NCBI RefSeq assembly: GCF_004331915.1
Contig: NZ_CP036528.1
Coordinates: forward strand, 882,567 to 946,566
Direction of reading: 5' to 3'
DNA: 64,000 bases
Source: Ureibacillus thermophilus
Lineage (GTDB): Bacteria; Bacillota; Bacilli; Bacillales_A; Planococcaceae
Of the stretch, positions 1-64,000 are shown piece after piece. The stretch's first letter is position 1. Each line of letters starts with the position of its first letter. Below the pieces are notes generated by a model. That model was not told the origin of the DNA. It worked only from the letters and a program-made list of their open reading frames with translations, and did not search any database. Position numbers and translations under genes: made by a program.

Positions 1-427
1 ATTTATACAATTGATTCTCCCTCCTTTAAATTTTGTTAATGTAAAATATATAATTTTTATTTTACCAAATTATGATAGTTGAGTTAATTTCATAATTCTC
101 ACCCCTTGATTTTCAAGGGATTCAAGACAATAAAAAATGGGTACCTCCCCAAATTTCGTTATAATGGTAGGTAACCAAATCCCAAACCAATTTCAAAAAT
201 AAGGAAACAGAGCGAATGGAAAAACTCATTGTTTTCTCCATTCGCTCTGTTTTTATGGACTTTTTAGACAAGCCCTTTTATTTTTCCGGATGTATAGTTG
301 GGATTTTCGTTTAAACGGATTATTATGTATCGTTGAGGTTTAAAGGAAAGAATATCGGTTAATGATTTTATTAAATCATAAAGTTAATGAAATTTATATA
401 TCATTAATACGGATTTTATAATAGGAG
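1..427. other. Left-edge intergenic region, no gene seen
   Basis: This AT-rich stretch has no convincing reading frame. It holds a small hairpin near 104-121 (ccccttga/tcaagggg type) and the terminator at 205-254. The gene served by that terminator must lie outside the window or have been lost. The last 30 bases carry the ribosome binding site of the next gene. Confidence 0.6.
205..254. terminator. Rho-independent terminator hairpin
   Basis: A 16-base stem (aaacagagcgaatgga pairing with its complement at 237-252) is followed by a T-rich tail on the plus strand and preceded by A-rich sequence. It can therefore work in either direction. Confidence 0.75.
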
Positions 428-436
428 GTGATAGGG

Positions 437-1204
437 GTGACGTTCATGAGCATAACTGTATATGAACAAACACAAAAGGAGATTGAATGTGCTTATTTGG
501 AAAAAGATAAAGCAAAGATTGAAAAAGAAACGTTGAATGTATTGAATTTTGTGATTATCATGTTCATCAACAAGTTTGAAGAGCGTATTAATAAGACTAT
601 TTTCGATCCAGATGATTTTCAATTGAATGAAGAATATTTGTTGTCTGAAGAAAATCATCAAGAGTTAAAACAGTGGGTTAATCGGCTATCATTGATGGAA
701 TTTCCTATAAATGATGAGGAATTTGGAAAACTAATAATTGAACTAGAGCAATGGTATTACAAAATTGGTGGTAAAAATTTGAAAATTTATTATAATGAAA
801 ATTATTTGCTGACACCGAAAGAGGCAGCAAATATGCTTAGCGTATCTACCGTAACAATTCATAAGTACATGAAACAGGGACTCGAGAACTTGGAGACACG
901 TTCCCATCGAAAAATTCCGAAACACGCGGTTCTGTTATGGAAAGATTCGAAATATTGTATTTTGATGCAAAGGATTTATCATGAGAAAAAATTGCGAAAT
1001 CAAACGCCGGAAGACCGTATTAAAGAGGCTAAACATGAATTGCTAGACTTGCAATTAAAGTACGGTGTGGACACTCTTGAACAGGCGTGGAAGCTAGTGG
1101 ATGAAGAGAAGATGGACATCTCTGAATATTATGAATGGGAAGCTCTAGAAGATGAACTACGGGAGTTAGAGGGAAAACTCAAAGGGAAGGGAATCCGTGA
1201 GTAA
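437..1204 (+). CDS. Helix-turn-helix protein, possible antitoxin-like partner of the next gene
   Basis: About 255 residues. The middle (PKEAANMLSVSTVTIHKYMK) reads as a MerR/excisionase-type helix-turn-helix, so DNA binding is the best guess. The N-terminal half is acidic with no recognised domain, and the C-terminal third is charged and probably coiled-coil. GGAGGTGA at 424-431 sits 5 bases before a GTG at 437, which I take as the start; ATG at 446 is the alternative, and the longer GTG frame at 428 overlaps the ribosome binding site. The gene overlaps the next frame by 8 bases, so the two are translationally coupled. An HTH protein followed by a small basic protein suggests a toxin-antitoxin-like pair, which is inference. 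Confidence 0.6.
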   Translation: MTFMSITVYEQTQKEIECAYLEKDKAKIEKETLNVLNFVIIMFINKFEERINKTIFDPDDFQLNEEYLLSEENHQELKQWVNRLSLMEFPINDEEFGKLIIELEQWYYKIGGKNLKIYYNENYLLTPKEAANMLSVSTVTIHKYMKQGLENLETRSHRKIPKHAVLLWKDSKYCILMQRIYHEKKLRNQTPEDRIKEAKHELLDLQLKYGVDTLEQAWKLVDEEKMDISEYYEWEALEDELRELEGKLKGKGIRE

Positions 1205-1680
1205 AACACATAGAGATGTAAATGAACTGCTGAAATCGGCAGACATTCATCAAATGATGAATAAGTATGGTCATCTTCTTGAGTTTTATCCAAAAATTGC
1301 TGAAAGGGATTCAATTTTTCCGAAATACAAAAGAACATCCAATTTATTATCTGTTTTATTTCCACTGTGTTCATGGCATTACAGGATTGTATGCTATGGA
1401 GCGATATAATGAAGAAGGCTGTGTCTGGAAGTATTCCTATGAATGGAAAATTATTTATCCGAAAAAAGGAAAACATTTAAAACATATATCGGCATGGGGA
1501 AATGAACTTCATGAAGATGAAGAAACAAGGAAAGAATTCATTGTTGCATTTACTCCACATCATCATCACATTCCGGGATACCGAAGAGCGAGAAAAGAAA
1601 ATTGGGATGTTTGGACATTGGAAGAGACATTTGAATTTGTTGCTTATTACATTCAGTCTGGAAAAGAATATAAACCTTGA
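1197..1680 (+). pseudogene. Frameshifted small basic protein, possibly TumE/DUF6516-like toxin
   Basis: Two overlapping frames appear to make one protein. The first starts at GTG 1197 (MSKTHRDVNELLKSADIHQ) and stops near 1409. The second, from about 1380 to 1680, carries the more protein-like part: ERYNEEGCVWKYSYEWKI, HISAWGNE, PHHHHIPGYRR and a C-terminal LEETFEFVAYYI. The frame changes between about 1300 and 1385, so the gene is broken or mis-sequenced. The His-rich C-terminal part recalls small TumE-family toxins, but I hold that loosely. The 8-base overlap with the upstream HTH gene fits a two-gene module. Confidence 0.5.
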
Positions 1681-1724
1681 AAATACATCTAAAGGAATTT
1701 GTTCTTTAGGTGTATTTTATTTTT
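1680..1724 (+). terminator. Terminator after the HTH/toxin-like pair
   Basis: The stem aaatacatctaaag pairs with ctttaggtgtattt and is followed by tatttttct. It lies directly after the stop codon at 1680. Confidence 0.75.
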
Positions 1725-1827
1725 CTCTAATTTTTAGAAACCTATGTCGGATAGAGCATTTTCCACCACGTAATTCCCAAATTCCCCCACTTGTCGTTTC
1801 AATCATCTCATTCTAAAATAAAGAATA

Positions 1828-1839
1828 GAACGTATGTTC
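1828..1839 (+). promoter_or_regulatory. LexA (DinR) SOS box
   Basis: GAACGTATGTTC is a perfect 4+4+4 palindrome matching the Bacillus LexA box core (GAAC-N4-GTTC). It lies 32 bases before the start of a translesion polymerase gene, where LexA would block transcription until DNA damage. Confidence 0.85.
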
Positions 1840-1870
1840 CTTTCATACAATGTAAACAGGGGTGGTTCAT

Positions 1871-3169
1871 ATGAGGGTAACGGAACTGAATTACACGAAC
1901 TTTAGCCCCGAAAAATTGCATCGCCTTCTTCCGTATCGTTCGATTATGTGCATTGATATGCGCTGCTTTTATGCCAGCTGCATGGCGATGCTTCACAATT
2001 TAGATCCAATGAAAGTGCCGATTGCCGTTGTAGGAAACTTTGAGCAAAAGGGCAGCATCGTGCTTGCCGCCTCGCCACCGATGAAAAAACGTTTTGGCAT
2101 CAAGACGGGTTCGCGCCTGTATGAAATCCCGAAACATCCCGATATTCGGCTGTTTGAACCGAAAATGGAGTTTTTTGTGCGGATGTCCATGGAGATTACC
2201 AATTTAATCAACCAATTCGTACCGAAAGAAGCGATTCATGTCTACAGTGTGGATGAAAGTTTCGTGGACTTGACGGGCACTGAAAAATTTTGGGGGCCGC
2301 CGGAAAGAACGGCAAAGTACATTCAAGACAGCATCTACCGACAATTTCAAATTCCAAGTGCGGTAGGGATAGGGCCCAATATGCTGATGGCAAAACTCGC
2401 CCTTGATTTAGAAGCAAAGAAAACAGACTTTGCCAAGTGGACTTACGAAGATGTGCCGAAAAAATTGTGGCCTGTTGAACCACTTTCGGAAATGTGGGGC
2501 ATCGGCCGCCGCACAGAACGTACGTTGAATCACATGGGCATTTTTAAAGTAGGGGATTTAGCCCATGCAGATTTAGGGCTGCTTGAAAAACGCTTTGGTA
2601 TTTTAGGCAATCAACTATACTACCACGCGTGGGGAATTGATTTATCTCCCCTTGGCGCACCTCTTGTAGAAGGGCAGATCAGCTTTGGCAAAGGGCAAGT
2701 GCTGATGAGGGATTATCGCACGCGCAGCGAAATCCTCGCCGTCATTTTAGAAATGTGTGAAGATGTGGCACGCCGGGCAAGAGAAGCCTATCAAGCAGGG
2801 AGAACCATTTCCCTCGGTGTAAGCTACAGCAAAGATGCTTTTGGAGGAGGTTTCCATCATGCCCGAACGATGGATGAACCGACGAATGATACGATGAAAA
2901 TATATGAAGTATGCAGGGAACTGTTTGATGAACATTATGCAGAACGTCCGGTAAGGCAAATTGCCATCAGCCTTTCGAAATTGGAAACAGAACGCTCGAT
3001 GCAATTAAGTTTTTTCGACCAGCAAAAATGGAAAAGGAGAAAACTCGGCGCCGCGATGGATGCTTTGCGCTCCAAATGGGGGCCGACTGCTGTGCTTCGA
3101 GCCGTTTCTTATACGGAGGCAGGAACGGCGCTTGAGAGGGCGCAACTTTTGGGCGGCCATAAAAAATAA
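1871..3169 (+). CDS. Y-family DNA polymerase (UvrX/YqjW-like)
   Basis: About 432 residues, the usual length for the Firmicute UvrX/PolY2 group. Visible motifs are the metal-binding DMRCFYASC near residue 29, the steric-gate region, and the catalytic VYSVDESFVDLTG near residue 125. The helix-hairpin MWGIGRRTERTLNHMGI follows, then the little-finger domain. It copies damaged DNA with low fidelity. The start is ATG 1871 after AGGGGTGG; an in-frame GTG at 1862 overlaps the binding site and is less likely. The upstream SOS box and the downstream YolD-like gene support a damage-inducible two-gene unit. Confidence 0.93.
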   Translation: MRVTELNYTNFSPEKLHRLLPYRSIMCIDMRCFYASCMAMLHNLDPMKVPIAVVGNFEQKGSIVLAASPPMKKRFGIKTGSRLYEIPKHPDIRLFEPKMEFFVRMSMEITNLINQFVPKEAIHVYSVDESFVDLTGTEKFWGPPERTAKYIQDSIYRQFQIPSAVGIGPNMLMAKLALDLEAKKTDFAKWTYEDVPKKLWPVEPLSEMWGIGRRTERTLNHMGIFKVGDLAHADLGLLEKRFGILGNQLYYHAWGIDLSPLGAPLVEGQISFGKGQVLMRDYRTRSEILAVILEMCEDVARRAREAYQAGRTISLGVSYSKDAFGGGFHHARTMDEPTNDTMKIYEVCRELFDEHYAERPVRQIAISLSKLETERSMQLSFFDQQKWKRRKLGAAMDALRSKWGPTAVLRAVSYTEAGTALERAQLLGGHKK

Positions 3170-3200
3170 AAAGGTGCTGCTTTGTATAGAGGTGAGAAAG

Positions 3201-3521
3201 ATGATTCGAGACCGTGGAAATATTAAATGGAATGCAATGATGCTCCCGGAACACGTGAAAATGCTCCGGGAATGGAGAGAAAAAGATGAGCGCGAAGAAA
3301 AGCCGGTTTTGGATGAATGGGCGCTGCAAGATTTGAACGAGCAGCTTCTTATTGCCTATCAAAATCACTATGAAGTCGAATTAAAAATTTGGAAAAAGGA
3401 CCGCACTTCTAAAGAGACAGGAAAGATTGCCGTCCTTGATAATAAACGGCGCATTTGCATATTGGAAGACGGCCGCTCTTTTCCTTTTGAATCCATCTAT
3501 GGCGCTACCATTTTGGAATGA
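3201..3521 (+). CDS. YolD-like protein
   Basis: About 106 residues. The order MIRDRGNIKWNAMMLPEH, a basic helix with REWREK, and a C-terminal small beta domain (GKIAVLDNKRRICILEDGR) is typical of YolD-like proteins. These are almost always encoded beside UvrX/YqjW-type polymerases and are thought to act as their partners or regulators. The start is ATG 3201 with GAGGTGAG 7 bases upstream; the frame stays open further upstream but overlaps the polymerase gene without a ribosome binding site. The gap to the polymerase is 31 bases, so the two share a transcript and the SOS box. Confidence 0.88.
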   Translation: MIRDRGNIKWNAMMLPEHVKMLREWREKDEREEKPVLDEWALQDLNEQLLIAYQNHYEVELKIWKKDRTSKETGKIAVLDNKRRICILEDGRSFPFESIYGATILE

Positions 3522-3641
3522 AAATGCCCCCCTTCTCTAGTCGAACCAATAGCCTACTAGAAAGCACTGGCATATAAATAGTTTACAACATACTCTATAT
3601 TGCTCGCGAAGTAGGTTTGAATTCATCAGAGGAGGGGCGAG

Positions 3642-4595
3642 ATGAAAAGAATCCTTGTCACTGGTGCGCTTGGACAGATTGGTTCAGAATTGGTGAGAAA
3701 ACTCCGATTTGAGTATGGAAAAGACAATGTATTGGCAACGGATATTCGGGAAGATAAAAATCATGACGGTCCCTTTGAAGTATTGGATGTGCTCGATGCA
3801 TTAAAAATGTACGAAGTGGCGAAAAAATTCAATGCGGACACGATGATTCATTTGGCGGCATTACTTTCTGCAACGGCTGAAATCAAACCCATTCTTGCCT
3901 GGGAATTAAATATGGGCGGCTTGTTGAATGCATTGGAAGTATCAAAAGAATTAAATATGCAGCTCTTTAACCCAAGCTCCATCGCTGTCTTTGGACCATC
4001 AACGCCAAAAATCAATACCCCGCAAGAAACATTGCAGCGGCCAACAACGATGTATGGCGTCAATAAAGTAGCAGGGGAGCTATTATGCGATTATTATCAC
4101 TTGCGCTACGGGGTAGATGTAAGAGGTCTCCGCTTTCCAGGGCTAATTTCACCGGGAACACCGCCTGGGGGAGGCACAACGGATTACGCAGTGGAAATTT
4201 ATCATAAAGCGGTAAATGAAGGAAGCTACACTTCTTATATTGCTGAAGGGACTTATATGGATATGATGTATATGCCCGATGCTTTGAACGCGATTATCGA
4301 TTTAATGGAAGCTGACCCTGCTAAATTAACCGTTCGCAATGCCTATAATGTTTCTGCCATGAGCTTTGACCCGTCGGAAATTGCAGCGGAAATCAAAAAA
4401 CATATTCCTCATTTTGAAATTAAGTATGATGTTGATCCAGTGCGGCAAAGCATTGCAGAAAGCTGGCCAAATTCCATCGATTCATCCCAAGCCATTGCGG
4501 ATTGGGGATTTAATCCGATTTATGATTTGCAGACAATGACAATTGATATGCTTGATAAAATCGGCGGCGGCATCACAAGCAAAACACCGATTTAA
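3642..4595 (+). CDS. tdh: L-threonine 3-dehydrogenase, SDR (UDP-epimerase-like) type
   Basis: 317 residues of an extended short-chain dehydrogenase. The NAD-binding GALGQIG is at the N terminus, the first acidic residue follows in ATDIRED, and the catalytic YGVNKVAGE is near residue 138. The N-terminal pattern ([16 protein letters not shown]) and length match the short-chain L-threonine dehydrogenases of Bacillales and archaea, which oxidise threonine to 2-amino-3-ketobutyrate. No glycine C-acetyltransferase (kbl) lies next to it. A generic NAD-dependent epimerase is the alternative. AGAGGAGGGGCGAG gives a strong ribosome binding site before ATG 3642. Confidence 0.85.
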
Positions 4596-4601
4596 AAAGA
4601 A

Positions 4602-4632
4602 AGGGGAGTTCGGCAGTCCGAACATCCCCTCA
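4602..4632 (-). terminator. Terminator of the trp operon
   Basis: The hairpin ggggagttcgg/ccgaacatcccc sits between two convergent genes. Read on the minus strand it is followed by ctttctttttaaa, so it ends the trp transcript after the second trpB. Confidence 0.7.
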
Positions 4633-4636
4633 TGGT

Positions 4637-5803
4637 TTATTGATTTTTGAGCAATTCAAATACTTGTTGCACGTCTTTATCGCCGCGTCCGGAAATATTG
4701 ACGATGATTGTGTCTTCAGGTGATAAAGTCGGTGCAAGTTTTAATGTGTGAGCAACGGCATGGGAGCTTTCAAGGGCAGGAATAATGCCTTCTGTCCTTG
4801 ATAATACTTGGAAAGCTTCCAGCACTTCCTCATTTGTAACTGTTACATATTCGCCGCGTCCTGTTTCATGCAAGTAAGCGTGAAGTGGGCCGACGCCTGG
4901 ATAATCCAAGCCGGCAGCGATGGAGTTTGTTTCAAGCAAATTGCCTTCTTCATCTTGAAGAACGTAGCTTTTGAAACCATGAAGAATGCCAGGGGAACCT
5001 TTTGTCAGCGTTGCAGCGCCAGCAGGTTCCACACCGATTAAACGCACGTTTTCGTCATTGATATAATGGGAGAAGGCGCCAGCCGCATTGCTTCCGCCGC
5101 CTACCGCTGCTACAACTGCTGTCGGTAGTTTGCCTTCTTTTTCTAAATGCTGCGCACGGCTTTCACGGCTAATAACGGATTGGAAATGCTCAACAATTTC
5201 AGGATATGGAGTAGGGCCTACTGCTGAACCTAGTAAATAGAAAGTGTTATCATGGTTTTTCACTAAATCTAGGAATGCCTCATCCACCGCTTCTTTTAAT
5301 AAGCCGTTTCCTTTATCCACCGCCACAACTTTTGCGCCAAGAAGCTCCATGCGGAATACATTTAGCGCTTGGCGTTTCGTATCTTTTGCCCCCATGTAGA
5401 TTGTACATTCCATTCCGAACATCGCAGCAGCTGTAGCAGTGGCAACTCCATGTTGTCCTGCTCCCGTTTCAGCGATGATTCTTTTAGCTCCCATACGTTT
5501 GGCAAGCAAAATTTGGCCAAGCACATTGTTTAATTTATGGGAGCCCGTATGGTTTAAATCTTCCCGTTTTAAATAAATTTTTGCTCCGCCTAATTTTTCC
5601 GTTAAGTTTTTAGCAAAATAAAGAGGTGTTTCACGGCCAGCGTATTCTTTCAAATAAAAGTTGAGTTCTTCGTTGAAAGCAGGGTCGTCTTTTACTTTTG
5701 CAAATTCTTCTGCAATTTTTTCAAGCACTTTTTGCACATCATCCGGAACGAAGCTGCCGCCATAGTTTCCGTAGTAGCCATTTTGAATTAATGTTTTGCT
5801 CAT
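4637..5803 (-). CDS. Second tryptophan synthase beta-like subunit (TrpB paralogue)
   Basis: 388 residues, full length. The PLP lysine is K90 in HTGSHKLNN and the catalytic glutamate is E112 in AETGAGQHG; the phosphate-binding GGGSNA is also present. It therefore looks active and converts indole plus serine to tryptophan. It differs clearly from the operon trpB (HTGAHKINN; different N and C termini) and is not a recent duplicate. It also differs from the longer archaeal TrpB2 class. It lies 113 bases after trpA, across a 21-base tandem repeat. It could pair with TrpA, act alone on free indole, or be an acquired variant. Confidence 0.88.
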
Positions 5804-5821
5804 GATTACAACTCCTTTTTT

Positions 5822-5905
5822 ATATTGGGTGATATGTTCACAAAACAGGGCGATATTGTCACAACCCCCAGTGATATGTTCATAAAACCAGATGATATTT
5901 TGAAG
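5822..5905. repeat. 21-base tandem repeat array 1
   Basis: Units begin at 5831, 5852, 5873 and 5894, exactly 21 bases apart, each starting GATAT(G/T) and containing gTTCACAAAA or gTCACAA. The array fills the gap between trpA and the second trpB. A related array with the same period lies at 16068-16135. Because 21 is a multiple of three, the array stays open in some frames, but no start context suggests translation. Confidence 0.8.
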
Positions 5906-5916
5906 ATAAATGAAGA

Positions 5917-6699
5917 TTAAGCCAAAGGAACAGCCTTCGAAGCTTTCACAAGGTTTTCAATTGTCTCCCAATCGCCTTTTGTCAAACAATCGACAATTTT
6001 GCTTCCCACAATGACGCCGCTTGTAAAGGAGCCAAATTGCTTTACGTGTTCAGGGGTGGAGATGCCGAATCCCGCTAAAACCGGCGTATCCGTGTAGCTT
6101 TGAATTGTTTTGAAATGATCTTCCAAATTTCCTTCAAAAGAGGAACGGGCGCCAGTGATGCCGTTGACGGTCACCGCATAAATGAATCCTTCGCTTGCTT
6201 TTGTGAGTTTTTCAATCCGCCCCGGTGTACTTGTAAGTGACACAAGCTGCACTAAATCAATGCCAGCCGCTTGTAAAGAGGGATGGACTAACTCGCTTTC
6301 CTCTAATGGCATATCCGGAATAATAACGCCGCGGATACCTGCTTTATATGCATCTTTTGCAAAGTCATCAATTCCATAAGCTAAAATCGGATTCAAATAC
6401 GTCATTGCCACTAAAGGAATGGCAACTTCATCTGCAAATGTTGCAAGGGTTTCAAGCACTTTTCGCAAAGTCGTTCCCTTTGCCAAAGCTCGTCGGCCTG
6501 CTTCTTCAATCGTTGGCCCATCAGCAACCGGGTCGGTGAAAGGGATGCCCACTTCAATGGCTGTGACTCCTAGTTCTTGAAGTTTTAAAATGGTCGGTTT
6601 CAACGTTTCAAGCCCGCCATCGCCTGCCATGATGTAAGGAATAAATGCTTTATGGCCTTGAAGATTGGTTTCTAAAATGGCTTCTTTGATTCGGCTCAT
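5917..6699 (-). CDS. trpA: Tryptophan synthase alpha subunit
   Basis: 260 residues, a TIM barrel that cleaves indole-3-glycerol phosphate and passes indole to TrpB. Visible are the catalytic Glu in [17 protein letters not shown] (with the substrate Asp), [11 protein letters not shown] and [10 protein letters not shown]. The start ATG overlaps the trpB stop by 4 bases (ATGA), which couples synthesis of the two subunits. Confidence 0.97.
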
Positions 6700-7886
6700 G
6701 CTAAGTCACCTCCAAGGGCATCGTAAATCGTGTGCACGTCTTTGTCGCCGCGGCCGGATAAACAAACGACAACGATTTGGTCTTTCCTCATCGTTTTGGC
6801 TAGCTCTGCCGCATAGTGAACGGCATGGGCGCTTTCAAGGGCAGGGAGAATACCTTCTGTTCGGCAAAGAAGCTTTACGGCTTCAAGCGCCTCCTCATCT
6901 GTTGCCATGACATATTTTGCGCGGCCGGTTTCATGCAAATAGCAATGTTCAGGACCAACTCCTGGGTAGTCAAGACCTGCAGAAATGGAGTGGGCTTCTT
7001 GCACAAATCCGTTTTCATCTTGCAATAAATACATATAAGCGCCGTGCAGTACACCTGTTTTTCCAGCATTGATGGCCGCTGCATGTTTGCCGGTTTCAAA
7101 TCCTTTTCCGGCAGCTTCCACGCCATATAATGCAACTTCCTTGTCTTCTACAAAAGGATAAAACATCCCGATGGAATTGCTGCCGCCTCCGATGCAGGCT
7201 ACAACAGCGTCAGGAAGGCGGTTTTCCTTTTCTAAAATTTGTTTTTTCGTTTCATCCCCGATGACTCTTTGGAAATCGCGAACGATGGTAGGGAAGGGAT
7301 GGGGCCCCATCGCAGAACCTAAAATGTAGTGGGTTGTTTCTACATTCGTCACCCAGTAGCGCAAGGCTTCGTTCACCGCATCTTTCAACGTTCTGGATCC
7401 TTTTTCAACAGCCACGACTTTTGTGCCTAAAAGCTCCATACGGAATACGTTTAATGCTTGGCGTTTCACATCTTCTGCTCCCATAAAAACGATGCATTCC
7501 ATTCCAAGAAGGGCGCAGGCGGTTGCTGTCGCTACACCGTGTTGGCCGGCGCCTGTTTCAGCCACAATTTTCGTTTTGCCCATTTTTTTGGCAAGCAATG
7601 CCTGGCCGAGGGCATTGTTGATTTTATGTGCGCCGGTATGGTTCAAATCTTCCCGTTTTAAATAAATTTTGGCGCCGCCGCAATATTCAGTGAGCCGTTC
7701 CGCAAAATAGAGGGGCGTTTCTCTGCCGACGTAGTCTTTTAAATAGTAGCGGAGTTCCTGTTGAAAAGACTCATCGTGTTTATAATGTTCATAAGCTTCT
7801 TCCAGTTCTTGCAAAGCAGTCATTAAGGTTTCCGGCACAAATTGTCCTCCAAAACGACCGAATTTGCCTTTTACGGTTGTCGTCAT
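6696..7886 (-). CDS. trpB: Tryptophan synthase beta subunit
   Basis: 396 residues. The PLP lysine is K88 in HTGAHKINN and the catalytic glutamate is E110 in [15 protein letters not shown] binds the cofactor phosphate. As the copy inside the operon, overlapping trpA by 4 bases and 5 bases after trpF, it is the canonical beta subunit. It makes tryptophan from indole and serine. Confidence 0.97.
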
Positions 7887-7891
7887 GTCCG

Positions 7892-8509
7892 TTAGCTCCT
7901 TTTTGAAGTTTTTACAGCTTGGATAAAGGATTGAATCAGTTCGCAGCTCTTTTTGCCGTGTTGCTCAACGCCGCTTGATACATCCACTGCAAAAGGTTGA
8001 ACCGTTGCAATGGCTTGATTGACATTTGCCGCGTTGAGTCCTCCTGCCAGAATCACTTTCTCCCTTGGGATGGAAAGTTGATCTAAAAGGGACCAGTCAA
8101 ATGTATTTCCGCTCCCACCGGCGTAGTCTGTTCCAGGTGCATCGAATAAATAGTAATCTACGTTAAACTTGCTAGCTTTCTCCACATCATCCTTATCCCG
8201 GATGGAAAAGGCTTTAATAGAAGGGTAGCCTAATTGGTTAATAAAGTTCGGATCTTCATTGCCATGGTATTGCACATAATCAAGTGGTACGCTTTCAAAA
8301 GCTTCTCTTACTTCCTCTATGGTCGGATTAACAAAGACGCCGACTTTCTTCACATGGTTTGGCACCAGTTTTGCCAGTTCCCTGGCTTTCTCGATGGAAA
8401 TTTGCCTCTTGCTCGGCGCAAACACGAAGCCTACAAAATCCGATCCAGCATTGACGGCGCAATGCACATGCACGTTTTCTTTTAACCCGCAAATTTTCAC
8501 TTTTGTCAT
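7892..8509 (-). CDS. trpF: Phosphoribosylanthranilate isomerase
   Basis: 205 residues, a TIM barrel with the N-terminal VKICGLKE motif (catalytic Cys), [11 protein letters not shown], and a C-terminal [19 protein letters not shown] phosphate site. It performs the Amadori step before indole-glycerol-phosphate synthesis. The start ATG overlaps the trpC stop by 4 bases. Confidence 0.96.
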
Positions 8510-9303
8510 CGCTCTACATCCTCTAGGGCAGGAAGTTTGATTTGGAATGATTTTAACGTGTCCTCTGGGTTGCCGCTTCTCATAAGAGACTCTCCAACTA
8601 GAATTCCTCGGGCTCCTGCATTTGCCACTCGTTCTGCATCTGCTTTTTGAAAAATGCCGCTTTCGCTAATGAAAGCAATGTCCGGATAGCGTTTAATCAT
8701 TTCTGCAAGCTTTTCGGTTTGGGCTAAATCCACATGAAAGGTTTTTAAATCTCGGTTGTTTACGCCAAGAAGTTTCGGGCGGAGGCGAAGGGCGCGCTCC
8801 AATTCTTCTTCGTTGTGCACCTCCACAAGCACTTCCAGCCCTAAACTTTCAGCGTATTCATACAATTCAGCAAGCGTTACGTCCTCTAATGCCGCCACAA
8901 TGAGAAGAATGACGGATGCACCTGACCGCAGTGCGTAATCAACTTGTACTTTATCAATAATAAAATCTTTATTTAAGATTGGCAGATTTACATTTTTTGC
9001 AATGTTCGCCAAATCTTCAAATGAGCCTTTGAAAAATTTTTCTTCCGTCAGTACGGAAATGCAAGCGGATCCTGCTTTTTCATAGCGTTTTGCTTGCTCC
9101 ACCGGATCTGCATTGGCATTAATAATGCCTTTGGAAGGAGAGGCCCGTTTCATTTCTGCAATGATTTGCAAGGTGTCCGATTTTCTGAGCAAATCATATA
9201 ACGAAGGGCGTTTCACGATGGGAACGTTCCAATCCGGCTTTGTTTCTTGCAATTTCGGTAAAATGTTTTTTTTATGTTCAATAATCGTATCTAAAATTGT
9301 CAT
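8506..9303 (-). CDS. trpC: Indole-3-glycerol-phosphate synthase
   Basis: 265 residues. Motifs are IAEMKRASPSKG (catalytic Lys), SVLTEEKFFKG, NKDFI, GVNNRDL and ISESGI. It closes the indole ring from the TrpF product. It shares TAATG with the trpD stop, so it is translationally coupled. Confidence 0.97.
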   Translation of the reverse strand: MTILDTIIEHKKNILPKLQETKPDWNVPIVKRPSLYDLLRKSDTLQIIAEMKRASPSKGIINANADPVEQAKRYEKAGSACISVLTEEKFFKGSFEDLANIAKNVNLPILNKDFIIDKVQVDYALRSGASVILLIVAALEDVTLAELYEYAESLGLEVLVEVHNEEELERALRLRPKLLGVNNRDLKTFHVDLAQTEKLAEMIKRYPDIAFISESGIFQKADAERVANAGARGILVGESLMRSGNPEDTLKSFQIKLPALEDVER

Positions 9304-10337
9304 TAGCGGGATTGCTCCTTTATGATGTTTTGGCTGAATTCAATGACTGCTTCAAGCTTCTCGTAAGCTCGGCCGGATTCAATCGCATCGCGCGCTATAA
9401 AAACGCCATCTTTCAAAGATTCAACGGCACCGTATGCAAAGAACCCGAGCGCTGCATTTAATACCACTGCATCGTAATAAGGCGAGCGATTTCCTTTCAA
9501 CAAGTCTTTTAAAATATTCGCATTTTCTTCTGGCGTACCACCGCGAAGATGGCAAATTGTAGCGGGCTGCAATCCTAATTCTTCAATGTTGATGGAAAGA
9601 GGTTTAATTTCTCCATTTTCCAAAATCACCGCATAGTTTTTTTGGTCAAGAGAAGCTTCATCCATTCCATTGGAACCAGATACAACAATCGCCCGTTTTC
9701 TTCCTAAAATGCGCAGCACTTTTGCATATTCTTCAACAAAATCAGGACGGCTAATGCCGACAAGTTGACATTCTAAATCGACCGGATTTGTCAGAGGACC
9801 TACTAAGTTAAAAATGGTTGGTTTTCCAATGGCTCGACGAACTTCGCCAATGCGTTTCAGTTTCGGGTGAACATTAGGAGCGTATAGAAAAGCGATGCCT
9901 TCCTGTTCTAGCAACTGAGCAGATTCTTCGGCAGTGAAATCATTGTGTATGCCCAATGCTTCCAACACATCCGTGCTGCCGGAAGAACTAGAAATTTTTC
10001 GGTTACCATGTTTTGCGACTTTCACACCGTTGCTTGCCAACACAAAGGCGGAAGTGGTGCTGATGTTGAATGTATGAAGTCCATCGCCTCCAGTGCCGCA
10101 ATTGTCAATATAAGACCCTTTTGGAACGGGGATTTTGATGGCATTGGATTTCATTACGATGGAAAGGGCAGCAACTTCTTCCGCGGTTTCGCCTTTTTCG
10201 CGAAGAGCCAATAAAAATTCCGCGATGTCTTCTTTTGGCGTTTTCTCTGCAAAAATGAGTTCAACGGCTTGGATCATCTCATCGTAAGACAAATCTTCTT
10301 TTTGTTGAACACGTTTTGTAAAAGCTTGAATGTTCAT
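9303..10337 (-). CDS. trpD: Anthranilate phosphoribosyltransferase
   Basis: About 344 residues. Motifs include the PRPP-binding GTGGDGLHTFNIST, KHGNRKISSSSGSTDVLEALG, and NLVGPLTNPV. The start is ATG 10337, preceded by GGAGG; the frame extends five codons further but through the ribosome binding site. It is the first gene after the T-box leader. The anthranilate synthase genes trpE and trpG, which usually precede it, are absent, so anthranilate must come from genes elsewhere. Confidence 0.95.
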   Translation of the reverse strand: MNIQAFTKRVQQKEDLSYDEMIQAVELIFAEKTPKEDIAEFLLALREKGETAEEVAALSIVMKSNAIKIPVPKGSYIDNCGTGGDGLHTFNISTTSAFVLASNGVKVAKHGNRKISSSSGSTDVLEALGIHNDFTAEESAQLLEQEGIAFLYAPNVHPKLKRIGEVRRAIGKPTIFNLVGPLTNPVDLECQLVGISRPDFVEEYAKVLRILGRKRAIVVSGSNGMDEASLDQKNYAVILENGEIKPLSINIEELGLQPATICHLRGGTPEENANILKDLLKGNRSPYYDAVVLNAALGFFAYGAVESLKDGVFIARDAIESGRAYEKLEAVIEFSQNIIKEQSR

Positions 10338-10382
10338 TCTATCATCCTCCAAATTTAATAAATTTGAAGCTTAGATAGAATA

Positions 10383-10745
10383 GCCGCAATAAAAAAACCT
10401 CTGCAAATGGGCGCAAAATCCCATTTGCAGAGGACGACGAACAGGCCGCGTTGCCACCTCTGTTGAAGTAGTTGCTACTTCCACCTCAGTGTGCTTAAAA
10501 AAGCACTTCCCTGTAACGCGGGAAAGACGTCAACCACTTGCGCAGTTGCTCTCGTAAGGCCCATTCACGAAAGGTATGCGCTAGTTCCCACCAACCACTA
10601 GCTCTCTTAGGCATACGCATTTCGCTACTTTTCCTTACTCATCAATTTCAGCTCGGCTATTCTCAACTAAACTCAGGCTCAACTCAACAATCGGTGCGGT
10701 GCTGCGCTTCCACAGCCTTTCTCCGCCACGAACAATTTAGTTGAA
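10383..10745 (-). promoter_or_regulatory. T-box leader with tryptophan (UGG) specifier
   Basis: On the minus strand a long leader carries Stem I (lower helix gtaagg/ccttac, upper helix gcgaaa/tttcgt). The specifier loop is gaaTGGg, with TGG at plus-strand 10561-10563, matching tRNA-Trp. The T-box AGAGGTGGCAACGCGG (10446-10461) follows, then a strong terminator cctctgcaaatggg/cccatttgcagagg with a T-run (10391-10433). Uncharged tRNA-Trp would stabilise the antiterminator and let the trp operon be transcribed. Confidence 0.93.
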
Positions 10746-10749
10746 AATT

Positions 10750-10778
10750 ATTTTATTCAGAATTTGCATGAATGTCAA
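10750..10778 (-). promoter_or_regulatory. SigA promoter of the trp operon
   Basis: On the minus strand, TTGACA (10773-10778) is followed after exactly 17 bases by TAAAAT (10750-10755). It lies just upstream of the T-box leader. Confidence 0.85.
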
Positions 10779-10814
10779 TAATTTTCGCTCAATTCAAAAA
10801 GAAAGATGCGAAAA

Positions 10815-11113
10815 GAGGCTGGGACATAAACAAAGAATTAAAGGGGTAGTTGAAAGGGTTTTGATAAATATTTGATATAACTAAAAATTGATTGAAGTGA
10901 CGGGGCGACTCCTGCGGGAACAGCCCGTGTCTCGAGACACCGCAGGAGCGAAGCAATGAGCTCCGAGGAGGCTCGAGCCGGGCCCGCGGAAAGCGTCCCC
11001 GGAACGGAAATCAATTTTAATAACATATCAAAAAAACATCATTTTCTCCTTGGAGAAAATGATGTTTTTTTAGATTTGTCCCAACCTCTTTTTTAGATTT
11101 GTCCCAGCCTCTT
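10815..11113. repeat. Palindromic-ended intergenic repeat, copy 1
   Basis: The 274-base unit at 10815-11088 starts gaggctgggacataaac and ends with the inverted form gtcccaacctc; a short extra half-end runs to 11113. Inside are a GC-rich hairpin (ctcctgcggg ... ccgcaggag) and the near-end hairpin catcattttctcc/ggagaaaatgatg. A copy at 60892-61165 differs at a single base. The 62-residue frame inside is identical in both copies and is a product of the repeat, not a gene. Confidence 0.88.
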
Positions 11114-11116
11114 CTA

Positions 11117-11608
11117 TCATGAATCGATTAAATTTTTAAAGTTTAATCGTTTATCAAGCAATTTCATAATCGGAATGCCAATAAGCAGCACGACAGCTTC
11201 TCCGATGGCCGTCGAAAGCCATGAAAGCCAGAAAGGAAGATCAAGCGCCAACTTTAATTCCAAGGCGATAATCCACATCATGAAAGTAAAGACAAAAGAG
11301 TTCATCAACATACGATAAACAATGTTTTTTACAAATTTGCTAATGATGATAAGAGTCGTTAAACAGATGAGGGAGTGGGCTACGCCGAACACTAAATCGA
11401 ACCAGCCAAGAGGAGAGAATAAGTTTGAAATAAACACTCCCAGCACAACCCCTAACATATAGCGGGGATTGAAGGCGATTAAATGGTTAAAAATTTCCGC
11501 AATGCGAAATTGAATATCACCGAAGCTCAAAAAAGAGAGCGTATAAGTTACGGCGATATATAGTGCAGCAATAATTGCAGATACTGCTAAGAATTTTGTT
11601 TTCATCAT
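11117..11608 (-). CDS. queT: QueT-type queuosine-precursor ECF transporter S component
   Basis: 163 residues with about five hydrophobic segments. The pattern GDIQFRIAEIFNHLIAFNP followed by GVVLGVFISNLFSPLG is typical of the QueT family, the substrate-binding membrane subunit of an energy-coupling-factor importer. It would take up preQ1 or related 7-deazaguanine precursors using shared EcfAA'T subunits encoded elsewhere. The preQ1-I riboswitch immediately upstream strongly supports the substrate. AAGGAG is 6 bases before ATG 11608. Confidence 0.9.
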   Translation of the reverse strand: MMKTKFLAVSAIIAALYIAVTYTLSFLSFGDIQFRIAEIFNHLIAFNPRYMLGVVLGVFISNLFSPLGWFDLVFGVAHSLICLTTLIIISKFVKNIVYRMLMNSFVFTFMMWIIALELKLALDLPFWLSWLSTAIGEAVVLLIGIPIMKLLDKRLNFKNLIDS

Positions 11609-11616
11609 GATACACT

Positions 11617-11652
11617 CCTTAGTTTTTTATCGTGGGATTTTGCGAACCACGG
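11617..11652 (-). promoter_or_regulatory. preQ1-I riboswitch (translational)
   Basis: The minus-strand stem CGTGG/CCACG closes a loop TTCGCAAAATC and is followed by the A-rich tail ATAAAAAACTAAGG. That is the class I preQ1 aptamer, which folds back into an H-type pseudoknot. The last bases of the tail overlap the AAGGAG ribosome binding site of queT, so ligand binding should shut off translation. Confidence 0.92.
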
Positions 11653-11673
11653 TGTGTGAACACACAAAAAAAT

Positions 11674-11702
11674 ATTATATTACATTTATCGAAAAATCAC
11701 AA
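11674..11702 (-). promoter_or_regulatory. Promoter of queT
   Basis: TTGTGA (11697-11702) and TATAAT (11674-11679) are separated by 17 bases on the minus strand, ending about 22 bases before the riboswitch. Confidence 0.75.
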
Positions 11703-11902
11703 ATTGGATTTTTGAGCAATTGAACCTATATATAGGTGTTTTTTATTACTGAAAAAGTTCACGATTTTTTCACAAATTATTCATTATTTTTATATAATAT
11801 ATTTTCTAGAAAATTCACGCAATTTATTGGTTGAAAGCACTAAATTGCTATTTTTGAAAGAATAAAAAGAACATTTTTAATTTCAGAAGATTCCTAATGT
11901 TA

Positions 11903-11931
11903 TTGACTGTTCTTTTATGAAAATGTAATAT
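11903..11931 (+). promoter_or_regulatory. Promoter of the TrpXYZ-type transporter operon
   Basis: TTGACT at 11903-11908 and TAATAT at 11926-11931 are 17 bases apart. A short inverted repeat, cgcttta/taaagcg, follows at about 11944-11963. No T-box could be found in this 5' region. Confidence 0.65.
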
Positions 11932-12019
11932 AACGTTAAACTTCGCTTTATCAATTTAAAGCGACAAAATTTATATTAAAAATAGTCAGAAAATTTGAAG
12001 AATAACAGGGGGGAAATTT

Positions 12020-13039
12020 ATGAAGAGCAGTATGAAAAAGCTATCATTTTTATTGCTCGGTTTATTGCTGCTTTTAGCTGCTTGCGGCGGTAATGACAAT
12101 ACATCTGAAAAAGATGAAAGCAAAGGTACTGATACGAAAACAGAAGAAACAAAAACTTACAAAATTGGTGTAACGCAAATTGTTGAACACCCATCTTTAA
12201 ACGCAGCATACCAAGGATTCCAAGATGCGTTGAAAGATGCGGGATTAAATGTTGAATATGATTATCAGCTTGCCCAAAACGACAATAGTTTAAATACGCA
12301 AATTGCCCAAAACTTAGCAAGTGCAGGAGTTGATTTAATCTTTGCGAACTCCACTCCATCTGCACAAGCGGCAAAAAATGTAACATCTGATATTCCAATC
12401 GTTTTCACATCTGTAACAGATCCTGTTGCAGCACAATTAATCGATTCTATTGAATCTCCTGGAGGCAACGTGACAGGTACAATCGACCTGCATCCAGATG
12501 CTATTAAAACAACAGTAGAATTCATGAAAAATGAATTAGGCATTGAAAAAGTCGGCATGATTTACAATGCTGGGGAACAAAACTCTGTTGCACAAGTGAA
12601 CCAAGTAAGAGAAATTGCTGATTCATTAGGAATGAAAGTGGAAACTACAACAGTAGCCCAAAGTTCAGAAACTAAACAAGCAGCAGAATCTTTAGTAGGC
12701 AAAGTGGATGCATTCTACATTATCACAGACAACACAGTTGTATCAGCTCTTGAATCTGTAATCCAAGTAGCAGAAAGCAATAAATTGCCGCTTGTTGTGG
12801 GCGAATTTGACTCTGTAAGACGCGGCGGATTATTGGCATTTGGATTTGAATACTATGACATCGGTTACCAAGCTGGTCAAATGGCTGTGAAAATTTTGAA
12901 GGGTGAAGCAACACCAGCAGACATTCCAGCAGAATATCCAAATACTTTAAAACTTGTTATGAACAAAGATGTTGTAGAAAAACTTGGCATTGAAGTAAAA
13001 GATGAATGGAATGCAGAGCTTGTAGAAACAGAAAATTAA
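12020..13039 (+). CDS. trpX: ABC transporter substrate-binding lipoprotein, TrpX-type
   Basis: 339 residues. A lipoprotein signal (hydrophobic run ending LLLAACGG) anchors it outside the membrane. The mature part (KIGVTQIVEHPSLNAAYQGF, ANSTPSAQAA, VTDPVAAQLI) belongs to the ABC substrate-binding family that includes TrpX. The substrate is inferred to be tryptophan or an aromatic relative, from the family and from the trp operon 2 kb away. ACAGGGGGG lies before ATG 12020. The permease and ATPase genes follow directly. Confidence 0.82.
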   Translation: MKSSMKKLSFLLLGLLLLLAACGGNDNTSEKDESKGTDTKTEETKTYKIGVTQIVEHPSLNAAYQGFQDALKDAGLNVEYDYQLAQNDNSLNTQIAQNLASAGVDLIFANSTPSAQAAKNVTSDIPIVFTSVTDPVAAQLIDSIESPGGNVTGTIDLHPDAIKTTVEFMKNELGIEKVGMIYNAGEQNSVAQVNQVREIADSLGMKVETTTVAQSSETKQAAESLVGKVDAFYIITDNTVVSALESVIQVAESNKLPLVVGEFDSVRRGGLLAFGFEYYDIGYQAGQMAVKILKGEATPADIPAEYPNTLKLVMNKDVVEKLGIEVKDEWNAELVETEN

Positions 13040-13075
13040 TAATGAATTTCGATATGTTAGGAGAGATGATTCAAT

Positions 13076-14065
13076 ATGTTTGCAGCAATGTTCGGTTCAG
13101 TTGAGCAAGGAATCATCTACGCGATTATGGCACTCGGAGTGTATCTAACATTCCGAGTGTTAGATTTTCCGGACTTGACGGTAGATGGTAGTTTTGTAAC
13201 GGGGGCAGCCACGGTAGCAACGATGATTGTGCTAGGTTACCACCCCATTTTGGCAACACTCGCTGCAATCGTAGCGGGATTTATTGCAGGGTGTATTACC
13301 GGTTTATTACATACCAAAGGAAACATTAATCCGCTCCTTGCCGGTATCATTATGATGATTGGCCTCTATTCCATAAATCTAAGAATCATGGGCTTCTCAA
13401 GTGAAAATGCAACAAGCCTTCCGAACGTTCCCCTCCTAAATAGTGAAACCATCTTCACTCAATTTTCAAAGATTTGGGAACCATTAGGGATTGATTCAGC
13501 ATTAAATAATATTTTGTCCAGTTTAGGTGTAAAACATTTACCTCAAACTTGGGGAACTCTTTTTATCATGATTATCCTAACAGCCATTCTCAAATTGGTT
13601 GTCGATTGGTTCTTAAAAACAGAAATTGGGCTTGCCATTCGGGCAACAGGGGATAATAAACGGATGATTCGAAGCTTTTCAGCAAATACGGACCATTTAA
13701 TCATCTTAGGAGTAGGAATTTCCAATGCGCTTGTGGCATTAGCTGGCGCGTTAATTGCCCAATATTCCAAATATTCTGATGCTACAATGGGTATTGGGAT
13801 GATTACAGTTGGATTAGCTTCCGTTATTATCGGGGAAGCGATTTTTGGCACAAAATCTATAATGCGTACAACCTTTGCTGTTGTCATTGGAGCCATTCTT
13901 TATCGTATTGTTTTGGCGCTTGCATTGCGCATGCAGTTCCTCGATGCAAGCGATATGAAGCTGATTACGGCGATTATTGTAATCTTGGCGTTGATTATTC
14001 CTCAAATGATTGAAAAACAAAAAAATAAGAAGCGAAAAGCGAAACGACTCCAAGCCAAAATTTAG
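13076..14065 (+). CDS. trpY: ABC transporter permease, TrpY-type
   Basis: 329 residues with about 8-9 membrane segments. It is of the branched-chain amino acid/sugar permease fold (VYLTFRVLDFPDLTVDGSF, GLAIRATGDNKRMIRSF, LASVIIGEAIFG). The start lies 36 bases after trpX with AGGAGAG upstream. It would form the membrane channel with the next gene's ATPase. The basic C-terminal tail (KNKKRKAKRLQAK) overlaps the leading part of the next open frame. Confidence 0.85.
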   Translation: MFAAMFGSVEQGIIYAIMALGVYLTFRVLDFPDLTVDGSFVTGAATVATMIVLGYHPILATLAAIVAGFIAGCITGLLHTKGNINPLLAGIIMMIGLYSINLRIMGFSSENATSLPNVPLLNSETIFTQFSKIWEPLGIDSALNNILSSLGVKHLPQTWGTLFIMIILTAILKLVVDWFLKTEIGLAIRATGDNKRMIRSFSANTDHLIILGVGISNALVALAGALIAQYSKYSDATMGIGMITVGLASVIIGEAIFGTKSIMRTTFAVVIGAILYRIVLALALRMQFLDASDMKLITAIIVILALIIPQMIEKQKNKKRKAKRLQAKI

Positions 14066-14096
14066 CAGCTACGACAGAGAAAGTGGGGCGAACACT

Positions 14097-14891
14097 TTGC
14101 TTAAACTAGAAGGTATAACAAAAATCTTTAATGAAGGCACTCCGGATGAAAAAATTGCATTGAATCAAATTAATCTCCATTTAAAGCCAGGAGATTTCGT
14201 GACGGTCATCGGAAGTAACGGCGCCGGAAAGTCAACGATGATGAACATGATTTCTGGGGTGTTAACACCGGACGTAGGAAAAGTATGGATTGATGGAAAA
14301 GATGTTACGAGTTTGTCTGAGTATAAACGTTCTCAGTATATTGGGCGCGTCTTTCAAGATCCGATGGCAGGGACAGCACCATCTATGACGATTGAAGAAA
14401 ATCTCGCCATTGCATATGCCCGAAATGCGAATCGTACTTTACGTTTAGGGGTGAATCGGGAGCGGCGGGATTTCTTCCGCACAGCCCTTGAAAAATTGCA
14501 TTTGAATTTGGAAAACCGTTTAAATGCAAAAGTCGGGTTATTATCCGGTGGGGAAAGACAAGCGCTATCCTTATTAATGGCCACTTTTACGAAGCCGTCT
14601 ATTTTGCTTTTGGATGAGCATACAGCGGCGCTTGACCCTTCCCGTGCGGAATTGATTACAAAATTAACAAAGGAATTGGTGGAAGAAGACAATTTGACAA
14701 CATTGATGGTAACCCACAATATGCAGCAGGCTATAGATTTGGGAAACCGTTTGATTATGATGGATAAAGGGCAAATTATTTTGGAAGTGAATGAAGATCA
14801 AAAACCAAACTTAACTATCCCTGACTTAATGGCGGAATTCGAACGCATTCGCGGCGAAAAAATGACCACTGACCGAACATTGTTGGGGTAA
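14097..14891 (+). CDS. trpZ: ABC transporter ATP-binding protein, TrpZ-type
   Basis: About 264 residues. Walker A is GSNGAGKST, the signature is LLSGGERQALSLLMA, Walker B is ILLLDEHTAALDP, and the switch His is in VTHNM. I place the start at TTG 14097, with AAAGTGGGG 5-8 bases upstream. The open frame runs back to 14010 but overlaps the permease gene with no ribosome binding site. It energises import with TrpX and TrpY. Confidence 0.88.
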   Translation: MLKLEGITKIFNEGTPDEKIALNQINLHLKPGDFVTVIGSNGAGKSTMMNMISGVLTPDVGKVWIDGKDVTSLSEYKRSQYIGRVFQDPMAGTAPSMTIEENLAIAYARNANRTLRLGVNRERRDFFRTALEKLHLNLENRLNAKVGLLSGGERQALSLLMATFTKPSILLLDEHTAALDPSRAELITKLTKELVEEDNLTTLMVTHNMQQAIDLGNRLIMMDKGQIILEVNEDQKPNLTIPDLMAEFERIRGEKMTTDRTLLG

Positions 14892-14906
14892 AGTTGATAA
14901 AGATAG

Positions 14907-14942
14907 AAAACCAGCTCTTGGGAACGAGGGCTGTTTTTTTTT
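14907..14942 (+). terminator. Terminator of the transporter operon
   Basis: A hairpin of the ccagctc...gagggctg type is followed by a run of ten T, directly after the trpZ stop. Confidence 0.75.
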
Positions 14943-15091
14943 ATTTTTTGAAAGATTGGGGGAAATGTAGATTTTCAAGGTTTTGGGAAGCCGAAAATTT
15001 ATGTTTGGAACATTGATCGAGGGTAAATTCTGTTTTTCAAATTTTGCCAATTCATCGCTTGCTAAATAAAATAGGGGCAAGGGGGGATGGG

Positions 15092-16060
15092 ATGATTATT
15101 TTGGAGCGGAAAAAACCTGTAAAGCTTTTTCTGTTGGAAGCATTGCTAAGAAGATGGCAAGAAAGCGAGAGGGATTATGGATATTTTCGGGAACTTTATT
15201 TGCAAATGAAGAAAGGATATGAGGGGGAATTGAAGCTTGACCGCGAGTGGAAAGAGTTGATCATACCAACGGAATATTATTTGTTTCATCATTTTGAAAC
15301 AGAAAATACATATGGGCATTCCCATCAAATTGATACGCTATTTATTTGTCCGAATTTTTTATGGCTATTGGAAATAAAAAATTTTTCTGGCCGCATCGAT
15401 TTTCAAATGGAGAGGAATCAATTAATACGGACGCGATTTGACGGTACGACCGAAAGTTTGCGAAACCCCATCGATCAAGCGGAAAGACATATCCGATTTT
15501 TAAAGGGTAAACTGGAAAAGTTGAACATGCATTTACCGCTTGTTTATTCGATTGTTATTGCGGATGCAACCATCATTGGCCCTGTTTCGAATGCGATTTC
15601 CGTGTTCCATTTAGGGGAATTGCAGAGCAAATTGAATGCACTTTATCGCCAATACCCCAAAAAGCTTTCCTCACAGCAAATGGAACAGTTAAAAGATGAA
15701 TTGGTGAAAATACAAAATCCAACAAAGTGGAGTCCGCAAATTGATGTGAGAAAAATTAAAAAAGGCGCCCTTTGTAAGCAGTGTGAATATCAAACGGTGA
15801 TGTATTATAAAAAAGGCCGCTTTATTTGCCCGAAATGCAATTTTAAAGATAAAGAGACTTTCATTGAGGCTTTACATGATTACGCTCTATTGATTAAACC
15901 GTGGATTACAAATGCTGAATTTAGCCGTTTTTTTAATATTCATCCCAAAACGGCTTACGAATTGATAAAAAAACTGCCTCTTCAACAAAAGGGAGAAAAG
16001 CGGGGAAGAATTTATATCATCCCTGAAAATATACTGGATTGGAAAAGGAGATTAAGATAA
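15092..16060 (+). CDS. NERD-domain protein with zinc ribbon and C-terminal HTH
   Basis: About 322 residues. The N-terminal half carries a nuclease-related domain (GELKLDREW..., HSHQIDTLFICPNFLWLLEIKNFSG, with D and ExK as expected of this fold). A four-cysteine zinc ribbon follows (CKQCEYQ ... CPKCNF, near residues 230-257). The end looks like a helix-turn-helix (NIHPKTAYELIKKL). The start is ATG 15092 after AAGGGGGGA; the frame extends 16 codons upstream without a ribosome binding site. NERD proteins may process nucleic acids, but the role here is unknown. Confidence 0.82.
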   Translation: MIILERKKPVKLFLLEALLRRWQESERDYGYFRELYLQMKKGYEGELKLDREWKELIIPTEYYLFHHFETENTYGHSHQIDTLFICPNFLWLLEIKNFSGRIDFQMERNQLIRTRFDGTTESLRNPIDQAERHIRFLKGKLEKLNMHLPLVYSIVIADATIIGPVSNAISVFHLGELQSKLNALYRQYPKKLSSQQMEQLKDELVKIQNPTKWSPQIDVRKIKKGALCKQCEYQTVMYYKKGRFICPKCNFKDKETFIEALHDYALLIKPWITNAEFSRFFNIHPKTAYELIKKLPLQQKGEKRGRIYIIPENILDWKRRLR

Positions 16061-16065
16061 TTCTG

Positions 16066-16135
16066 TGGATATTGTCATAAAAATTAGGGTTATGTTCACA
16101 AAAACAGGGGATATTGTCACAAAATCTGGAGATAA
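16066..16135. repeat. 21-base tandem repeat array 2
   Basis: Units begin at 16068, 16089, 16110 and 16131, exactly 21 bases apart, with gatattgTCA(T/C)AAAA and tatgttcacaaaa variants. They are the same units as those at 5831-5905 between the trp genes. The array follows the NERD gene stop within 10 bases. Confidence 0.78.
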
Positions 16136-16151
16136 AAAATCAAAACAAAAA

Positions 16152-16348
16152 GAGGTTGGGACAAATCTAAAAAAACATCATTTTCTCCAAGGAGAAAATG
16201 ATGTTTTTTTGATATGTTATTAAAATTGATTTCCGTTCCGGGGACGCTTTCCGCGGGTCCGTCACGCCAATCAATGTTTCGTTAGTTCAATTTTTTATCA
16301 AAACTCTTTCAGCTACCCCTATCATTTTTTTGTTTATGTCCCAGCCTC
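16152..16348. repeat. Palindromic-ended intergenic repeat, copy 2 (inverted, core deleted)
   Basis: It starts gaggttgggacaaatc and ends ttatgtcccagcctc, so it is reversed relative to copy 1. The GC-rich core is missing: ttccgcgggtcc joins directly to gtcacgccaatcaa. The catcattttctcc hairpin is kept. Confidence 0.85.
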
Positions 16349-16358
16349 TTCTCTATCA

Positions 16359-17618
16359 TTAAATCAACAATCCAAATAATGTGCTGTCTTTATTCACTTC
16401 TTTAAAATCGAATCCATTCACGCGCATGCGGTCGATTAAGCCTTCATAATCTTCAGGTTTGCTGATTTCGATTCCGACTAATGCAGGCCCTTCTTCTTTA
16501 TTGTTTTTCTTCGTATATTCAAAACGAGTGATATCATCATTTGGGCCAAGCACCACTGTTAAGAACTGACGCAATGCTCCTGCCCGTTGTGGGAAGTTGA
16601 CGATAAAGTAATGCAATAAGCCTTCGTATAGCAAGGATTTTTCTTTGATTTCCTGCATGCGGCTGATATCATTATTGCCTCCTGTGATAATGGCAACCGC
16701 CGTTTTTCCTTTCAACTGGTCTGCGTAGAAATCAAGAGCAGATACTGGCAGTGCACCGGATGGTTCTGCAATGATGGCATGTTTGTTATATAAATCAAGA
16801 ATTGTTGTACTAACTTTACCTTCAGGGACTGTAATAATATCATCTAAATATTTGCGGCAAATTTCATATGTGATTTGTCCAACGCATTGAACGGCTGTAC
16901 CGTCGCAGAATTTATCAATTTTTTCTAAAGCGACTGGCCCTCCATTTTCAAAGGCTGCTTTCATGCTTGGTGCGCCTTCTGGTTCAACGCCAATTACTTT
17001 TGTAGTAGGCGAGATATTTTTAATATAGGCAGCAACCCCGCTCATGAGTCCTCCGCCGCCAATGCCTCCAAATACAAAATCAAGAGGTTCATCTATATCA
17101 TTTAAAATTTCGACGCCGACCGTTCCTTGTCCAGCGATAATATCATAATCGTCAAAAGGATGAATGAAAATCATATCATGTTCTAAGCAATAATCCATGG
17201 CTGCATTGGCAGAATCATCAAATGTATCGCCAGCCAACACAATTTCCACATAATCGCGGCCGAACATGCGCACTTGATCAATTTTTTGTTTCGGTGTAGT
17301 CAGTGGCATAAAAATAGTCCCTCTAATTTTCAAATGGGAGCAGGAATAAGCCACACCTTGGGCATGATTGCCGGCAGAAGCGCATACAACGCCTCGTACA
17401 CGTGCTTCGTTTTCAATTTTTTTAATTTTATAATAGGCGCCGCGCAATTTAAAAGAACGCACTGATTGCAAATCTTCGCGTTTAAAATAAATATTTGCAC
17501 CATACTTTTCTGACAAATATTCATTTTTTTGCAATGGTGTATGAAGGACGACATCTTTTAACTGATGTTGTGCTTTTAAGACGTTCTCGACTGTAAAACT
17601 TTTATCCGCAACTTCCAT
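16359..17618 (-). CDS. ilvA: Threonine ammonia-lyase (threonine dehydratase)
   Basis: 419 residues, the Bacillus-type length with one C-terminal ACT-like regulatory region (YFIVNFPQRAGALRQFL...). The PLP lysine lies in SVRSFKLRGAYYKI near residue 58; the phosphate loop is GGIGGGGLMSG; SAGNHAQGVA follows the substrate loop. It deaminates threonine to 2-oxobutyrate, the first step of isoleucine synthesis. It stands alone here, without other ilv genes. Confidence 0.95.
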   Translation of the reverse strand: MEVADKSFTVENVLKAQHQLKDVVLHTPLQKNEYLSEKYGANIYFKREDLQSVRSFKLRGAYYKIKKIENEARVRGVVCASAGNHAQGVAYSCSHLKIRGTIFMPLTTPKQKIDQVRMFGRDYVEIVLAGDTFDDSANAAMDYCLEHDMIFIHPFDDYDIIAGQGTVGVEILNDIDEPLDFVFGGIGGGGLMSGVAAYIKNISPTTKVIGVEPEGAPSMKAAFENGGPVALEKIDKFCDGTAVQCVGQITYEICRKYLDDIITVPEGKVSTTILDLYNKHAIIAEPSGALPVSALDFYADQLKGKTAVAIITGGNNDISRMQEIKEKSLLYEGLLHYFIVNFPQRAGALRQFLTVVLGPNDDITRFEYTKKNNKEEGPALVGIEISKPEDYEGLIDRMRVNGFDFKEVNKDSTLFGLLI

Positions 17619-17796
17619 TTAATTTTAACCTCCATAAGTATCAGCATTTATATATTTTATCATAAAATTCGTGATTTTACGAAATTTTAAATATATAAAT
17701 AATATACAGAATAGTCTAAAGACCGCTTTTGAAAAAATCAAGGACGAATCCATAAAAGACGAAAAATTTTAATTAAAAACGTTTTCAATATAATGC

Positions 17797-17838
17797 GTAA
17801 AAAAACCACCATTTTCCCCAAAGAAAAATGGTGGTTTC
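17797..17838 (-). terminator. Terminator after the YjiH-type gene
   Basis: The hairpin aaccaccatttt/aaaatggtggttt is followed on the minus strand by a run of T. Confidence 0.8.
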
Positions 17839-17841
17839 GAG

Positions 17842-19194
17842 TTAAAAGATAAAATGGGCAATGAGGGCCACAATCGGAATGGAAATGATCGTGCGGATTA
17901 AAAAGATCATGAACAAATCCCATAATTTTAATGGAAGTTTTGTACCTAAGATCAGCCCGCCGACTTCGGACATGTAAATCAATTGAGTGACGGAAACGGT
18001 TGCGATGAAGAAGCGTGTTAATTCCGACTCGATTCCGGCACCCAAAATAGAAGGCAGCAGCATATCCGCAAAACCGATGATCATCGTTTGGGCTGCATCT
18101 TCTGCATAAGGGATTTGGAACAACTGCAATATTGGTTCAAAAGGCATTCCCAATACTTTAAAGAAGCTTGTGTATTCCGCAAGAATCAAAGCGATTGTAC
18201 CGAACGACATAATGACAGGCGTAATGGCAATCCACATTTCCAACACATTTCGAAAGCCGGAGCCGGCCACTTTCAATAGGTTTTGGTTGCTTTCGGCTTT
18301 TTCCAACGCATTTTTCAAACCGAAAGTAAATACGTTGAACCCTTCTGGAACATCCTCACGATGACCTTCCGGAGAAGAGCCGTCAAAGTATGTATCCGGC
18401 TTATTTCTCAAAGGATAGATTCTCGGCATGATTACCGCCAAAATCAGCCCAACCAAAATGACTGTCCCGTAAAACTGTAAGAAATATTGGCCAAGATTCA
18501 CTGTTTCAACAATCACAAAACAGAAGGTGATGGAAACCACAGAGAAAGTTGTTGCAATGGTTGCCGCTTCCCGTGCGGTATAGTTGCTTTCCTCATATTG
18601 TCTGCTTGTAAGAAGTACCCCGATTGTACCATCGCCGACCCATGAAGCCAAACAGTCGATGGCGGCACGTCCGGGAATTTTGAAAATCGGGCGCATGATT
18701 TTCACCATCATGGAACCGAAAAACTCCAACAATCCAAAGTCCGTCAGAAGCGGCAAGAGCAACCCTGCAAACAGGAATAATGGAAACATCATTGTCACCA
18801 AGCCGCCATCCGGATTCAATAACAAACCGGACGTATTCTCGCTGGTGAAAGCTTCAGGTCCGATTCGGAATAAATACAGTGTCGCGAAAATGACCGCCAG
18901 CACCCGCATGATTGTCCAAAACAGGCGGGTGCGGAATAATGTATCAAAAATCGTCACTTTCCCTGATTGGGGGATAAAGTGCATTACGATTGAACCAACA
19001 GCAGCAATTATAAATACTATATACGCAAACCAATGGATAAAAGAAACGACTTTTCCTGAAAGACCATTCGCCAGAAGCGCGATTGGAACTTTGAGTCCAT
19101 CCGGCGTATTCACAGGAATAATAAATAAAAAGATCCCTAAAACCGAAAGACATATGAACAGTAACCATATATATGGATGGAATTTTTTTTTCAT
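17842..19194 (-). CDS. YjiH-family membrane protein (nucleoside-recognition/gate domain)
   Basis: 450 residues with about ten membrane segments. The gate-like part CLASWVGDGTIGVLLTSRQY and IMSFGTIALILAEYTSF, with repeats of the ALENAESN-like linker, match YjiH-type proteins. These are related to nucleoside transporter and SpoVM-like gate domains. The substrate is not known. It is a single-gene unit between two terminators. The 227-residue antisense frame is a shadow. Confidence 0.78.
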   Translation of the reverse strand: MKKKFHPYIWLLFICLSVLGIFLFIIPVNTPDGLKVPIALLANGLSGKVVSFIHWFAYIVFIIAAVGSIVMHFIPQSGKVTIFDTLFRTRLFWTIMRVLAVIFATLYLFRIGPEAFTSENTSGLLLNPDGGLVTMMFPLFLFAGLLLPLLTDFGLLEFFGSMMVKIMRPIFKIPGRAAIDCLASWVGDGTIGVLLTSRQYEESNYTAREAATIATTFSVVSITFCFVIVETVNLGQYFLQFYGTVILVGLILAVIMPRIYPLRNKPDTYFDGSSPEGHREDVPEGFNVFTFGLKNALEKAESNQNLLKVAGSGFRNVLEMWIAITPVIMSFGTIALILAEYTSFFKVLGMPFEPILQLFQIPYAEDAAQTMIIGFADMLLPSILGAGIESELTRFFIATVSVTQLIYMSEVGGLILGTKLPLKLWDLFMIFLIRTIISIPIVALIAHFIF

Positions 19195-19353
19195 AAGTAC
19201 CCCTCATCAATTTTGTTTTGCATATTTATACACTATAAATGCTATTTATACGAATGTCCATATATAGAGAAAAAGAAATTATATTCCGAAATTTTATACT
19301 TTTTGTACAATTTTTCTGTGATAAGGATGGAAAAGCATGTCTTGATGCAAAAA

Positions 19354-19393
19354 GAAAAACACACCATCTTTTGTATATAAATGGTGTGTTTGG
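19354..19393 (-). terminator. Terminator of the DUF485-actP operon
   Basis: The hairpin aacacaccat/atggtgtgtt has a T-rich tail on the minus strand, 23 bases past the actP stop. Confidence 0.7.
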
Positions 19394-19415
19394 TATGAAA
19401 ATCTACTATTTAATA

Positions 19416-20966
19416 TTAATGATGCGATACTTCGGATACTGCAACACCAGTATTCGCTTTAACACGGATTTCATGGTATACTTTTTCGGCGTTTTTCGAT
19501 TTATTTGAAGTCAATACAGTACCTAAATATCCAGCGATAAAGCCTAACGGAATTGTAATGATGGCTGGAACTGAAAGAGGAACTAATGGTTCGCCGACAA
19601 AGATTGCTGCACCTTCCACCGGGTTCCATACGTTTGGCCCCATTGCCCCCAATACCAAACAGGAAATCAATCCAGTTGCCATTGCAGCGATAACGCCGTT
19701 TGAATTGAATTTTTTCCAGTAAATTGTATATAGAATAACCGGTAAGTTGGCTGATGCTCCAATACAGAAAGCAAATGAAACTAGGAATGAAACGTTCAAG
19801 CTTTGGGCAAACAGCGCCAAAATGATCGAAATCACGGCAATTGAAATGGAACCGATACGAGCTGCCAACACTTGTTGTTTCTCAGTCAATTTTCCGTCTT
19901 TGATAATTTCGCCATAAATATCATGGGAAATTGCTGAAGCGCCAGTCAACACCAATCCGGACACTACCGCCAAAATTGTTGCGAATGCAACGGCTGCAAC
20001 GAACGATAATAGAATGTTGCCGCCCAAATATTCCGCCAACAGTGGAGCAGCAGTGTTTCCGGCAGCGTTTTCCGCCTTGATTACATCAATTCCGACAAAA
20101 TGCATTGCACCGAATCCCAGGAAAATTGTCAATGAGAAGAAAATCGCCGTAATCCAAGTTGTCCATGAAATGGATGTGCGGGCCGTTTTCGCATCTTTTA
20201 CCGTAAAGAATCTCATTAAGATATGCGGAAGGCCGGATGTTCCCAATACCAACGCCATCATCATCGATATAGAATCGATCATGGAAGTGTATTTGATTCC
20301 CGGAACTAAGTATTGATCCCCGTGTTGAGTGGAAATTGTGTCAAACATTTTCATTAAGCTGAAATCAAATTTCCAGAATACCAAGAATGCCAATAGTGTT
20401 GTACCGAACAATAACAGGCAGGCCTTGATGATTTGCACCCAAGATGTGGCAGTCATACCGCCGAACAATACGTATGTTGTCATCATGACGCCGACGATAA
20501 TAACGGCCAACCAATAATCAATGCCGAACAATAATTTAATGAGAGCCCCTGCACCTACAAGTTGGGCAATCATATAAAGGATAACGATTGTAATCGTAGA
20601 AGTGGCAGCGATGCCTCGGATTCGTTTTTCAGTGAAGCGTGCAGTCAACATATCCGCCAATGTGTAGCGTCCCAGATTGCGCATTGGTTCTGCAATAATG
20701 TAAAGAAGCACCAAGTTCGCAACTACATAACCGACAGAGAAGAAGAAGCCATCGAATCCAGTCAACGCTATCGCACCGGATACCCCCAAAAACGCGGCAG
20801 CCGACAAGTAGTCACCGGCAATGGCAAGTCCGTTTTGCCAACCCTTCAATCCACCGCCAGCTGTATAGAAATCGCTGGCCGAAGATGTGCGTTTGGCTGC
20901 GATATACGTAACGACCAATGTCAAACCTACAATTCCCAAGAAGAATGCTATTGTAACTAAATTCAT
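19416..20966 (-). CDS. actP: Cation:acetate symporter, SSS family
   Basis: 516 residues with about 13 membrane segments. Family marks are SDFYTAGGGLKGWQNGLAIAGDYLSAAAFLG near the N terminus and the GTSGLPHILMRFFTVKDAK motif near residue 240. It imports acetate and related short acids with sodium. It starts by sharing TAATG with the preceding DUF485 gene, the standard partner of ActP. Confidence 0.92.
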   Translation of the reverse strand: MNLVTIAFFLGIVGLTLVVTYIAAKRTSSASDFYTAGGGLKGWQNGLAIAGDYLSAAAFLGVSGAIALTGFDGFFFSVGYVVANLVLLYIIAEPMRNLGRYTLADMLTARFTEKRIRGIAATSTITIVILYMIAQLVGAGALIKLLFGIDYWLAVIIVGVMMTTYVLFGGMTATSWVQIIKACLLLFGTTLLAFLVFWKFDFSLMKMFDTISTQHGDQYLVPGIKYTSMIDSISMMMALVLGTSGLPHILMRFFTVKDAKTARTSISWTTWITAIFFSLTIFLGFGAMHFVGIDVIKAENAAGNTAAPLLAEYLGGNILLSFVAAVAFATILAVVSGLVLTGASAISHDIYGEIIKDGKLTEKQQVLAARIGSISIAVISIILALFAQSLNVSFLVSFAFCIGASANLPVILYTIYWKKFNSNGVIAAMATGLISCLVLGAMGPNVWNPVEGAAIFVGEPLVPLSVPAIITIPLGFIAGYLGTVLTSNKSKNAEKVYHEIRVKANTGVAVSEVSHH

Positions 20967-21349
20967 TATTTTTCACCACCTTGTTCATATTCACGTAAAA
21001 CTTCTGCAGCGATTTGATCGAATTTTGGTGCCATCTTTGTATATAACGCACAAAGCACCACTGTCATTACGAAAAGGCCGGCAGAATAAACCCAAACTCC
21101 AGTAATGTTTCCAATCCATTTCTGTTGTAATACAGGTGTGAACGCCAAAATCGGCAATAAGATGTAAAGGAACAAAAATACCCCTGTAGTACCGAATAAA
21201 AAGGCGTTTTTCTTTCTTACAAACCTGTTGAAAGTTTCCATATTATTGATTTTCTCATAATTTATGGAATCGTTTTTCGCCTTTTTTATAGGTGAATCTG
21301 GTTTTTCTTTTGTTAAATTTGGATTTTTTACCGTTGATACATTTGTCAT
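20966..21349 (-). CDS. DUF485 membrane protein, ActP partner
   Basis: About 127 residues. Two hydrophobic segments (AFLFGTTGVFLFLYILLPIL and GVWVYSAGLFVMTVVLCALY) and the C-terminal YTKMAPKFDQIAAEVL are typical of DUF485 proteins paired with acetate permeases. The start is ATG 21349, 6-8 bases after AAGGGGGAA; the frame extends 19 codons further upstream without support. Confidence 0.88.
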   Translation of the reverse strand: MTNVSTVKNPNLTKEKPDSPIKKAKNDSINYEKINNMETFNRFVRKKNAFLFGTTGVFLFLYILLPILAFTPVLQQKWIGNITGVWVYSAGLFVMTVVLCALYTKMAPKFDQIAAEVLREYEQGGEK

Positions 21350-21440
21350 ATCGAATTCCCCCTTACGAAAAATTATTCTGTTTAAAACGTTATATTTCTG
21401 CTCCATCCCTTTCGCATGATACTATTCTAGGAGACAAATT

Positions 21441-21469
21441 CTTATAATTCAATATTAAAATTTTGTAAA
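21441..21469 (-). promoter_or_regulatory. Promoter of DUF485-actP
   Basis: On the minus strand TTTACA (21464-21469) and TATAAG (21441-21446) are 17 bases apart, about 90 bases before the DUF485 start. Confidence 0.6.
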
Positions 21470-21863
21470 ATCCAAATCTCAAAATATTCCATATCAATTA
21501 ACTATCTTTGAATTATCAACAATTTTTCTATATTTTTCTTGGAAAAGGGGAGAGGGAAAAGTTTTACTCATAGAATATTCGACGATTTATTTGTATAAAA
21601 AAGAGAAAAATAAACAAGATGCAGAAATATGGTATTAGGGGAGGTCAGTATAATAATTTGTGAAAAATATAACATAATTCAAATTTCTGTTATATAACAA
21701 ATGTGGGATAATAAAAATTTGATAACTAAAAAAATTAAAAAAATTTTTCTTGACTGAGAATTTTACTGTTATTTCGCAGAAAATTGTAAACTTTTGTTAG
21801 ATATCAAATGTCTGAAAAGGCTGAAATTTACAGTTTTTTGTTGGAACGTGCAAGGTTTTGAAC
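21470..21863. other. Gene-free AT-rich spacer
   Basis: Nearly 400 bases of very AT-rich sequence between the actP operon and the bshB2 terminator. I see no frame with a ribosome binding site, no hairpin and no repeat. It probably serves as upstream regulatory DNA for actP. Confidence 0.5.
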
Positions 21864-21906
21864 AAAAAAAGGCAGTACAAACCTTGTCAGTGGTTTGTAC
21901 TGCCAA
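21864..21906 (-). terminator. Terminator of yojF-bshB2
   Basis: The hairpin ggcagtacaaacc/ggtttgtactgcc is followed on the minus strand by seven T. Confidence 0.85.
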
Positions 21907-21916
21907 TTGGATTTGA

Positions 21917-22597
21917 TTACTCTTCATCGAATGTAATCGTATAAAATTTTTCGTAGTGGAACCAACTGTCGCTCATTGGCTGTCCTTCATCTACACGCTT
22001 GTTGTTTTCTTCAATCATCCATGCCGTTTGGGAATTATGGGCCAGCAATGTTTTCAATTTATCTTCTTTCACGCTGGAAATATCGATTACAACATCAGGT
22101 TCTCCAATTTCAGCAACGGTGTTATTCGCAAAGGCTACTCCGTAAACAACAGGGCGCTTTTCTTTTGGCATGCGTCGAACTGCTTCCACCACTGCACGAG
22201 CGGTTGCTTCGTGGTCTGGGTGCACACTGTAATTTGGATAGAATGTGATAATGAGAGAAGGGTTCACTTCATCAATTAAATCTTGAACGAGCTTCACCAT
22301 TTTTTCATCATCTTCAAATTCAACGGTTTTATCTCGGAAGCCCATCATCCGCAAATCTTCAATTCCCATTGCCTCGCAAGCTTTTAGCAGCTCTTTGCGG
22401 CGAATTTCTGGCAGCGATTCGCGGGTAGCAAAAGGTGGATTTCCAAGATTGCGTCCCATTTCTCCTAATGTTAAACAAGCGTATGTAACCGGAACTCCCA
22501 TGTTTCGATAGAGCCGAATTAACCCGGCGGATGAGAACGCTTCATCATCTGGATGAGGAAAGACCATTAAAATATGGCGTTGTGGTGTTAAAGTCAT
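21917..22597 (-). CDS. bshB2: Bacillithiol biosynthesis deacetylase BshB2
   Basis: About 226 residues of the LmbE/PIG-L zinc deacetylase fold. Zinc ligands are visible in FPHPDDEAFSSAG (HPDDE) and NYSVHPDHEATARAV. It removes the acetyl group from GlcNAc-malate during bacillithiol synthesis. The start is ATG 22597 after AAAGGGGGATC; the longer frame overlaps yojF. The upstream neighbour yojF is its usual partner. Confidence 0.93.
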   Translation of the reverse strand: MTLTPQRHILMVFPHPDDEAFSSAGLIRLYRNMGVPVTYACLTLGEMGRNLGNPPFATRESLPEIRRKELLKACEAMGIEDLRMMGFRDKTVEFEDDEKMVKLVQDLIDEVNPSLIITFYPNYSVHPDHEATARAVVEAVRRMPKEKRPVVYGVAFANNTVAEIGEPDVVIDISSVKEDKLKTLLAHNSQTAWMIEENNKRVDEGQPMSDSWFHYEKFYTITFDEE

Positions 22598-22610
22598 GTT
22601 GATCCCCCTT

Positions 22611-22958
22611 TCAAGCAAATGGTGTTTCGCTGATTTCAAGTGCAATGGCTAACTTTCCTTCTTGGTTCAACCCAGCCATGAGCAGCCGTCCTTGCTCATC
22701 TACTTCATAATGGGTAATCCCTTGGGCATAAACCCATCCATTTTCCAATTTCAATCCTATACGGTGGGGATTGTCATCGATGACTTTACCATGCTCATAT
22801 CGAATTTTGGCATTGCGTATAAATGCACTTGCGTTAAAAAATTGTTCATTGAAGTGGGTAGCGTATGAGCCGTTTGTTGTTTCCAGGTGTATATAGACGT
22901 CTTTTTTTGCAAAAGAATCAATCAGTTTTTGAAGCTCTTGCACATCTACTTCTTTCAT
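22611..22958 (-). CDS. yojF: YojF-family protein (DUF1806)
   Basis: 115 residues with no membrane segment. ELQKLIDSFAKKDVYIHLETT and NAKIRYEHGKVIDDNPHRIGLK match YojF, encoded beside bshB2 across Bacillales. Its exact function is unknown. The 13-base gap to bshB2 indicates one operon. Confidence 0.88.
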   Translation of the reverse strand: MKEVDVQELQKLIDSFAKKDVYIHLETTNGSYATHFNEQFFNASAFIRNAKIRYEHGKVIDDNPHRIGLKLENGWVYAQGITHYEVDEQGRLLMAGLNQEGKLAIALEISETPFA

Positions 22959-23063
22959 TCACATTCCCCTTTCCCGAAAGACTATGCTACTAGTATAGTA
23001 AAAAGTTCCACATGATGAAAAACAAAAAGCAACATAAATTCGAAAAGGGCAAATAAAAAAGAA

Positions 23064-23100
23064 ACACCCATACATTTTATTGTACGGATGTTTCTTTTTT
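23064..23100 (-). terminator. Terminator after pdxK
   Basis: The hairpin gaaacacccatac...gtacggatgtttc lies between converging or tandem units and ends in T runs on both strands. Confidence 0.7.
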
Positions 23101-23148
23101 CTCATGCCATTTATTCTGAATTTCTTTTTAAGAAAGGGAGAAATTTTA

Positions 23149-23982
23149 TTAAATTTCGCGGATGGTTGCATTAGGAGCGCCGTAAACGTTTTTCGCTCCG
23201 TGCATCACTGGGCCGACATATTGATTTAAACGCCAGCCGTGCTGAATTGCTACTGAAACAAATTCTTTAGAAGTTACAACGGCTTCTTTTACGGATAAGC
23301 CGTTCGCTAAATTGGCTGTAATGCTTGCTGCAAAGGTACAGCCTGCACCGTGGTTGTAGCTTGTATTGATTGGCTCTGTTTCAAGGGCATAAAATTTTTC
23401 TCCATCGTAGAATAAATCGAGGGCTTTTTCTGTACCAAGGGAACGACCGCCTTTAATGACTACATTTTTTGCCCCTAAAGCATGGATTTTTTCCGCAGCT
23501 GCTTTCATTTCATCAATCGTTTTTGGCGTTTTCATACCAGCCAGCTGCCCAGCTTCAAAGAGATTCGGTGTAGTAACAAGTGCAAGGGGAAGAAGGTAGC
23601 GAATCATCGCATCTACATTACCAGGGTTCAACACTTCATCTTCTCCCTTGCAAACCATTACCGGGTCGATGACAACATTGTTAGTACCGGATTTTTCAAT
23701 GGCTTCTGCCGCTACTTGAATGACTTCTTCATTTGGAAGCATTCCTGTTTTTACCGCATCAATGCCAGTCGAAATGGCTGTTTTTAATTGGTCTTTTAAA
23801 ACATCTATTGGCAATGTGTAAACGCTATGTTTCCAGCCTTGATCTGGATCCATTGTGGCGATGCATGTCAAAGCTTGCATGCCATAAGTGCCGTATTCTT
23901 GGAAAGTTTTTAAATCGGCGAGGGTGCCAGCTCCGCCAGAAGCATCTGATCCTGCAATCGTTAACGTTTTTTTCAATGACAA
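23149..23982 (-). CDS. pdxK: Pyridoxine/pyridoxal/pyridoxamine kinase (PdxK/ThiD family)
   Basis: About 277 residues of the ribokinase fold. TIAGSDASGGAGTLADLKTF, VIDPVMVCKG and the C-terminal SYNHGAGCTFAASITANLANG (catalytic GAGC) are visible. It phosphorylates B6 vitamers, and the B. subtilis homologue also takes HMP. I prefer TTG 23982 (giving MSLKKTLTIAGSD, the usual N terminus) with AGGAG 9 bases upstream. ATG 23991 directly abuts that binding site. Confidence 0.9.
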   Translation of the reverse strand: MSLKKTLTIAGSDASGGAGTLADLKTFQEYGTYGMQALTCIATMDPDQGWKHSVYTLPIDVLKDQLKTAISTGIDAVKTGMLPNEEVIQVAAEAIEKSGTNNVVIDPVMVCKGEDEVLNPGNVDAMIRYLLPLALVTTPNLFEAGQLAGMKTPKTIDEMKAAAEKIHALGAKNVVIKGGRSLGTEKALDLFYDGEKFYALETEPINTSYNHGAGCTFAASITANLANGLSVKEAVVTSKEFVSVAIQHGWRLNQYVGPVMHGAKNVYGAPNATIREI

Positions 23983-24153
23983 ATTCCTCATCTCCTAGTT
24001 TGTTGTAAGTCTAATTAATATTATATACACTTGCTGACTCTATAAAAATGGTCAGAATCTATAATATTAATAAAGCCAGATTGAGGAAGCATGCAAAATC
24101 TACTATTGATTAATCCCACTTATTAGAGTAGGTTGGAAATGAGGTGTTCCGAC

Positions 24154-24831
24154 ATGAAAAAAGTTTTTGACAATGACTGGCAAGAAATATTGCAAGAGGA
24201 ATTTGAGAAACCTTACTATCATCATCTAAGAAAATTTATTGCTAAAGAATATAGCACAAATATTGTATACCCGCCGATTCATGAAGTGATGAGCGCCTTT
24301 TACACTGTTCCGTATAGAGATGTAAAAGTGGTGATTTTAGGACAAGATCCTTACCATGGACCTGGACAAGCGCATGGCATGTGTTTTTCCGTAAAGCCCG
24401 GTGTTCCCCATCCACCAAGCCTAAGAAATATTTTCATTGAATTACAGAATGATTTAGGTTGTCCTATTCCAAAAGATGGTTATTTAATGAAATGGGCAAA
24501 GCAAGGTGTGTTCCTTTTAAACACGGTACTTACGGTAAGACAGGGCCAGGCCAATTCCCATCAAGGAATGGGATGGGAGCAATTTACAGATGCGGTTATT
24601 GAAAAATTGGCTCAACGGGAAGACCCTATCGTCTTTGTTTTATGGGGGAGACCTGCCCAAATGAAAAGAGCTATTATTGAAAAAAATGGGTCCCAACATT
24701 GCATTTTACAAGCGCCGCATCCAAGCCCGTTAAGCGCCCATAGAGGATTTTTCGGAAGCAGACCGTTCTCTAAAATCAACGCGCAGCTCATTGCTTGGGG
24801 GAAAGAACCGATTGATTGGTGCTTGGAATAA
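24154..24831 (+). CDS. ung: Uracil-DNA glycosylase
   Basis: About 225 residues. The catalytic GQDPYHGPGQAHG, the uracil pocket and the DNA-intercalating HPSPLSAHRGF motif are all intact. It removes uracil from DNA. The start is ATG 24154 after GAGGTG. As in the B. subtilis ywd cluster, it sits between pdxK and small ywd-type genes. Confidence 0.97.
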   Translation: MKKVFDNDWQEILQEEFEKPYYHHLRKFIAKEYSTNIVYPPIHEVMSAFYTVPYRDVKVVILGQDPYHGPGQAHGMCFSVKPGVPHPPSLRNIFIELQNDLGCPIPKDGYLMKWAKQGVFLLNTVLTVRQGQANSHQGMGWEQFTDAVIEKLAQREDPIVFVLWGRPAQMKRAIIEKNGSQHCILQAPHPSPLSAHRGFFGSRPFSKINAQLIAWGKEPIDWCLE

Positions 24832-24918
24832 GTTTTTTATTAGAAATTTGTGAACAAATTTCAATCAACTTTTCACATTCTATGAAATTTGGTACATTGG
24901 AATAAAGGTGGGATTCCC

Positions 24919-25098
24919 ATGAGAGTAGACTGTTTTAAATGTAAATACTTTAAAGTAACGTGGGATCCAAACAATCCCCGAGGTTGCACAGCCTATCAAT
25001 TTAAAACAAGGCAACTTCCATCCGTTGTCGTGAAACAGTCTTCCGGTATGGATTGTTTAAAATTTGAACCAAAAGAATTCAAGGGGGGGAGAAAATGA
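24919..25098 (+). CDS. Small cysteine-containing conserved protein
   Basis: About 59 residues, MRVDCFKCKYFKVTWDPNN... with CFKC, one Cys at GC and a fourth in MDCLKFEP, so a single zinc or iron site is plausible. The start is ATG 24919 after AAGGTGGG. Its stop overlaps the next gene by 4 bases (ATGA). I recognise it as a conserved hypothetical found next to ung in Bacillales; no function is known. Confidence 0.78.
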   Translation: MRVDCFKCKYFKVTWDPNNPRGCTAYQFKTRQLPSVVVKQSSGMDCLKFEPKEFKGGRK

Positions 25099-25346
25099 TT
25101 TCCTATGAAAGATTGTTCATGGAAATTGAACATTATGCATTAAAAGCAAAAGGGGCAAAAGATGAGCAGGAGATTCGTGAATTGTTGAGCGCCATTCGAG
25201 CTTTGTGCGATGTTGCGTTGAATTCACCGAGACATGCTACTCTAGCGGAGCATAGCCAAATATTTACAACAGGAGGAAATCATCTTCCCTCTTCCATGAA
25301 AATAGATGACGAGGATGCGAATGGGGATTCGATTTTTGATTTTTAA
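25095..25346 (+). CDS. ywdI: YwdI-family protein
   Basis: 83 residues, mostly helical (SYERLFMEIEHYALKAKGAKDEQEIRELLSAI...) with an acidic tail (DDEDANGDSIFDF). Length, sequence style and position after ung match YwdI of B. subtilis. Function unknown. It is coupled to the upstream gene by ATGA overlap, after GGGGGGAG. Confidence 0.8.
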   Translation: MISYERLFMEIEHYALKAKGAKDEQEIRELLSAIRALCDVALNSPRHATLAEHSQIFTTGGNHLPSSMKIDDEDANGDSIFDF

Positions 25347-25369
25347 CACTAACGAAAAAGAGGTTATGG

Positions 25370-25756
25370 ATGATGAAAAGTTCCATTATAACAGGAGCAA
25401 TTTTTGGTTTTCTGGCCGTTGCATTAGGGGCATTCGGCGCCCATGCATTAGATGGCGTGTTGGATGCTTACGGTGAATCGATTTGGAATACAGCCGTTCA
25501 ATATCAAATGTTTCATGCAGCTGGAATGATTTTAGTCGGCATTTTAATGCATCCAAGATTAATTGGCGAAGCGTCTTCTTTAAAATGGTCATTCCTTACA
25601 ATGATTTTCGGGATTATTTTCTTCTCCGGCAGCTTATATATTTTAGCTGTGAGCGGCATTAAGATGTTGGGCGCCATCACGCCAATCGGTGGAGTATTAT
25701 TTTTAATTGGGTGGACATTGCTTGCTGTGGGTGTTGGAAAAAGCCGCATTTATTAA
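25370..25756 (+). CDS. ywdK: DUF423 membrane protein (YwdK)
   Basis: 128 residues with four membrane segments. GAIFGFLAVALGAFGAHAL, YQMFHAAGMILVG and SGIKMLGAITPIGG are the DUF423 signatures. Function is unknown. AAGAGGTT precedes ATG 25370 (25373 is also possible). A terminator follows. Confidence 0.9.
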   Translation: MMKSSIITGAIFGFLAVALGAFGAHALDGVLDAYGESIWNTAVQYQMFHAAGMILVGILMHPRLIGEASSLKWSFLTMIFGIIFFSGSLYILAVSGIKMLGAITPIGGVLFLIGWTLLAVGVGKSRIY

Positions 25757-25764
25757 TTTTTTGC

Positions 25765-25811
25765 TAGAGCAGTTTAAAGTCGGGATTCATCGACTTTAAA
25801 CTGCTTTTTTT
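25765..25811 (+). terminator. Terminator after ywdK
   Basis: The stem agcagtttaaagtcg/cgactttaaactgct is followed by seven T. Confidence 0.9.
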
Positions 25812-25978
25812 GAAAAAATAGAGTTGATTCATCGCTTTTTAGGACTATCTGCTATGAAAAAAGTAACGAAATTTGGTGAAAAAATTCACAAGATTTCGAC
25901 ACCATTGATAAACATTTCATGCTACCATAGAATTTGAAAAAGAGCATCTTTTGTCAGCTCGGAAAGGGGTAAAAATAA

Positions 25979-27160
25979 ATGGAAAACCTATTATTTAATT
26001 TAGATAAATATTATGAGGAAATGGTTTCCATACGAAGATATTTACATGCAAATCCGGAACTTTCATTTGAGGAAGTACACACGCCTAAATATATTGCCAA
26101 CTTCCATCGGGAACTCGGTCTAGAGGTTCGGGAAGGAGTGGGAGGAAGAGGGGTAATTGCTACTCTGCGGGGAGCGAAGCCTGGAAAGACAGTAGCGCTA
26201 CGGGCGGATTTTGATGCTTTGCCAATCCAAGAAGAAAACGATCTTCCTTATAAATCTAAAATTGATGGGGTTATGCATGCATGTGGCCATGATGGACATA
26301 CAGCCACTTTATTAATATTGGCAAAGGCCCTCAATGAAATAAAGGAAGAGATTTGCGGAAATGTGGTGTTTATTCACCAATTTGCAGAAGAAGTGCTGCC
26401 GGGTGGTGCTAAACCGATGATTGAAGATGGTTGTTTAGAAGGGGTAGATGTGATTTTTGGTACACATCTCTGGGCACCTATACCATTAGGGGAAGTCCAT
26501 GTAAAAAGCGGGGCTATCATGGCGGCGCCAGATATGTTTGAAGTAACGATTTATGGAAAGGGCGGACATGGTGCAGAGCCTCATCATGCTGTTGATGCAA
26601 TCGTCCTCGGCGCTCAGTATGTAACCCAATTGCAAACAATCATTTCACGGAAAATCAGTCCATTAAAACATGCAGTTATTACTGTCGGACAATTTGAAGC
26701 AGGAAAAGCCTACAATATTATTTCAGAAAAGGCGATTATCAAGGGAACTGTACGGACGTTTGATGAAGAAGTAAGAAACCAAATCGAAAGGGAGCTTGAA
26801 ATTTTGCTTAAATCCCTTTGCGATAGCGCTAATGCTACCTATGAATTTACCTATACAAGAGGTTATCCACCAGTTGTGAATCATCCGGAAGAAACAAAAT
26901 TGCTTGCAGAAATCGCGAAAGATGTTCCCGGTGTAAATGCGGTGAAAGAATGTGAGCCGATGATGGTAGGGGAAGATTTTGCATATTATTTAAAAAAGGT
27001 GCCGGGCACATTTTTTATCACTGGGGCAAAAAACCCGGAATGGGATATGGCTTATCCGCATCATCATCCAAAATTTAATTTTGATGAAAGAGCAATGTTA
27101 ATTGCTGCGAAAACTATGGGACTTGCAACTTTGAAATTTTTAGAAAGTTATCAAAAATGA
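25979..27160 (+). CDS. M20-family metal-dependent amidohydrolase
   Basis: 393 residues. The dizinc peptidase pattern is clear: RADFDALPIQEEND, MHACGHDGHTATLL, FAEEVLPGGAKPM, and a dimerisation/lid domain from about 185 to 300 (GKGGHGAEPHHAVD). It hydrolyses N-acyl-amino acids or hippurate-like substrates; the precise substrate is not deducible. It stands alone, with AAAGGGG before ATG 25979, and interrupts the ywd order seen in B. subtilis. Confidence 0.9.
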   Translation: MENLLFNLDKYYEEMVSIRRYLHANPELSFEEVHTPKYIANFHRELGLEVREGVGGRGVIATLRGAKPGKTVALRADFDALPIQEENDLPYKSKIDGVMHACGHDGHTATLLILAKALNEIKEEICGNVVFIHQFAEEVLPGGAKPMIEDGCLEGVDVIFGTHLWAPIPLGEVHVKSGAIMAAPDMFEVTIYGKGGHGAEPHHAVDAIVLGAQYVTQLQTIISRKISPLKHAVITVGQFEAGKAYNIISEKAIIKGTVRTFDEEVRNQIERELEILLKSLCDSANATYEFTYTRGYPPVVNHPEETKLLAEIAKDVPGVNAVKECEPMMVGEDFAYYLKKVPGTFFITGAKNPEWDMAYPHHHPKFNFDERAMLIAAKTMGLATLKFLESYQK

Positions 27161-27254
27161 TAAGAAATTTAGTACAAATACAGTTAAAAAATGGGAATGA
27201 AAGTAGTATAATAGACATAATGTCGTATAGAGATATTTTAAAGAGGTGAATGGA

Positions 27255-28928
27255 ATGAGCATCGGGGGAAAAATGAATGTAGCATTTTATTCATTAATCG
27301 GTCTACTATGCATTTCGATGATTGTTAGTTTTATTAATTTCCAAAGAATCGATAGGCAAGTAGAAGTCGCACTTAATGAGCGAGTAACAGCCATCCAAGG
27401 AATTTCTTCAATTCGCTATGAAGTGGCCCAATTAGATAAGTCTGCCACAAAATATATACTAAAAACAGACAACTCCGATTATGAAATGGTCAATACATAT
27501 ATACAACTAATTGATCAGGAAATAAAAGAATTAGAAAATTTAGCTGTTACGGACACAATGAAAGGCTATATTGATGAACTAAAGCAGGCCAATGAAAATT
27601 TTGCAAAAGAGTTTACTGCAGTAACTGAAAGAATAAATCGAGGAGAAACATTATCTGACAACGAAAAAATTCAGTCCCTCAGCTTAGACTTAATCAAAAT
27701 AACAGACAAAATGATTGAGCATCAAACAAAACAGTTGGAAGACATTAAAAAAGCTACAAATCGGGCTATTTCCTCATCGAACATTACGGCAATCGTTGTA
27801 TTAATTGCCAGCTTAATTGTAAGCGGCGTTTTAGTTTACTTTGTTTGGAAAACGATTACATCTCCATTGAGAAAAGTAGTGGAAGCCGTAAAAGTAGTCT
27901 CTTCCGGCAATTTGACGGAAGAAGATTTGAAAGTGTTTTCAAAAGATGAAATTGGACAGCTTTCAAATGCATTTAATACAATGAAAAATAACTTAAAATC
28001 GCTTATTCGCAATGTGCAGCAAAATGCAGAACAATTAAGTGCAGCAGCACAGCAGCTTTCTGCAAGCACAGAGGAAATTGCTGCTACGGCGGAAGATATG
28101 ACACGTCGAGTAAATTCCACAGCAGAAATGGCCCATATGAACTCTCAATCGGCAAAAGATTCCGCCCGCGCCATGGATGAGACGGCGGGTGGGGTGCAAA
28201 AAATTGCAGAATCTACGCAAGTGTTGCACTCTACTTCATTGGAAACAAGCGAAATGGCTTCTCATGGTGGCGAAATTATCCGCCATGCGGAAAAACAAAT
28301 GGATATAATTAGCCAATCAACAAATATTGTAAATGAGTTAGTCCAGAAATTAAGCAAACAAACAGAAGAGATTGAAAATATTTCTAGAGTGATTGCAGAA
28401 ATTACCGATCAAACGAATTTATTGGCATTGAATGCGGCCATAGAAGCAGCGCGAGCCGGAGAACATGGTAAAGGATTTGCAGTTGTGGCTGAAGAAGTCC
28501 GCAAATTGGCAGAGGAATCGAAAGAATCTGCAAGCCAAATTACAGATTTAACAGTGGAAATTAAACGAGATACAGAAAATGTGGAAAAGGCGGTGTACGA
28601 TTCTTTGCGTTCAGTGGAAGATGGCGTCAAAGTCATTACACAAGCAGGCCAATCTTTCGCTGATATCGTGCAGGCTATTGAAAAAATAAAAATGCAAATT
28701 GAGGAAATTTCCGCGACAAGTGAACAAATATCTGCTAGTGCAGAAGAAGTTTCCGCTGCGGTCAATGAGATTTCTAACGCTTCTACAGAATCAGCAAGCG
28801 AAATCCAAATTGTTGCCGCGAATATCGAGGAGCAAACGACAACCCTCGATCAAGTGAATAAAGTTGCAGCCGAGTTAAACGACAATGCGCAAAACTTGCA
28901 GCAAGAAATTCGGAAATTCCAAATTTAA
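27255..28928 (+). CDS. Methyl-accepting chemotaxis protein
   Basis: About 557 residues. An N-terminal membrane helix, a four-helix extracellular domain (to about 180), a second membrane helix ([21 protein letters not shown]), HAMP, and a long signalling coiled coil follow in order. The highly conserved tip is [20 protein letters not shown]. It senses an unknown ligand and signals to CheA. The start is ATG 27255 after AAGAGGTG. A candidate -10 TATAAT lies at 27207-27212. Confidence 0.93.
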
Positions 28929-29037
28929 TAGCACTTCTTTATAGTTCAAAAAATTCATCACAAACGGGATTGGAAACATTTGCTCTCAAGGTCTGTACCA
29001 TCTTAGAGCGATTTGCAAAAATTAAGATGAACAAAAT

Positions 29038-29083
29038 AAAAAGAGCGAATTAGAATGCGATTTTCTATTCGCTCTTTTTTTCA
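29038..29083. terminator. Bidirectional terminator between the chemoreceptor and gerQ
   Basis: The stem aaaaagagcgaat/attcgctcttttt has A and T runs on opposite sides, so it can serve both converging genes. It resembles the hairpin at 205-254. Confidence 0.85.
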
Positions 29084-29092
29084 TTTTTTAAT

Positions 29093-29533
29093 TTAACGCT
29101 GCGGTCTTGTGCGGGGAGAATTAATGTATTTAAATCCTTCTTCAAATCGAGCATAGTCGAAATAAATCATCGGCAATAAATACACGTAATTTGTATTTGC
29201 TTCACGAATCACCGCATGATCTCGTCCTGCTTGCATGACTGTGCCGCGAATTCGCAGTACATTTCCCTGTGTTTCACCTGGCCGAGTATCTGAGCTAGGG
29301 AATGTGAAATAGAATGTGCCAGGAACTCCTATATTTTCCCTCAAAATGTTTTCAATATATGATTCTTCAGTTTGTCGTCCAGTTCCTGTTGCAGGTATGA
29401 CAGTTCCAGAAGGGGTAATAACATTTCCGCTTGATACAGGAGGCGGCGTTTGCTGAAATGGCCCTTGACCGAAAAATGGTTGTTGATAATATTGATTTCC
29501 CGTTGCACCAGGACCCCAATAATAATAAGTCAC
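29093..29533 (-). CDS. gerQ: Spore coat protein GerQ
   Basis: About 146 residues. The N-terminal part is Tyr/Gln/Pro-rich (TYYYWGPGATGNQYYQQ) and the C-terminal domain (ESYIENILRENIGVPGTFYFTF, GRDHAVIREANTNYVYLLPMIYFDYARFEEGF) is the GerQ fold. GerQ sits in the inner coat, is cross-linked by transglutaminase, and is needed for CwlJ action during germination. GTG 29533 is better placed behind AAAGGA than ATG 29542, which abuts it. cwlJ lies 16 bases upstream in the same operon. Confidence 0.92.
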   Translation of the reverse strand: MTYYYWGPGATGNQYYQQPFFGQGPFQQTPPPVSSGNVITPSGTVIPATGTGRQTEESYIENILRENIGVPGTFYFTFPSSDTRPGETQGNVLRIRGTVMQAGRDHAVIREANTNYVYLLPMIYFDYARFEEGFKYINSPRTRPQR

Positions 29534-29558
29534 TACATACATCCTTTCTTTTTAATTA

Positions 29559-29985
29559 TTAAATACCAGGACAAACACCCTCAGCAGGTGCATAGAAGCA
29601 ATGTGACTTGAATCGGCCGGTATTCCATTGTCCATACCATTGAGCAGGGCAGCTACCAGTAGGCATGAAAAACCATAGAGCTCTGTCGGCCGGAACGAAA
29701 CGTTCGCCATTGATGACTCTGCGGGCAAGGGCTATGTCTTGTGGACGCGCTCGTTGGTAAAAATAACTTTTTTGTACGGCTTCAAAGCCACCGGGACTTT
29801 GATATACCATATCTTCAATGGTTCGAATATTTTTAAAGTCTAGACAGTCTGCCCGCACACGGTTGACTCCTACATTTCCGACCAACAACATGCCAAGGTC
29901 TCCATCACCTTCCGCTTCTGCTCTCATCAATCGAGCAAGCAAGGCAACCTGTGCTTCATTAGCGGCAATAACAGCGATTTTTCAT
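29559..29985 (-). pseudogene. cwlJ: Cell wall hydrolase CwlJ with a 1-base frameshift at its start
   Basis: The body (ARLMRAEAEGDGDLGMLLVGNVGVNRVR, FEAVQKSYFYQRA, YGQWNTGRFKSHCFY) is a complete CwlJ, the spore cortex-lytic enzyme that depends on GerQ. The expected N terminus MKIAVIAANEAQVALLARLM is present, but ATG 29983-29985, behind GGAGG, is one base out of frame. The A-run after it has five A where four would keep the frame. Either a sequencing error, a real mutation, or use of a weak internal start (TTG near 29942) explains this. Everything after codon 2 looks functional. Confidence 0.85.
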
Positions 29986-29998
29986 ACCTCCTCAACAT

Positions 29999-30006
29999 AA
30001 TGTATG
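29999..30006 (-). promoter_or_regulatory. Probable SigmaE -10 element for cwlJ-gerQ
   Basis: On the minus strand CATACATT matches the SigmaE -10 consensus (CATACAnT). It lies 13 bases upstream of the cwlJ ATG. Mother-cell expression is known for cwlJ and gerQ in B. subtilis. The -35 region is not clear. Confidence 0.5.
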
Positions 30007-30259
30007 CATTTCATAAGGAATCAGAATAAAAATTGCAAAAAAAATATTTGGTTTTATTTCGGAAAAGATGATGAACGGAGTGAAAATTGTATAAAGTTAG
30101 TATTTTTGAAATACAATAGAATTGTAACATTAGACACGTTCCGACAATTCGCGTCAATGAATAGAATATATATAAAGAAGTTAGTTGATGACGAATTAGG
30201 GAATAGTTAAATAAAAAGGGGAGAAGGGAGCCAAAACAATAATTTGGAGGTTGGTTACA

Positions 30260-30430
30260 TTGCAACTAGGGATATGGGTTGGGATTGTAGTAAGTGCGAT
30301 TTTGTCTTTTGTGATAGCAGGATTCTTCAATCAACCACTCCATTGGTATCTCTTCATTTTGATACTTTTCATCGGCTTTTTCACTCATACGGTGATTTTG
30401 ATATTGCAAACGCCTGATGAAAATGAATAA
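30260..30430 (+). CDS. Small membrane protein, unrecognised
   Basis: About 56 residues starting at TTG 30260 with GGAGG 9 bases upstream (30246-30250). The product MQLGIWVGIVVSAILSFVIA... has two hydrophobic helices separated by NQPLHWYL and ends in an acidic tail, PDENE. The stop is followed at once by a terminator, which supports a real gene. I do not recognise a family. Confidence 0.65.
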   Translation: MQLGIWVGIVVSAILSFVIAGFFNQPLHWYLFILILFIGFFTHTVILILQTPDENE

Positions 30431-30460
30431 GCGAGGCGCGTTGAAGCGTCTCGCTTTTTT
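30430..30460 (+). terminator. Terminator and intron landing site
   Basis: The stem aagcgaggcgc/gcgtctcgctt is followed by six T. The group II intron fragment starts at the base after the T-run, the usual position for class C introns. Confidence 0.85.
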
Positions 30461-30557
30461 GTGCGCCCGGCATGTACATGAACTATAGGGTGTAAGTCCC
30501 GAACCCCGAAGACAGAAGTAGAGGTTAGCCAAGAGCAAGGGTGTCCGTGGTGACGCG
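30461..30557 (+). mobile_element. 5' end fragment of a group II (class C-like) intron
   Basis: The stretch begins GTGCGCCCGGCATG and continues with gggtgtaagtcccgaac, gaagacagaagtag and caagggtgtccgtggtgac. This is the domain I start of bacterial class C group II introns. It breaks off after about 97 bases, with no maturase or 3' end nearby. A 3' end with maturase remnant lies at 50214-50793. Confidence 0.85.
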
Positions 30558-30606
30558 TCAATTTCATTCTATAAAAAAGGACGATTTTTTTGTACCCTAA
30601 AAACAG

Positions 30607-30656
30607 AAAAAAGGGCTGAGCCGAAGGTCGATTCAATCGACTTTTCGGACAGCCCC
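30607..30656 (-). terminator. Terminator of the truncated conserved gene
   Basis: The hairpin gggctgagccgaa...ttcggacagcccc has a T-run on the minus strand (ccctttttt). It lies exactly where the neighbouring minus-strand frame should end. Confidence 0.7.
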
Positions 30657-30657
30657 G

Positions 30658-31056
30658 TTCAGGGGTTGTTTGGGCAGGAATGCTTCGTGTTGTAGGACCA
30701 TAAATAACGATTAAATCTCGGTTTCCTGGATATGCTGAAAAGAGCTGCCCGTTTGTTAATATAATTTGAGTATAAGGTGATAAATGCAGCTGCAATTGTC
30801 CATCACTGCTCAACAGCTGCTGATTGAAATAGCTTACTTTCACATTCCTGTTTGCATGTTCTTTTACCATCACAATCGCACGATATTGGGGAGGGTAAAT
30901 AAGAATGGCCGGCAAATCGCCATCATAATAAGCTGTCATTTTGTCGCCAATCATGATGGTTTCCTGATCAATGAAATAAGTTGAAGGGGTCACAACAAAA
31001 TGGACGATTAAACCGGCATCATTGACCACTGTAAAGATTTTATCTTCAATAGGCGA
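30658..31056 (-). pseudogene. Conserved hypothetical protein, truncated at both ends
   Basis: The central part (FVVTPSTYFIDQETIMIGDKM, LIYPPQYRAIVMVK, IVIYGPTTRSIPAQTTPE) looks like a conserved Bacillales protein of unknown function. The N terminus runs into the left end of the TnpB element, so its start is lost. At the C-terminal end the frame reads on through the terminator. No N-terminal remnant is visible beyond the element, where mscL begins. A short intact gene starting internally at MIGDK cannot be excluded. Confidence 0.55.
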
Positions 31057-32495
31057 GAAGACTCCCACTTCAACGAAGCGAAGCGAAGTAAGTGGGAGAT
31101 GAATCGCCTTAACTATATTTACTGAAAATAATATAGATTCAGTAAAGTATAGTATAATATAGTTAGATGGGAGGTGAAAAAAATGTATTTTTGTATCAAA
31201 CAACAGCTAAATGGTTTGACCAAAGAAGAATACTTGACTCTTAGAGAACTGTGCCGTATTGCCAAGAACATATACAACGTCGGATTGTATAATGTTAGAC
31301 AATACTATTTTGAACACAAGGAATTTCTTAATTATGAGAAAAACTATCATCTTGCAAAAACGAACGAAAACTATAAGCTGTTAAATAGCAACATGGCACA
31401 GCAAATCTTAAAAAAGGTTAACGAATCTTTTAAATCTTTCTTTGGCTTAGTAAAACTAGCCAAGCAAGGCAAATATGACTACAAGGCTATCAGTATCCCA
31501 AAATATCTTAAAAAAGATGGTTTTCATTCACTAATCATTGGTCAAATTCGTATAGACGGCAACAAATTCACGATACCGTATTCGAATCTGTATAAAAAGA
31601 CTCATAAGCCTATCACGATAACGATTCCGCCTGTGTTGCTTGACAAAAAGATTAAGCAGATTGAAATTATTCCTAAACATCATGCCAGGTTCTTTGAGAT
31701 TCAGTACAAATATGAAATGCCTGAAGATCAAAGAGAATTAAATGACCAAAAAGCACTGGCGATTGATTTAGGATTAAATAATCTTGCCACTTGTGTCACA
31801 TCAGACGGCAAATCGTTCATCATTGATGGGAGGAGATTAAAAAGTATTAATCAATGGTTTAACAAAGAGAATGCCAGACTTCAAAGCATTAAAGATAAGC
31901 AAAAAATCAAAGGTACAACTCGTAAACAAGCTTTGCTTGCTATGAATCGGAACAATAAAGTCAATGATTATATCAATAAGACTTGCCGTTACATCATTAA
32001 CTATTGCCTTGAAAATCAAATTGGCAAACTTGTCATTGGCTATGCTGAAACATTGCAGCGCAATATGAATCTAGGAAAAAAGACAAATCAAAACTTTGTC
32101 AATATTCCTCTCGGTAATATAAAAGAAAAACTAGAGTATCTTTGTAAATTTTACGGCATTAAATTCTTCAAACAGGAAGAGTCATATACGTCTAAAGCCA
32201 GCTTTTTTGACGGCGATGAGATTCCTGAATATAATGCTGACAATCCAAAAGAATATAAGTTCAGTGGCAAACGTATTAAGCGAGGTTTGTATCGAACAAA
32301 GTCCGGCAAACTAATCAATGCTGATGTAAATGGTGCATTAAACATCTTAAAGAAAAGTAAAGCTGTAGACCTGAGTGTCTTATGCTCTAGCGGCGAAGTG
32401 GACACGCCTCAAAGAATAAGGATTGCTTAAAGCAGTCAAACTTCTTTGGAAGCCCCCACTTCAAATTTTCGCTAAAAAATTAAGTGGGGGTAGTT
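31050..32495 (+). mobile_element. IS200/IS605-type element carrying only tnpB
   Basis: The left end holds an imperfect palindrome (aggcga...ctcccactt / aagtgggag...tcgcct, 31051-31109). The right end holds cccccactt/aagtggggg (32453-32490). The only gene is tnpB; no Y1 transposase (tnpA) is present. The right end lies at the mscL stop codon. The element therefore needs a TnpA in trans to move. Exact boundaries are uncertain by a few bases. Confidence 0.85.
31183..32430 (+). CDS. tnpB: RNA-guided endonuclease TnpB
   Basis: 415 residues, full length. RuvC acids are D195 (AIDLGLNN), E289 (VIGYAETLQ) and D381 (LINADVNGALNIL), so the nuclease site looks intact. The usual four-cysteine zinc ribbon between the last two is replaced by YTSKASFFDGDEIPEY...YKFSGKRIKRGLY, as in a known zinc-finger-less TnpB branch. 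It should work with a guide RNA (omega/reRNA) read through the right end. The start is ATG 31183 after GGGAGG. Confidence 0.92.
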   Translation: MYFCIKQQLNGLTKEEYLTLRELCRIAKNIYNVGLYNVRQYYFEHKEFLNYEKNYHLAKTNENYKLLNSNMAQQILKKVNESFKSFFGLVKLAKQGKYDYKAISIPKYLKKDGFHSLIIGQIRIDGNKFTIPYSNLYKKTHKPITITIPPVLLDKKIKQIEIIPKHHARFFEIQYKYEMPEDQRELNDQKALAIDLGLNNLATCVTSDGKSFIIDGRRLKSINQWFNKENARLQSIKDKQKIKGTTRKQALLAMNRNNKVNDYINKTCRYIINYCLENQIGKLVIGYAETLQRNMNLGKKTNQNFVNIPLGNIKEKLEYLCKFYGIKFFKQEESYTSKASFFDGDEIPEYNADNPKEYKFSGKRIKRGLYRTKSGKLINADVNGALNILKKSKAVDLSVLCSSGEVDTPQRIRIA

Positions 32496-32893
32496 CACTT
32501 ATTCGTATTTTGTGCTTTCAACAAGTCACGGATTTCCCTTAACAGCTCTTCCTTCGTATCCAGCTCAGGAGCGGCTTCCTCCTCCACCACTTCTTCCTTT
32601 TTCTTCTTTGTAAGTTTATTCAATAGCCGGATAAACATAAAAATTGCAAAGGAAATGATGAAAAAGTCAATGATGCTTTGCAAAAATACGCCAAAGGAAA
32701 CCGTTGCATCGCCTACTTGCCAAATAAATGATTTCGTAAAATCAATTCCGCCTGTAAGAATACCGATAAGTGGCATAATGATGTTGTCCACTAAAGAAGA
32801 AACAATCTTACCAAAAGCAGCCCCGATTACAACAGCAATAGCAAGGTCAATGACGTTTCCTTTCATCGCAAAATCTTTAAACTCTTTCCACAT
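32495..32893 (-). CDS. mscL: Large-conductance mechanosensitive channel MscL
   Basis: About 132 residues. [31 protein letters not shown] is the N-terminal helix plus TM1, [20 protein letters not shown] is TM2, and an acidic tail and helical bundle ([10 protein letters not shown]) end it. It opens as an emergency valve on osmotic downshock. The start is ATG 32893 (32899 possible) after GGGGGG; the longer frame is unsupported. The TnpB element abuts its stop codon. Confidence 0.95.
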
Positions 32894-33045
32894 ATACATC
32901 CCCCCAAACATAGCGATGATGTTCAAATATTCCCTATTTTGATATGGCATAAACTTTAAACGGTTTTCCAATGAACAAGCTGGATATAATATAAGCAGAA
33001 ATCTTTTCCTTTAGGGTTGAGGAAATGGTACTAAAGGGATTAAAA

Positions 33046-33091
33046 AGATGAAGAGTGCTTCATTATATTTCAAAATGAAGTGCTTTTTTTA
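33046..33091 (+). terminator. Orphan terminator
   Basis: agtgcttcattat...atgaagtgct is followed by seven T on the plus strand. No plus-strand gene lies just upstream, so it may end read-through from tnpB, an unseen small RNA, or a lost gene. Confidence 0.6.
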
Positions 33092-33188
33092 TATGGACTA
33101 TAAAAAAAGAAATTTCACTAACGTTTTACTAGCAAAGAGTTGGGTACAATAATTTAGCACGAGGAAAAACAAAAGGGTGAAATGAAAG

Positions 33189-33749
33189 ATGACAAAAAGC
33201 AAATTAACAAAGGAACAACAGGCAGAGTTTATCAGCCTATTAAAAGAACGTTTTGAGAAAAATAGACATCGCCATGAGGGAATGAATTGGGAGCTAATCC
33301 AGCAAAAACTTGAATCAAATCCTGACAAACTATGGTCCTTATATAGAATGGAACAAACAGGTGGAGAACCGGATGTAATCGGTTTTGATGAAGCGGCTGG
33401 GGAATATTTATTTTGTGATTGTTCAAAGGAAAGCCCAAAAGGACGAAGAAGCCTTTGTTATGACCGTGAAGCATTGGAGTCGAGAAAAAAACACAAGCCT
33501 GAAAATAGTGCGATGGACATAACGAAAGAAATGGGAATTGAGTTGTTGACGGAAGAACAATATCGCAAGCTGCAAGAATTGGAACCTTTTGATACCAAAA
33601 CATCTAGTTGGATTTTCACACCTGAGGAGATACGCAGGCAAGGCGGCGCACTATTTTGCGATTATCGCTACGGCCGCGTATTTGTCTATCATAATGGAGC
33701 GGAATCTTATTACAGCTCAAGAGGGTTTCGGGGATTGTTAAGGGTTTGA
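33189..33749 (+). CDS. DUF4256 protein
   Basis: 186 residues, soluble. LLKERFEKNRHRHEGMNWELIQQKLESNP, RMEQTGGEPDVIGFD, DCSKESPKGRRSLCYD and GGALFCDYRYGRVFVYHNGAESYY match DUF4256. Members are widespread as single genes and have no assigned function. AAAAGGGTG precedes the start ATG 33189. Confidence 0.87.
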   Translation: MTKSKLTKEQQAEFISLLKERFEKNRHRHEGMNWELIQQKLESNPDKLWSLYRMEQTGGEPDVIGFDEAAGEYLFCDCSKESPKGRRSLCYDREALESRKKHKPENSAMDITKEMGIELLTEEQYRKLQELEPFDTKTSSWIFTPEEIRRQGGALFCDYRYGRVFVYHNGAESYYSSRGFRGLLRV

Positions 33750-33793
33750 AAAGCATCCATTGTATTGTTTCATAGAAGGAAGGAGAAAATGGA

Positions 33794-34627
33794 ATGGCCA
33801 TTCAAGTAAAAGAGATTCATTCCAAAACTTTATTGACGCAAGCAACAGGATATTTAGATATTGGATTTACTCATTCATTAAATCCTTACAGCGGCTGTGC
33901 TTTTGCTTGCCGCTATTGTTATGTCCGCGAATTGCCGATTCAAAAATTTAAAGGAATTCCATGGGGCGAATGGGTGGATATCAAAATGAATGCGCGGGAA
34001 GTTTACCGGAAAGAAATCATAAAACTTCGAAAAAAAGAACGTCCCATCAATCTTTATATGTCTTCTGCAACGGATCCATATCAACCTATCGAAAGAAAAG
34101 CGTGCATTACAAGAGGGCTATTAGAAGAAATGCTTTTCTATCCTCCTGATTTTCTTGTGATTCAAACGAGAGGCCCTTTAATTGAGAGGGATATTAATTT
34201 GCTGATTCAATTGAAAGAACGATGCAAACTGCTAGTTTCGATGACGATAGAAACGGATCGGGAGGATGTGAAAAGAATTTTTGCTCCTTTTGCCCCAAGT
34301 ATACACAAACGATTGAAAGCCCTTCAAAAATTGCATCTTGCCAATATCCCAACACAAGCGGCTATTTCTCCCTTGCTGCCTTTTACTCCTGAGTTTCCCA
34401 AAATCCTCAAAGGCTTTGTTGATTATATTTGGATTGATACATTAACGATTGGCGATGGTGCGCAAGGGAGACGGTCATCTCGGTTAAAGATGCCGCAAGT
34501 TTTTGAGGAACATCAATGGTCGGAATGGTACAAGCGAGATTTGCATAAAAGCGTAGAAACATATTTTATACAGTTTTTCCCAAAAGAGATGATTCGAATT
34601 TCAAAGGAAGAAGCTTTTTTAAGATAG
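33794..34627 (+). CDS. Radical SAM protein, spore-photoproduct-lyase-like (SplB-related)
   Basis: 277 residues. The iron-sulfur motif is C35-AFA-C39-RY-C42 (CX3CX2C), followed by the radical SAM barrel (LYMSSATDPYQPIERK, VIQTRGPLIERDI, VSMTIETDREDVKRIF). It belongs to the SPL family group but is shorter than true spore photoproduct lyase (about 340) and is better described as SPL-related. The reaction is unknown. AAGGAG precedes ATG 33794. Confidence 0.86.
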   Translation: MAIQVKEIHSKTLLTQATGYLDIGFTHSLNPYSGCAFACRYCYVRELPIQKFKGIPWGEWVDIKMNAREVYRKEIIKLRKKERPINLYMSSATDPYQPIERKACITRGLLEEMLFYPPDFLVIQTRGPLIERDINLLIQLKERCKLLVSMTIETDREDVKRIFAPFAPSIHKRLKALQKLHLANIPTQAAISPLLPFTPEFPKILKGFVDYIWIDTLTIGDGAQGRRSSRLKMPQVFEEHQWSEWYKRDLHKSVETYFIQFFPKEMIRISKEEAFLR

Positions 34628-34934
34628 TGTTTTGTTGGAAGTTGACAAAGAGAAAATCCTTACTAAAATGATATTATTTTACTAAATTTACATAAAAAAT
34701 TCATCATTTGAATTCTGAAAATTTACACAAAATGAGAAAAATGTTTTATAATGATAGTTAACACGATATGGTTCTGAGTTATCATAACTACTAAAATGTA
34801 TATTTTTTCAGAAAGAATCAAAAGATTTATGAATAAAGTAATTAATTTAATAATATGATTCAAATTAAATGGAACTTAATTTAGTAAATAAGTATTATAT
34901 TTGATTTAAGGCTGAATTAATGAGGAGGGAAAAC

Positions 34935-36260
34935 ATGGTGATATTTAGAAGTTTCAGTAAAAGCGATAAAACCAAACAGACGCAATCCGAACCAAAATGG
35001 GAGGAGGCAAGAAACCATTCAAAAAAATTATTAGAAGTAAATGGGGATTCCGACATAACAAAACAATTAAAATTGATTGATTTAGATGAAGATGATTTAA
35101 AGTTATTATCTTGCATTCAGCCACATATTGAAAAAAATCTTGATGAAATCGTACAAATTTTCTATGATGAGTTAACTTCCATCCCAGTATTGAATGAAAT
35201 TATTCATCGATACAGTACGGTAGAAAAATTAAAGAAAACACTCAAAATACATATCTCAGAAATGTTTTATGGAAAAATTGATAAAGCATATGTAGAAAAG
35301 AGAATACGAATTGCACAAGTTCATTTAAGAATTGGTTTGGCTCCTAAATGGTATATAGGGGCATTTCAAAATATGTTAAATTCTTTCATCGATATTATCA
35401 ACCGCATGAATTGGTCCAAAGACAGCATCGAAAAAGCGACTCTTCTTTGCACAAAAATCATCAACTTCGAAATGCAAATCGTTTTGGAAGAATATGAAAA
35501 AGAGAAGAGGGACCAAATACAAGAACAGCACGAAAAGGTGAAAGGGGAATTAAAAAATAATTTATCTCTTATCACAAAAAACTTGGCGCATCTTTCAGAA
35601 GAAACAACTAATTCCATTAACGAGATTATTCATTACTCAACAGATATTAAGAGTGATACCGAAAGTTATATCTATGAAGTAAAGGAAATGGAGAAAAATT
35701 CACACAGCGGAAACGTTTTAATGGAAGAGTTGAAAGAAAAAATATACTCCATTTCTGAAAAAACAAAAGAAATGGAAGCTCTTGTAATGGAGCAGCAAAG
35801 AGCATCCGATAAAATCAATAACATTATTTCTCTTGTTACCCAAATAGCTGACCAAACGAATCTGCTTGCCTTAAATGCAGCCATCGAGGCGGCAAGAGCC
35901 GGAGAACATGGAAAAGGGTTTGCGGTTGTTGCAGAAGAAGTGCGCAAACTTGCGAATCAATCGAAAGAGTCTGTTAAACAAATTACGGAAATTATTGAAA
36001 GCACTTCACAAATTACGAAAAATACGGTTTCCACAACTTCTACTATCCGAGAAACTGTATCCAAGGGCTTAGAAAGCGGAGTAAAAGTAAAAGAAAAATT
36101 TCATCAAATTGAATTGTCGCTTCAAGATAGCAAAAATAAAATTGAAATCGTTGGAAAAGATATTGAAAACCTTGTCGAAACGATTGCAAAAATCAATCAA
36201 TTTATTGCTGATGTTGCGAATCAAGCAAAAGAATTGTATGAGAAAACCGTTAATCTTTAA
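34935..36260 (+). CDS. hemAT: Heme-based aerotactic transducer HemAT
   Basis: About 441 residues, without membrane segments. The N-terminal globin sensor (to about 190) carries the proximal histidine H130 in [16 protein letters not shown] and a tyrosine near residue 77 that could match the ligand-sensing tyrosine of B. subtilis HemAT. The C-terminal MCP domain has [20 protein letters not shown]... and acts through CheA. It senses oxygen in the cytoplasm for aerotaxis. The start is ATG 34935 after GAGGAGGG. Confidence 0.93.
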
Positions 36261-36799
36261 TACATGCGATCCATTTTTAATTTCAACAAGAAATGATTAT
36301 CCAAACAATAGAGGGATTGGATAATCATTTAAATTATTAAAAACGGAATTTTCTTAAATATCCGATAAAAGGAATTGCTAAAATATAAACTAATCCCCAC
36401 ATTTATCCACCCAAGGGAAATGAAAAGTAAGAAAGGGGTAACTGCAATGAAATGAAAGCGCTTTTAGATGGTTTTTAATAGAAGTTCATATGAGTTGCCC
36501 CTATTTTTAAATGTGCCCATCCATTTACCGCCGTCATTGTAATCATCTTATTCAGTTAATAGAGAGTGCCGCAAAAAAACATTTTTTCACCAAACGATAA
36601 GTTTCTATTTTTTCCACAAGTAAATCATCCCCATTTCTTCCCATCATGTCAGAACAGACTTCAAGGAGATTTTTTTACTACTCTTTTTTTGGGAAATTGT
36701 TATAATCAGAGTATTAGTTTAATATCACGTAAAATGAATAAAAAGTATATTTTTTATCATATTTCGTGATGTTTCGAATAGGCAAAGGGAGGATGACTT
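36261..36799. other. 540-base intergenic region before the LysR gene
   Basis: No credible gene. It contains an inverted repeat atgattatccaa/ttggataatcat (36292-36328), probably the hemAT terminator. A cre-like TGAAAGCGCTTTTA at 36453-36466 matches the catabolite-control consensus at all but one position but serves no obvious gene. The AAAGGGG at about 36432 leads into a two-codon frame only. Confidence 0.5.
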
Positions 36800-37681
36800 G
36801 TGGAATTAAAAGACTTAGAAATTTTCCAATTGGTGGCTGAAAAAGGGACTGTTTCAGAAGTGGCGAGGGAACTGAATTATGTTCAATCCAACATTACTTC
36901 TCGTATTCAGAAATTAGAAGCGGAATTAAACACCCCTTTATTTCATCGCCATCGCCGAGGGATGATATTAACGCCGGAAGGAAAAAAACTATTAACGTAT
37001 AGTGAAAAAATTTTAAAGTTGACAGATGAAATGATTAAAGCTGTCCAAAATCATGAAGAACCAACAGGGAAACTTGAAATCGGCACAGTGGAGACGGTTT
37101 ATCATTTGCCGGTCATATTGTCTTCTTATATTAAAAAATATAAAAACGTAGAGCTGTCACTGTTTACAGGGGTGACAGAAAGTTTGGAAAAAGAAGTGCT
37201 CCATCATAAGTTGGATGGCGCTTTCGTTACGAAATCCAACTTTCATCCAGAACTTGAAGTATATGATGTGTTTGACGAAGAGCTTGTGTTAATTTCAGAT
37301 CGCCGGGAATTGACAATGGAAGAATTAAAAAATGAACCATTTTTATGTTTCAGCGATGGCTGCGGATATCGTGCGCGGCTTGAACAATGGTATAAAGACC
37401 AAAATATCACACCACAAAAAATTATGGAGTTTGGCACATTGGAGACGATATTGCGGAGTGTTGCCATGGGGCTTGGCGTGTCCTTCGTTCCAAAATCTGC
37501 TGTTTCCCACTTGGAACAGAGCGGAGAAATCCGATGCTACCAATTGCCGGAACAATACAGCAAAGTAAAAACAGTTTTCATTCGAAGAAAAGATTCCTAT
37601 TTAACGACCAGCATGGAAAAATTTTTAGAAACAATAGAAGAAAGCAAAGAGGCCATTCATCGCAATCTCGAATTAAATTAA
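36800..37681 (+). CDS. LysR-family transcriptional regulator
   Basis: 293 residues. The N-terminal winged HTH (ELKDLEIFQLVAEKGTVSEVARELNYVQSNITSRIQKLE) is followed by the periplasmic-binding-like effector domain. The start is GTG 36800 behind GGGAGGATG. A transporter gene follows on the same strand after 88 bases, so the regulator may control it; this is inference from position. Confidence 0.93.
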   Translation: MELKDLEIFQLVAEKGTVSEVARELNYVQSNITSRIQKLEAELNTPLFHRHRRGMILTPEGKKLLTYSEKILKLTDEMIKAVQNHEEPTGKLEIGTVETVYHLPVILSSYIKKYKNVELSLFTGVTESLEKEVLHHKLDGAFVTKSNFHPELEVYDVFDEELVLISDRRELTMEELKNEPFLCFSDGCGYRARLEQWYKDQNITPQKIMEFGTLETILRSVAMGLGVSFVPKSAVSHLEQSGEIRCYQLPEQYSKVKTVFIRRKDSYLTTSMEKFLETIEESKEAIHRNLELN

Positions 37682-37769
37682 TATCCTATAGCTATTTTTA
37701 TTTTTTTAATAGAATTGTTAAAATATATAAACCATCTGTTTTTACGTGGAATGAAAGAAGGATTTTTGC

Positions 37770-38723
37770 ATGTTAACGACCTTTAATGCCAAGCTGCAAA
37801 AATTGATGCCCATTTTAACCCCTTTAAGTCTTGTCATAGGGGTTTTTTTAGATGAGATTGGCGGACATTTGCGGTTTCTTGTTCCTTGGATCTTTGCTGT
37901 TATGACCTTTGCAGGAAGCATCAGCATAAATTTTCAAGGTTTGCGAAGTGTCAGGAAGCATCCAAAATTTATTTTGTTGACGATTGCTTTTCTGCATATT
38001 CTTATGCCGATTTGGGCGTACATATTATCTATCATGGTATTTAATGACTATTTGCTGACAGTTGGCTTTATTTTGTCTGTTGCCGTTCCAACAGGTGTAA
38101 CCAGTTTTATTTGGGTCAGCATTTGCAATGGAAATAAACCGCTTGGACTATCGATTATTTTAATTGATACCCTTCTCTCTCCATTTGTCTTCCCGCTTCT
38201 TTCTAAAATAGCAGTGGGGCAGAAAGTGATGATTGATACCACATCCATCATGCTTGATTTAATTTGGATGGTGGTGCTTCCATCGATTCTTGGTATGCTT
38301 GTGAATGAATGGGGAAAAGCGGATTTTGTGATGAAGCTGAACAGAGTGTTTGCACCTATGCAAAAGTTAAGCATTTTTCTCATTGTATTTATCAATAGCA
38401 GTGTGATTTCCCCTTATATAAAAAATATATCTTGGGAAATTGTTGAAATCATATTATTGGTTTTAGTTATCTCTTTATCCGGATATAGTTTCTGTATATT
38501 AATAGGGCATTTCTTATGGCGAAAAATGGACTTGATTACGACTTTTGTTTTTACTGGAGGCATGCGAAATATTGCAGTCGGCGTTGTGGTGGCTAGTACC
38601 TATTTTCCATCCAGATCGGTTTTGCCTGTGGTGTTCGGCATGCTGTTTCAACAAGTATTAGCATCCCAATTCAGCAAAATCCTTGAAATCTATAAGAAGA
38701 AATTTAATTTGAAAAGTGAATGA
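37770..38723 (+). CDS. SBF/bile acid:sodium symporter-family transporter
   Basis: 317 residues with about nine to ten membrane segments. PTGVTSFIWVSICNGN and FTGGMRNIAVGVVVASTYFP fit the SBF (BASS/PanS-like) fold, with its two crossover motifs. It would move an organic anion with sodium. The substrate is not identified. GAAAGAAGG precedes ATG 37770. It may be controlled by the LysR gene upstream. Confidence 0.82.
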   Translation: MLTTFNAKLQKLMPILTPLSLVIGVFLDEIGGHLRFLVPWIFAVMTFAGSISINFQGLRSVRKHPKFILLTIAFLHILMPIWAYILSIMVFNDYLLTVGFILSVAVPTGVTSFIWVSICNGNKPLGLSIILIDTLLSPFVFPLLSKIAVGQKVMIDTTSIMLDLIWMVVLPSILGMLVNEWGKADFVMKLNRVFAPMQKLSIFLIVFINSSVISPYIKNISWEIVEIILLVLVISLSGYSFCILIGHFLWRKMDLITTFVFTGGMRNIAVGVVVASTYFPSRSVLPVVFGMLFQQVLASQFSKILEIYKKKFNLKSE

Positions 38724-38724
38724 A

Positions 38725-38762
38725 AAAACTGCTCAAAGTTTTTCTTTGAACAGTTTTTTTTG
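38725..38762 (+). terminator. Terminator after the SBF transporter
   Basis: aaaactgctcaaag/ctttgaacagtttt is followed by a T-run. Confidence 0.85.
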
Positions 38763-38889
38763 TTTATTGGAAGGATGATGGTATAAAAACTAATTTATGA
38801 ACCACATTAAGAGTAAATGTTATTTGTGGGAATATATGTATGAGACGGTTTTTCGTAAAGTACCAAAAAAAGCAATAACAGAGAGACAT

Positions 38890-39189
38890 TTTTGAACAAA
38901 TCAATCAGGAGATAGTTGCCATTACAGATACAAAAAAATTAATACATTTCAACAAGTGATTGATACGTTATTAACGGGGAATTCGATTCTCTTCATTGAA
39001 GGGGAAATAATAGATATTTTAAATGAAGTGAAGCGAAGACTAAATACGATAGATATAGATTTTTTACCTGACTCAGGAGTCGTTGAACAATGGATTGAAG
39101 ATAGTCCCTTATCGCCATTTCCGCAAGTGGGATCAGCAAAAAATAAAAAATCAACAATCGTAAAGCAAAAGAAAAGGTGCTTCTTATGA
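38890..39189 (+). pseudogene. Remnant of a GerA-type germinant receptor A subunit
   Basis: An open frame without a plausible start reads DIFEQINQEIVAITDTKK, then QQVIDTLLTGNSILFIEG, then EVKRRLNTIDIDFLPDSG and QWIEDSPLSPFPQVGS. These are recognisable blocks of the N-terminal soluble domain of GerAA-type proteins. The blocks are closer together than in a normal receptor subunit, which indicates internal deletion. Membrane segments and the B and C subunits are gone. It overlaps the start of corA by a few bases. Confidence 0.6.
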
Positions 39190-40136
39190 TTTATTATATT
39201 GGGATCACAAAGGATGGCCATTTGGAAAAAGGAGATTCTTTAAATCATTTTGACATTACAAGATATACGTGGTATTGGGTGGATTTTAGCGAACCGAAGG
39301 AAGAAGAAATTCAGCATTTATCCAATACATTCCATTTCCATCCGTTGGCGATTGAAGATTGTGTGCAAGACCTTCAGCGTCCAAAGTTGGATTATTTTAA
39401 TCATTATACTTTTTTTGTCACCCATACCCTCCGTGAAGAAGAGGGTGAACTAATTAAAGAAGAGATTGATTTTTTCGTAGGAGAAACATTCATCATTACA
39501 TTTCATAAACAGCCTTCAGTGGAGGTGACAAAAGTATGGAATGAATTGATTGGGCTAAGATCTACTCAACAATGGGATCCATATTACGTTTTCTATGAAA
39601 TCTTGGACAAAATCGTCGACAATTATTTTCCAATTGTTTACAAAATAGAAGATGAGCTTGAACAAATTATTGTTCAGCAAGCAGAACTTCAGCAAATGAA
39701 TGACTTGATGGAAACGAGAAATAGGCTCCTTCAATTGCTGCATTCGGTTAATCCAATGAGGGACTTGCTTTATCGTATGTTGAACTCCCATCATTTAAAT
39801 TTAAATCAAATCGAGGAAAGAAGAGAATATTTTTCAAATATCCACGACCATCTATTAAAATTATCGGAAATGGTCATGTCCAATCGTGAAGTGACGGCGG
39901 ATATCCGGGATAGCTATATCTCCTTAAATGCCCATTTAACTAACAATGTCATGAAGCTTCTCACAATTATTACATCCATATTTGCGCCGTTGACTTTTAT
40001 TGCGGGCATCTACGGAATGAATTTCCGGTATATTCCAGAATTAACTTGGAAGTATGGTTATTTTGTAACCCTTTTTTTCATGGTGGCCATCGGTGCATCA
40101 ATGCTTATGTGGTTTAAAAAGAAAAAATGGTTTTAA
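39186..40136 (+). CDS. corA: CorA-family magnesium/divalent cation transporter
   Basis: About 316 residues. A soluble N-terminal domain (LAIEDCVQDLQRPKLDYFNHY) and long helices lead to the two C-terminal membrane helices. The signature YGMNF lies between them (GIYGMNFRYIPE). It is a pentameric channel for magnesium or cobalt. The start is ATG 39186 after AAAAGGTG; three more codons upstream are possible. Confidence 0.93.
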   Translation: MIYYIGITKDGHLEKGDSLNHFDITRYTWYWVDFSEPKEEEIQHLSNTFHFHPLAIEDCVQDLQRPKLDYFNHYTFFVTHTLREEEGELIKEEIDFFVGETFIITFHKQPSVEVTKVWNELIGLRSTQQWDPYYVFYEILDKIVDNYFPIVYKIEDELEQIIVQQAELQQMNDLMETRNRLLQLLHSVNPMRDLLYRMLNSHHLNLNQIEERREYFSNIHDHLLKLSEMVMSNREVTADIRDSYISLNAHLTNNVMKLLTIITSIFAPLTFIAGIYGMNFRYIPELTWKYGYFVTLFFMVAIGASMLMWFKKKKWF

Positions 40137-40137
40137 G

Positions 40138-40401
40138 TTATTTGATTTTCATGCCGATGATGACAAGCACAATGCCTGAAAAAAGACAGAGCATTTTTAA
40201 GAAGGAGATTTTCTCAGAGAGCCCGCTGATGCCGATTGCAGTTGTTAGAATTAAAATGGTTGGCCCCACTAATGCCAACATAGAATTAAGCATCAATGCT
40301 TTTTCCAAGTCGTTGAATTTCCACATAAGAGTGGCTGTGGTAATTTCAATGCTGCCGGATAACAATCTAAGCAGAACCATGTAAAGAAGTGCGCTTTCCA
40401 A
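40138..40401 (-). CDS. yqhV: YqhV-family membrane protein (DUF2619)
   Basis: About 87 residues. MVLLRLLSGSIEITTATLMWKFNDLEKALMLNSMLALVGP and SEKISFLKMLCLFSGIVLVIIG are the YqhV pattern with three membrane helices. Start TTG 40401 has AAGGA 8 bases upstream and gives MESALLYMVLLR. Known yqhV lies by spoIIIA in B. subtilis; here it is isolated, converging on corA. Function unknown. Confidence 0.8.
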   Translation of the reverse strand: MESALLYMVLLRLLSGSIEITTATLMWKFNDLEKALMLNSMLALVGPTILILTTAIGISGLSEKISFLKMLCLFSGIVLVIIGMKIK

Positions 40402-40477
40402 TTCTTCATCCTTCCGTTGTTTCTTGGAACATGCTATGCTTGTCCAAGAAAGATTATGAATGAATGGAGAAACCGTG

Positions 40478-40801
40478 ATGAAACTTGCTTCATTGGATGA
40501 AGTGAATACATTTATTGAACAAAATCCCCTTGCATTCATTTATATTTCAAGAAAAGATTGCGGGGTTTGCCATGCGCTGCTTCCTCAAGTGGAAAAGCTT
40601 TTAGAAAACTATCCCTGCATAGCTTTTGGAGTAATCGACGCAGAAAAGGTGAAGAAAGTGGCGGGGCGTTTTTCAGTTTTCTCTGTTCCAGCATTGTTGT
40701 TTTTTGTGGAAGGAAAGGAATATTTCCGAGAAGCCCGATTTGTGCATATGGACATATTGAAAGAAAAAATCAATAAAATTGTAAGGCTGTATGAGGGGTA
40801 A
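40478..40801 (+). CDS. Thioredoxin-like protein
   Basis: About 107 residues of the thioredoxin fold with redox motif CGVC (ISRKDCGVCHALLPQVEKLL) and the cis-proline in FSVFSVPALLFF. It is probably a cytoplasmic disulfide reductase or chaperone. GGAGA at about 40465 precedes GTG 40475/ATG 40478; I use the ATG. Confidence 0.85.
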   Translation: MKLASLDEVNTFIEQNPLAFIYISRKDCGVCHALLPQVEKLLENYPCIAFGVIDAEKVKKVAGRFSVFSVPALLFFVEGKEYFREARFVHMDILKEKINKIVRLYEG

Positions 40802-40802
40802 A

Positions 40803-40842
40803 GAAAAAAGGAGGCGTTCAAAAACGACGTCTCCTTTTTTTC
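40803..40842. terminator. Bidirectional terminator
   Basis: aaaaaaggaggcg/cgtctcctttttt lies between the thioredoxin-like gene and the converging gene at 40844, with A and T runs on opposite sides. Confidence 0.85.
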
Positions 40843-40843
40843 A

Positions 40844-41071
40844 TTATAATTGGTTTACAAGAGCATGCATTGTTTCTTTTAATTCTTCATCATGATTGGA
40901 AAGTTGAACTAAGTTTGCAAGGCGCTCTTTTAAAATATGGCGTTCAATGATTTGTTTTTCATCAAGAACATTTACAATTAATTGAATAATTAAACTATCA
41001 AGGATTTGCAATGCTTCATCTTTACGTTCAGGTACAATTTTAGCATCTTTTCTTAAAGCTTTGCTTGCCAT
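40844..41071 (-). CDS. Small helical protein, unrecognised
   Basis: About 75 residues, MASKALRKDAKIVPERKDEALQILDSL... all predicted helix with leucine heptads, acidic towards the end. ATG 41071 is 7 bases after TTAGGGGG; ATG 41077 is the alternative. No family recognised. The terminator directly after the stop supports a real gene. Confidence 0.65.
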   Translation of the reverse strand: MASKALRKDAKIVPERKDEALQILDSLIIQLIVNVLDEKQIIERHILKERLANLVQLSNHDEELKETMHALVNQL

Positions 41072-41255
41072 AATCATTCCCCCTAAATGTTTTCCTATAG
41101 TTCATAGTACCATAATATTATACATTTTTGGATATCGAATTATAGACGAGAACGGCAATTTTTATAAAAGAAAAGAGAGTATAAAAAATTTGCCCATTTT
41201 AAAGGATTTTAAAGATGTATTTAGAATATATATTTGTAAAAGGAGGAAGAATGAA

Positions 41256-41756
41256 ATGAGAGGAATTATGCATAATGTAAAAAGGGCTATTTCACTGGAT
41301 GAGGCTTATCAATTTTTAAAAACAGCAAAAGTGGCTCATGTGGCAACCGTTGGAGATGACGGCTATCCTTATGTCATTCCATTTGTTTTTGTGTATGAGG
41401 AAGGGACAAAATTATATTTGCACATAGGAAATTTAAGGGAAAGCCACTTTTGGGAAAATATTAAAAAGAATCCGAGGGTATGCATTGAAGTATGCGAGAT
41501 GGGGGCAATTGTTCCAGGGAAAAAATATGCCTGCCAGTCGGCATTAGGTTACATGAGCGTTGTAGTGTTTGGAAAAACTCACCGCATTGAAGATGAACAA
41601 AAGAAAACATGGTTTTATGATTGCCTTTGGAAAAAGTACGGGGACCCGAATTGGCAATTTGAAAAAGGCGGTTATCCAGCCTTGCCAAAAACAGAAGTGT
41701 TTGAAGTGGATATTGAAACCATTACAGGGAAATGGAGCGATGCAATGAGCCATTAA
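41256..41756 (+). CDS. Pyridoxamine 5'-phosphate oxidase-like flavin-binding protein
   Basis: About 166 residues of the split-barrel FMN-binding fold: LKTAKVAHVATVGDDGYPYVIPFVFVYEEGTKLYLH, followed by RVCIEVCEMG and SVVVFGKTHRIED. Such proteins (including NimA-like ones) bind FMN or heme; substrate unknown. The start is ATG 41256 behind AAAGGAGG. The open frame extends far upstream, but the strong ribosome binding site fixes this start. Confidence 0.85.
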   Translation: MRGIMHNVKRAISLDEAYQFLKTAKVAHVATVGDDGYPYVIPFVFVYEEGTKLYLHIGNLRESHFWENIKKNPRVCIEVCEMGAIVPGKKYACQSALGYMSVVVFGKTHRIEDEQKKTWFYDCLWKKYGDPNWQFEKGGYPALPKTEVFEVDIETITGKWSDAMSH

Positions 41757-41767
41757 TCCAAAAAATA

Positions 41768-42093
41768 AGGTTGGGACAAATCTAAGAAAACGTCATTTTC
41801 TCCAAAGAGAAAATGATGTTTTTTTGATATGTTATTAAAATTGATTCCGTTCCGGGGACGCTTTCCGCGGGCCCGGCTAGACTCTCCTCTGATTCATTCC
41901 TTCGCTCCTCGTAGTCTTGAGAGGGATTGTTGCAGGAAAGCTTTGAATTTACTTCCTTGAGCTTGCTCCGCTTTGCGACTAAGCGTGCGCGACAGAAACT
42001 TGCCCCGTCACGCCAATCAATTTTTCGTTCTATCAATTTTTTATCAAAATTCTTTCAGCTGCCCCTATAATTTTTTGTTTATGTCCCAGACTC
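41768..42093. repeat. Palindromic-ended intergenic repeat, copy 3 (inverted)
   Basis: It starts ggttgggacaaatc and ends ttatgtcccagactc. The core is the alternative form: a long segment with ctcgtagtcttgagaggg and gctttgcgactaagcgtgcgcg, shared with copy 4 and absent from copies 1 and 5. Confidence 0.85.
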
Positions 42094-42121
42094 TTTATTT
42101 GTTTAGCTCTTATGTATTTAG

Positions 42122-42817
42122 TTATTCAACATCGCCGCATTTTTTCGCAAGTTCATACAATTTGTTTTTCATATGCTCTCCAATCCGCTTTTGTCCGCTT
42201 GAAAAATCTTCATTGTCTTGAAAAGCAATGGGTTCATCGGATATAATGAGACGATTTTTTTTGCTGACGTATAAGGGAACAAATTGCACATGCTGTCCTG
42301 TTTCCTTGAAATAATATTTTTCGATAAACAAATATCCTTCATGCATATCCTTTGTTTCATTGGATGTGCTCGTATAATCAATCGTTGGGTAAATGACGAT
42401 GCTTTCGCCTTTTTTTAAGGCTTCCACTGTCAGTTGAAAGGTTTTGATGATTTTTTTTGATCCTCTATATACAGGAATACCCTTTCCTGATTTTAACAAG
42501 TTAGCGATTACAAAAGAAATGGGATAAGCGCAAATTTTAGCAATGGTTGGATTCATGCCAAATCTCTTTGTAAATGTGTAATCCACATATTGTTGGAAGC
42601 ATTTTTTGCGGTCTAGAAATACATGCAATATCCAAGTTCTCAAACTTTTTGGAAACCATAAGTAAATAATAAATGGACTAAAGAGATTTTGATGATGGGA
42701 AATGTAAACTACGGGATCTTTAACTTTTTCGTTAATTTGGATGCGATAAGCCGGGTATATTTTTCGAACAATCCATTGAGAGATGAGAAAGAACTTGCCG
42801 TAAAAATTAGATGTCAT
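42122..42817 (-). CDS. Probable PlsC-like acyltransferase
   Basis: 231 residues. YISHHQNLFSPFIIY, GIPVYRGSKKIIKTF and KGESIVIYPTIDYTSTSNE align in order with acyltransferase blocks I to III. The catalytic HX4D is atypical: the position of the Asp after SHHQ holds a hydrophobic residue, so activity is uncertain. It follows a glycosyltransferase by 16 bases on the same strand, so the pair may act on a glycolipid. Substrate is inference. Confidence 0.65.
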   Translation of the reverse strand: MTSNFYGKFFLISQWIVRKIYPAYRIQINEKVKDPVVYISHHQNLFSPFIIYLWFPKSLRTWILHVFLDRKKCFQQYVDYTFTKRFGMNPTIAKICAYPISFVIANLLKSGKGIPVYRGSKKIIKTFQLTVEALKKGESIVIYPTIDYTSTSNETKDMHEGYLFIEKYYFKETGQHVQFVPLYVSKKNRLIISDEPIAFQDNEDFSSGQKRIGEHMKNKLYELAKKCGDVE

Positions 42818-42833
42818 GTTCTTTTCTTCACCT

Positions 42834-43541
42834 TCATTCCGTTTTTTGTTTTGTTACACTACCAGAAACAATCATTGAGAAAATTTTTAGCGAGTCTTTG
42901 ATCGGATGGTAATAGGAGCTTTTGTTTTTATGAATGTAGATGGTTTGAATGGGAATTTGTTTAATAGGAATTTTTCTTTTAACAGCAGCAATCAGCATAT
43001 TCATTTCATATTCATATCGTTCCCCTTCTAAAGAAAGCAGGGAAGGGAGAAGGGTGATTGGAATGCCTCTAAGACCTGTTTGTGTATCTTGAAGTTTGAT
43101 TTTAAAGAATACATGAAATAAAAAACTTGTTATTTTATTGCCTAAGTAACTTCTTGCTGGGACGTGATTTTGGTCAAAATCCCGTACGCCAAGGAGAATG
43201 GCGTCTTGAATATCATTTAGGTTTTTTGCCAAGTGAATGACGTCGGCAACGGAATGTTGACCATCGGCGTCAGCAGTTACCACTCCATGCACATTTTGTT
43301 GCTTCAAAACGTATTCAAAAGCTGTTTTTAATGCTCTCCCCTTTCCTTTATTTCTTTCGTGGGTGAGCACCGTGCAATTTTGAATCGATTGAATTTGATG
43401 AAAAATCGGATTGCAGCTCTCCAAGCTTCCATCATTGACCACGACAATTTGTGAAACACCGTATTTCAATAAATGGTATATATAGTTGATTAATTCACGT
43501 GTTGGATTCAAGGCAGGAATGATAATGCAGACTTTGTTCAT
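42834..43541 (-). CDS. Family 2 glycosyltransferase
   Basis: 235 residues of the GT-A fold: VCIIIPALNP, IVVVNDGS, NKGKGRALKTAFEY, the metal-binding TADADGQH and DTQTGLRGIP. It resembles dolichol/polyprenyl-phosphate sugar transferases without a membrane domain. ATG 43541 follows AGGAAGGGACG. It is the first gene of a two-gene unit with the acyltransferase-like protein. Confidence 0.85.
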   Translation of the reverse strand: MNKVCIIIPALNPTRELINYIYHLLKYGVSQIVVVNDGSLESCNPIFHQIQSIQNCTVLTHERNKGKGRALKTAFEYVLKQQNVHGVVTADADGQHSVADVIHLAKNLNDIQDAILLGVRDFDQNHVPARSYLGNKITSFLFHVFFKIKLQDTQTGLRGIPITLLPSLLSLEGERYEYEMNMLIAAVKRKIPIKQIPIQTIYIHKNKSSYYHPIKDSLKIFSMIVSGSVTKQKTE

Positions 43542-43774
43542 ATCGTCCCTTCCTTTCTATACCTTTGTCCTTGGAGATAAAAATTTAATATAATTGTAGC
43601 ATGAAAAAGAGAATTCTTGATATTTTTAGAAATTATGGAAATCAGAAAGTCGTTGGGTTGAATCTTTTATTCATGTATATTCAAAAATTTTCATTTCATT
43701 CCAATATTCTCGCTTTCCTTTAGAAAAGGGAAAATGTAAAGAATGAATAGAAAAAATAATTTGGGATATACGCA

Positions 43775-43810
43775 AAAAGGAGGTTCATCTAATCGATCCT
43801 CCTTTCATAC
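43775..43810 (-). terminator. Terminator after yunC
   Basis: aaaaaggaggttcat...gatcctcctttc serves the minus-strand gene ending at 43818. Confidence 0.75.
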
Positions 43811-43817
43811 ACAATGC

Positions 43818-44126
43818 CTAAATCATTTTTAATAATGCTTCTTCGCCCGTCATTCCTTTGACGATCCCCAATTTTTCTGCTTCTGTTGTGACCGATTCTA
43901 GAGGAGCTTTTAATAAATCTTCAATGGTTTTTACACCAACAGCGCGGCCTGCAATAATCTTTCTGTCCGCAAGCCGAGTGTTTAATAATTGAACATCCAG
44001 CGCACCACACATGATATAGCCAATTTCATTTGAAATCGTTAATAAAGTCGTTTTAGGTAAATGCACAATGACGGCTGTAAACATATGTCCTTCCAGTTCA
44101 ATTGGTTCAATGGAAACCAATAACAT
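43818..44126 (-). CDS. yunC: YunC-family protein (DUF1805)
   Basis: About 102 residues. FTAVIVHLPKTTLLTISNEIGYIMCGALDVQLLN and AGRAVGVKTIEDLLKAPLESVT are diagnostic of YunC. Function unknown. The start is ATG 44126 (MLLVSIEPIELEGH) behind AAAGGAGCG; the 30 extra upstream codons lack support. Confidence 0.88.
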   Translation of the reverse strand: MLLVSIEPIELEGHMFTAVIVHLPKTTLLTISNEIGYIMCGALDVQLLNTRLADRKIIAGRAVGVKTIEDLLKAPLESVTTEAEKLGIVKGMTGEEALLKMI

Positions 44127-44303
44127 CGCTCCTTTCGTTAATAACATATGGAACGATGAAAAAAATGGTTCTGATTTCAATATAGAATTTTTAAGTGCGG
44201 TCAAAGGAATGAACAATATAAGGAACGTATAGTGTTTAACGAACTTTTCATACTAAGAATACTTTCACAAAAAAATCGTCCATGATGAAAGAGGTGACTG
44301 CCG

Positions 44304-44441
44304 ATGACTAAGAAGGATCTTCCGACATTAAGAAACCGAAGCATTAAGCCAAAATATCAAAAATCTCTAATCAATGGCCAAACGGAAATATCTCTTCACA
44401 ACCAATTATTGAGAACGGATGCAAAGGCAAGACAATATTAA
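44304..44441 (+). CDS. Small basic protein, unrecognised
   Basis: 45 residues, MTKKDLPTLRNRSIKPKYQK... basic and without hydrophobic segments. GAGGTG is 7 bases upstream of ATG 44304, and a terminator-like hairpin follows at 44463. Size and charge recall small spore proteins, but I cannot place it in a family. Confidence 0.6.
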   Translation: MTKKDLPTLRNRSIKPKYQKSLINGQTEISLHNQLLRTDAKARQY

Positions 44442-44462
44442 TTCATCATGGCGGTATCGTGA

Positions 44463-44495
44463 AAGGACCCGGAACTTAGTTTCCGGGTTTAAATT
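44463..44495 (+). terminator. Terminator-like hairpin
   Basis: acccggaactt/agtttccgggt is followed by aaattttaa. It resembles the hairpin at 44925-44962. Confidence 0.65.
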
Positions 44496-44594
44496 TTAAA
44501 AAAATCATTTTAGGTGTATAAAACCTTTCAATGAAGTCATAATAAATAATGATTTCACAAGGAAAAAGCGACATGAACACAGGGGGGATTACCG

Positions 44595-44648
44595 ATGGAC
44601 AAAATCGCTGAAAAAGCTAATACTGATACTCCACCGAAAAACTCTTGA
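44595..44648 (+). pseudogene. Micro-ORF copy 1, shortened by frameshift
   Basis: MDKIAEKANTDTPPKNS, 17 residues, behind AGGGGGG. Compared with copy 2, the A-run after cca-ccg has one base more, which changes the frame and causes an early stop. Confidence 0.45.
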
Positions 44649-44778
44649 AAGGTACAGCAGTAGTCCACAATTGATTATGGATGAAGCACCTTTTAGAGAG
44701 TAGTTTCATGTCGGAATTTGTGAAATTCAGTAAATGAATTCACAAGGATAAACGGCATGAACACAGGGGGGATTACCG

Positions 44779-44853
44779 ATGGACAAAACCATTGAAAAAG
44801 CCGATTCAGAAACTCCACCTAAAACTCTTGAAGGTGAAAAAGCAGTCCATTGA
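44779..44853 (+). CDS. Micro-ORF copy 2, 24-residue hydrophilic peptide
   Basis: The peptide reads MDKTIEKADSETPPKTLE and then GEKAVH, 24 residues. A strong AGGGGGG ribosome binding site, the duplication and a following terminator suggest a real small gene. The peptide is charged and not membrane-like. Function unknown; a signalling or spore peptide is only a guess. Confidence 0.45.
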   Translation: MDKTIEKADSETPPKTLEGEKAVH

Positions 44854-44924
44854 TCAACCAAAATAGAAAAGCTTAGCCACCTTAGAGAGTTGATTGTTTT
44901 ATGTCGCCATTTGTGAAATCTGGG

Positions 44925-44962
44925 CCCGGATTAGTTTCCGGGTTCTATTTTTTTTTTTTGAG
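44925..44962 (+). terminator. Terminator after the micro-ORF duplication
   Basis: gcccgga...tccgggt is followed by a long T-run (about 12 T). Confidence 0.75.
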
Positions 44963-45100
44963 CGTTTTTTCTCTCAGAAAGCTTTCTCCAAAAGGAAAAA
45001 TACGACCTCAGACGGATAAGATATTATTTCTCTGGCCGGTTTTATCAATGAAGGAATCTTTTTAGAATGGGGGTATATGAAAAAGGAGAAAGCCGGAATG

Positions 45101-45640
45101 GAGAAAGTTTATTTATTGTTTACAGATACGGGCACCCTTTTTACGAGAATCATCAAACTATATACGAAAAGAGTTTACAATCATGCTTCGATTGCATTTG
45201 ATTCCGACTTTATGGAAGTATACAGTTTTGGAAGAAAATATCCGAATAATCCGTTTATCGGAGGGTTTGTAAAAGAAGATTTGCGCAATGAACTTTTTCT
45301 TAGAAGCAGAGGGGCTATTTACAGCTTTTGGGCAACCCAAGAAGAAATAGTCCGTATGAAAACCATTATTAATGCCATTGAAGCAAATCATGAAAAATAT
45401 AAATACAATTTAACCGGATTAATTACATACGTTTTTAATAAACCTTTGCATAGGAAATATGCATATTTTTGCTCTCAATTTGTAGCCCACGTATTAAAAG
45501 AAGGAGCGAATGTGGATTTACCTAAGCCTATTTCCCTCATTTCTCCATATGATTTGCAGTGTTTAAGCCATTTGCAGTTAGAATACGAAGGGCCTTTATA
45601 TTATTTATTAAGAGACCAATTGGACGAGTTCTGCCATTGA
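45101..45640 (+). CDS. Permuted papain-like (YiiX/NlpC-P60-related) protein
   Basis: About 179 residues. A histidine in KRVYNHASIAFD precedes a cysteine in YAYFCSQFVAHVLKEG, the His-before-Cys order of circularly permuted NlpC/P60 (YiiX-like) enzymes. No signal peptide, so it acts inside the cell. Substrate may be a lipid or peptide amide; not deducible. The start is ATG 45101 behind AAGGAG. An upstream ATG at 45077 is less likely. Confidence 0.7.
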   Translation, partial: EKVYLLFTDTGTLFTRIIKLYTKRVYNHASIAFDSDFMEVYSFGRKYPNNPFIGGFVKEDLRNELFLRSRGAIYSFWATQEEIVRMKTIINAIEANHEKYKYNLTGLITYVFNKPLHRKYAYFCSQFVAHVLKEGANVDLPKPISLISPYDLQCLSHLQLEYEGPLYYLLRDQLDEFCH

Positions 45641-45733
45641 AATATGAGGAAAAGAATGTGTTCGCACCTTTGCATGAAATAGAAAATCTGTAGCAAACTA
45701 AGCCTAGCAAACGAATGTTTGAGAGGTGCAGCA

Positions 45734-47002
45734 ATGGAAAACATCAATCAAATTCCAAAGGATGAAGGAATCGACCATAGTTTAACTCTGTTAAAAGAAG
45801 GTTATGAATATATTTTAAATCGAAGGAAAAATTTACAAACGGATATTTTCGAAACAAGGATTTTGGGTAGAAAAGCCATTTGTTTAGGAGGAAAAGAGGC
45901 AGCCCGATTATTTTATGATGAAACAAAATTTCAACGACAAGATGCGGTGCCAAACCGATTGATTGAAACATTGTTTGGAAAAAATAGTGTTCAGACCCTT
46001 GATGGAGAAGCCCATCAACATCGAAAGAAAATGTTTTTAAATGCCTTGACGGAAGAAAAGGTAGCTAATTTCTTAGATATTGCAAAAATTGAATGGGAAA
46101 AGGCGTTGGATAAATGGTCCAAAAAAGAGGAAATTATTTTTTATGAAGAAGTCAAAACGCTGTTGTGCAAAGCAGCTTTTAAATGGATTGGATACCCTAT
46201 TTATGAAGAAAATGCAGATGTCTTTATGAATGAATTGGGAGCGATGTTTGAATCTTCGGCTGCTATTGGAATAGAGCATTGGATGGGGAGAATTAAAAGA
46301 AATCAAATGGAGAAAAAGATGGAGCAATTAGTAGAACGAATCCGCTCCAATAAAGTTCAAGTCCACCCCGATTCCATCTTGCACCAATTCGTCTTTTATA
46401 AAGACCTCGACGGAAGGCAGTTGGATGCTGAAACGGCTGCCGTTGAAATCATTAATATAGTGCAGCCTGTAGTGGCTATTTCCATCTATATTAATTTTCT
46501 TGTCATGGCATTGGCCCATTTCCCTCATGAAAGAGTAAAATTGAAACAGCATCCGGATTATGCGCATTTCTTTATTCAAGAAGTGAGACGTTTTTATCCT
46601 TTTCTCCCATTTGTTGCGGCAAGGGCAAAAAGCAGTTTCACTTGGAATGGATACGCCATTCAAGAAGGAACATTGGTGTTATTAGACATCTATGGAACGA
46701 ATCATGATCCGAATCTATGGAATAATCCCGATGAATTTCAACCGGAACGTTTTGCCAAATGGAAAGATGATCGTTTCAGTTTGATTCCGCAGGGAGGGGG
46801 AAATGTCAAAACAACCCACCGTTGTCCAGGCGAGCAGCTAACTATTGAAATGATGAATTTAGCTTTGGCCTATTTGTTAAATAAAATGGATTATGAAGTG
46901 CCGGAACAGGATTTGTATATAACAAAGGATGACATTCCAAGCATTCCAAAAAGCAAAGTCATTTTGAGAAATGTCAAAAGACAAAAGGAAAGCATTCATT
47001 AA
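45734..47002 (+). CDS. CYP152-type cytochrome P450 (fatty acid peroxygenase family)
   Basis: 422 residues. The heme-binding loop is RFSLIPQGGG...THRCPGEQLTIE with Cys364, and NSVQTLDGEAHQHRKKMF matches the CYP152 active-site segment (Gln87 at the site of Gln85 in P450-BSbeta). In place of the Arg-Pro pair that binds the fatty-acid carboxylate, residues 244-245 are Gln-Pro (IINIVQPVVAIS). Family enzymes hydroxylate or decarboxylate fatty acids with peroxide, without a reductase. The start is ATG 45734 after GAGAGGTG. No redox partner gene is nearby, as expected. Confidence 0.9.
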   Translation: MENINQIPKDEGIDHSLTLLKEGYEYILNRRKNLQTDIFETRILGRKAICLGGKEAARLFYDETKFQRQDAVPNRLIETLFGKNSVQTLDGEAHQHRKKMFLNALTEEKVANFLDIAKIEWEKALDKWSKKEEIIFYEEVKTLLCKAAFKWIGYPIYEENADVFMNELGAMFESSAAIGIEHWMGRIKRNQMEKKMEQLVERIRSNKVQVHPDSILHQFVFYKDLDGRQLDAETAAVEIINIVQPVVAISIYINFLVMALAHFPHERVKLKQHPDYAHFFIQEVRRFYPFLPFVAARAKSSFTWNGYAIQEGTLVLLDIYGTNHDPNLWNNPDEFQPERFAKWKDDRFSLIPQGGGNVKTTHRCPGEQLTIEMMNLALAYLLNKMDYEVPEQDLYITKDDIPSIPKSKVILRNVKRQKESIH

Positions 47003-47013
47003 ATTTCAAAGGG

Positions 47014-47052
47014 GCTGCCTAGAAAATGGATATAGGCAGCCTGATGTTTTTT
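47014..47052. terminator. Terminator between P450 and nnr genes
   Basis: ggctgccta...taggcagcc is followed by tgatgttttttaa on the plus strand. Confidence 0.75.
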
Positions 47053-47110
47053 AAGGTATTAAAAAGCCCGGCATTAAATATTTCTTGAAATAATAGCCAT
47101 CCTGCAAAAT

Positions 47111-48640
47111 TTATGCTTGTCCAAAAAGCACAGGAATATAATGAATAATATCCATCGGCGTGACTCCAAAATTGGATGTTTGTTTCCCTAATTCCTCAGC
47201 GGCAATGGCATGATAATAGCTTGCACTTAATAAGGCTTTAACGGAATCTTTTTGTTGGGAAACAAAGGATGCAATCAATCCTGTCAGCACATCTCCGCTT
47301 CCACCTTTTCCAAGTGCATCATTTCCATAGGGATTAATCCATAGTTCTCCTTGAGGCGTTGCAATAATGGAGCGATGACCCTTCAACAATAAATAAACGC
47401 CATAAGCAGTTGCAAACTGTTTTGCAACATCCAAACGATTGGCTTCAATTTCCCGGACAGTTTTTCCGGTTAAAGTGGCCATTTCCCCGGGGTGGGGCGT
47501 TAAAATGATATCTCCTTCATAATGCTGCAATTCTCCTAAATGATTTTTTAGAAAATACAATCCATCAGCATCTACAATCAATGTTTGGGTTGTAAGCTTT
47601 TCGAGCAAAGTTCGAATCATTGCATCCCCATTACATTCCCTGCCTAGTCCTGGACCAAAAACAACCGTTTTGTATTTGGAAAAGTCAATGGTTTCAAGGG
47701 CTTTGCTATCAATTGACCCTTTCACATCTGAAAGTGGGAAGAAGAGACTTTCATGGCAAGTTCCAGCAGCATGCGAATAAATGGTTTCAGGTATGGCAAG
47801 GGTGACAAGACCAATCCCCGAATGAAAAGCCGCCTTAGCAGTATAGATGGGTGCCCCGATGTAATATTTGGAACCGCCAATGACTAAACAGTGGCCGAAA
47901 GTTCCTTTATGGCCGTGTTTTTCTCGTTTTGGCAGCGAAGCCTTAGCCTTTTCTCCATCTATCAATTTAGGCAGTTGAAGTTGAAGGATTTCTACAATGG
48001 ATTCGGGAACAGAAATATTTGCAACTTTCCATACCCCAATTACTTTTGGTCCATCTCCAACAAAAAATCCGATTTTTGGCATAGCAAAAGTGATGGTTTT
48101 CTTTGCTTGAATAGCTATATTTCCTATCTCCCCTGTATTGCTGTTAAGGCCAGAAGGAACATCCACGCTGATGACATCTTTATTGGACTCATTTACCGCT
48201 TCAATAATTTTGTCGAAGGGGGAACGTACACCGCCGGAAACGCCTGTCCCCAGCATGGCATCCACAATCACATCCGCTTTTTGAATATAAGCGAAAATGT
48301 CTTCTTCTCCTTCTTGATAACGGTAGAGCGGCAACTGGCGGTTTTTATACACTTGATAATGAACAAGAGCATCGCCTTTCAGCTTTTCTTCTTTTCCAAT
48401 AAAGCAAAGCTTTGTTTCATATCCTAAGTCGATTAAGCGTCTTGCAATGACGAATCCATCGCCGCCGTTATTTCCTTGCCCAGAGATCACTAACACGCGA
48501 GTATGGTGAGGATAATCATTTATGATTTCTTGAACAACAGCATTCCCTGCATTTTCCATTAATACAACGCCGGGCAATCCCAGTTGTTCCATTGTATATC
48601 GATCAAGGGTTTGCATGGATTTTTGGTCGGCAACATACAT
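47111..48640 (-). CDS. nnr: Bifunctional NAD(P)HX epimerase/dehydratase
   Basis: 509 residues. The N-terminal YjeF epimerase domain has GQGNNGGDGFVIARRL and VDAMLGTGVSG. The C-terminal ribokinase-like dehydratase has HKGTFGHCLVIGGS, DADGLYFL, LTPHPGEMATLTG and the catalytic GKGGSGDVLTG. Together they repair hydrated NADH and NADPH using ADP or ATP. It is a single-gene unit. Confidence 0.95.
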   Translation of the reverse strand: MYVADQKSMQTLDRYTMEQLGLPGVVLMENAGNAVVQEIINDYPHHTRVLVISGQGNNGGDGFVIARRLIDLGYETKLCFIGKEEKLKGDALVHYQVYKNRQLPLYRYQEGEEDIFAYIQKADVIVDAMLGTGVSGGVRSPFDKIIEAVNESNKDVISVDVPSGLNSNTGEIGNIAIQAKKTITFAMPKIGFFVGDGPKVIGVWKVANISVPESIVEILQLQLPKLIDGEKAKASLPKREKHGHKGTFGHCLVIGGSKYYIGAPIYTAKAAFHSGIGLVTLAIPETIYSHAAGTCHESLFFPLSDVKGSIDSKALETIDFSKYKTVVFGPGLGRECNGDAMIRTLLEKLTTQTLIVDADGLYFLKNHLGELQHYEGDIILTPHPGEMATLTGKTVREIEANRLDVAKQFATAYGVYLLLKGHRSIIATPQGELWINPYGNDALGKGGSGDVLTGLIASFVSQQKDSVKALLSASYYHAIAAEELGKQTSNFGVTPMDIIHYIPVLFGQA

Positions 48641-48835
48641 AAAAACCCCTCCTTTACATAAGATATTTTTGAAAATCTTTTCCTTTACTTAATTCTACAA
48701 TAATCCGTTTTGTCGCAAGTGTGAAACTTCTGGGAAAAAAAAGAAGTCTAATGTTGATAGGTTTGACTAACAGAAGGAAGAACTTCATAATGAAAGAGTT
48801 AATGTGAAATTTAAAATACATAAGGAGCAGTAAAA

Positions 48836-49450
48836 ATGGAAACATGGATTCAGAGAATCATGGAGGATTTTGGATATATAGGCGTCTTCTTATTAATTAT
48901 GTTAGAAAACTTGTTTCCTCCAATTCCCTCAGAGGTCATTTTAACCTTTGGCGGCTTTATGACGACTTTTACGGATTTAACGGTTACGGGAGTCATTATT
49001 GCTTCAACCCTTGGATCGGTGGCGGGAGGAATTATTTTATACGGCATTGGTTTGCTGTTGGATGTGGAGCGTCTTGTCAAAATCGTTGATAAATACGGGC
49101 GCATTTTAAGATTAACGAGAAAAGATGTTTATAAAGCGGATGCTTGGTTTGACCATTACGGCTTTTGGACAGTCTTTTTCGGCCGATTTGTACCGGTCAT
49201 CCGCAGTTTAATCTCCATTCCGGCCGGTATGAGCAATATGAAGTTTTGGCTGTTCCTTTTATTGACGACGTTGGGAACTTTGATTTGGAATACGGTGTTG
49301 GTGCATGTTGGGGCTGCCCTTGGAGATAATTGGACAAAAATTGTAGAAGTGATGGATGTTTATTCGCATATTGCATATGTTGTGATTGTCATTGCTTTTT
49401 TACTATTTGTGATATGGTACGTCCGGAAAAAGCAGTTTTTAAAAAAATAA
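48836..49450 (+). CDS. DedA-family membrane protein
   Basis: 204 residues with about five membrane segments. MLENLFPPIPSEVILTFGGFM, GRFVPVIRSLISIPAGMSNMKFWLF and the terminal GTLIWNTVLVHVGAALGDNW are the DedA hallmarks (acidic residue early, FxGR...R later). Family members move lipid carriers such as undecaprenyl phosphate or maintain proton motive force. AAGGAGCAG precedes ATG 48836. Confidence 0.93.
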   Translation: METWIQRIMEDFGYIGVFLLIMLENLFPPIPSEVILTFGGFMTTFTDLTVTGVIIASTLGSVAGGIILYGIGLLLDVERLVKIVDKYGRILRLTRKDVYKADAWFDHYGFWTVFFGRFVPVIRSLISIPAGMSNMKFWLFLLLTTLGTLIWNTVLVHVGAALGDNWTKIVEVMDVYSHIAYVVIVIAFLLFVIWYVRKKQFLKK

Positions 49451-49463
49451 AGATCATGTTATA

Positions 49464-49727
49464 GAGGCTGGGACATAAACAAAAAATGAAAGGGGCAGTT
49501 GAAAGAGTTTTGATAAAAAATTGAACTAACGAAAAATTGATTGGCGTGACGGGGCAAGTTTCTGTCGCGCACGCTTAGTCGCAAAGCGGAGCAAGCTCAA
49601 GGAAGTAAATTCAAAGCTTTCCTGCAACAATCCCTCTCGAGACCACGAGGAGCGAAGGAATGAATCAGAGGAAGGCCTGCGGAAAGCGTCCCCGGAACGG
49701 AAATCAATTTTGATAACATATCAAAAA
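49464..49727. repeat. Palindromic-ended intergenic repeat, copy 4
   Basis: It starts gaggctgggacataaac, carries the alternative core (gcaagctcaaggaag, ccctctcgagaccacgagg) found in copy 3, and loses its far end. Instead of the inverted tip it runs into a second direct gaggctgggaca at 49729. Confidence 0.85.
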
Positions 49728-49728
49728 A

Positions 49729-49800
49729 GAGGCTGGGACAAAACTAGCTTCTAGATAGGAAAAAGGAGAATTTGAGCCAACTCAAATTCTCCTTTTTCCA
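49729..49800. terminator. Hairpin at the end of an IS1182-like remnant
   Basis: After gaggctgggacaaaactag comes the long hairpin ggagaatttgag/ctcaaattctcc flanked by A and T runs. Such a hairpin could belong to the end of the IS1182-type element whose internal fragments follow, though those fragments are from the middle of the gene. Confidence 0.5.
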
Positions 49801-49813
49801 TTTATCCCCATAA

Positions 49814-50210
49814 CAATTAATAGACTTCATTCTACGAAAACAAAAATACCAAAAAGACTTGGACATCTTGGGGGAACGGAACAGTTATTCCAAAACAGAT
49901 CAAGATGCGACGTTCATGCGAATGAAAGACGACTATATGAAAAACGGTCAATTGAAAGCTGGATACAATGTACAAATCGCAACAGAAGGTCAATACGCAC
50001 TAGCTTATAACAAACAATTAATAGACTTCATTCTACGAAAACAAAAATACCAAAAAGACTTGGACATCTTGGGGGAACGGAACAGTTATTCCAAAACAGA
50101 TCAAGATGCGACATTCATGCGAATGAAAGACGACTATATGAAAAACGGTCAATTGAAAGCTGGATACAATGTACAAATCGCAACAGAAGGTCAATACGCA
50201 CTAGCTTATA
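49814..50210 (+). repeat. 201-base in-frame tandem duplication in a transposase fragment
   Basis: caattaatagacttcattct recurs at 49814 and 50015, period 201 bases (67 codons). The two copies differ at about one position (gacgttcatg versus gacattcatg), so the duplication is recent. Confidence 0.9.
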
Positions 50211-50713
50211 GCATAAATGAAAAGAAATCAGCGGTCGACCGTCCATGGAAACGTAAGTTTCTAGGATTTAGCTTTACCTATCATAAAGAGCCAAAGGTTC
50301 GTATCGCAAAAGAAAGCCTTAAACGAATGAAGAATAAAGTTCGTGAAATCACATCACGCAAGATGCCCTACCCGATGGAATACCGCATTCAGAAACTGAA
50401 TCAATATCTAATGGGATGGTGTGGATATTTTGCGTTAGCAGACACCAAATCTATATTCCTTGAATTAGACAAATGGATTCGTAGAAGACTTCGAATGTGC
50501 CTATGGAAGAACTGGAAGAAACCGAAAACAAAGATACGCAACCTTATTCAACTTGGCGTACCACAATGGCAAGCGTATGAATGGGGAAATACTCGGAAGG
50601 GTTATTGGCGTATTTCAAATAGTCCAATATTACACAGAACCCTTGGTAACTCCTATTGGAGAAACCAAGGGCTGAAAAGTCTTGAAGCTCGTTATGAAAA
50701 CTTGCGTCAATGA
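49859..50713 (+). pseudogene. Chimeric frame: IS1182 transposase fragments fused to group II intron maturase C terminus
   Basis: 284 residues in one open frame. Residues 1-118 are two copies of an IS1182-family transposase segment ([20 protein letters not shown]...[10 protein letters not shown]). From about residue 123 the frame becomes the C-terminal maturase/X domain of a group II intron protein ([51 protein letters not shown]). It is a scar of two mobile elements, not a gene of known function. A weak binding site (cttgggggaacgg) lies inside the repeat, so expression is possible but not expected. Confidence 0.85.
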
Positions 50714-50793
50714 TCTTAATTGAACCGCCGTATACGGAACCGTACGTACGGTGGTGTGAGAGGACGGGAGTTAATCGCTCCCTCCTACTCGAT
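50214..50793 (+). mobile_element. 3' part of a group II intron
   Basis: The maturase C-terminal coding part is followed by the intron's 3' end: gaaccgccgtatac...gtacggtggtgtgagaggac (domain V-like) and ctccctcctactcgat (domain VI and 3' border near 50793). The 5' part is missing, replaced by IS1182 sequence. The 3' border lies 3-6 bases from the hemQ stop codon on the other strand. Confidence 0.85.
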
Positions 50794-50796
50794 ACA

Positions 50797-51546
50797 TTAT
50801 TTGACGTTTACAAGTTTTGTAAATTTTTCTTTATCTAATAAAGTACCTACAAGGAATTCGCCAAATTCGCCAAAGCGGGCGGAAGCTTCATCAAATCGCA
50901 TTTCATATACAATTTTCTTAAATTGCAGCATATCGTCGGAGAAGAGTGTTACGCCCCATTCATGGTCGTCTAAACCAGTGGAGCCTGTAATTATTTGTTT
51001 CACTTTGCCTGCATATTTGCGGCCGATTTCGCCATGAGAGCGCATTAATTTGCGGCGTTCATCCATTGGCAACATATACCAGTTGTCATCTAATAGACGG
51101 CGTTTGTCCATTGGATAGAAACAAATATATTTTGTTCGTGGGAGTTCCGGATATAAACGGGAACGAACATATGGGTTTTGATATGGATCTTCGTCAGAAT
51201 CGCCTAAATAGTTGGAAAGTTCCACAACAGAGAAATAAGTATATGTTGGAATCGTATAATCAGCAATTTTTAATTTATTAAATTCATTTTCTAATTCTTG
51301 GATTTCTTCAGGCGTTTCGCGAAGAATCATTAACATAAAGTCCGCTTTTTGTCCGATTGTAGAATAAAAAGCATGGGAGCCAGTTTTTGCTTGGTGAACT
51401 TCCTCTAATTTATCAAGGTATTCGTAGAATTCATCTAATGCTGCTTGACGTTCTTCTTCAGGGAGCAATTTCCAAGAAGTCCAGTCGATAGCGCGATAAT
51501 CATGTAGGCAGTACCAGCCGTCTAAAGTAAATGCTGCTTCGCTCAT
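50797..51546 (-). CDS. hemQ: Coproheme decarboxylase HemQ (ChdC)
   Basis: 249 residues, a dimeric ferredoxin-like fold. The radical tyrosine Y144 is in [13 protein letters not shown] and the heme histidine H171 in [17 protein letters not shown]. It converts coproheme to heme b with peroxide, the last step of the Gram-positive heme pathway. In B. subtilis (ywfI) it is followed by pta and lipL; here lipL is divergent and pta is absent. Confidence 0.96.
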
Positions 51547-51735
51547 TACATAAACACTCCTTCGAATTGATAATCATTCACAGTTATCATCTTAGCATAA
51601 ATTATAAAATATTCCTTCGAATAATGCTTCAAAATAATGAACCTTTCATAAATTCGTCCACTTTTATTCACAATTGATTTTGTGTATCCTAAAACTATAG
51701 TTTGCACGTTAATCATTTTGTGAGGAGTATAAGGA

Positions 51736-52569
51736 ATGCATTCAATGTTAAAGCAAAAAACGTGGCGTTTCATCGATCAATCCATGTCCTGTCATCGAAC
51801 TCCCCTGGAATCTTTCGCAATGGATGATACGCTTTGTCATTTAGTCGGTCAAGGTTTGTCCGCACCTGTTGTCCGCACTTGGGTTCACCATCCATATGTT
51901 GTGTTGGGTATTCAAGATCATCGTATGCCTTTTATTCAAGAGGGTATTGAGATGTTAAAAAAAGCTCATTATGAAGCCATTGTAAGAAATTCCGGCGGGC
52001 TTGCCGTTGTGCTGGACAAAGGAATTTTAAATATTTCCATCGTACTTTCTGAAGCGCCTGGTTCTATTAGTATTCATACTGGGTATGAAGTGATGCTGCA
52101 ATTTGTGAAACTCTTATTTCCAGAAGCAGCTGAAGAGATTCAAGCTTATGAGATTGTCGGTTCTTATTGCCCGGGTTCCTATGATTTGAGCATCGGAGGA
52201 AAGAAATTTGCTGGAATCTCTCAGCGCAGATTGCGAAACGGTGTGGCTGTACAGATTTATTTATGTATTGAGGGAAGTGGAAGCGAGCGGGCGGAATTAA
52301 TTAAAGAATTGTATGAAACGAGTTTAAAAGGGAAAGAGACAAAATTTCAGTATCCGAAAATTCAACCGGACGTGATGGCAAGTTTAAGTGAGTTGTTAAA
52401 TCGTCCGATTACCGTTCAAGAAACAGTCATTCAAGTTCAGCAACTGCTCGCTTCGCTGTCTGAAAAAGTATTGTTCCAACCGCTTGAAGGCGACGAATTA
52501 GAATTATATTCTTTTTATTTAAAAAGAGTGTTGGAGCGGAATGAAAAAATGCTTGGAAAAAATACGTAG
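51736..52569 (+). CDS. lipL: Octanoyl-[GcvH]:protein N-octanoyltransferase LipL
   Basis: 277 residues of the lipoate-ligase fold. The catalytic Cys145 is in VGSYCPGSYDLSIGGKK, with the conserved lysine at 157 (KKFAG). RNSGGLAVVLDKGILNIS is the substrate-binding strand. It moves octanoyl groups from GcvH to E2 subunits. AGGAGTATAAGG precedes ATG 51736. It is divergent from hemQ over about 190 bases. Confidence 0.9.
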   Translation: MHSMLKQKTWRFIDQSMSCHRTPLESFAMDDTLCHLVGQGLSAPVVRTWVHHPYVVLGIQDHRMPFIQEGIEMLKKAHYEAIVRNSGGLAVVLDKGILNISIVLSEAPGSISIHTGYEVMLQFVKLLFPEAAEEIQAYEIVGSYCPGSYDLSIGGKKFAGISQRRLRNGVAVQIYLCIEGSGSERAELIKELYETSLKGKETKFQYPKIQPDVMASLSELLNRPITVQETVIQVQQLLASLSEKVLFQPLEGDELELYSFYLKRVLERNEKMLGKNT

Positions 52570-52600
52570 ATGAGCTTTAATTCGGCACATCTACGTTTTC
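52564..52600. terminator. Terminator between lipL and rsfA
   Basis: acgtagatg/catctacgt with T residues after it on the plus strand overlaps the end of rsfA at 52577. Confidence 0.7.
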
Positions 52601-53248
52601 TATGCTAGATTGTTGCTGCTGGGATTGGATGTGTGAGTAATCAGCAACTAAATTGCCGTTTTTCTCCATTTTAAATACTGGTGCAATGCGTGGTTCTTCA
52701 TCTTCCAATGCAACTAGCCTGCGAGCGCGGTTCATAATTTGAACAAATTGCTCATAGTCTTCGCGGATTTGTTTATTTTCAGCGCGCCATTTTTCCACTT
52801 CTTTTTCTAATTCTTTTATTTTTTCAGTAGCAGAGTTGGCAATTTGGCGCCATTTTGTGGCTTCGGTGTCAGTGCCGCCTTGAGATTGCAAACGCAATAA
52901 ATAAGCAATAACAATATCTAAATTCATATCAGATAAGGAAATAGGCTTTGATTCTTCGTTTGAGTTAGGAAGCAAATAAACGCCTGGAGAACGTCTTCTG
53001 CCGTTCATTCCTAATAATTTCATGCGCTCTTTGCGGATTCTTTTTGCTTCTTCTAATTCTTTTTCATAGCGTTTGCGGACAACTGCATTCCAGCGAAAAC
53101 CGCAAGCTGCCGGAGTTCGATTTAATTTGTCTCCCGCTTCTTCAAAGGCATTCAGCTGAGTGCTTCCTTCTTTGACGTGTCTTAAAACCGCTTCTGCAAG
53201 CAGTTCATCATTTTCTTTTAACCATGCATCTTGTCTTAATTTTGCCAT
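52577..53248 (-). CDS. rsfA: RsfA-family prespore transcriptional regulator
   Basis: 223 residues. The N-terminal Myb/SANT-like domain ([55 protein letters not shown]) and the long coiled coil ([25 protein letters not shown]) match RsfA. In B. subtilis it fine-tunes SigmaF-dependent genes in the forespore and also lies near lipL and ywfO. The strong AGGAGG precedes ATG 53248. Confidence 0.9.
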
Positions 53249-53500
53249 CGTGTAACCTCCTGTTATTAATGTAGTAGTTTCTTATTGTCAAAACATATCC
53301 TGTCCAACAAGTTCCAATTTTATTCATTTTTCTGAATAAATTTTTATATGAATTTATGAAAAAGAAGAAATTCAGCCCTTTGATGGATATTTGTCCTTTT
53401 CACTTGAATGCAAGTGTTGGTATAGTCTAAAATATCTTTTAGGCTAAAAAGGAAATCACAAGTTTTTTGAATTTGAATAATAGAAAGGATTGTTGACCTT

Positions 53501-53731
53501 ATGGCGGCAAACGAATTTAGAGTTTGTGATGAATGTCAAGCCGTCAATTTAAAAACGCTCATTCCAAAATTGAAAAAATTAGATCCCGATGCAACAATTG
53601 TGATTGGTTGCCAATCTTATTGCGGACCTGGTCGCAAAAAGACTTTTACTTTTGTGAATGGAAGACCCGTCAATGCATTAACGGAAGAAGAATTAATGGA
53701 AAAAGTAAAAGCCAAATTAAAAATCGATTAA
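53501..53731 (+). CDS. DUF1450 cysteine-containing protein
   Basis: 76 residues. [10 protein letters not shown] and [20 protein letters not shown] are the family marks; the four cysteines could bind a metal or iron-sulfur cluster. Function unknown. GAAAGGATTG precedes ATG 53501. A terminator follows. Confidence 0.85.
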
Positions 53732-53732
53732 A

Positions 53733-53776
53733 AACAAGCTACTTTCTATCATGGTAGAAGGTAGCTTGTTTTATTT
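53733..53776 (+). terminator. Terminator after the DUF1450 gene
   Basis: aaaacaagctacttt...gaaggtagcttgtttt is followed by a T-run. Confidence 0.9.
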
Positions 53777-53904
53777 TTTAGATTTTAGGAAACTCTATTT
53801 GCAAAACTTCCGGGAATCGCGGCACCGAACAAAGAAACGTGTAAAAAAAATAAAAAATTCTTTATAATAAATAGTAAGAATTGGAAGAAACGAGGTGCAG
53901 TCTA

Positions 53905-55203
53905 TTGAAAGAATATGCTAAGCAAAAACTGCCGGAAGAAAAAGTGTTTAAAGATCCCGTGCACCGATATGTTCATGTTCGAGATCAAGTGATTTGGGAT
54001 TTAATTGGCACTAAAGAATTTCAGCGTTTACGCAGAATTCGCCAGCTAGGCACGACGTATCTTGTATTTCATGGTGCAGAACATAGCCGATTCAATCATT
54101 CATTAGGGGTATATGAAGTTGTTCGACGTATCGTTGACGATGTATTTCATGGAAGACCTGATTGGAATGAGGATGAACGTCTTCTTGTGTTATGTGCAGC
54201 CCTGCTTCATGATTTAGGCCACGGTCCATTTTCCCATGCTTTCGAAAATGTTTTTAAAACGGACCATGAATATTTTACAAGACAAATTTTATTGGGAGAT
54301 ACTGAAGTCAATGCGGTGTTAAAACGAGTATCAGATGATTTTCCGGAGAAAGTGGCGCAAGTGATTGAAAAAACCTATGAAAATCAACTTGTGGTAAGTC
54401 TTATTTCCAGCCAAATTGATGCGGACCGGATGGATTATTTGCAAAGAGATGCCTACTATACAGGCGTCAGCTACGGCCACTTTGATATGGAAAGAATTCT
54501 TCGCGTCATGCGTCCAAGAAAAGGCAAAGTGGTCATCAAAGCAAGCGGCATGCATGCGGTGGAAGATTATATTATGTCCCGTTATCAAATGTATTTGCAA
54601 GTTTATTTTCACCCGGTGTCTCGAAGTGCAGAAGTATTATTAAACAATATTTTGAAACGGACAAAGCATTTGTATGAGCAAGGCTATCAATTTGCAGTGG
54701 AGCCGATTCATTTTAAGTCTTTTTTTGAAAACAAGATTACAGTGGAAGATTACTTGGAGCTGGATGAGTATTTATTAGTTACCTATTTCAAAATGTGGAT
54801 GAAAGAAAAAGATCCGATTTTAAGTGATTTAAGTATGAGATTCATCACTCGTAAATTGTTTAATTATATTAATCTCAACCCGGAGGAAGAGCCAGAGCGC
54901 TTTGAAAAATTAAAAGAATTATTCCAGCAAGCTGGTGTAGATACAGAATACTATATTTATCATGATTGCACATCGGACTTGCCTTATGATTACTATGAAC
55001 CAGATAAAGAAACAAATCGTTTTCCAATCTTTTTAGAAATGCCTAATGGCGACATCCGCGAGCTGTCTCAAGAATCTTTTATTGTTGATGCCATTGCTGG
55101 GCGAATGAAAAAGGACCATAAAGTGTATTATCCAAAAGAACTATTAATGGAACCTGCATTAGATTCAAATATAAAACAAGAAATCGAAAAACTGTTAATA
55201 TGA
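53905..55203 (+). CDS. ywfO: HD-domain phosphohydrolase YwfO (SAMHD1-like)
   Basis: About 432 residues. The metal site is H in GAEHSRFNHSLGV, HD in LLHDLGHGPFSHAFE, and a later Asp in SSQIDADRMDYLQRDAYYTG. This dGTPase/SAMHD1-like group hydrolyses nucleoside triphosphates or ppGpp-like substrates; the preferred substrate of this protein is not known. The start TTG 53905 is 6-8 bases after GAGGTG; the longer frame overlaps that site. Position beside rsfA agrees with B. subtilis. Confidence 0.9.
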   Translation: MKEYAKQKLPEEKVFKDPVHRYVHVRDQVIWDLIGTKEFQRLRRIRQLGTTYLVFHGAEHSRFNHSLGVYEVVRRIVDDVFHGRPDWNEDERLLVLCAALLHDLGHGPFSHAFENVFKTDHEYFTRQILLGDTEVNAVLKRVSDDFPEKVAQVIEKTYENQLVVSLISSQIDADRMDYLQRDAYYTGVSYGHFDMERILRVMRPRKGKVVIKASGMHAVEDYIMSRYQMYLQVYFHPVSRSAEVLLNNILKRTKHLYEQGYQFAVEPIHFKSFFENKITVEDYLELDEYLLVTYFKMWMKEKDPILSDLSMRFITRKLFNYINLNPEEEPERFEKLKELFQQAGVDTEYYIYHDCTSDLPYDYYEPDKETNRFPIFLEMPNGDIRELSQESFIVDAIAGRMKKDHKVYYPKELLMEPALDSNIKQEIEKLLI

Positions 55204-55341
55204 CTGGAATGATGCAGTCTGATTCGTATTTCTTATGAGAAAAACGGATAAAGGAGAAACATTCCATATCAAATTCTTATAATATTCGGCAAAAATTATA
55301 TTATAATAGACTGTGACTACTTCAGAGAAAGGAAAAGCAAC

Positions 55342-56553
55342 ATGAGGCTCTTTCTTAAACTTTGTATGCTCTTGTTTCCCCTGATTTTAATTGCCCCGAC
55401 ATTCGGGGAAGCAGCAAGCAGCGTTAGTTTTGCCGTTCCATTGAGCGACAACGTCAAAGTTTACGACAACCGAACCGGTTCCTTAGTGCCTGTTGCAACG
55501 ATGAAAAAAAATCAGCCCCTTGTCATTGATCAAGAATATGGACAAGATTGGTTTCAGGTGAAATTCGGAAACGGCTATGGTTACATTAATAAAAACGACG
55601 TTTACCGCTCTGTAACTTGGACAGAGCGAAACGTCAATAAGAATGTCAAAAATTCCAATATGACGGTGCTTATTAATCAAGATGTGGAAGTATTTGATAA
55701 TACTTCTGGAAAATTGAAACCGATGATCACCATCCATGCAGGCATTCGCTATCCAATTATTGGTGATTACAGCAAGAACTTTTGGAAAGTGGACGTTGGT
55801 GGAAGAATCGGCTATATGCCAAAATTCAAAACAAGCATTGACTATGGCATACCGATTTTAATGTACCATCATATTTTAAAGCCGGAAGAAAAGGCAAGTT
55901 CAGCTTTTGCCAATGCTAATACAACAGTGACAACGGTCGAATTTAATGCGCAAATGCAATGGCTGAAAAACAATGGATACCAAACGATTTCTCTTTACGA
56001 TCTGGAAAGATATATGAAGCACCAAGTGAATCTTCCTGCAAAAGCGGTGGTGATTACTTTTGATGATGGCATCACAAGCACGAGGGAATATGCGTATCCG
56101 GTATTAAAAGAGAACGGATTTACGGCGGAGCAATTTATCATTACGAGTCGAATTCCTGCGTCAAAAGAGCCTTTCCAATGGGATACTTTAAGATTTTTAA
56201 GCAAACAAGATATGGATGAGATGAGCGATATTTTTCGCTACGGAAGCCATACCCACGACTTACATAGTTTAGTTGGGTCAAAAGCGAAGGGCTTGACGAT
56301 TTCTGAATACGATTTATATAGTGATTTAGTAATGAGCAGAAATATTTTAGGAACGTATTATTTTGCGTACCCATTTGGCCAATATAATCAAAATTATATC
56401 AATGCGGTGAAAAAAGCAGGCTTCCGAATGGCCGTTTCAACAAGAGGCGGTAAAGTAAATTTAGGAGAAAATCTATACACATTAGAGCGTTTAGGCATAG
56501 AACCGGGGTTATCGTTGGATCAATTTGCAAGGAAAGTAGGGAACTATAAGTAA
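55342..56553 (+). CDS. Secreted polysaccharide deacetylase with SH3-like repeats
   Basis: 403 residues. A signal peptide (to about AAS at 26) is followed by two SH3-like domains (about 30-90 and 108-160). The NodB deacetylase domain follows, with PILMYHHIL, VITFDDG, GSHTHDLHSL and FAYPFGQY (metal D and two H). It would remove acetyl groups from peptidoglycan or other wall glycans, with SH3 domains for wall binding. AGAAAGGAAAAGC precedes ATG 55342. Confidence 0.9.
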   Translation: MRLFLKLCMLLFPLILIAPTFGEAASSVSFAVPLSDNVKVYDNRTGSLVPVATMKKNQPLVIDQEYGQDWFQVKFGNGYGYINKNDVYRSVTWTERNVNKNVKNSNMTVLINQDVEVFDNTSGKLKPMITIHAGIRYPIIGDYSKNFWKVDVGGRIGYMPKFKTSIDYGIPILMYHHILKPEEKASSAFANANTTVTTVEFNAQMQWLKNNGYQTISLYDLERYMKHQVNLPAKAVVITFDDGITSTREYAYPVLKENGFTAEQFIITSRIPASKEPFQWDTLRFLSKQDMDEMSDIFRYGSHTHDLHSLVGSKAKGLTISEYDLYSDLVMSRNILGTYYFAYPFGQYNQNYINAVKKAGFRMAVSTRGGKVNLGENLYTLERLGIEPGLSLDQFARKVGNYK

Positions 56554-56582
56554 AGGGTGACGAATAGTCACCCTTTACTTGT
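56552..56582. terminator. Terminator after the deacetylase gene
   Basis: taaagggtgacgaat/agtcaccctttac lies directly at the stop codon. Confidence 0.8.
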
Positions 56583-56600
56583 GTAAAATTAGATGCATCC

Positions 56601-56786
56601 TTATTTATCGGAAGCACGAACACCGCCAGTGGCATAATGATTTTTTGGCATTTCTTCGATTATAATTGTAACTGCTTCCGGTTTTGCTTGAATTGTTTCA
56701 ACGAGCGCTTCAGTCACTTTTTCTACCATCGCTTTTTTCTGTTCATCTGTGCGTCCTTCTAACATTTTGATTGTAACTACTGGCAT
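56601..56786 (-). CDS. ywhB: 4-oxalocrotonate tautomerase-family protein (YwhB)
   Basis: 61 residues, beginning MPVVTIKMLEGRTDEQKKAM; the catalytic base is Pro1 after Met removal. VTIIIEEMPKNHYATGG is also typical. It is a small hexameric tautomerase whose physiological substrate in bacilli is not established. It is divergent from ywhD, as in B. subtilis. GGAGGTTC precedes the start. Confidence 0.92.
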   Translation of the reverse strand: MPVVTIKMLEGRTDEQKKAMVEKVTEALVETIQAKPEAVTIIIEEMPKNHYATGGVRASDK

Positions 56787-56856
56787 GCCTGAACCTCCTA
56801 ATGGATAAATTTAGAGTATAATTATTATAATAGGTTTAAATGGAGGGGATGACAAT

Positions 56857-57378
56857 ATGACAAATCAAGAAAAACCAAAACAAAAAATGTCTTTTACCAT
56901 CATCAAAAACGACCCGACGGATGGTCATAAAGGTTTTGGCATTGGCACAGTTTCACTGGAGAATGTTACTCCGGTTTTCATTGACATAGAAGAAAAACAA
57001 GCTTTTATAGACATGGGGGCTATGCATGCCAAAAGCGCAGTGGAAAAGGGCGTAAAATTCACAACGAACCGGGAAGATTCTGCAGGCGGAAAAACATACT
57101 GGCTTGTATGGGTGACGGTTGATATTAAAGAAGAGGGTCCATACTATGCGGGGGTTGCGGCTTGCGAAATGGTGGTAAATAAAGAAAAGCGAAGAGGCTA
57201 TAAAATTTTAGCGGACCATGTAAATAAAATGGACAAATCATTGAAACATAAAATTGTAGTAAGCCATATGGATACTGAATCGAAGAAAGTGTTGGCAGAA
57301 TTCCTTCAAAACCACGATCAAGCCATGTGGGAACGAAGCAGCCAACAATTGAAAGATGAATTAACTATATATGAATAA
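56857..57378 (+). CDS. ywhD: YwhD-family protein
   Basis: 173 residues, soluble. SFTIIKNDPTDGHKGFGIGTVSLENVTPVFID and MGAMHAKSAVEKGVKFT are the YwhD marks. Function unknown. GGAGGGGATG precedes ATG 56857. Confidence 0.9.
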   Translation: MTNQEKPKQKMSFTIIKNDPTDGHKGFGIGTVSLENVTPVFIDIEEKQAFIDMGAMHAKSAVEKGVKFTTNREDSAGGKTYWLVWVTVDIKEEGPYYAGVAACEMVVNKEKRRGYKILADHVNKMDKSLKHKIVVSHMDTESKKVLAEFLQNHDQAMWERSSQQLKDELTIYE

Positions 57379-57497
57379 TGTGTCTATTTGTCAATGGATT
57401 TGCCGAAAAAATTGAGCATTTGTGTCAGAAATGTGACGAAAAGTTGTAATATTTATTCCTTGGTTGAAACCGTTCTAAAAAAAAAGTACACTGAAGT

Positions 57498-57638
57498 TAT
57501 AATGATTAATAGTATAACTAGGACATTTTGTAGATAGAGTTTATGCTATGTGGTATTTGAAAAATCCCAAGCCAAATGCTTCATAAAAACTCTATTTACA
57601 AAAGCTTTCTCTTTCTAAGGGGAAGCTTTAATTTTTTG
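57498..57638 (+). ncRNA. Candidate small RNA between ywhD and pbpG
   Basis: TATAAT at 57498-57503 (poor -35) or TTGAAA-17-TACACT (57464-57492) could start a transcript. Downstream, tagagtttatg (57535-57545) pairs with cataaaaactcta (about 57581-57593), closing a 60-base domain. A second hairpin, aaagcttt...aagcttt with a T-run (57601-57637), would end it. No reading frame occupies this stretch. Confidence 0.35.
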
Positions 57639-57644
57639 CAATAA

Positions 57645-57678
57645 AGAAGGTGCTGGCAAAGGCCAACACCCTTTTTAT
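57645..57678. terminator. Terminator after pbpG
   Basis: aggtgctggc/gccaacacc lies directly past the pbpG stop, with T runs on the plus side and tttattgc on the minus side. Confidence 0.75.
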
Positions 57679-57679
57679 T

Positions 57680-59743
57680 TTATTGGAGCCATTGCTTGAA
57701 TGATTCAAACGGAAATAATTCGAAGAAACCGTTCCAAGTATCTTCGTTAAAGAAGTCCAAATCTGTACATTTCTTTGTCGGAATATCTTCTTCTTTTAAA
57801 TACATCAAGCGTTGTTTCGGGCATGCATCTGTCGCCAGTTTGCCCGTCTCAATATCGATGAGCACCCCTTTTACGCCATCTGGCACTTCAAAAGATTCAT
57901 TCGGTTTATCTTTATGAACAGCCTCCATAAAATCAATCCACACTTGTTTATGGGCTGACATATCCGAGGAAGTGGACAGCGTTTTTCCTTGGTCATAACC
58001 GTTCCAAACGCCTGCAGTAAGCGAAGGGCTATAGCCGATGAGCCATTGATCTGAAACGGTTGTTCCTGATTTTGCGGCATACGTATGCGTCATCCGTGGA
58101 CGTAAGGAAACACCAGTTGCTGGTGAATAGTCGCTGAATACCGGGTCGAAAATACCTGTCATCATTTGCGTTAAAATAAACGCATCTTGTTTCGAAACAA
58201 TCTGTTCTTTCGGAGGTTCTTCGTATTCATAAACGATTTTGCCTTCCTCATCTTGTATGGACAAAATGGTCGTTGGTTTGCGGTACTCTCCTTGTGCCGC
58301 AATGATATTGAAGGCATTTGTTAAAGCATATAGCGTATTTTCCACCGTTCCGAGAGCCATGGAAGGATTATCTTTATCGGTAAAGCGCAAATTGAATCGC
58401 TTTGACATTTCCCGGAATTTATCATATCCGATTTGTTCCAGTGTTTTCACCGCATAAATGTTATCAGAGATAGCAATGGCTTGAGCCATGGACATATCCC
58501 CATCCGCAAATTTACCATTGACGTTTTGAGGTTTATACGTTGCTCGGCCATTATCATAAGTGAAAATCGTTTCGCCCACATCCAAAAAAGTAAGGGGCGT
58601 GAAACCATTTTCTAATGCTGCCGCATAAAGAAACGGCTTAATGGCAGAACCTGGCTGGCGAAAAGCTTGGGTTACACGGTTATAGGAACTTTCCCGGTAG
58701 TCGCGTCCTCCCACAAGAGCTGTTACTTGTCCAGTTTTTACATCCATGCTAACAAGCCCTATTTGCAAATCGTTATCCGGCATATTTTTCTCAATCGCTT
58801 CTTCCGCTGCTTTTTGATGGGCTGGATTTAAAGTCGTCTTAATGATCCAACCTCCTGAGCGGAAATTCAAGTTTTTCTTTTCTAAAATTTCCGCTGCTTC
58901 TTGCCAAGCTGCATCGATGAAGTACGGAGCGGCTTTTGATGCGGTCCATTGATCATTTTTCAATACAATCTTTTGAGATAAGGCCCGTTCCTTTTCTTCT
59001 TTAGAAATTTTATTTTGCTCTTCCATTAAGGACAAGATTAAATGCTTGCGATTGATGGCTTTTTCATAATTATTAATTGGTGAGTAAATGCTTGGCCCTT
59101 TCGGAATGCCCGCAAGCAATGCAGATTCCGCCAAAGTCAAGTCGCTTGCGGATTTGCCAAAGTAATATTTGCTGGCCGCTTCAACCCCGTACATGCCATG
59201 GCCGTAGTTGACGGTGTTCAAGTATGCTTCTAGTATTTCATCTTTAGAATAAAAGATTTCCAATCGATAAGCATAAAGAGCTTCTGTTAATTTTCTTGAC
59301 CACGTTTTATCTAAAGTCAAATATAGATTTCTAGCGAGTTGTTGAGTGATGGTGCTGGCCCCTTGCGCTTTGCTTCGGGTTTTTAAATCGGTTAAAAGGG
59401 CGCTGGCAATCCGCGGAAAATCGAATCCGTGATGTTGATAAAAATCTTTATCTTCCACAGCAATAGTCGCTTCAATTAAATAAGGTGAAATTTCATCAAG
59501 CTCTTTCCAATAGCGGCGTTGATCTGTGAAATGGTCACCAATTTGATTGCCGTTGCGATCTAGGAAAACGGATGCTTTCGGTATCGTAAGCGGTGGAGCT
59601 CCGGCAATTTGCGCATATAATCTCAAGCTTCCCAAAGCTACAACTATTGCAAAAAGAAGGGCAATCGAATAAAAAGCGATTCGTTTTTTGCGTTTTTGCC
59701 GTCTCATTTTTCGATGAAAACTCCGTCGATCCATCCATTTCAC
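57680..59743 (-). CDS. pbpG: Class A penicillin-binding protein PbpG
   Basis: 687 residues. After a basic N terminus and one membrane helix (IAFYSIALLFAIVVALGSLRL) comes the transglycosylase domain (IAVEDKDFYQHHGFD, GASTITQQLARNLYL). The transpeptidase has S-A-I-K in RQPGSAIKPFL, ISDN and KSGTT. It polymerises and cross-links peptidoglycan; in B. subtilis it is sporulation-specific. The ywhD-pbpG-speB order is kept except that speE, normally before speB, is absent. Confidence 0.95.
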   Translation of the reverse strand: MKWMDRRSFHRKMRRQKRKKRIAFYSIALLFAIVVALGSLRLYAQIAGAPPLTIPKASVFLDRNGNQIGDHFTDQRRYWKELDEISPYLIEATIAVEDKDFYQHHGFDFPRIASALLTDLKTRSKAQGASTITQQLARNLYLTLDKTWSRKLTEALYAYRLEIFYSKDEILEAYLNTVNYGHGMYGVEAASKYYFGKSASDLTLAESALLAGIPKGPSIYSPINNYEKAINRKHLILSLMEEQNKISKEEKERALSQKIVLKNDQWTASKAAPYFIDAAWQEAAEILEKKNLNFRSGGWIIKTTLNPAHQKAAEEAIEKNMPDNDLQIGLVSMDVKTGQVTALVGGRDYRESSYNRVTQAFRQPGSAIKPFLYAAALENGFTPLTFLDVGETIFTYDNGRATYKPQNVNGKFADGDMSMAQAIAISDNIYAVKTLEQIGYDKFREMSKRFNLRFTDKDNPSMALGTVENTLYALTNAFNIIAAQGEYRKPTTILSIQDEEGKIVYEYEEPPKEQIVSKQDAFILTQMMTGIFDPVFSDYSPATGVSLRPRMTHTYAAKSGTTVSDQWLIGYSPSLTAGVWNGYDQGKTLSTSSDMSAHKQVWIDFMEAVHKDKPNESFEVPDGVKGVLIDIETGKLATDACPKQRLMYLKEEDIPTKKCTDLDFFNEDTWNGFFELFPFESFKQWLQ

Positions 59744-60005
59744 CTCATTTCTTCCAATTACCCATAGTATGTACTGGAAATTTACTGTTTAATCGAAAAT
59801 CGATATTAAAAAAACTGTTGCACTTTGTCTAAAAACGTCTATACTTTTTTTGTATGAAATTGATTCAAATGGGAAAGTTTTTTCTGTGTCAAACAGCGGT
59901 TTTGAATCTAAAAGTGTTTACGAAAATTGTCGAAAAAAGTTCCGGATTCCTTTGAATTCGAAATTTTTAGCTTTATGTATCATAACAATAGAGTAGGTGA
60001 TTCGA

Positions 60006-60878
60006 ATGCGTTTTGATGAAACATATTCAGGCAATGTGTTTATAAAAAGCCATCCAAATTACGAAGAATCCAAGGCCGTCCTTTACGGCATGCCAATGGA
60101 TTGGACAGTCAGCTTCCGTCCAGGCTCCCGATTTGGCCCTGCAAGAATTCGAGAAGTGTCTGTAGGATTAGAAGAGTACAGCCCTTATTTAGACCGGGAA
60201 TTGGATGATGTGAAATTTTTCGATGCCGGAGATATTCCGCTGCCATTTGGGAATGCTCAAAAATCTTTAGAGGAAATTGAAAAGTATGTAAGGAAAGTAT
60301 TAGCAGATGGCAAAATTCCAGTCGGCATGGGTGGAGAACATCTAGTAACATGGGGTGTCGTAAGAGCGATTTATGAAAAATATCCGGATGTGGCAGTGCT
60401 TCACTTTGATGCCCATACGGATTTGCGCACTGATTATGAAGGGGAACCGTTAAGCCACGCAACGCCGATTCGCAAAATTGCGGAAATGATTGGGCCAAGC
60501 AATGTATATTCGTTTGGTATTCGTTCCGGCCTCAAAGAAGAGTTTGAATGGGCGAAGGAAAACGGCATGTTTATTGCGAAGTTTGAAGTGCTTGAGCCTT
60601 TAAAAGAAGTGCTTCCTACATTGAAAGGACGCAATGTTTATATTACAACAGATATCGACGTGCTCGATCCTGCCTTTGCTCCTGGCACTGGCACAGTAGA
60701 TTGCGGAGGCATTACATCCAAAGAACTTCTAGCAGCCATCCATGAAATTGCAAGAAGCGAAGTAAATGTTGTTGGCTTTGATTTAGTGGAAGTGGCTCCT
60801 GTTTACGATCACTCTGAGATGACTGTAAACACCGCTTCTAAATTGCTAAGAGAAATGATTCTTGGTTGGGTTAAATAA
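60006..60878 (+). CDS. speB: Agmatinase
   Basis: About 290 residues of the ureohydrolase fold. Manganese ligands are visible in GMGGEHLVTWG, FDAHTDLRTDYEG and DIDVLDPAFAPGTG. It hydrolyses agmatine to putrescine and urea. The start is ATG 60006 (MRFDETYSGNVF, as in B. subtilis SpeB) after GTAGGTGA. Confidence 0.96.
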   Translation: MRFDETYSGNVFIKSHPNYEESKAVLYGMPMDWTVSFRPGSRFGPARIREVSVGLEEYSPYLDRELDDVKFFDAGDIPLPFGNAQKSLEEIEKYVRKVLADGKIPVGMGGEHLVTWGVVRAIYEKYPDVAVLHFDAHTDLRTDYEGEPLSHATPIRKIAEMIGPSNVYSFGIRSGLKEEFEWAKENGMFIAKFEVLEPLKEVLPTLKGRNVYITTDIDVLDPAFAPGTGTVDCGGITSKELLAAIHEIARSEVNVVGFDLVEVAPVYDHSEMTVNTASKLLREMILGWVK

Positions 60879-60891
60879 TATAAATTAAATT

Positions 60892-61165
60892 GAGGCTGGG
60901 ACATAAACAAAAAATTAAAGGGGTAGTTGAAAGGGTTTTGATAAATATTTGATATAACTAAAAATTGATTGAAGTGACGGGGCGACTCCTGCGGGAACAG
61001 CCCGTGTCTCGAGACACCGCAGGAGCGAAGCAATGAGCTCCGAGGAGGCTCGAGCCGGGCCCGCGGAAAGCGTCCCCGGAACGGAAATCAATTTTAATAA
61101 CATATCAAAAAAACATCATTTTCTCCTTGGAGAAAATGATGTTTTTTTAGATTTGTCCCAACCTC
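60892..61165. repeat. Palindromic-ended intergenic repeat, copy 5
   Basis: 274 bases, from gaggctgggacataaac to gtcccaacctc. It matches copy 1 (10815-11088) at all but one position (aaaaaatt versus aaagaatt) and keeps the same orientation. Confidence 0.9.
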
Positions 61166-61347
61166 TAATTTTTTTGGTGATTGTATGTTCTTTTTGATGA
61201 AATAAGGAAATTTGTTTTCGCTGCAGTAATTTAAAATGAAACAAGAATAAAGTCGAGATGCTTCAGCAAATGAAAATATAAAAATTGAAATATACGAACC
61301 AGATTTGTGATGATGTAAAATAAATTTGATAGAAAAGGAGGAGATCT

Positions 61348-61861
61348 ATGTCAAATAGTCAAGAAAAAACAATAAAAGAACAAGCTTTACAAATTGGGAA
61401 TCGTAAAAAATTATTCTTGCGAAAGAATGGATAGATAGCAAAGAAGCCCAACAAAAAAGAAGAATAGCACAGAGAAGCATTTATTTATGTGATTTAGGAG
61501 AAAACATTGGTTCAGAACAAAATAATGAGCGTAAAAAAATAGACCTGTTTTAGTAATGTCTAACAATATTATGAATTCTGGTGATCCTAATGTTCTCATT
61601 GCTCCCTTAACTTCAAAACTTGAAGTGAAAATAAATAAACAAGACAATAAACCGATTTTAAAAAATGGACGACCCATTCCGCGCTTCAATTCTCATTATT
61701 TTCTTTTCAAACAGAAATATTCATTTTTAGACAGTGATTCAGCTGTTATGACAGAAGCGTTGAGAAGTGTTAGTAAAATAAGATTAACTAAGCGATTGGG
61801 AGAAATATCAGAAGAAGATGATAAAAAGGTTTTAGCAAAATTAAAACGGGCAACTCAATGA
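61348..61861 (+). pseudogene. PemK/MazF-like toxin gene broken by two frameshifts
   Basis: The start ATG 61348 has AGGAGGAG upstream. Three successive frames make one protein: MSNSQEKTIKEQALQIGN, then AKEWIDSKEAQQKRR and SIYLCDLGENIGSEQNNER, then RPVLVMSNNIMNSGDPNVLIA and ALRSVSKIRLTKRLGEI. The DLGENIGSEQNxxRPVLVxSNN order is that of PemK/MazF endoribonuclease toxins. Both shifts lie in A-runs (about 61404 and 61540) and each equals loss of one base. No protein antitoxin precedes it; repeated RNA hairpins follow. Confidence 0.75.
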
Positions 61862-61883
61862 TCTTAGTTTCTAAAATATAAAG

Positions 61884-62044
61884 TTGACAAGTTTGAACAA
61901 GAAAATTTAATTGTAATTAAATAAAAATTACGATGCCCTACCTTTGTCGTAGGCTTTTCACACGTTGTTTTAACGTGGTTATCGACGTCCTACCTTTATA
62001 GTAGGCATATGAAAAAGGAGAGCGTTAAAATCGTTCTCTTTTTT
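61884..62044 (+). ncRNA. Structured RNA with two repeated hairpins, next to the PemK/MazF-like gene
   Basis: TTGACA at 61884-61889 may be a promoter, though the -10 is weak. Two near-identical hairpins, CCTACCTTTGTCGTAGG (61937-61953) and CCTACCTTTATAGTAGG (61989-62005), are 52 bases apart. Between them is CACGTT/AACGTG (61961-61977). A terminator (gagagcg...cgttctc plus T-run, to 62044) ends it. The location recalls a published candidate RNA motif named after PemK; whether this is that family needs a covariance search. A role in regulating or neutralising the toxin is inference. Confidence 0.6.
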
Positions 62045-62084
62045 TGGTTTAATTCGAGTATTTTATAGAAAAATGAACATCTTA

Positions 62085-62178
62085 TATAATACAACGTTCC
62101 GCCACGTTGCGGACATTTCGCCTTTATAGGCCTAGTAGGAAGCCATTCACTTGTGTGGATGGCTTCTTGCTTTTTTTA
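62085..62178 (+). ncRNA. Second structured stretch ending in a terminator
   Basis: tataat at 62084-62089 may be a -10. Hairpins ccgccacgttgcgg (about 62099-62112) and gcctttataggc (62120-62131) are followed by a strong terminator gaagccattcac/gtggatggcttc with seven T (62149-62177). The ctttatag loop text recurs from the hairpins at 61937-62005. No reading frame is seen. Confidence 0.4.
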
Positions 62179-62393
62179 AAATTACCATTCCTAAACATAC
62201 GCTCGTCGCTTTGATTTGTCCAAAAGTGAAACATTATTTTTCGTTATATTGCATTGTACAAAATAGATAGAAAGCAGTTTAAAATGAAGATGAAGCCTTG
62301 ATATGATTGAATTTTTATTAGTTCTCTTGAAATTCTTTGCAAGGCGATAATATAATAAATAAGTTAAGTATACATAAGGAGTGCCCGCAGGAA

Positions 62394-62831
62394 ATGAGTG
62401 TTGAAAAAAACGTAAAAATCAAAGTTATTTCGACTATCCGTCCCATTGAAGGGGAAGAGGAAACCTACGAACTGTGGCTTCAAGGAGTTTGGTTAAAAAA
62501 GAACGAGAAAATGTATTTGCGCTATGAAGAATTTTTGGAAGACCAAAGGATTCGGACAACAGTGAAAATGAACAATGACAATGCACTCATTTTGCGCAGT
62601 GGAGCTGTCAAAATGCGGCTTCCTTTTAGCTTAGAAAGCAAACAAAATGGCCATTACGACACAATTTATGGAACATTGCCTTTGCAAACGAAAACTCATC
62701 GGTTGGGGTTTGAACATACAGAAGAAAATAATATCAGTGGCAGATTTAATGTGCAGTATGATTTAATTGTTAGTGGACAATCAGTCGGACATTATACTTT
62801 GGAAATACAATACACGGAGGGACAAGCATGA
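62394..62831 (+). CDS. ywiB: YwiB-family protein (DUF1934)
   Basis: About 145 residues, a lipocalin-like beta barrel ([81 protein letters not shown]). Function unknown. Start ATG 62394 after AAGGAGTG; the stop overlaps the argS start by 4 bases (ATGA), as in B. subtilis. Confidence 0.9.
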
Positions 62832-64000
62832 ATGCAGTAGAACAATTGCAGGAAAAATTGAGAAACTTGTTAAAAGCGGCTGTTGAGAAAGCTCAAATTT
62901 TAGAAGAGGGCGCAGAGTTTCAAGTGCAGATCGAAGTACCAAAAGATCAAACAAAAGGCGACTTTGCAACAAACTTGGCTATGCAGCTGACGAAACTTGC
63001 AAAAAAACCGCCTCGTCAAATTGCAGAAGCGATTGTCGAGAATCTTGAAACAGAAGGCACGGAAATTGAAAAAGTAGAAATTGCAGGACCTGGCTTTATT
63101 AACATCTTTGTGCGCAAAGATTTCCTTGCGGACATCGTAAAAGCAGTATTTGAACAAGGCGAAAATTACGGTCGCTCAAATGCTGGAGGAGGCGAAAAAA
63201 TTCAAGTGGAGTTTGTTTCGGCAAATCCTACTGGTGACCTTCACTTAGGACATGCCCGCGGTGCTGCATTCGGCGACTCCCTGTGCAACATTTTAGATTT
63301 TGCAGGTTACGATGTTACTCGAGAATATTACATTAATGATGCGGGAAATCAAATTAACAACTTGGCATATTCTCTAGAAGCGCGCTACAAACAAGCATTG
63401 GGCCTAGATGCGGAAATGCCAGAAGATGGCTACTATGGCCAAGACATTATTGATATTGCCAAAACACTTGCTGACCAATACGGAGATTCTATTTTGGAAA
63501 AATCGGATGAAGAACGCTTCAACTTCTTCCGTGAAAAAGGACTCGCTTTGGAGCTTGAAAAATTGAAAAAAGACTTGGAAAACTTCCGCGTTCGCTTTGA
63601 TGTATGGTACTCTGAAACGTCCTTATATAAGAGCGGAAAAATCGACAAAGCCTTAGATAAATTAAGAGCGAACGGCCACATCTATGAGAAAGACGGAGCG
63701 ACTTGGTTCCGCTCTACAACATTCGGCGATGACAAAGACCGCGTGTTGATTAAATCAGATGGTTCATATACTTACTTGACACCGGACATTGCTTACCACG
63801 AAGACAAAATTCAGCGAGGCTTCGACAAACTCATCAACGTATGGGGAGCAGACCACCATGGCTACATTCCGCGCATGAAAGCGGCCATCGAAGCTCTTGG
63901 CTATGACCGCGACAAATTGGAAGTGGAAGTCATCCAAATGGTGCAGCTTTATAAAAACGGCGAAAAATACAAAATGAGCAAACGTACAGGAAATGCCGTA
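62828..64000 (+). CDS. argS: Arginyl-tRNA synthetase, cut by the window end
   Basis: The first 391 codons are present and the frame runs off the right edge. The N-terminal additional domain ([21 protein letters not shown]) is followed by the class I HIGH motif in [19 protein letters not shown], and [10 protein letters not shown] appears just before the edge. It charges tRNA-Arg. It is translationally coupled to ywiB. Confidence 0.96.

Follow-up and report, generated by a model that had tools for sequence, protein, structure and literature searches.

The DNA analysed here is a 64,000-nucleotide stretch (the window) of a genome from the genus Ureibacillus that is assembled in one contig of 3,017,325 bases (G000). 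It contains an intact gene for a CYP152-family cytochrome P450, listed with its main features in Table 1. The encoded protein matches PF00067 and scores 625.9 bits against the NCBIfam model NF053744 (CypC), above the cut-off of 600, and PDB comparisons of its sequence and of its fold both place CYP152 enzymes first. The top match in each is CYP152K6 of Bacillus methanolicus (6FYJ), with E 1.8e-167 for the sequence and, for the fold, a Foldseek E of 4e-47 at 54% identity and rmsd 1.2. An AF2 model computed from 39 sequences reaches a mean pLDDT of 92.2 and keeps the helix break at residue 244. This is the one intact P450 in the genome, the only other match being a remnant.

Upstream of the ATG, a TTG at 45719 lies in the same frame. 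A promoter scan of 44600-47300 returns five sites, all on the minus strand and none for the CYP152 gene. The inverted repeat and T run behind the gene are perhaps a terminator; they are absent from the terminator scan list, and the loop is longer than the scan permits. The upstream ORF, which is possibly linked in function to the P450, also adjoins it in the related genomes G021 and G022 and was not found in the G015 stretch; relatives of this ORF occur at L114, L115, L117, L118 and L119. Further along the window, the plus-strand ORF 49859-50713 carries a GIIM (group II intron maturase) match in its second half and a weak DDE transposase match in its first, and probably consists of fused or broken pieces of mobile elements.

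Table 1. Coordinates of the CYP152 gene, its key codons and its surroundings in the window
Feature	Coordinates	Strand	Remarks
187-residue ORF, conserved upstream neighbour	45077..45640	+	No Pfam or NCBIfam match at E 0.001
Shine-Dalgarno-like GAGAGGTG ahead of the ATG	45721..45728	+	By eye
CYP152-family cytochrome P450, intact	45734..47002	+	422 codons, ATG start
Codon 87, CAG (Gln), kept	45992..45994	+	P450-BSbeta Gln85; OleT His85
Codon 175, Ser	46256..46258	+	P450-BSbeta Phe173; Ser in 2/230 others
Codon 244, CAG (Gln)	46463..46465	+	Arg in 239/240 distinct CYP152
Codon 245, CCT (Pro), second half of the pair, kept	46466..46468	+	Direct reading, census
Codon 291, CTC (Leu)	46604..46606	+	CYP152K6 Phe292; SPalpha Phe288; BSbeta Gly290
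Codon 364, TGT (Cys), heme thiolate ligand, kept	46823..46825	+	Direct reading, alignment
Inverted repeat GGCTGCCT...AGGCAGCC, then T run	47013..47041	+	By eye
Nnr, NAD(P)H-hydrate epimerase/dehydratase, conserved downstream neighbour	47111..48640	-	Same in G021, G022 and G015

The heme-binding part of the protein agrees with the family. The P450 fold and the cysteine thiolate motif GGGxxxxxHRCxGE are present, and direct reading of both codons bears out the original prediction that Cys364 and Gln87 are intact. Across 233 CYP152 sequences, the position of BSbeta residue 85 is Gln in 185, His in 46 and missing in 2. The window protein and its four nearest relatives (clade L001-L005) share the heme loop THRCPGE; these positions are uniformly Gly361 and Ala365 in eight outgroup rows, so this clade carries G361T and A365P.

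The departure from the family lies in the I-helix (EIINIVQPVVAIS), where the Arg-Pro pair that defines CYP152 reads Gln-Pro. The original prediction placed Gln-Pro at residues 244-245 with a CAG codon, and its coordinates and residue numbers are correct; residue 243 is encoded by GTG (46460-46462). HMMER alignments set Gln244 against Arg242 of P450-BSbeta (1IZO) and against the arginine of CYP152K6 (6FYJ), which is Arg244 in the numbering of its paper, with no gap nearby in either case. An alignment of CYP152 members, proposed with the prediction as a check, leaves the window alone with Gln: among 240 distinct sequences, 238 have Arg-Pro, one has Arg-Ser (L089) and one, the window's, has Gln-Pro. 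These sequences come from the window's genus, family, class and phylum (the last two sampled at 398 genomes apiece), from a named genome collection in which a capped scan confirmed 568 places and the best 80 were taken, and from fetched stretches. They represent 292 loci, of which 280 cover residues 238-250 and yield 246 distinct translations, or 240 after removal of contained fragments; twelve loci were excluded, namely four that contain the genome's CYP152 remnant or parts of it and eight transposase loci. Identity to the window protein extends down to 31%.

Even a decayed CYP152 piece in G595, with one TAG and three TAA stops, still encodes Arg-Pro. The only other natural broken pair in the census, at L089 5001-6245 of Bacillus renqingensis, keeps the arginine and replaces Pro by Ser; this sequence also has Met80, and L061 from the same assembly has Arg-Pro. 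In an earlier count, 9 of 196 sequences, the window's included, show a single departure at otherwise fully conserved columns. Lone departures of this kind are therefore not very rare, and the window is special for which residue has changed. The literature searched, in which subscription journals are poorly covered, does not mention any natural CYP152 that lacks the arginine. No second strain of the species was found, and the 21 plasmid records that match the gene are all at 60-80% identity.

Structural and mutational work on relatives defines what this arginine does. In the closest relative of known structure, CYP152K6, Arg244 is described as hydrogen-bonding strongly to the substrate carboxylate, with Phe292 in contact with the substrate C-beta (PMC6167049), and PMC5343568 calls the arginine absolutely conserved. 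Table 1 of the latter paper lists 0% conversion of C14 (myristic acid) by OleT R245Q, the man-made equivalent of the change in the window, as well as by R245A, R245H, R245L and R245E, and 0.8% by R245K. As told in PMC5377825, BSbeta R242A has its activity abolished and R242K is substantially reduced. These mutants uphold the expectation that Arg-Pro belongs at this site and that its loss disables normal fatty-acid turnover. The loss need not be total, and weak turnover is possible, since conversion of C18 reaches 7.1% with OleT R245L and 16% with R245E, both impaired in activity and heme content (PMC5377825).

Nothing in the window protein visibly stands in for the arginine. Its residues 231-262 contain no other Arg, and with no gap near the pair in the alignment to 6FYJ and 1IZO, a nearby arginine in the same role, which the original prediction had named as the finding that would overturn it, appears to be ruled out. 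No Arg, Lys, acid or Thr/Ser occurs at or directly beside the 244-245 pair in the I-helix, and the acid-alcohol pair of ordinary O2- and redox-partner-dependent P450 monooxygenases is absent there. Laboratory variants supply an acid of their own: P246D in OleT (PMC5818669), and in P450-SPalpha R241E and A245E (3VNO, 3VOO; known from their PDB titles), where the arginine is replaced or an acid added. In contrast to these SPalpha pockets, the window pocket has no introduced acid; Asp or Glu is absent from the Pro and Ala pocket positions, as Pro245 and Ala248 are unchanged from the family. To see a new anchor in Lys398, gained at the channel mouth, would be guesswork; Lys also occurs there in 10 of 230 others.

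The suggestion in the original prediction that the enzyme may need a decoy acid fits these observations poorly. Decoy acids act through a carboxylate-Arg242 salt bridge, termed a "prerequisite" for activity in PMC12405028. Because they bind through the very arginine that is missing, and no carboxylate is provided at Pro245 or Ala248, a need for them is unlikely, and they should not rescue a Gln enzyme. The same source describes conversion of ABTS by BSbeta without a decoy acid.

Comparison with characterised enzymes shows that residue 244 is not the only altered pocket position. The window protein shares the Cys loop, Pro245 and the Gln at position 87 with CYP152K6, but has Gln244 where that enzyme has the arginine holding the carboxylate, and Leu291 where it has the phenylalanine against C-beta. 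With P450-BSbeta/CypC (CYP152A1, Bacillus subtilis) it shares the CypC model, Gln85 (window Gln87) and Pro243 (window Pro245), and differs by Arg242 to Gln, Gly290 to Leu and Phe173 to Ser. OleT (CYP152L1) belongs to the decarboxylase branch, is about 34% identical and has His85 instead of the window's Gln. None of the 232 other CYP152 sequences has Leu at position 291. Position 175 corresponds to BSbeta Phe173, which is altered in an engineered structure (8HKD, according to its PDB title).

If a rare residue is taken as one found in at most 1% of the other sequences, the window protein has 8, against a median of 7 over 233 sequences, which argues against general wear of the gene. Three of the eight (Ser175, Gln244 and Leu291) fall in an 11-position pocket list. 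No sequence among the 232 others has three rare residues in the list; one has two (L089, with Met80 and the Ser of its Arg-Ser pair), 12 have one and 219 have none. Over all sequences, 17 of 1889 rare residues lie in the list, giving a binomial P of 4e-5 for three or more of eight; this value flatters and is only a guide, since the list was compiled with the window's changes already in view, from papers, PDB titles and background knowledge, position 175 entering it because of the engineered BSbeta structure. Both accompanying positions vary within the family, with A/P/F/G at 175 and F/A/T/V/G at 291. The CYP152 of U. thermosphaericus (L003/L033) has Leu290, a position that is Phe in all 232 other sequences of the set of 233, together with Val291 and Val293, and keeps the arginine. 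These altered residues at 290-293 suggest that this stretch of the pocket is moving in the clade.

Gene order and phylogeny place the gene among its orthologues. The downstream genes Nnr and VTT are common to the window, G021, G022 (U. thermosphaericus) and G015 (U. terrenus), and these shared neighbours in three sister species identify the window CYP152 as the orthologue; a wrong orthologue or a paralogue is thus ruled out by synteny. The three syntenic orthologues are 82%, 79% and 77% identical to it, respectively, and keep the arginine, encoded by CGT, AGA and CGT. In a tree of 14 rows, the window gene, four orthologues from the genus and the remnant form a six-row clade with support 100/99, within which the window pairs with G021 at 82/82. 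All 422 codons are open, the length is equal in three sisters, and the fourth shows no net gap over 414 aligned residues. No stops, frameshifts or missing parts occur in the gene, which does not qualify as a pseudogene. Its 16 private amino-acid changes are an ordinary number beside the 11, 11, 18 and 33 of the four sisters. General decay of the gene is not supported, given the absence of stops and net indels and the ordinary counts of rare residues and private changes.

Branch tests add little to this picture. Under a home-made codon model, the window branch has an omega of 0.093, compared with 0.044 for the other branches (2dlnL 6.75; nominal p 0.009, or 0.047 after Bonferroni correction, the window branch being one of five tried), values that are rough because dS to the nearest two sequences is 1.55-1.75, near saturation. 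A four-taxon run gives 0.096 on the window branch against 0.060 elsewhere (2dlnL 2.12, p 0.15). Omega is not raised on the window branch for Nnr or VTT. Five control genes give window-branch values, against the rest, of 0.121/0.178 (40460), 0.116/0.116 (41061), 0.047/0.070 (42122), 0.125/0.089 (42834) and 0.091/0.049 (43818), with no window-branch 2dlnL over 1.1. Other branches of 40460 and 41061 reach 2dlnL values of 5.8 to 10.95, so 6.75 is unremarkable and the test is a weak guide. At about 0.09, omega still reflects strong constraint. A period free of selection, if it caused the rise, would occupy some 4-5% of the window branch. Neutral drift adding 20-40 amino-acid changes would be expected to bring 1.4-2.7 stops, and none is present.

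The genome also holds a second CYP152 copy, a frame-broken remnant at G000:C1:1584267-1584768 on the minus strand (L113 6268-6769). Its recognisable part starts at about residue 251-257 and runs to 422, which makes it unusable as a source on residue 244. Over 176 codons it shares 71.6% identity with the window gene, and over 168 codons 75.0% with L005. Some 0.1 kb away lies a DDE_Tnp_1 transposase gene (L113 6899-8068), presumably of the IS4 type, with a 98% identical copy elsewhere in the same genome. The remnant cannot supply the lost function. One of the 25 genomes of the genus (G016) has no CYP152 match; together with the broken remnant, this indicates that the function can be lost in the genus.

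Taken together, the window CYP152 has probably lost its function or acquired a different one. The replacement of Arg by Gln would have occurred on the window's own terminal branch, in what the sequence and model tests predict to be a folded heme-thiolate protein. In the CYP152 mechanism, the salt bridge positions the substrate carboxylate to serve as the general acid in converting bound H2O2 into the reactive ferryl species, and it keeps C-alpha and C-beta near the iron. As Gln is neutral and shorter, it would not hold the carboxylate, and 2-/3-hydroxylation would then be abolished or very weak. With stops, net indels and a general excess of rare residues all absent, the most likely reading is that an otherwise intact gene has recently lost its ancestral activity, and we give it an even chance. 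It draws mainly on the mutants of relatives and little on the branch test: the zero C14 conversion of OleT R245Q counts for it, and so does the census, in which even the decayed G595 piece retains Arg-Pro. The residue itself, its uniqueness in the census, the synteny, the open frame and the conserved heme site are direct observations, whereas we infer the loss of activity from mutants of relatives, and likewise its recency and the absence of a new substrate.

The main rival holds that Gln244, Leu291 and Ser175 changed jointly and that the remodelled pocket serves a different substrate or a non-classical role under selection. Its substrates might be neutral (a fatty alcohol, aldehyde or amide) or acids anchored at another site, and its roles could include peroxide use or ligand binding. 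Rare residues gathered in the pocket rather than scattered are more in keeping with such remodelling than with one chance substitution; the trio is unmatched among the other 232 sequences, and the near-median total of rare residues, the omega of about 0.09 and the status of the gene as the sole intact P450 found in the genome all agree with continued use. On the other hand, the pocket list was written post hoc and partly from background knowledge, so its P value flatters, and positions 175 and 291, being variable in the family, may reflect ordinary tuning while the arginine was still present. Gln occurs in no other natural sequence of the census, and no acid for peroxide activation is visible. 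We consider this account unlikely on balance, and it is somewhat less likely still that the window holds the first natural CYP152 whose anchor was replaced in a joint pocket change with heme site and fold under selection.

After this comes a weak residual or differently anchored peroxygenase, in which Gln would hydrogen-bond the acid and allow slow oxidation of long-chain acids. The C18 turnover by OleT R245L and R245E (PMC5377825) and the decoy-free ABTS turnover by BSbeta (PMC12405028) speak for it, but R245Q, R245L and R245E do nothing with C14 (PMC5343568), and R245L and R245E lose both activity and heme content (PMC5377825); we regard it as improbable. An assembly error, with the true codon 244 encoding Arg, ranks last and is slightly more improbable again. 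A single genome represents the species, and misreading one base, with CGG taken for CAG, would suffice. However, the codon is CGT in the nearest sister and AGA, CGT and AGA in the three that follow, so a prior change to CGG would be needed. CGG is used for none of the 22 Arg codons of the gene, against 52 of 463 across 33 ORFs of the window, and the remainder of the gene reads cleanly.

The gene is a CYP152 by descent, as clade support of 100/99, an NF053744 score over the cut-off and synteny all indicate. Since the defining Arg-Pro pair is Gln-Pro here, we do not file the protein as a functional CYP152 fatty-acid peroxygenase. Its natural Gln244 lends itself to testing whether CYP152 enzymes truly need carboxylate anchoring. 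If the protein is dead, it provides a clean case of recent active-site loss. If it works, it would show how nature arrives at peroxygenases for other substrates, a goal that biocatalysis has pursued by engineering. A joint change of the pocket, if true, would mean that a peroxygenase scaffold has been re-used for a carboxylate-free substrate or for peroxide chemistry unaided by a carboxylate.
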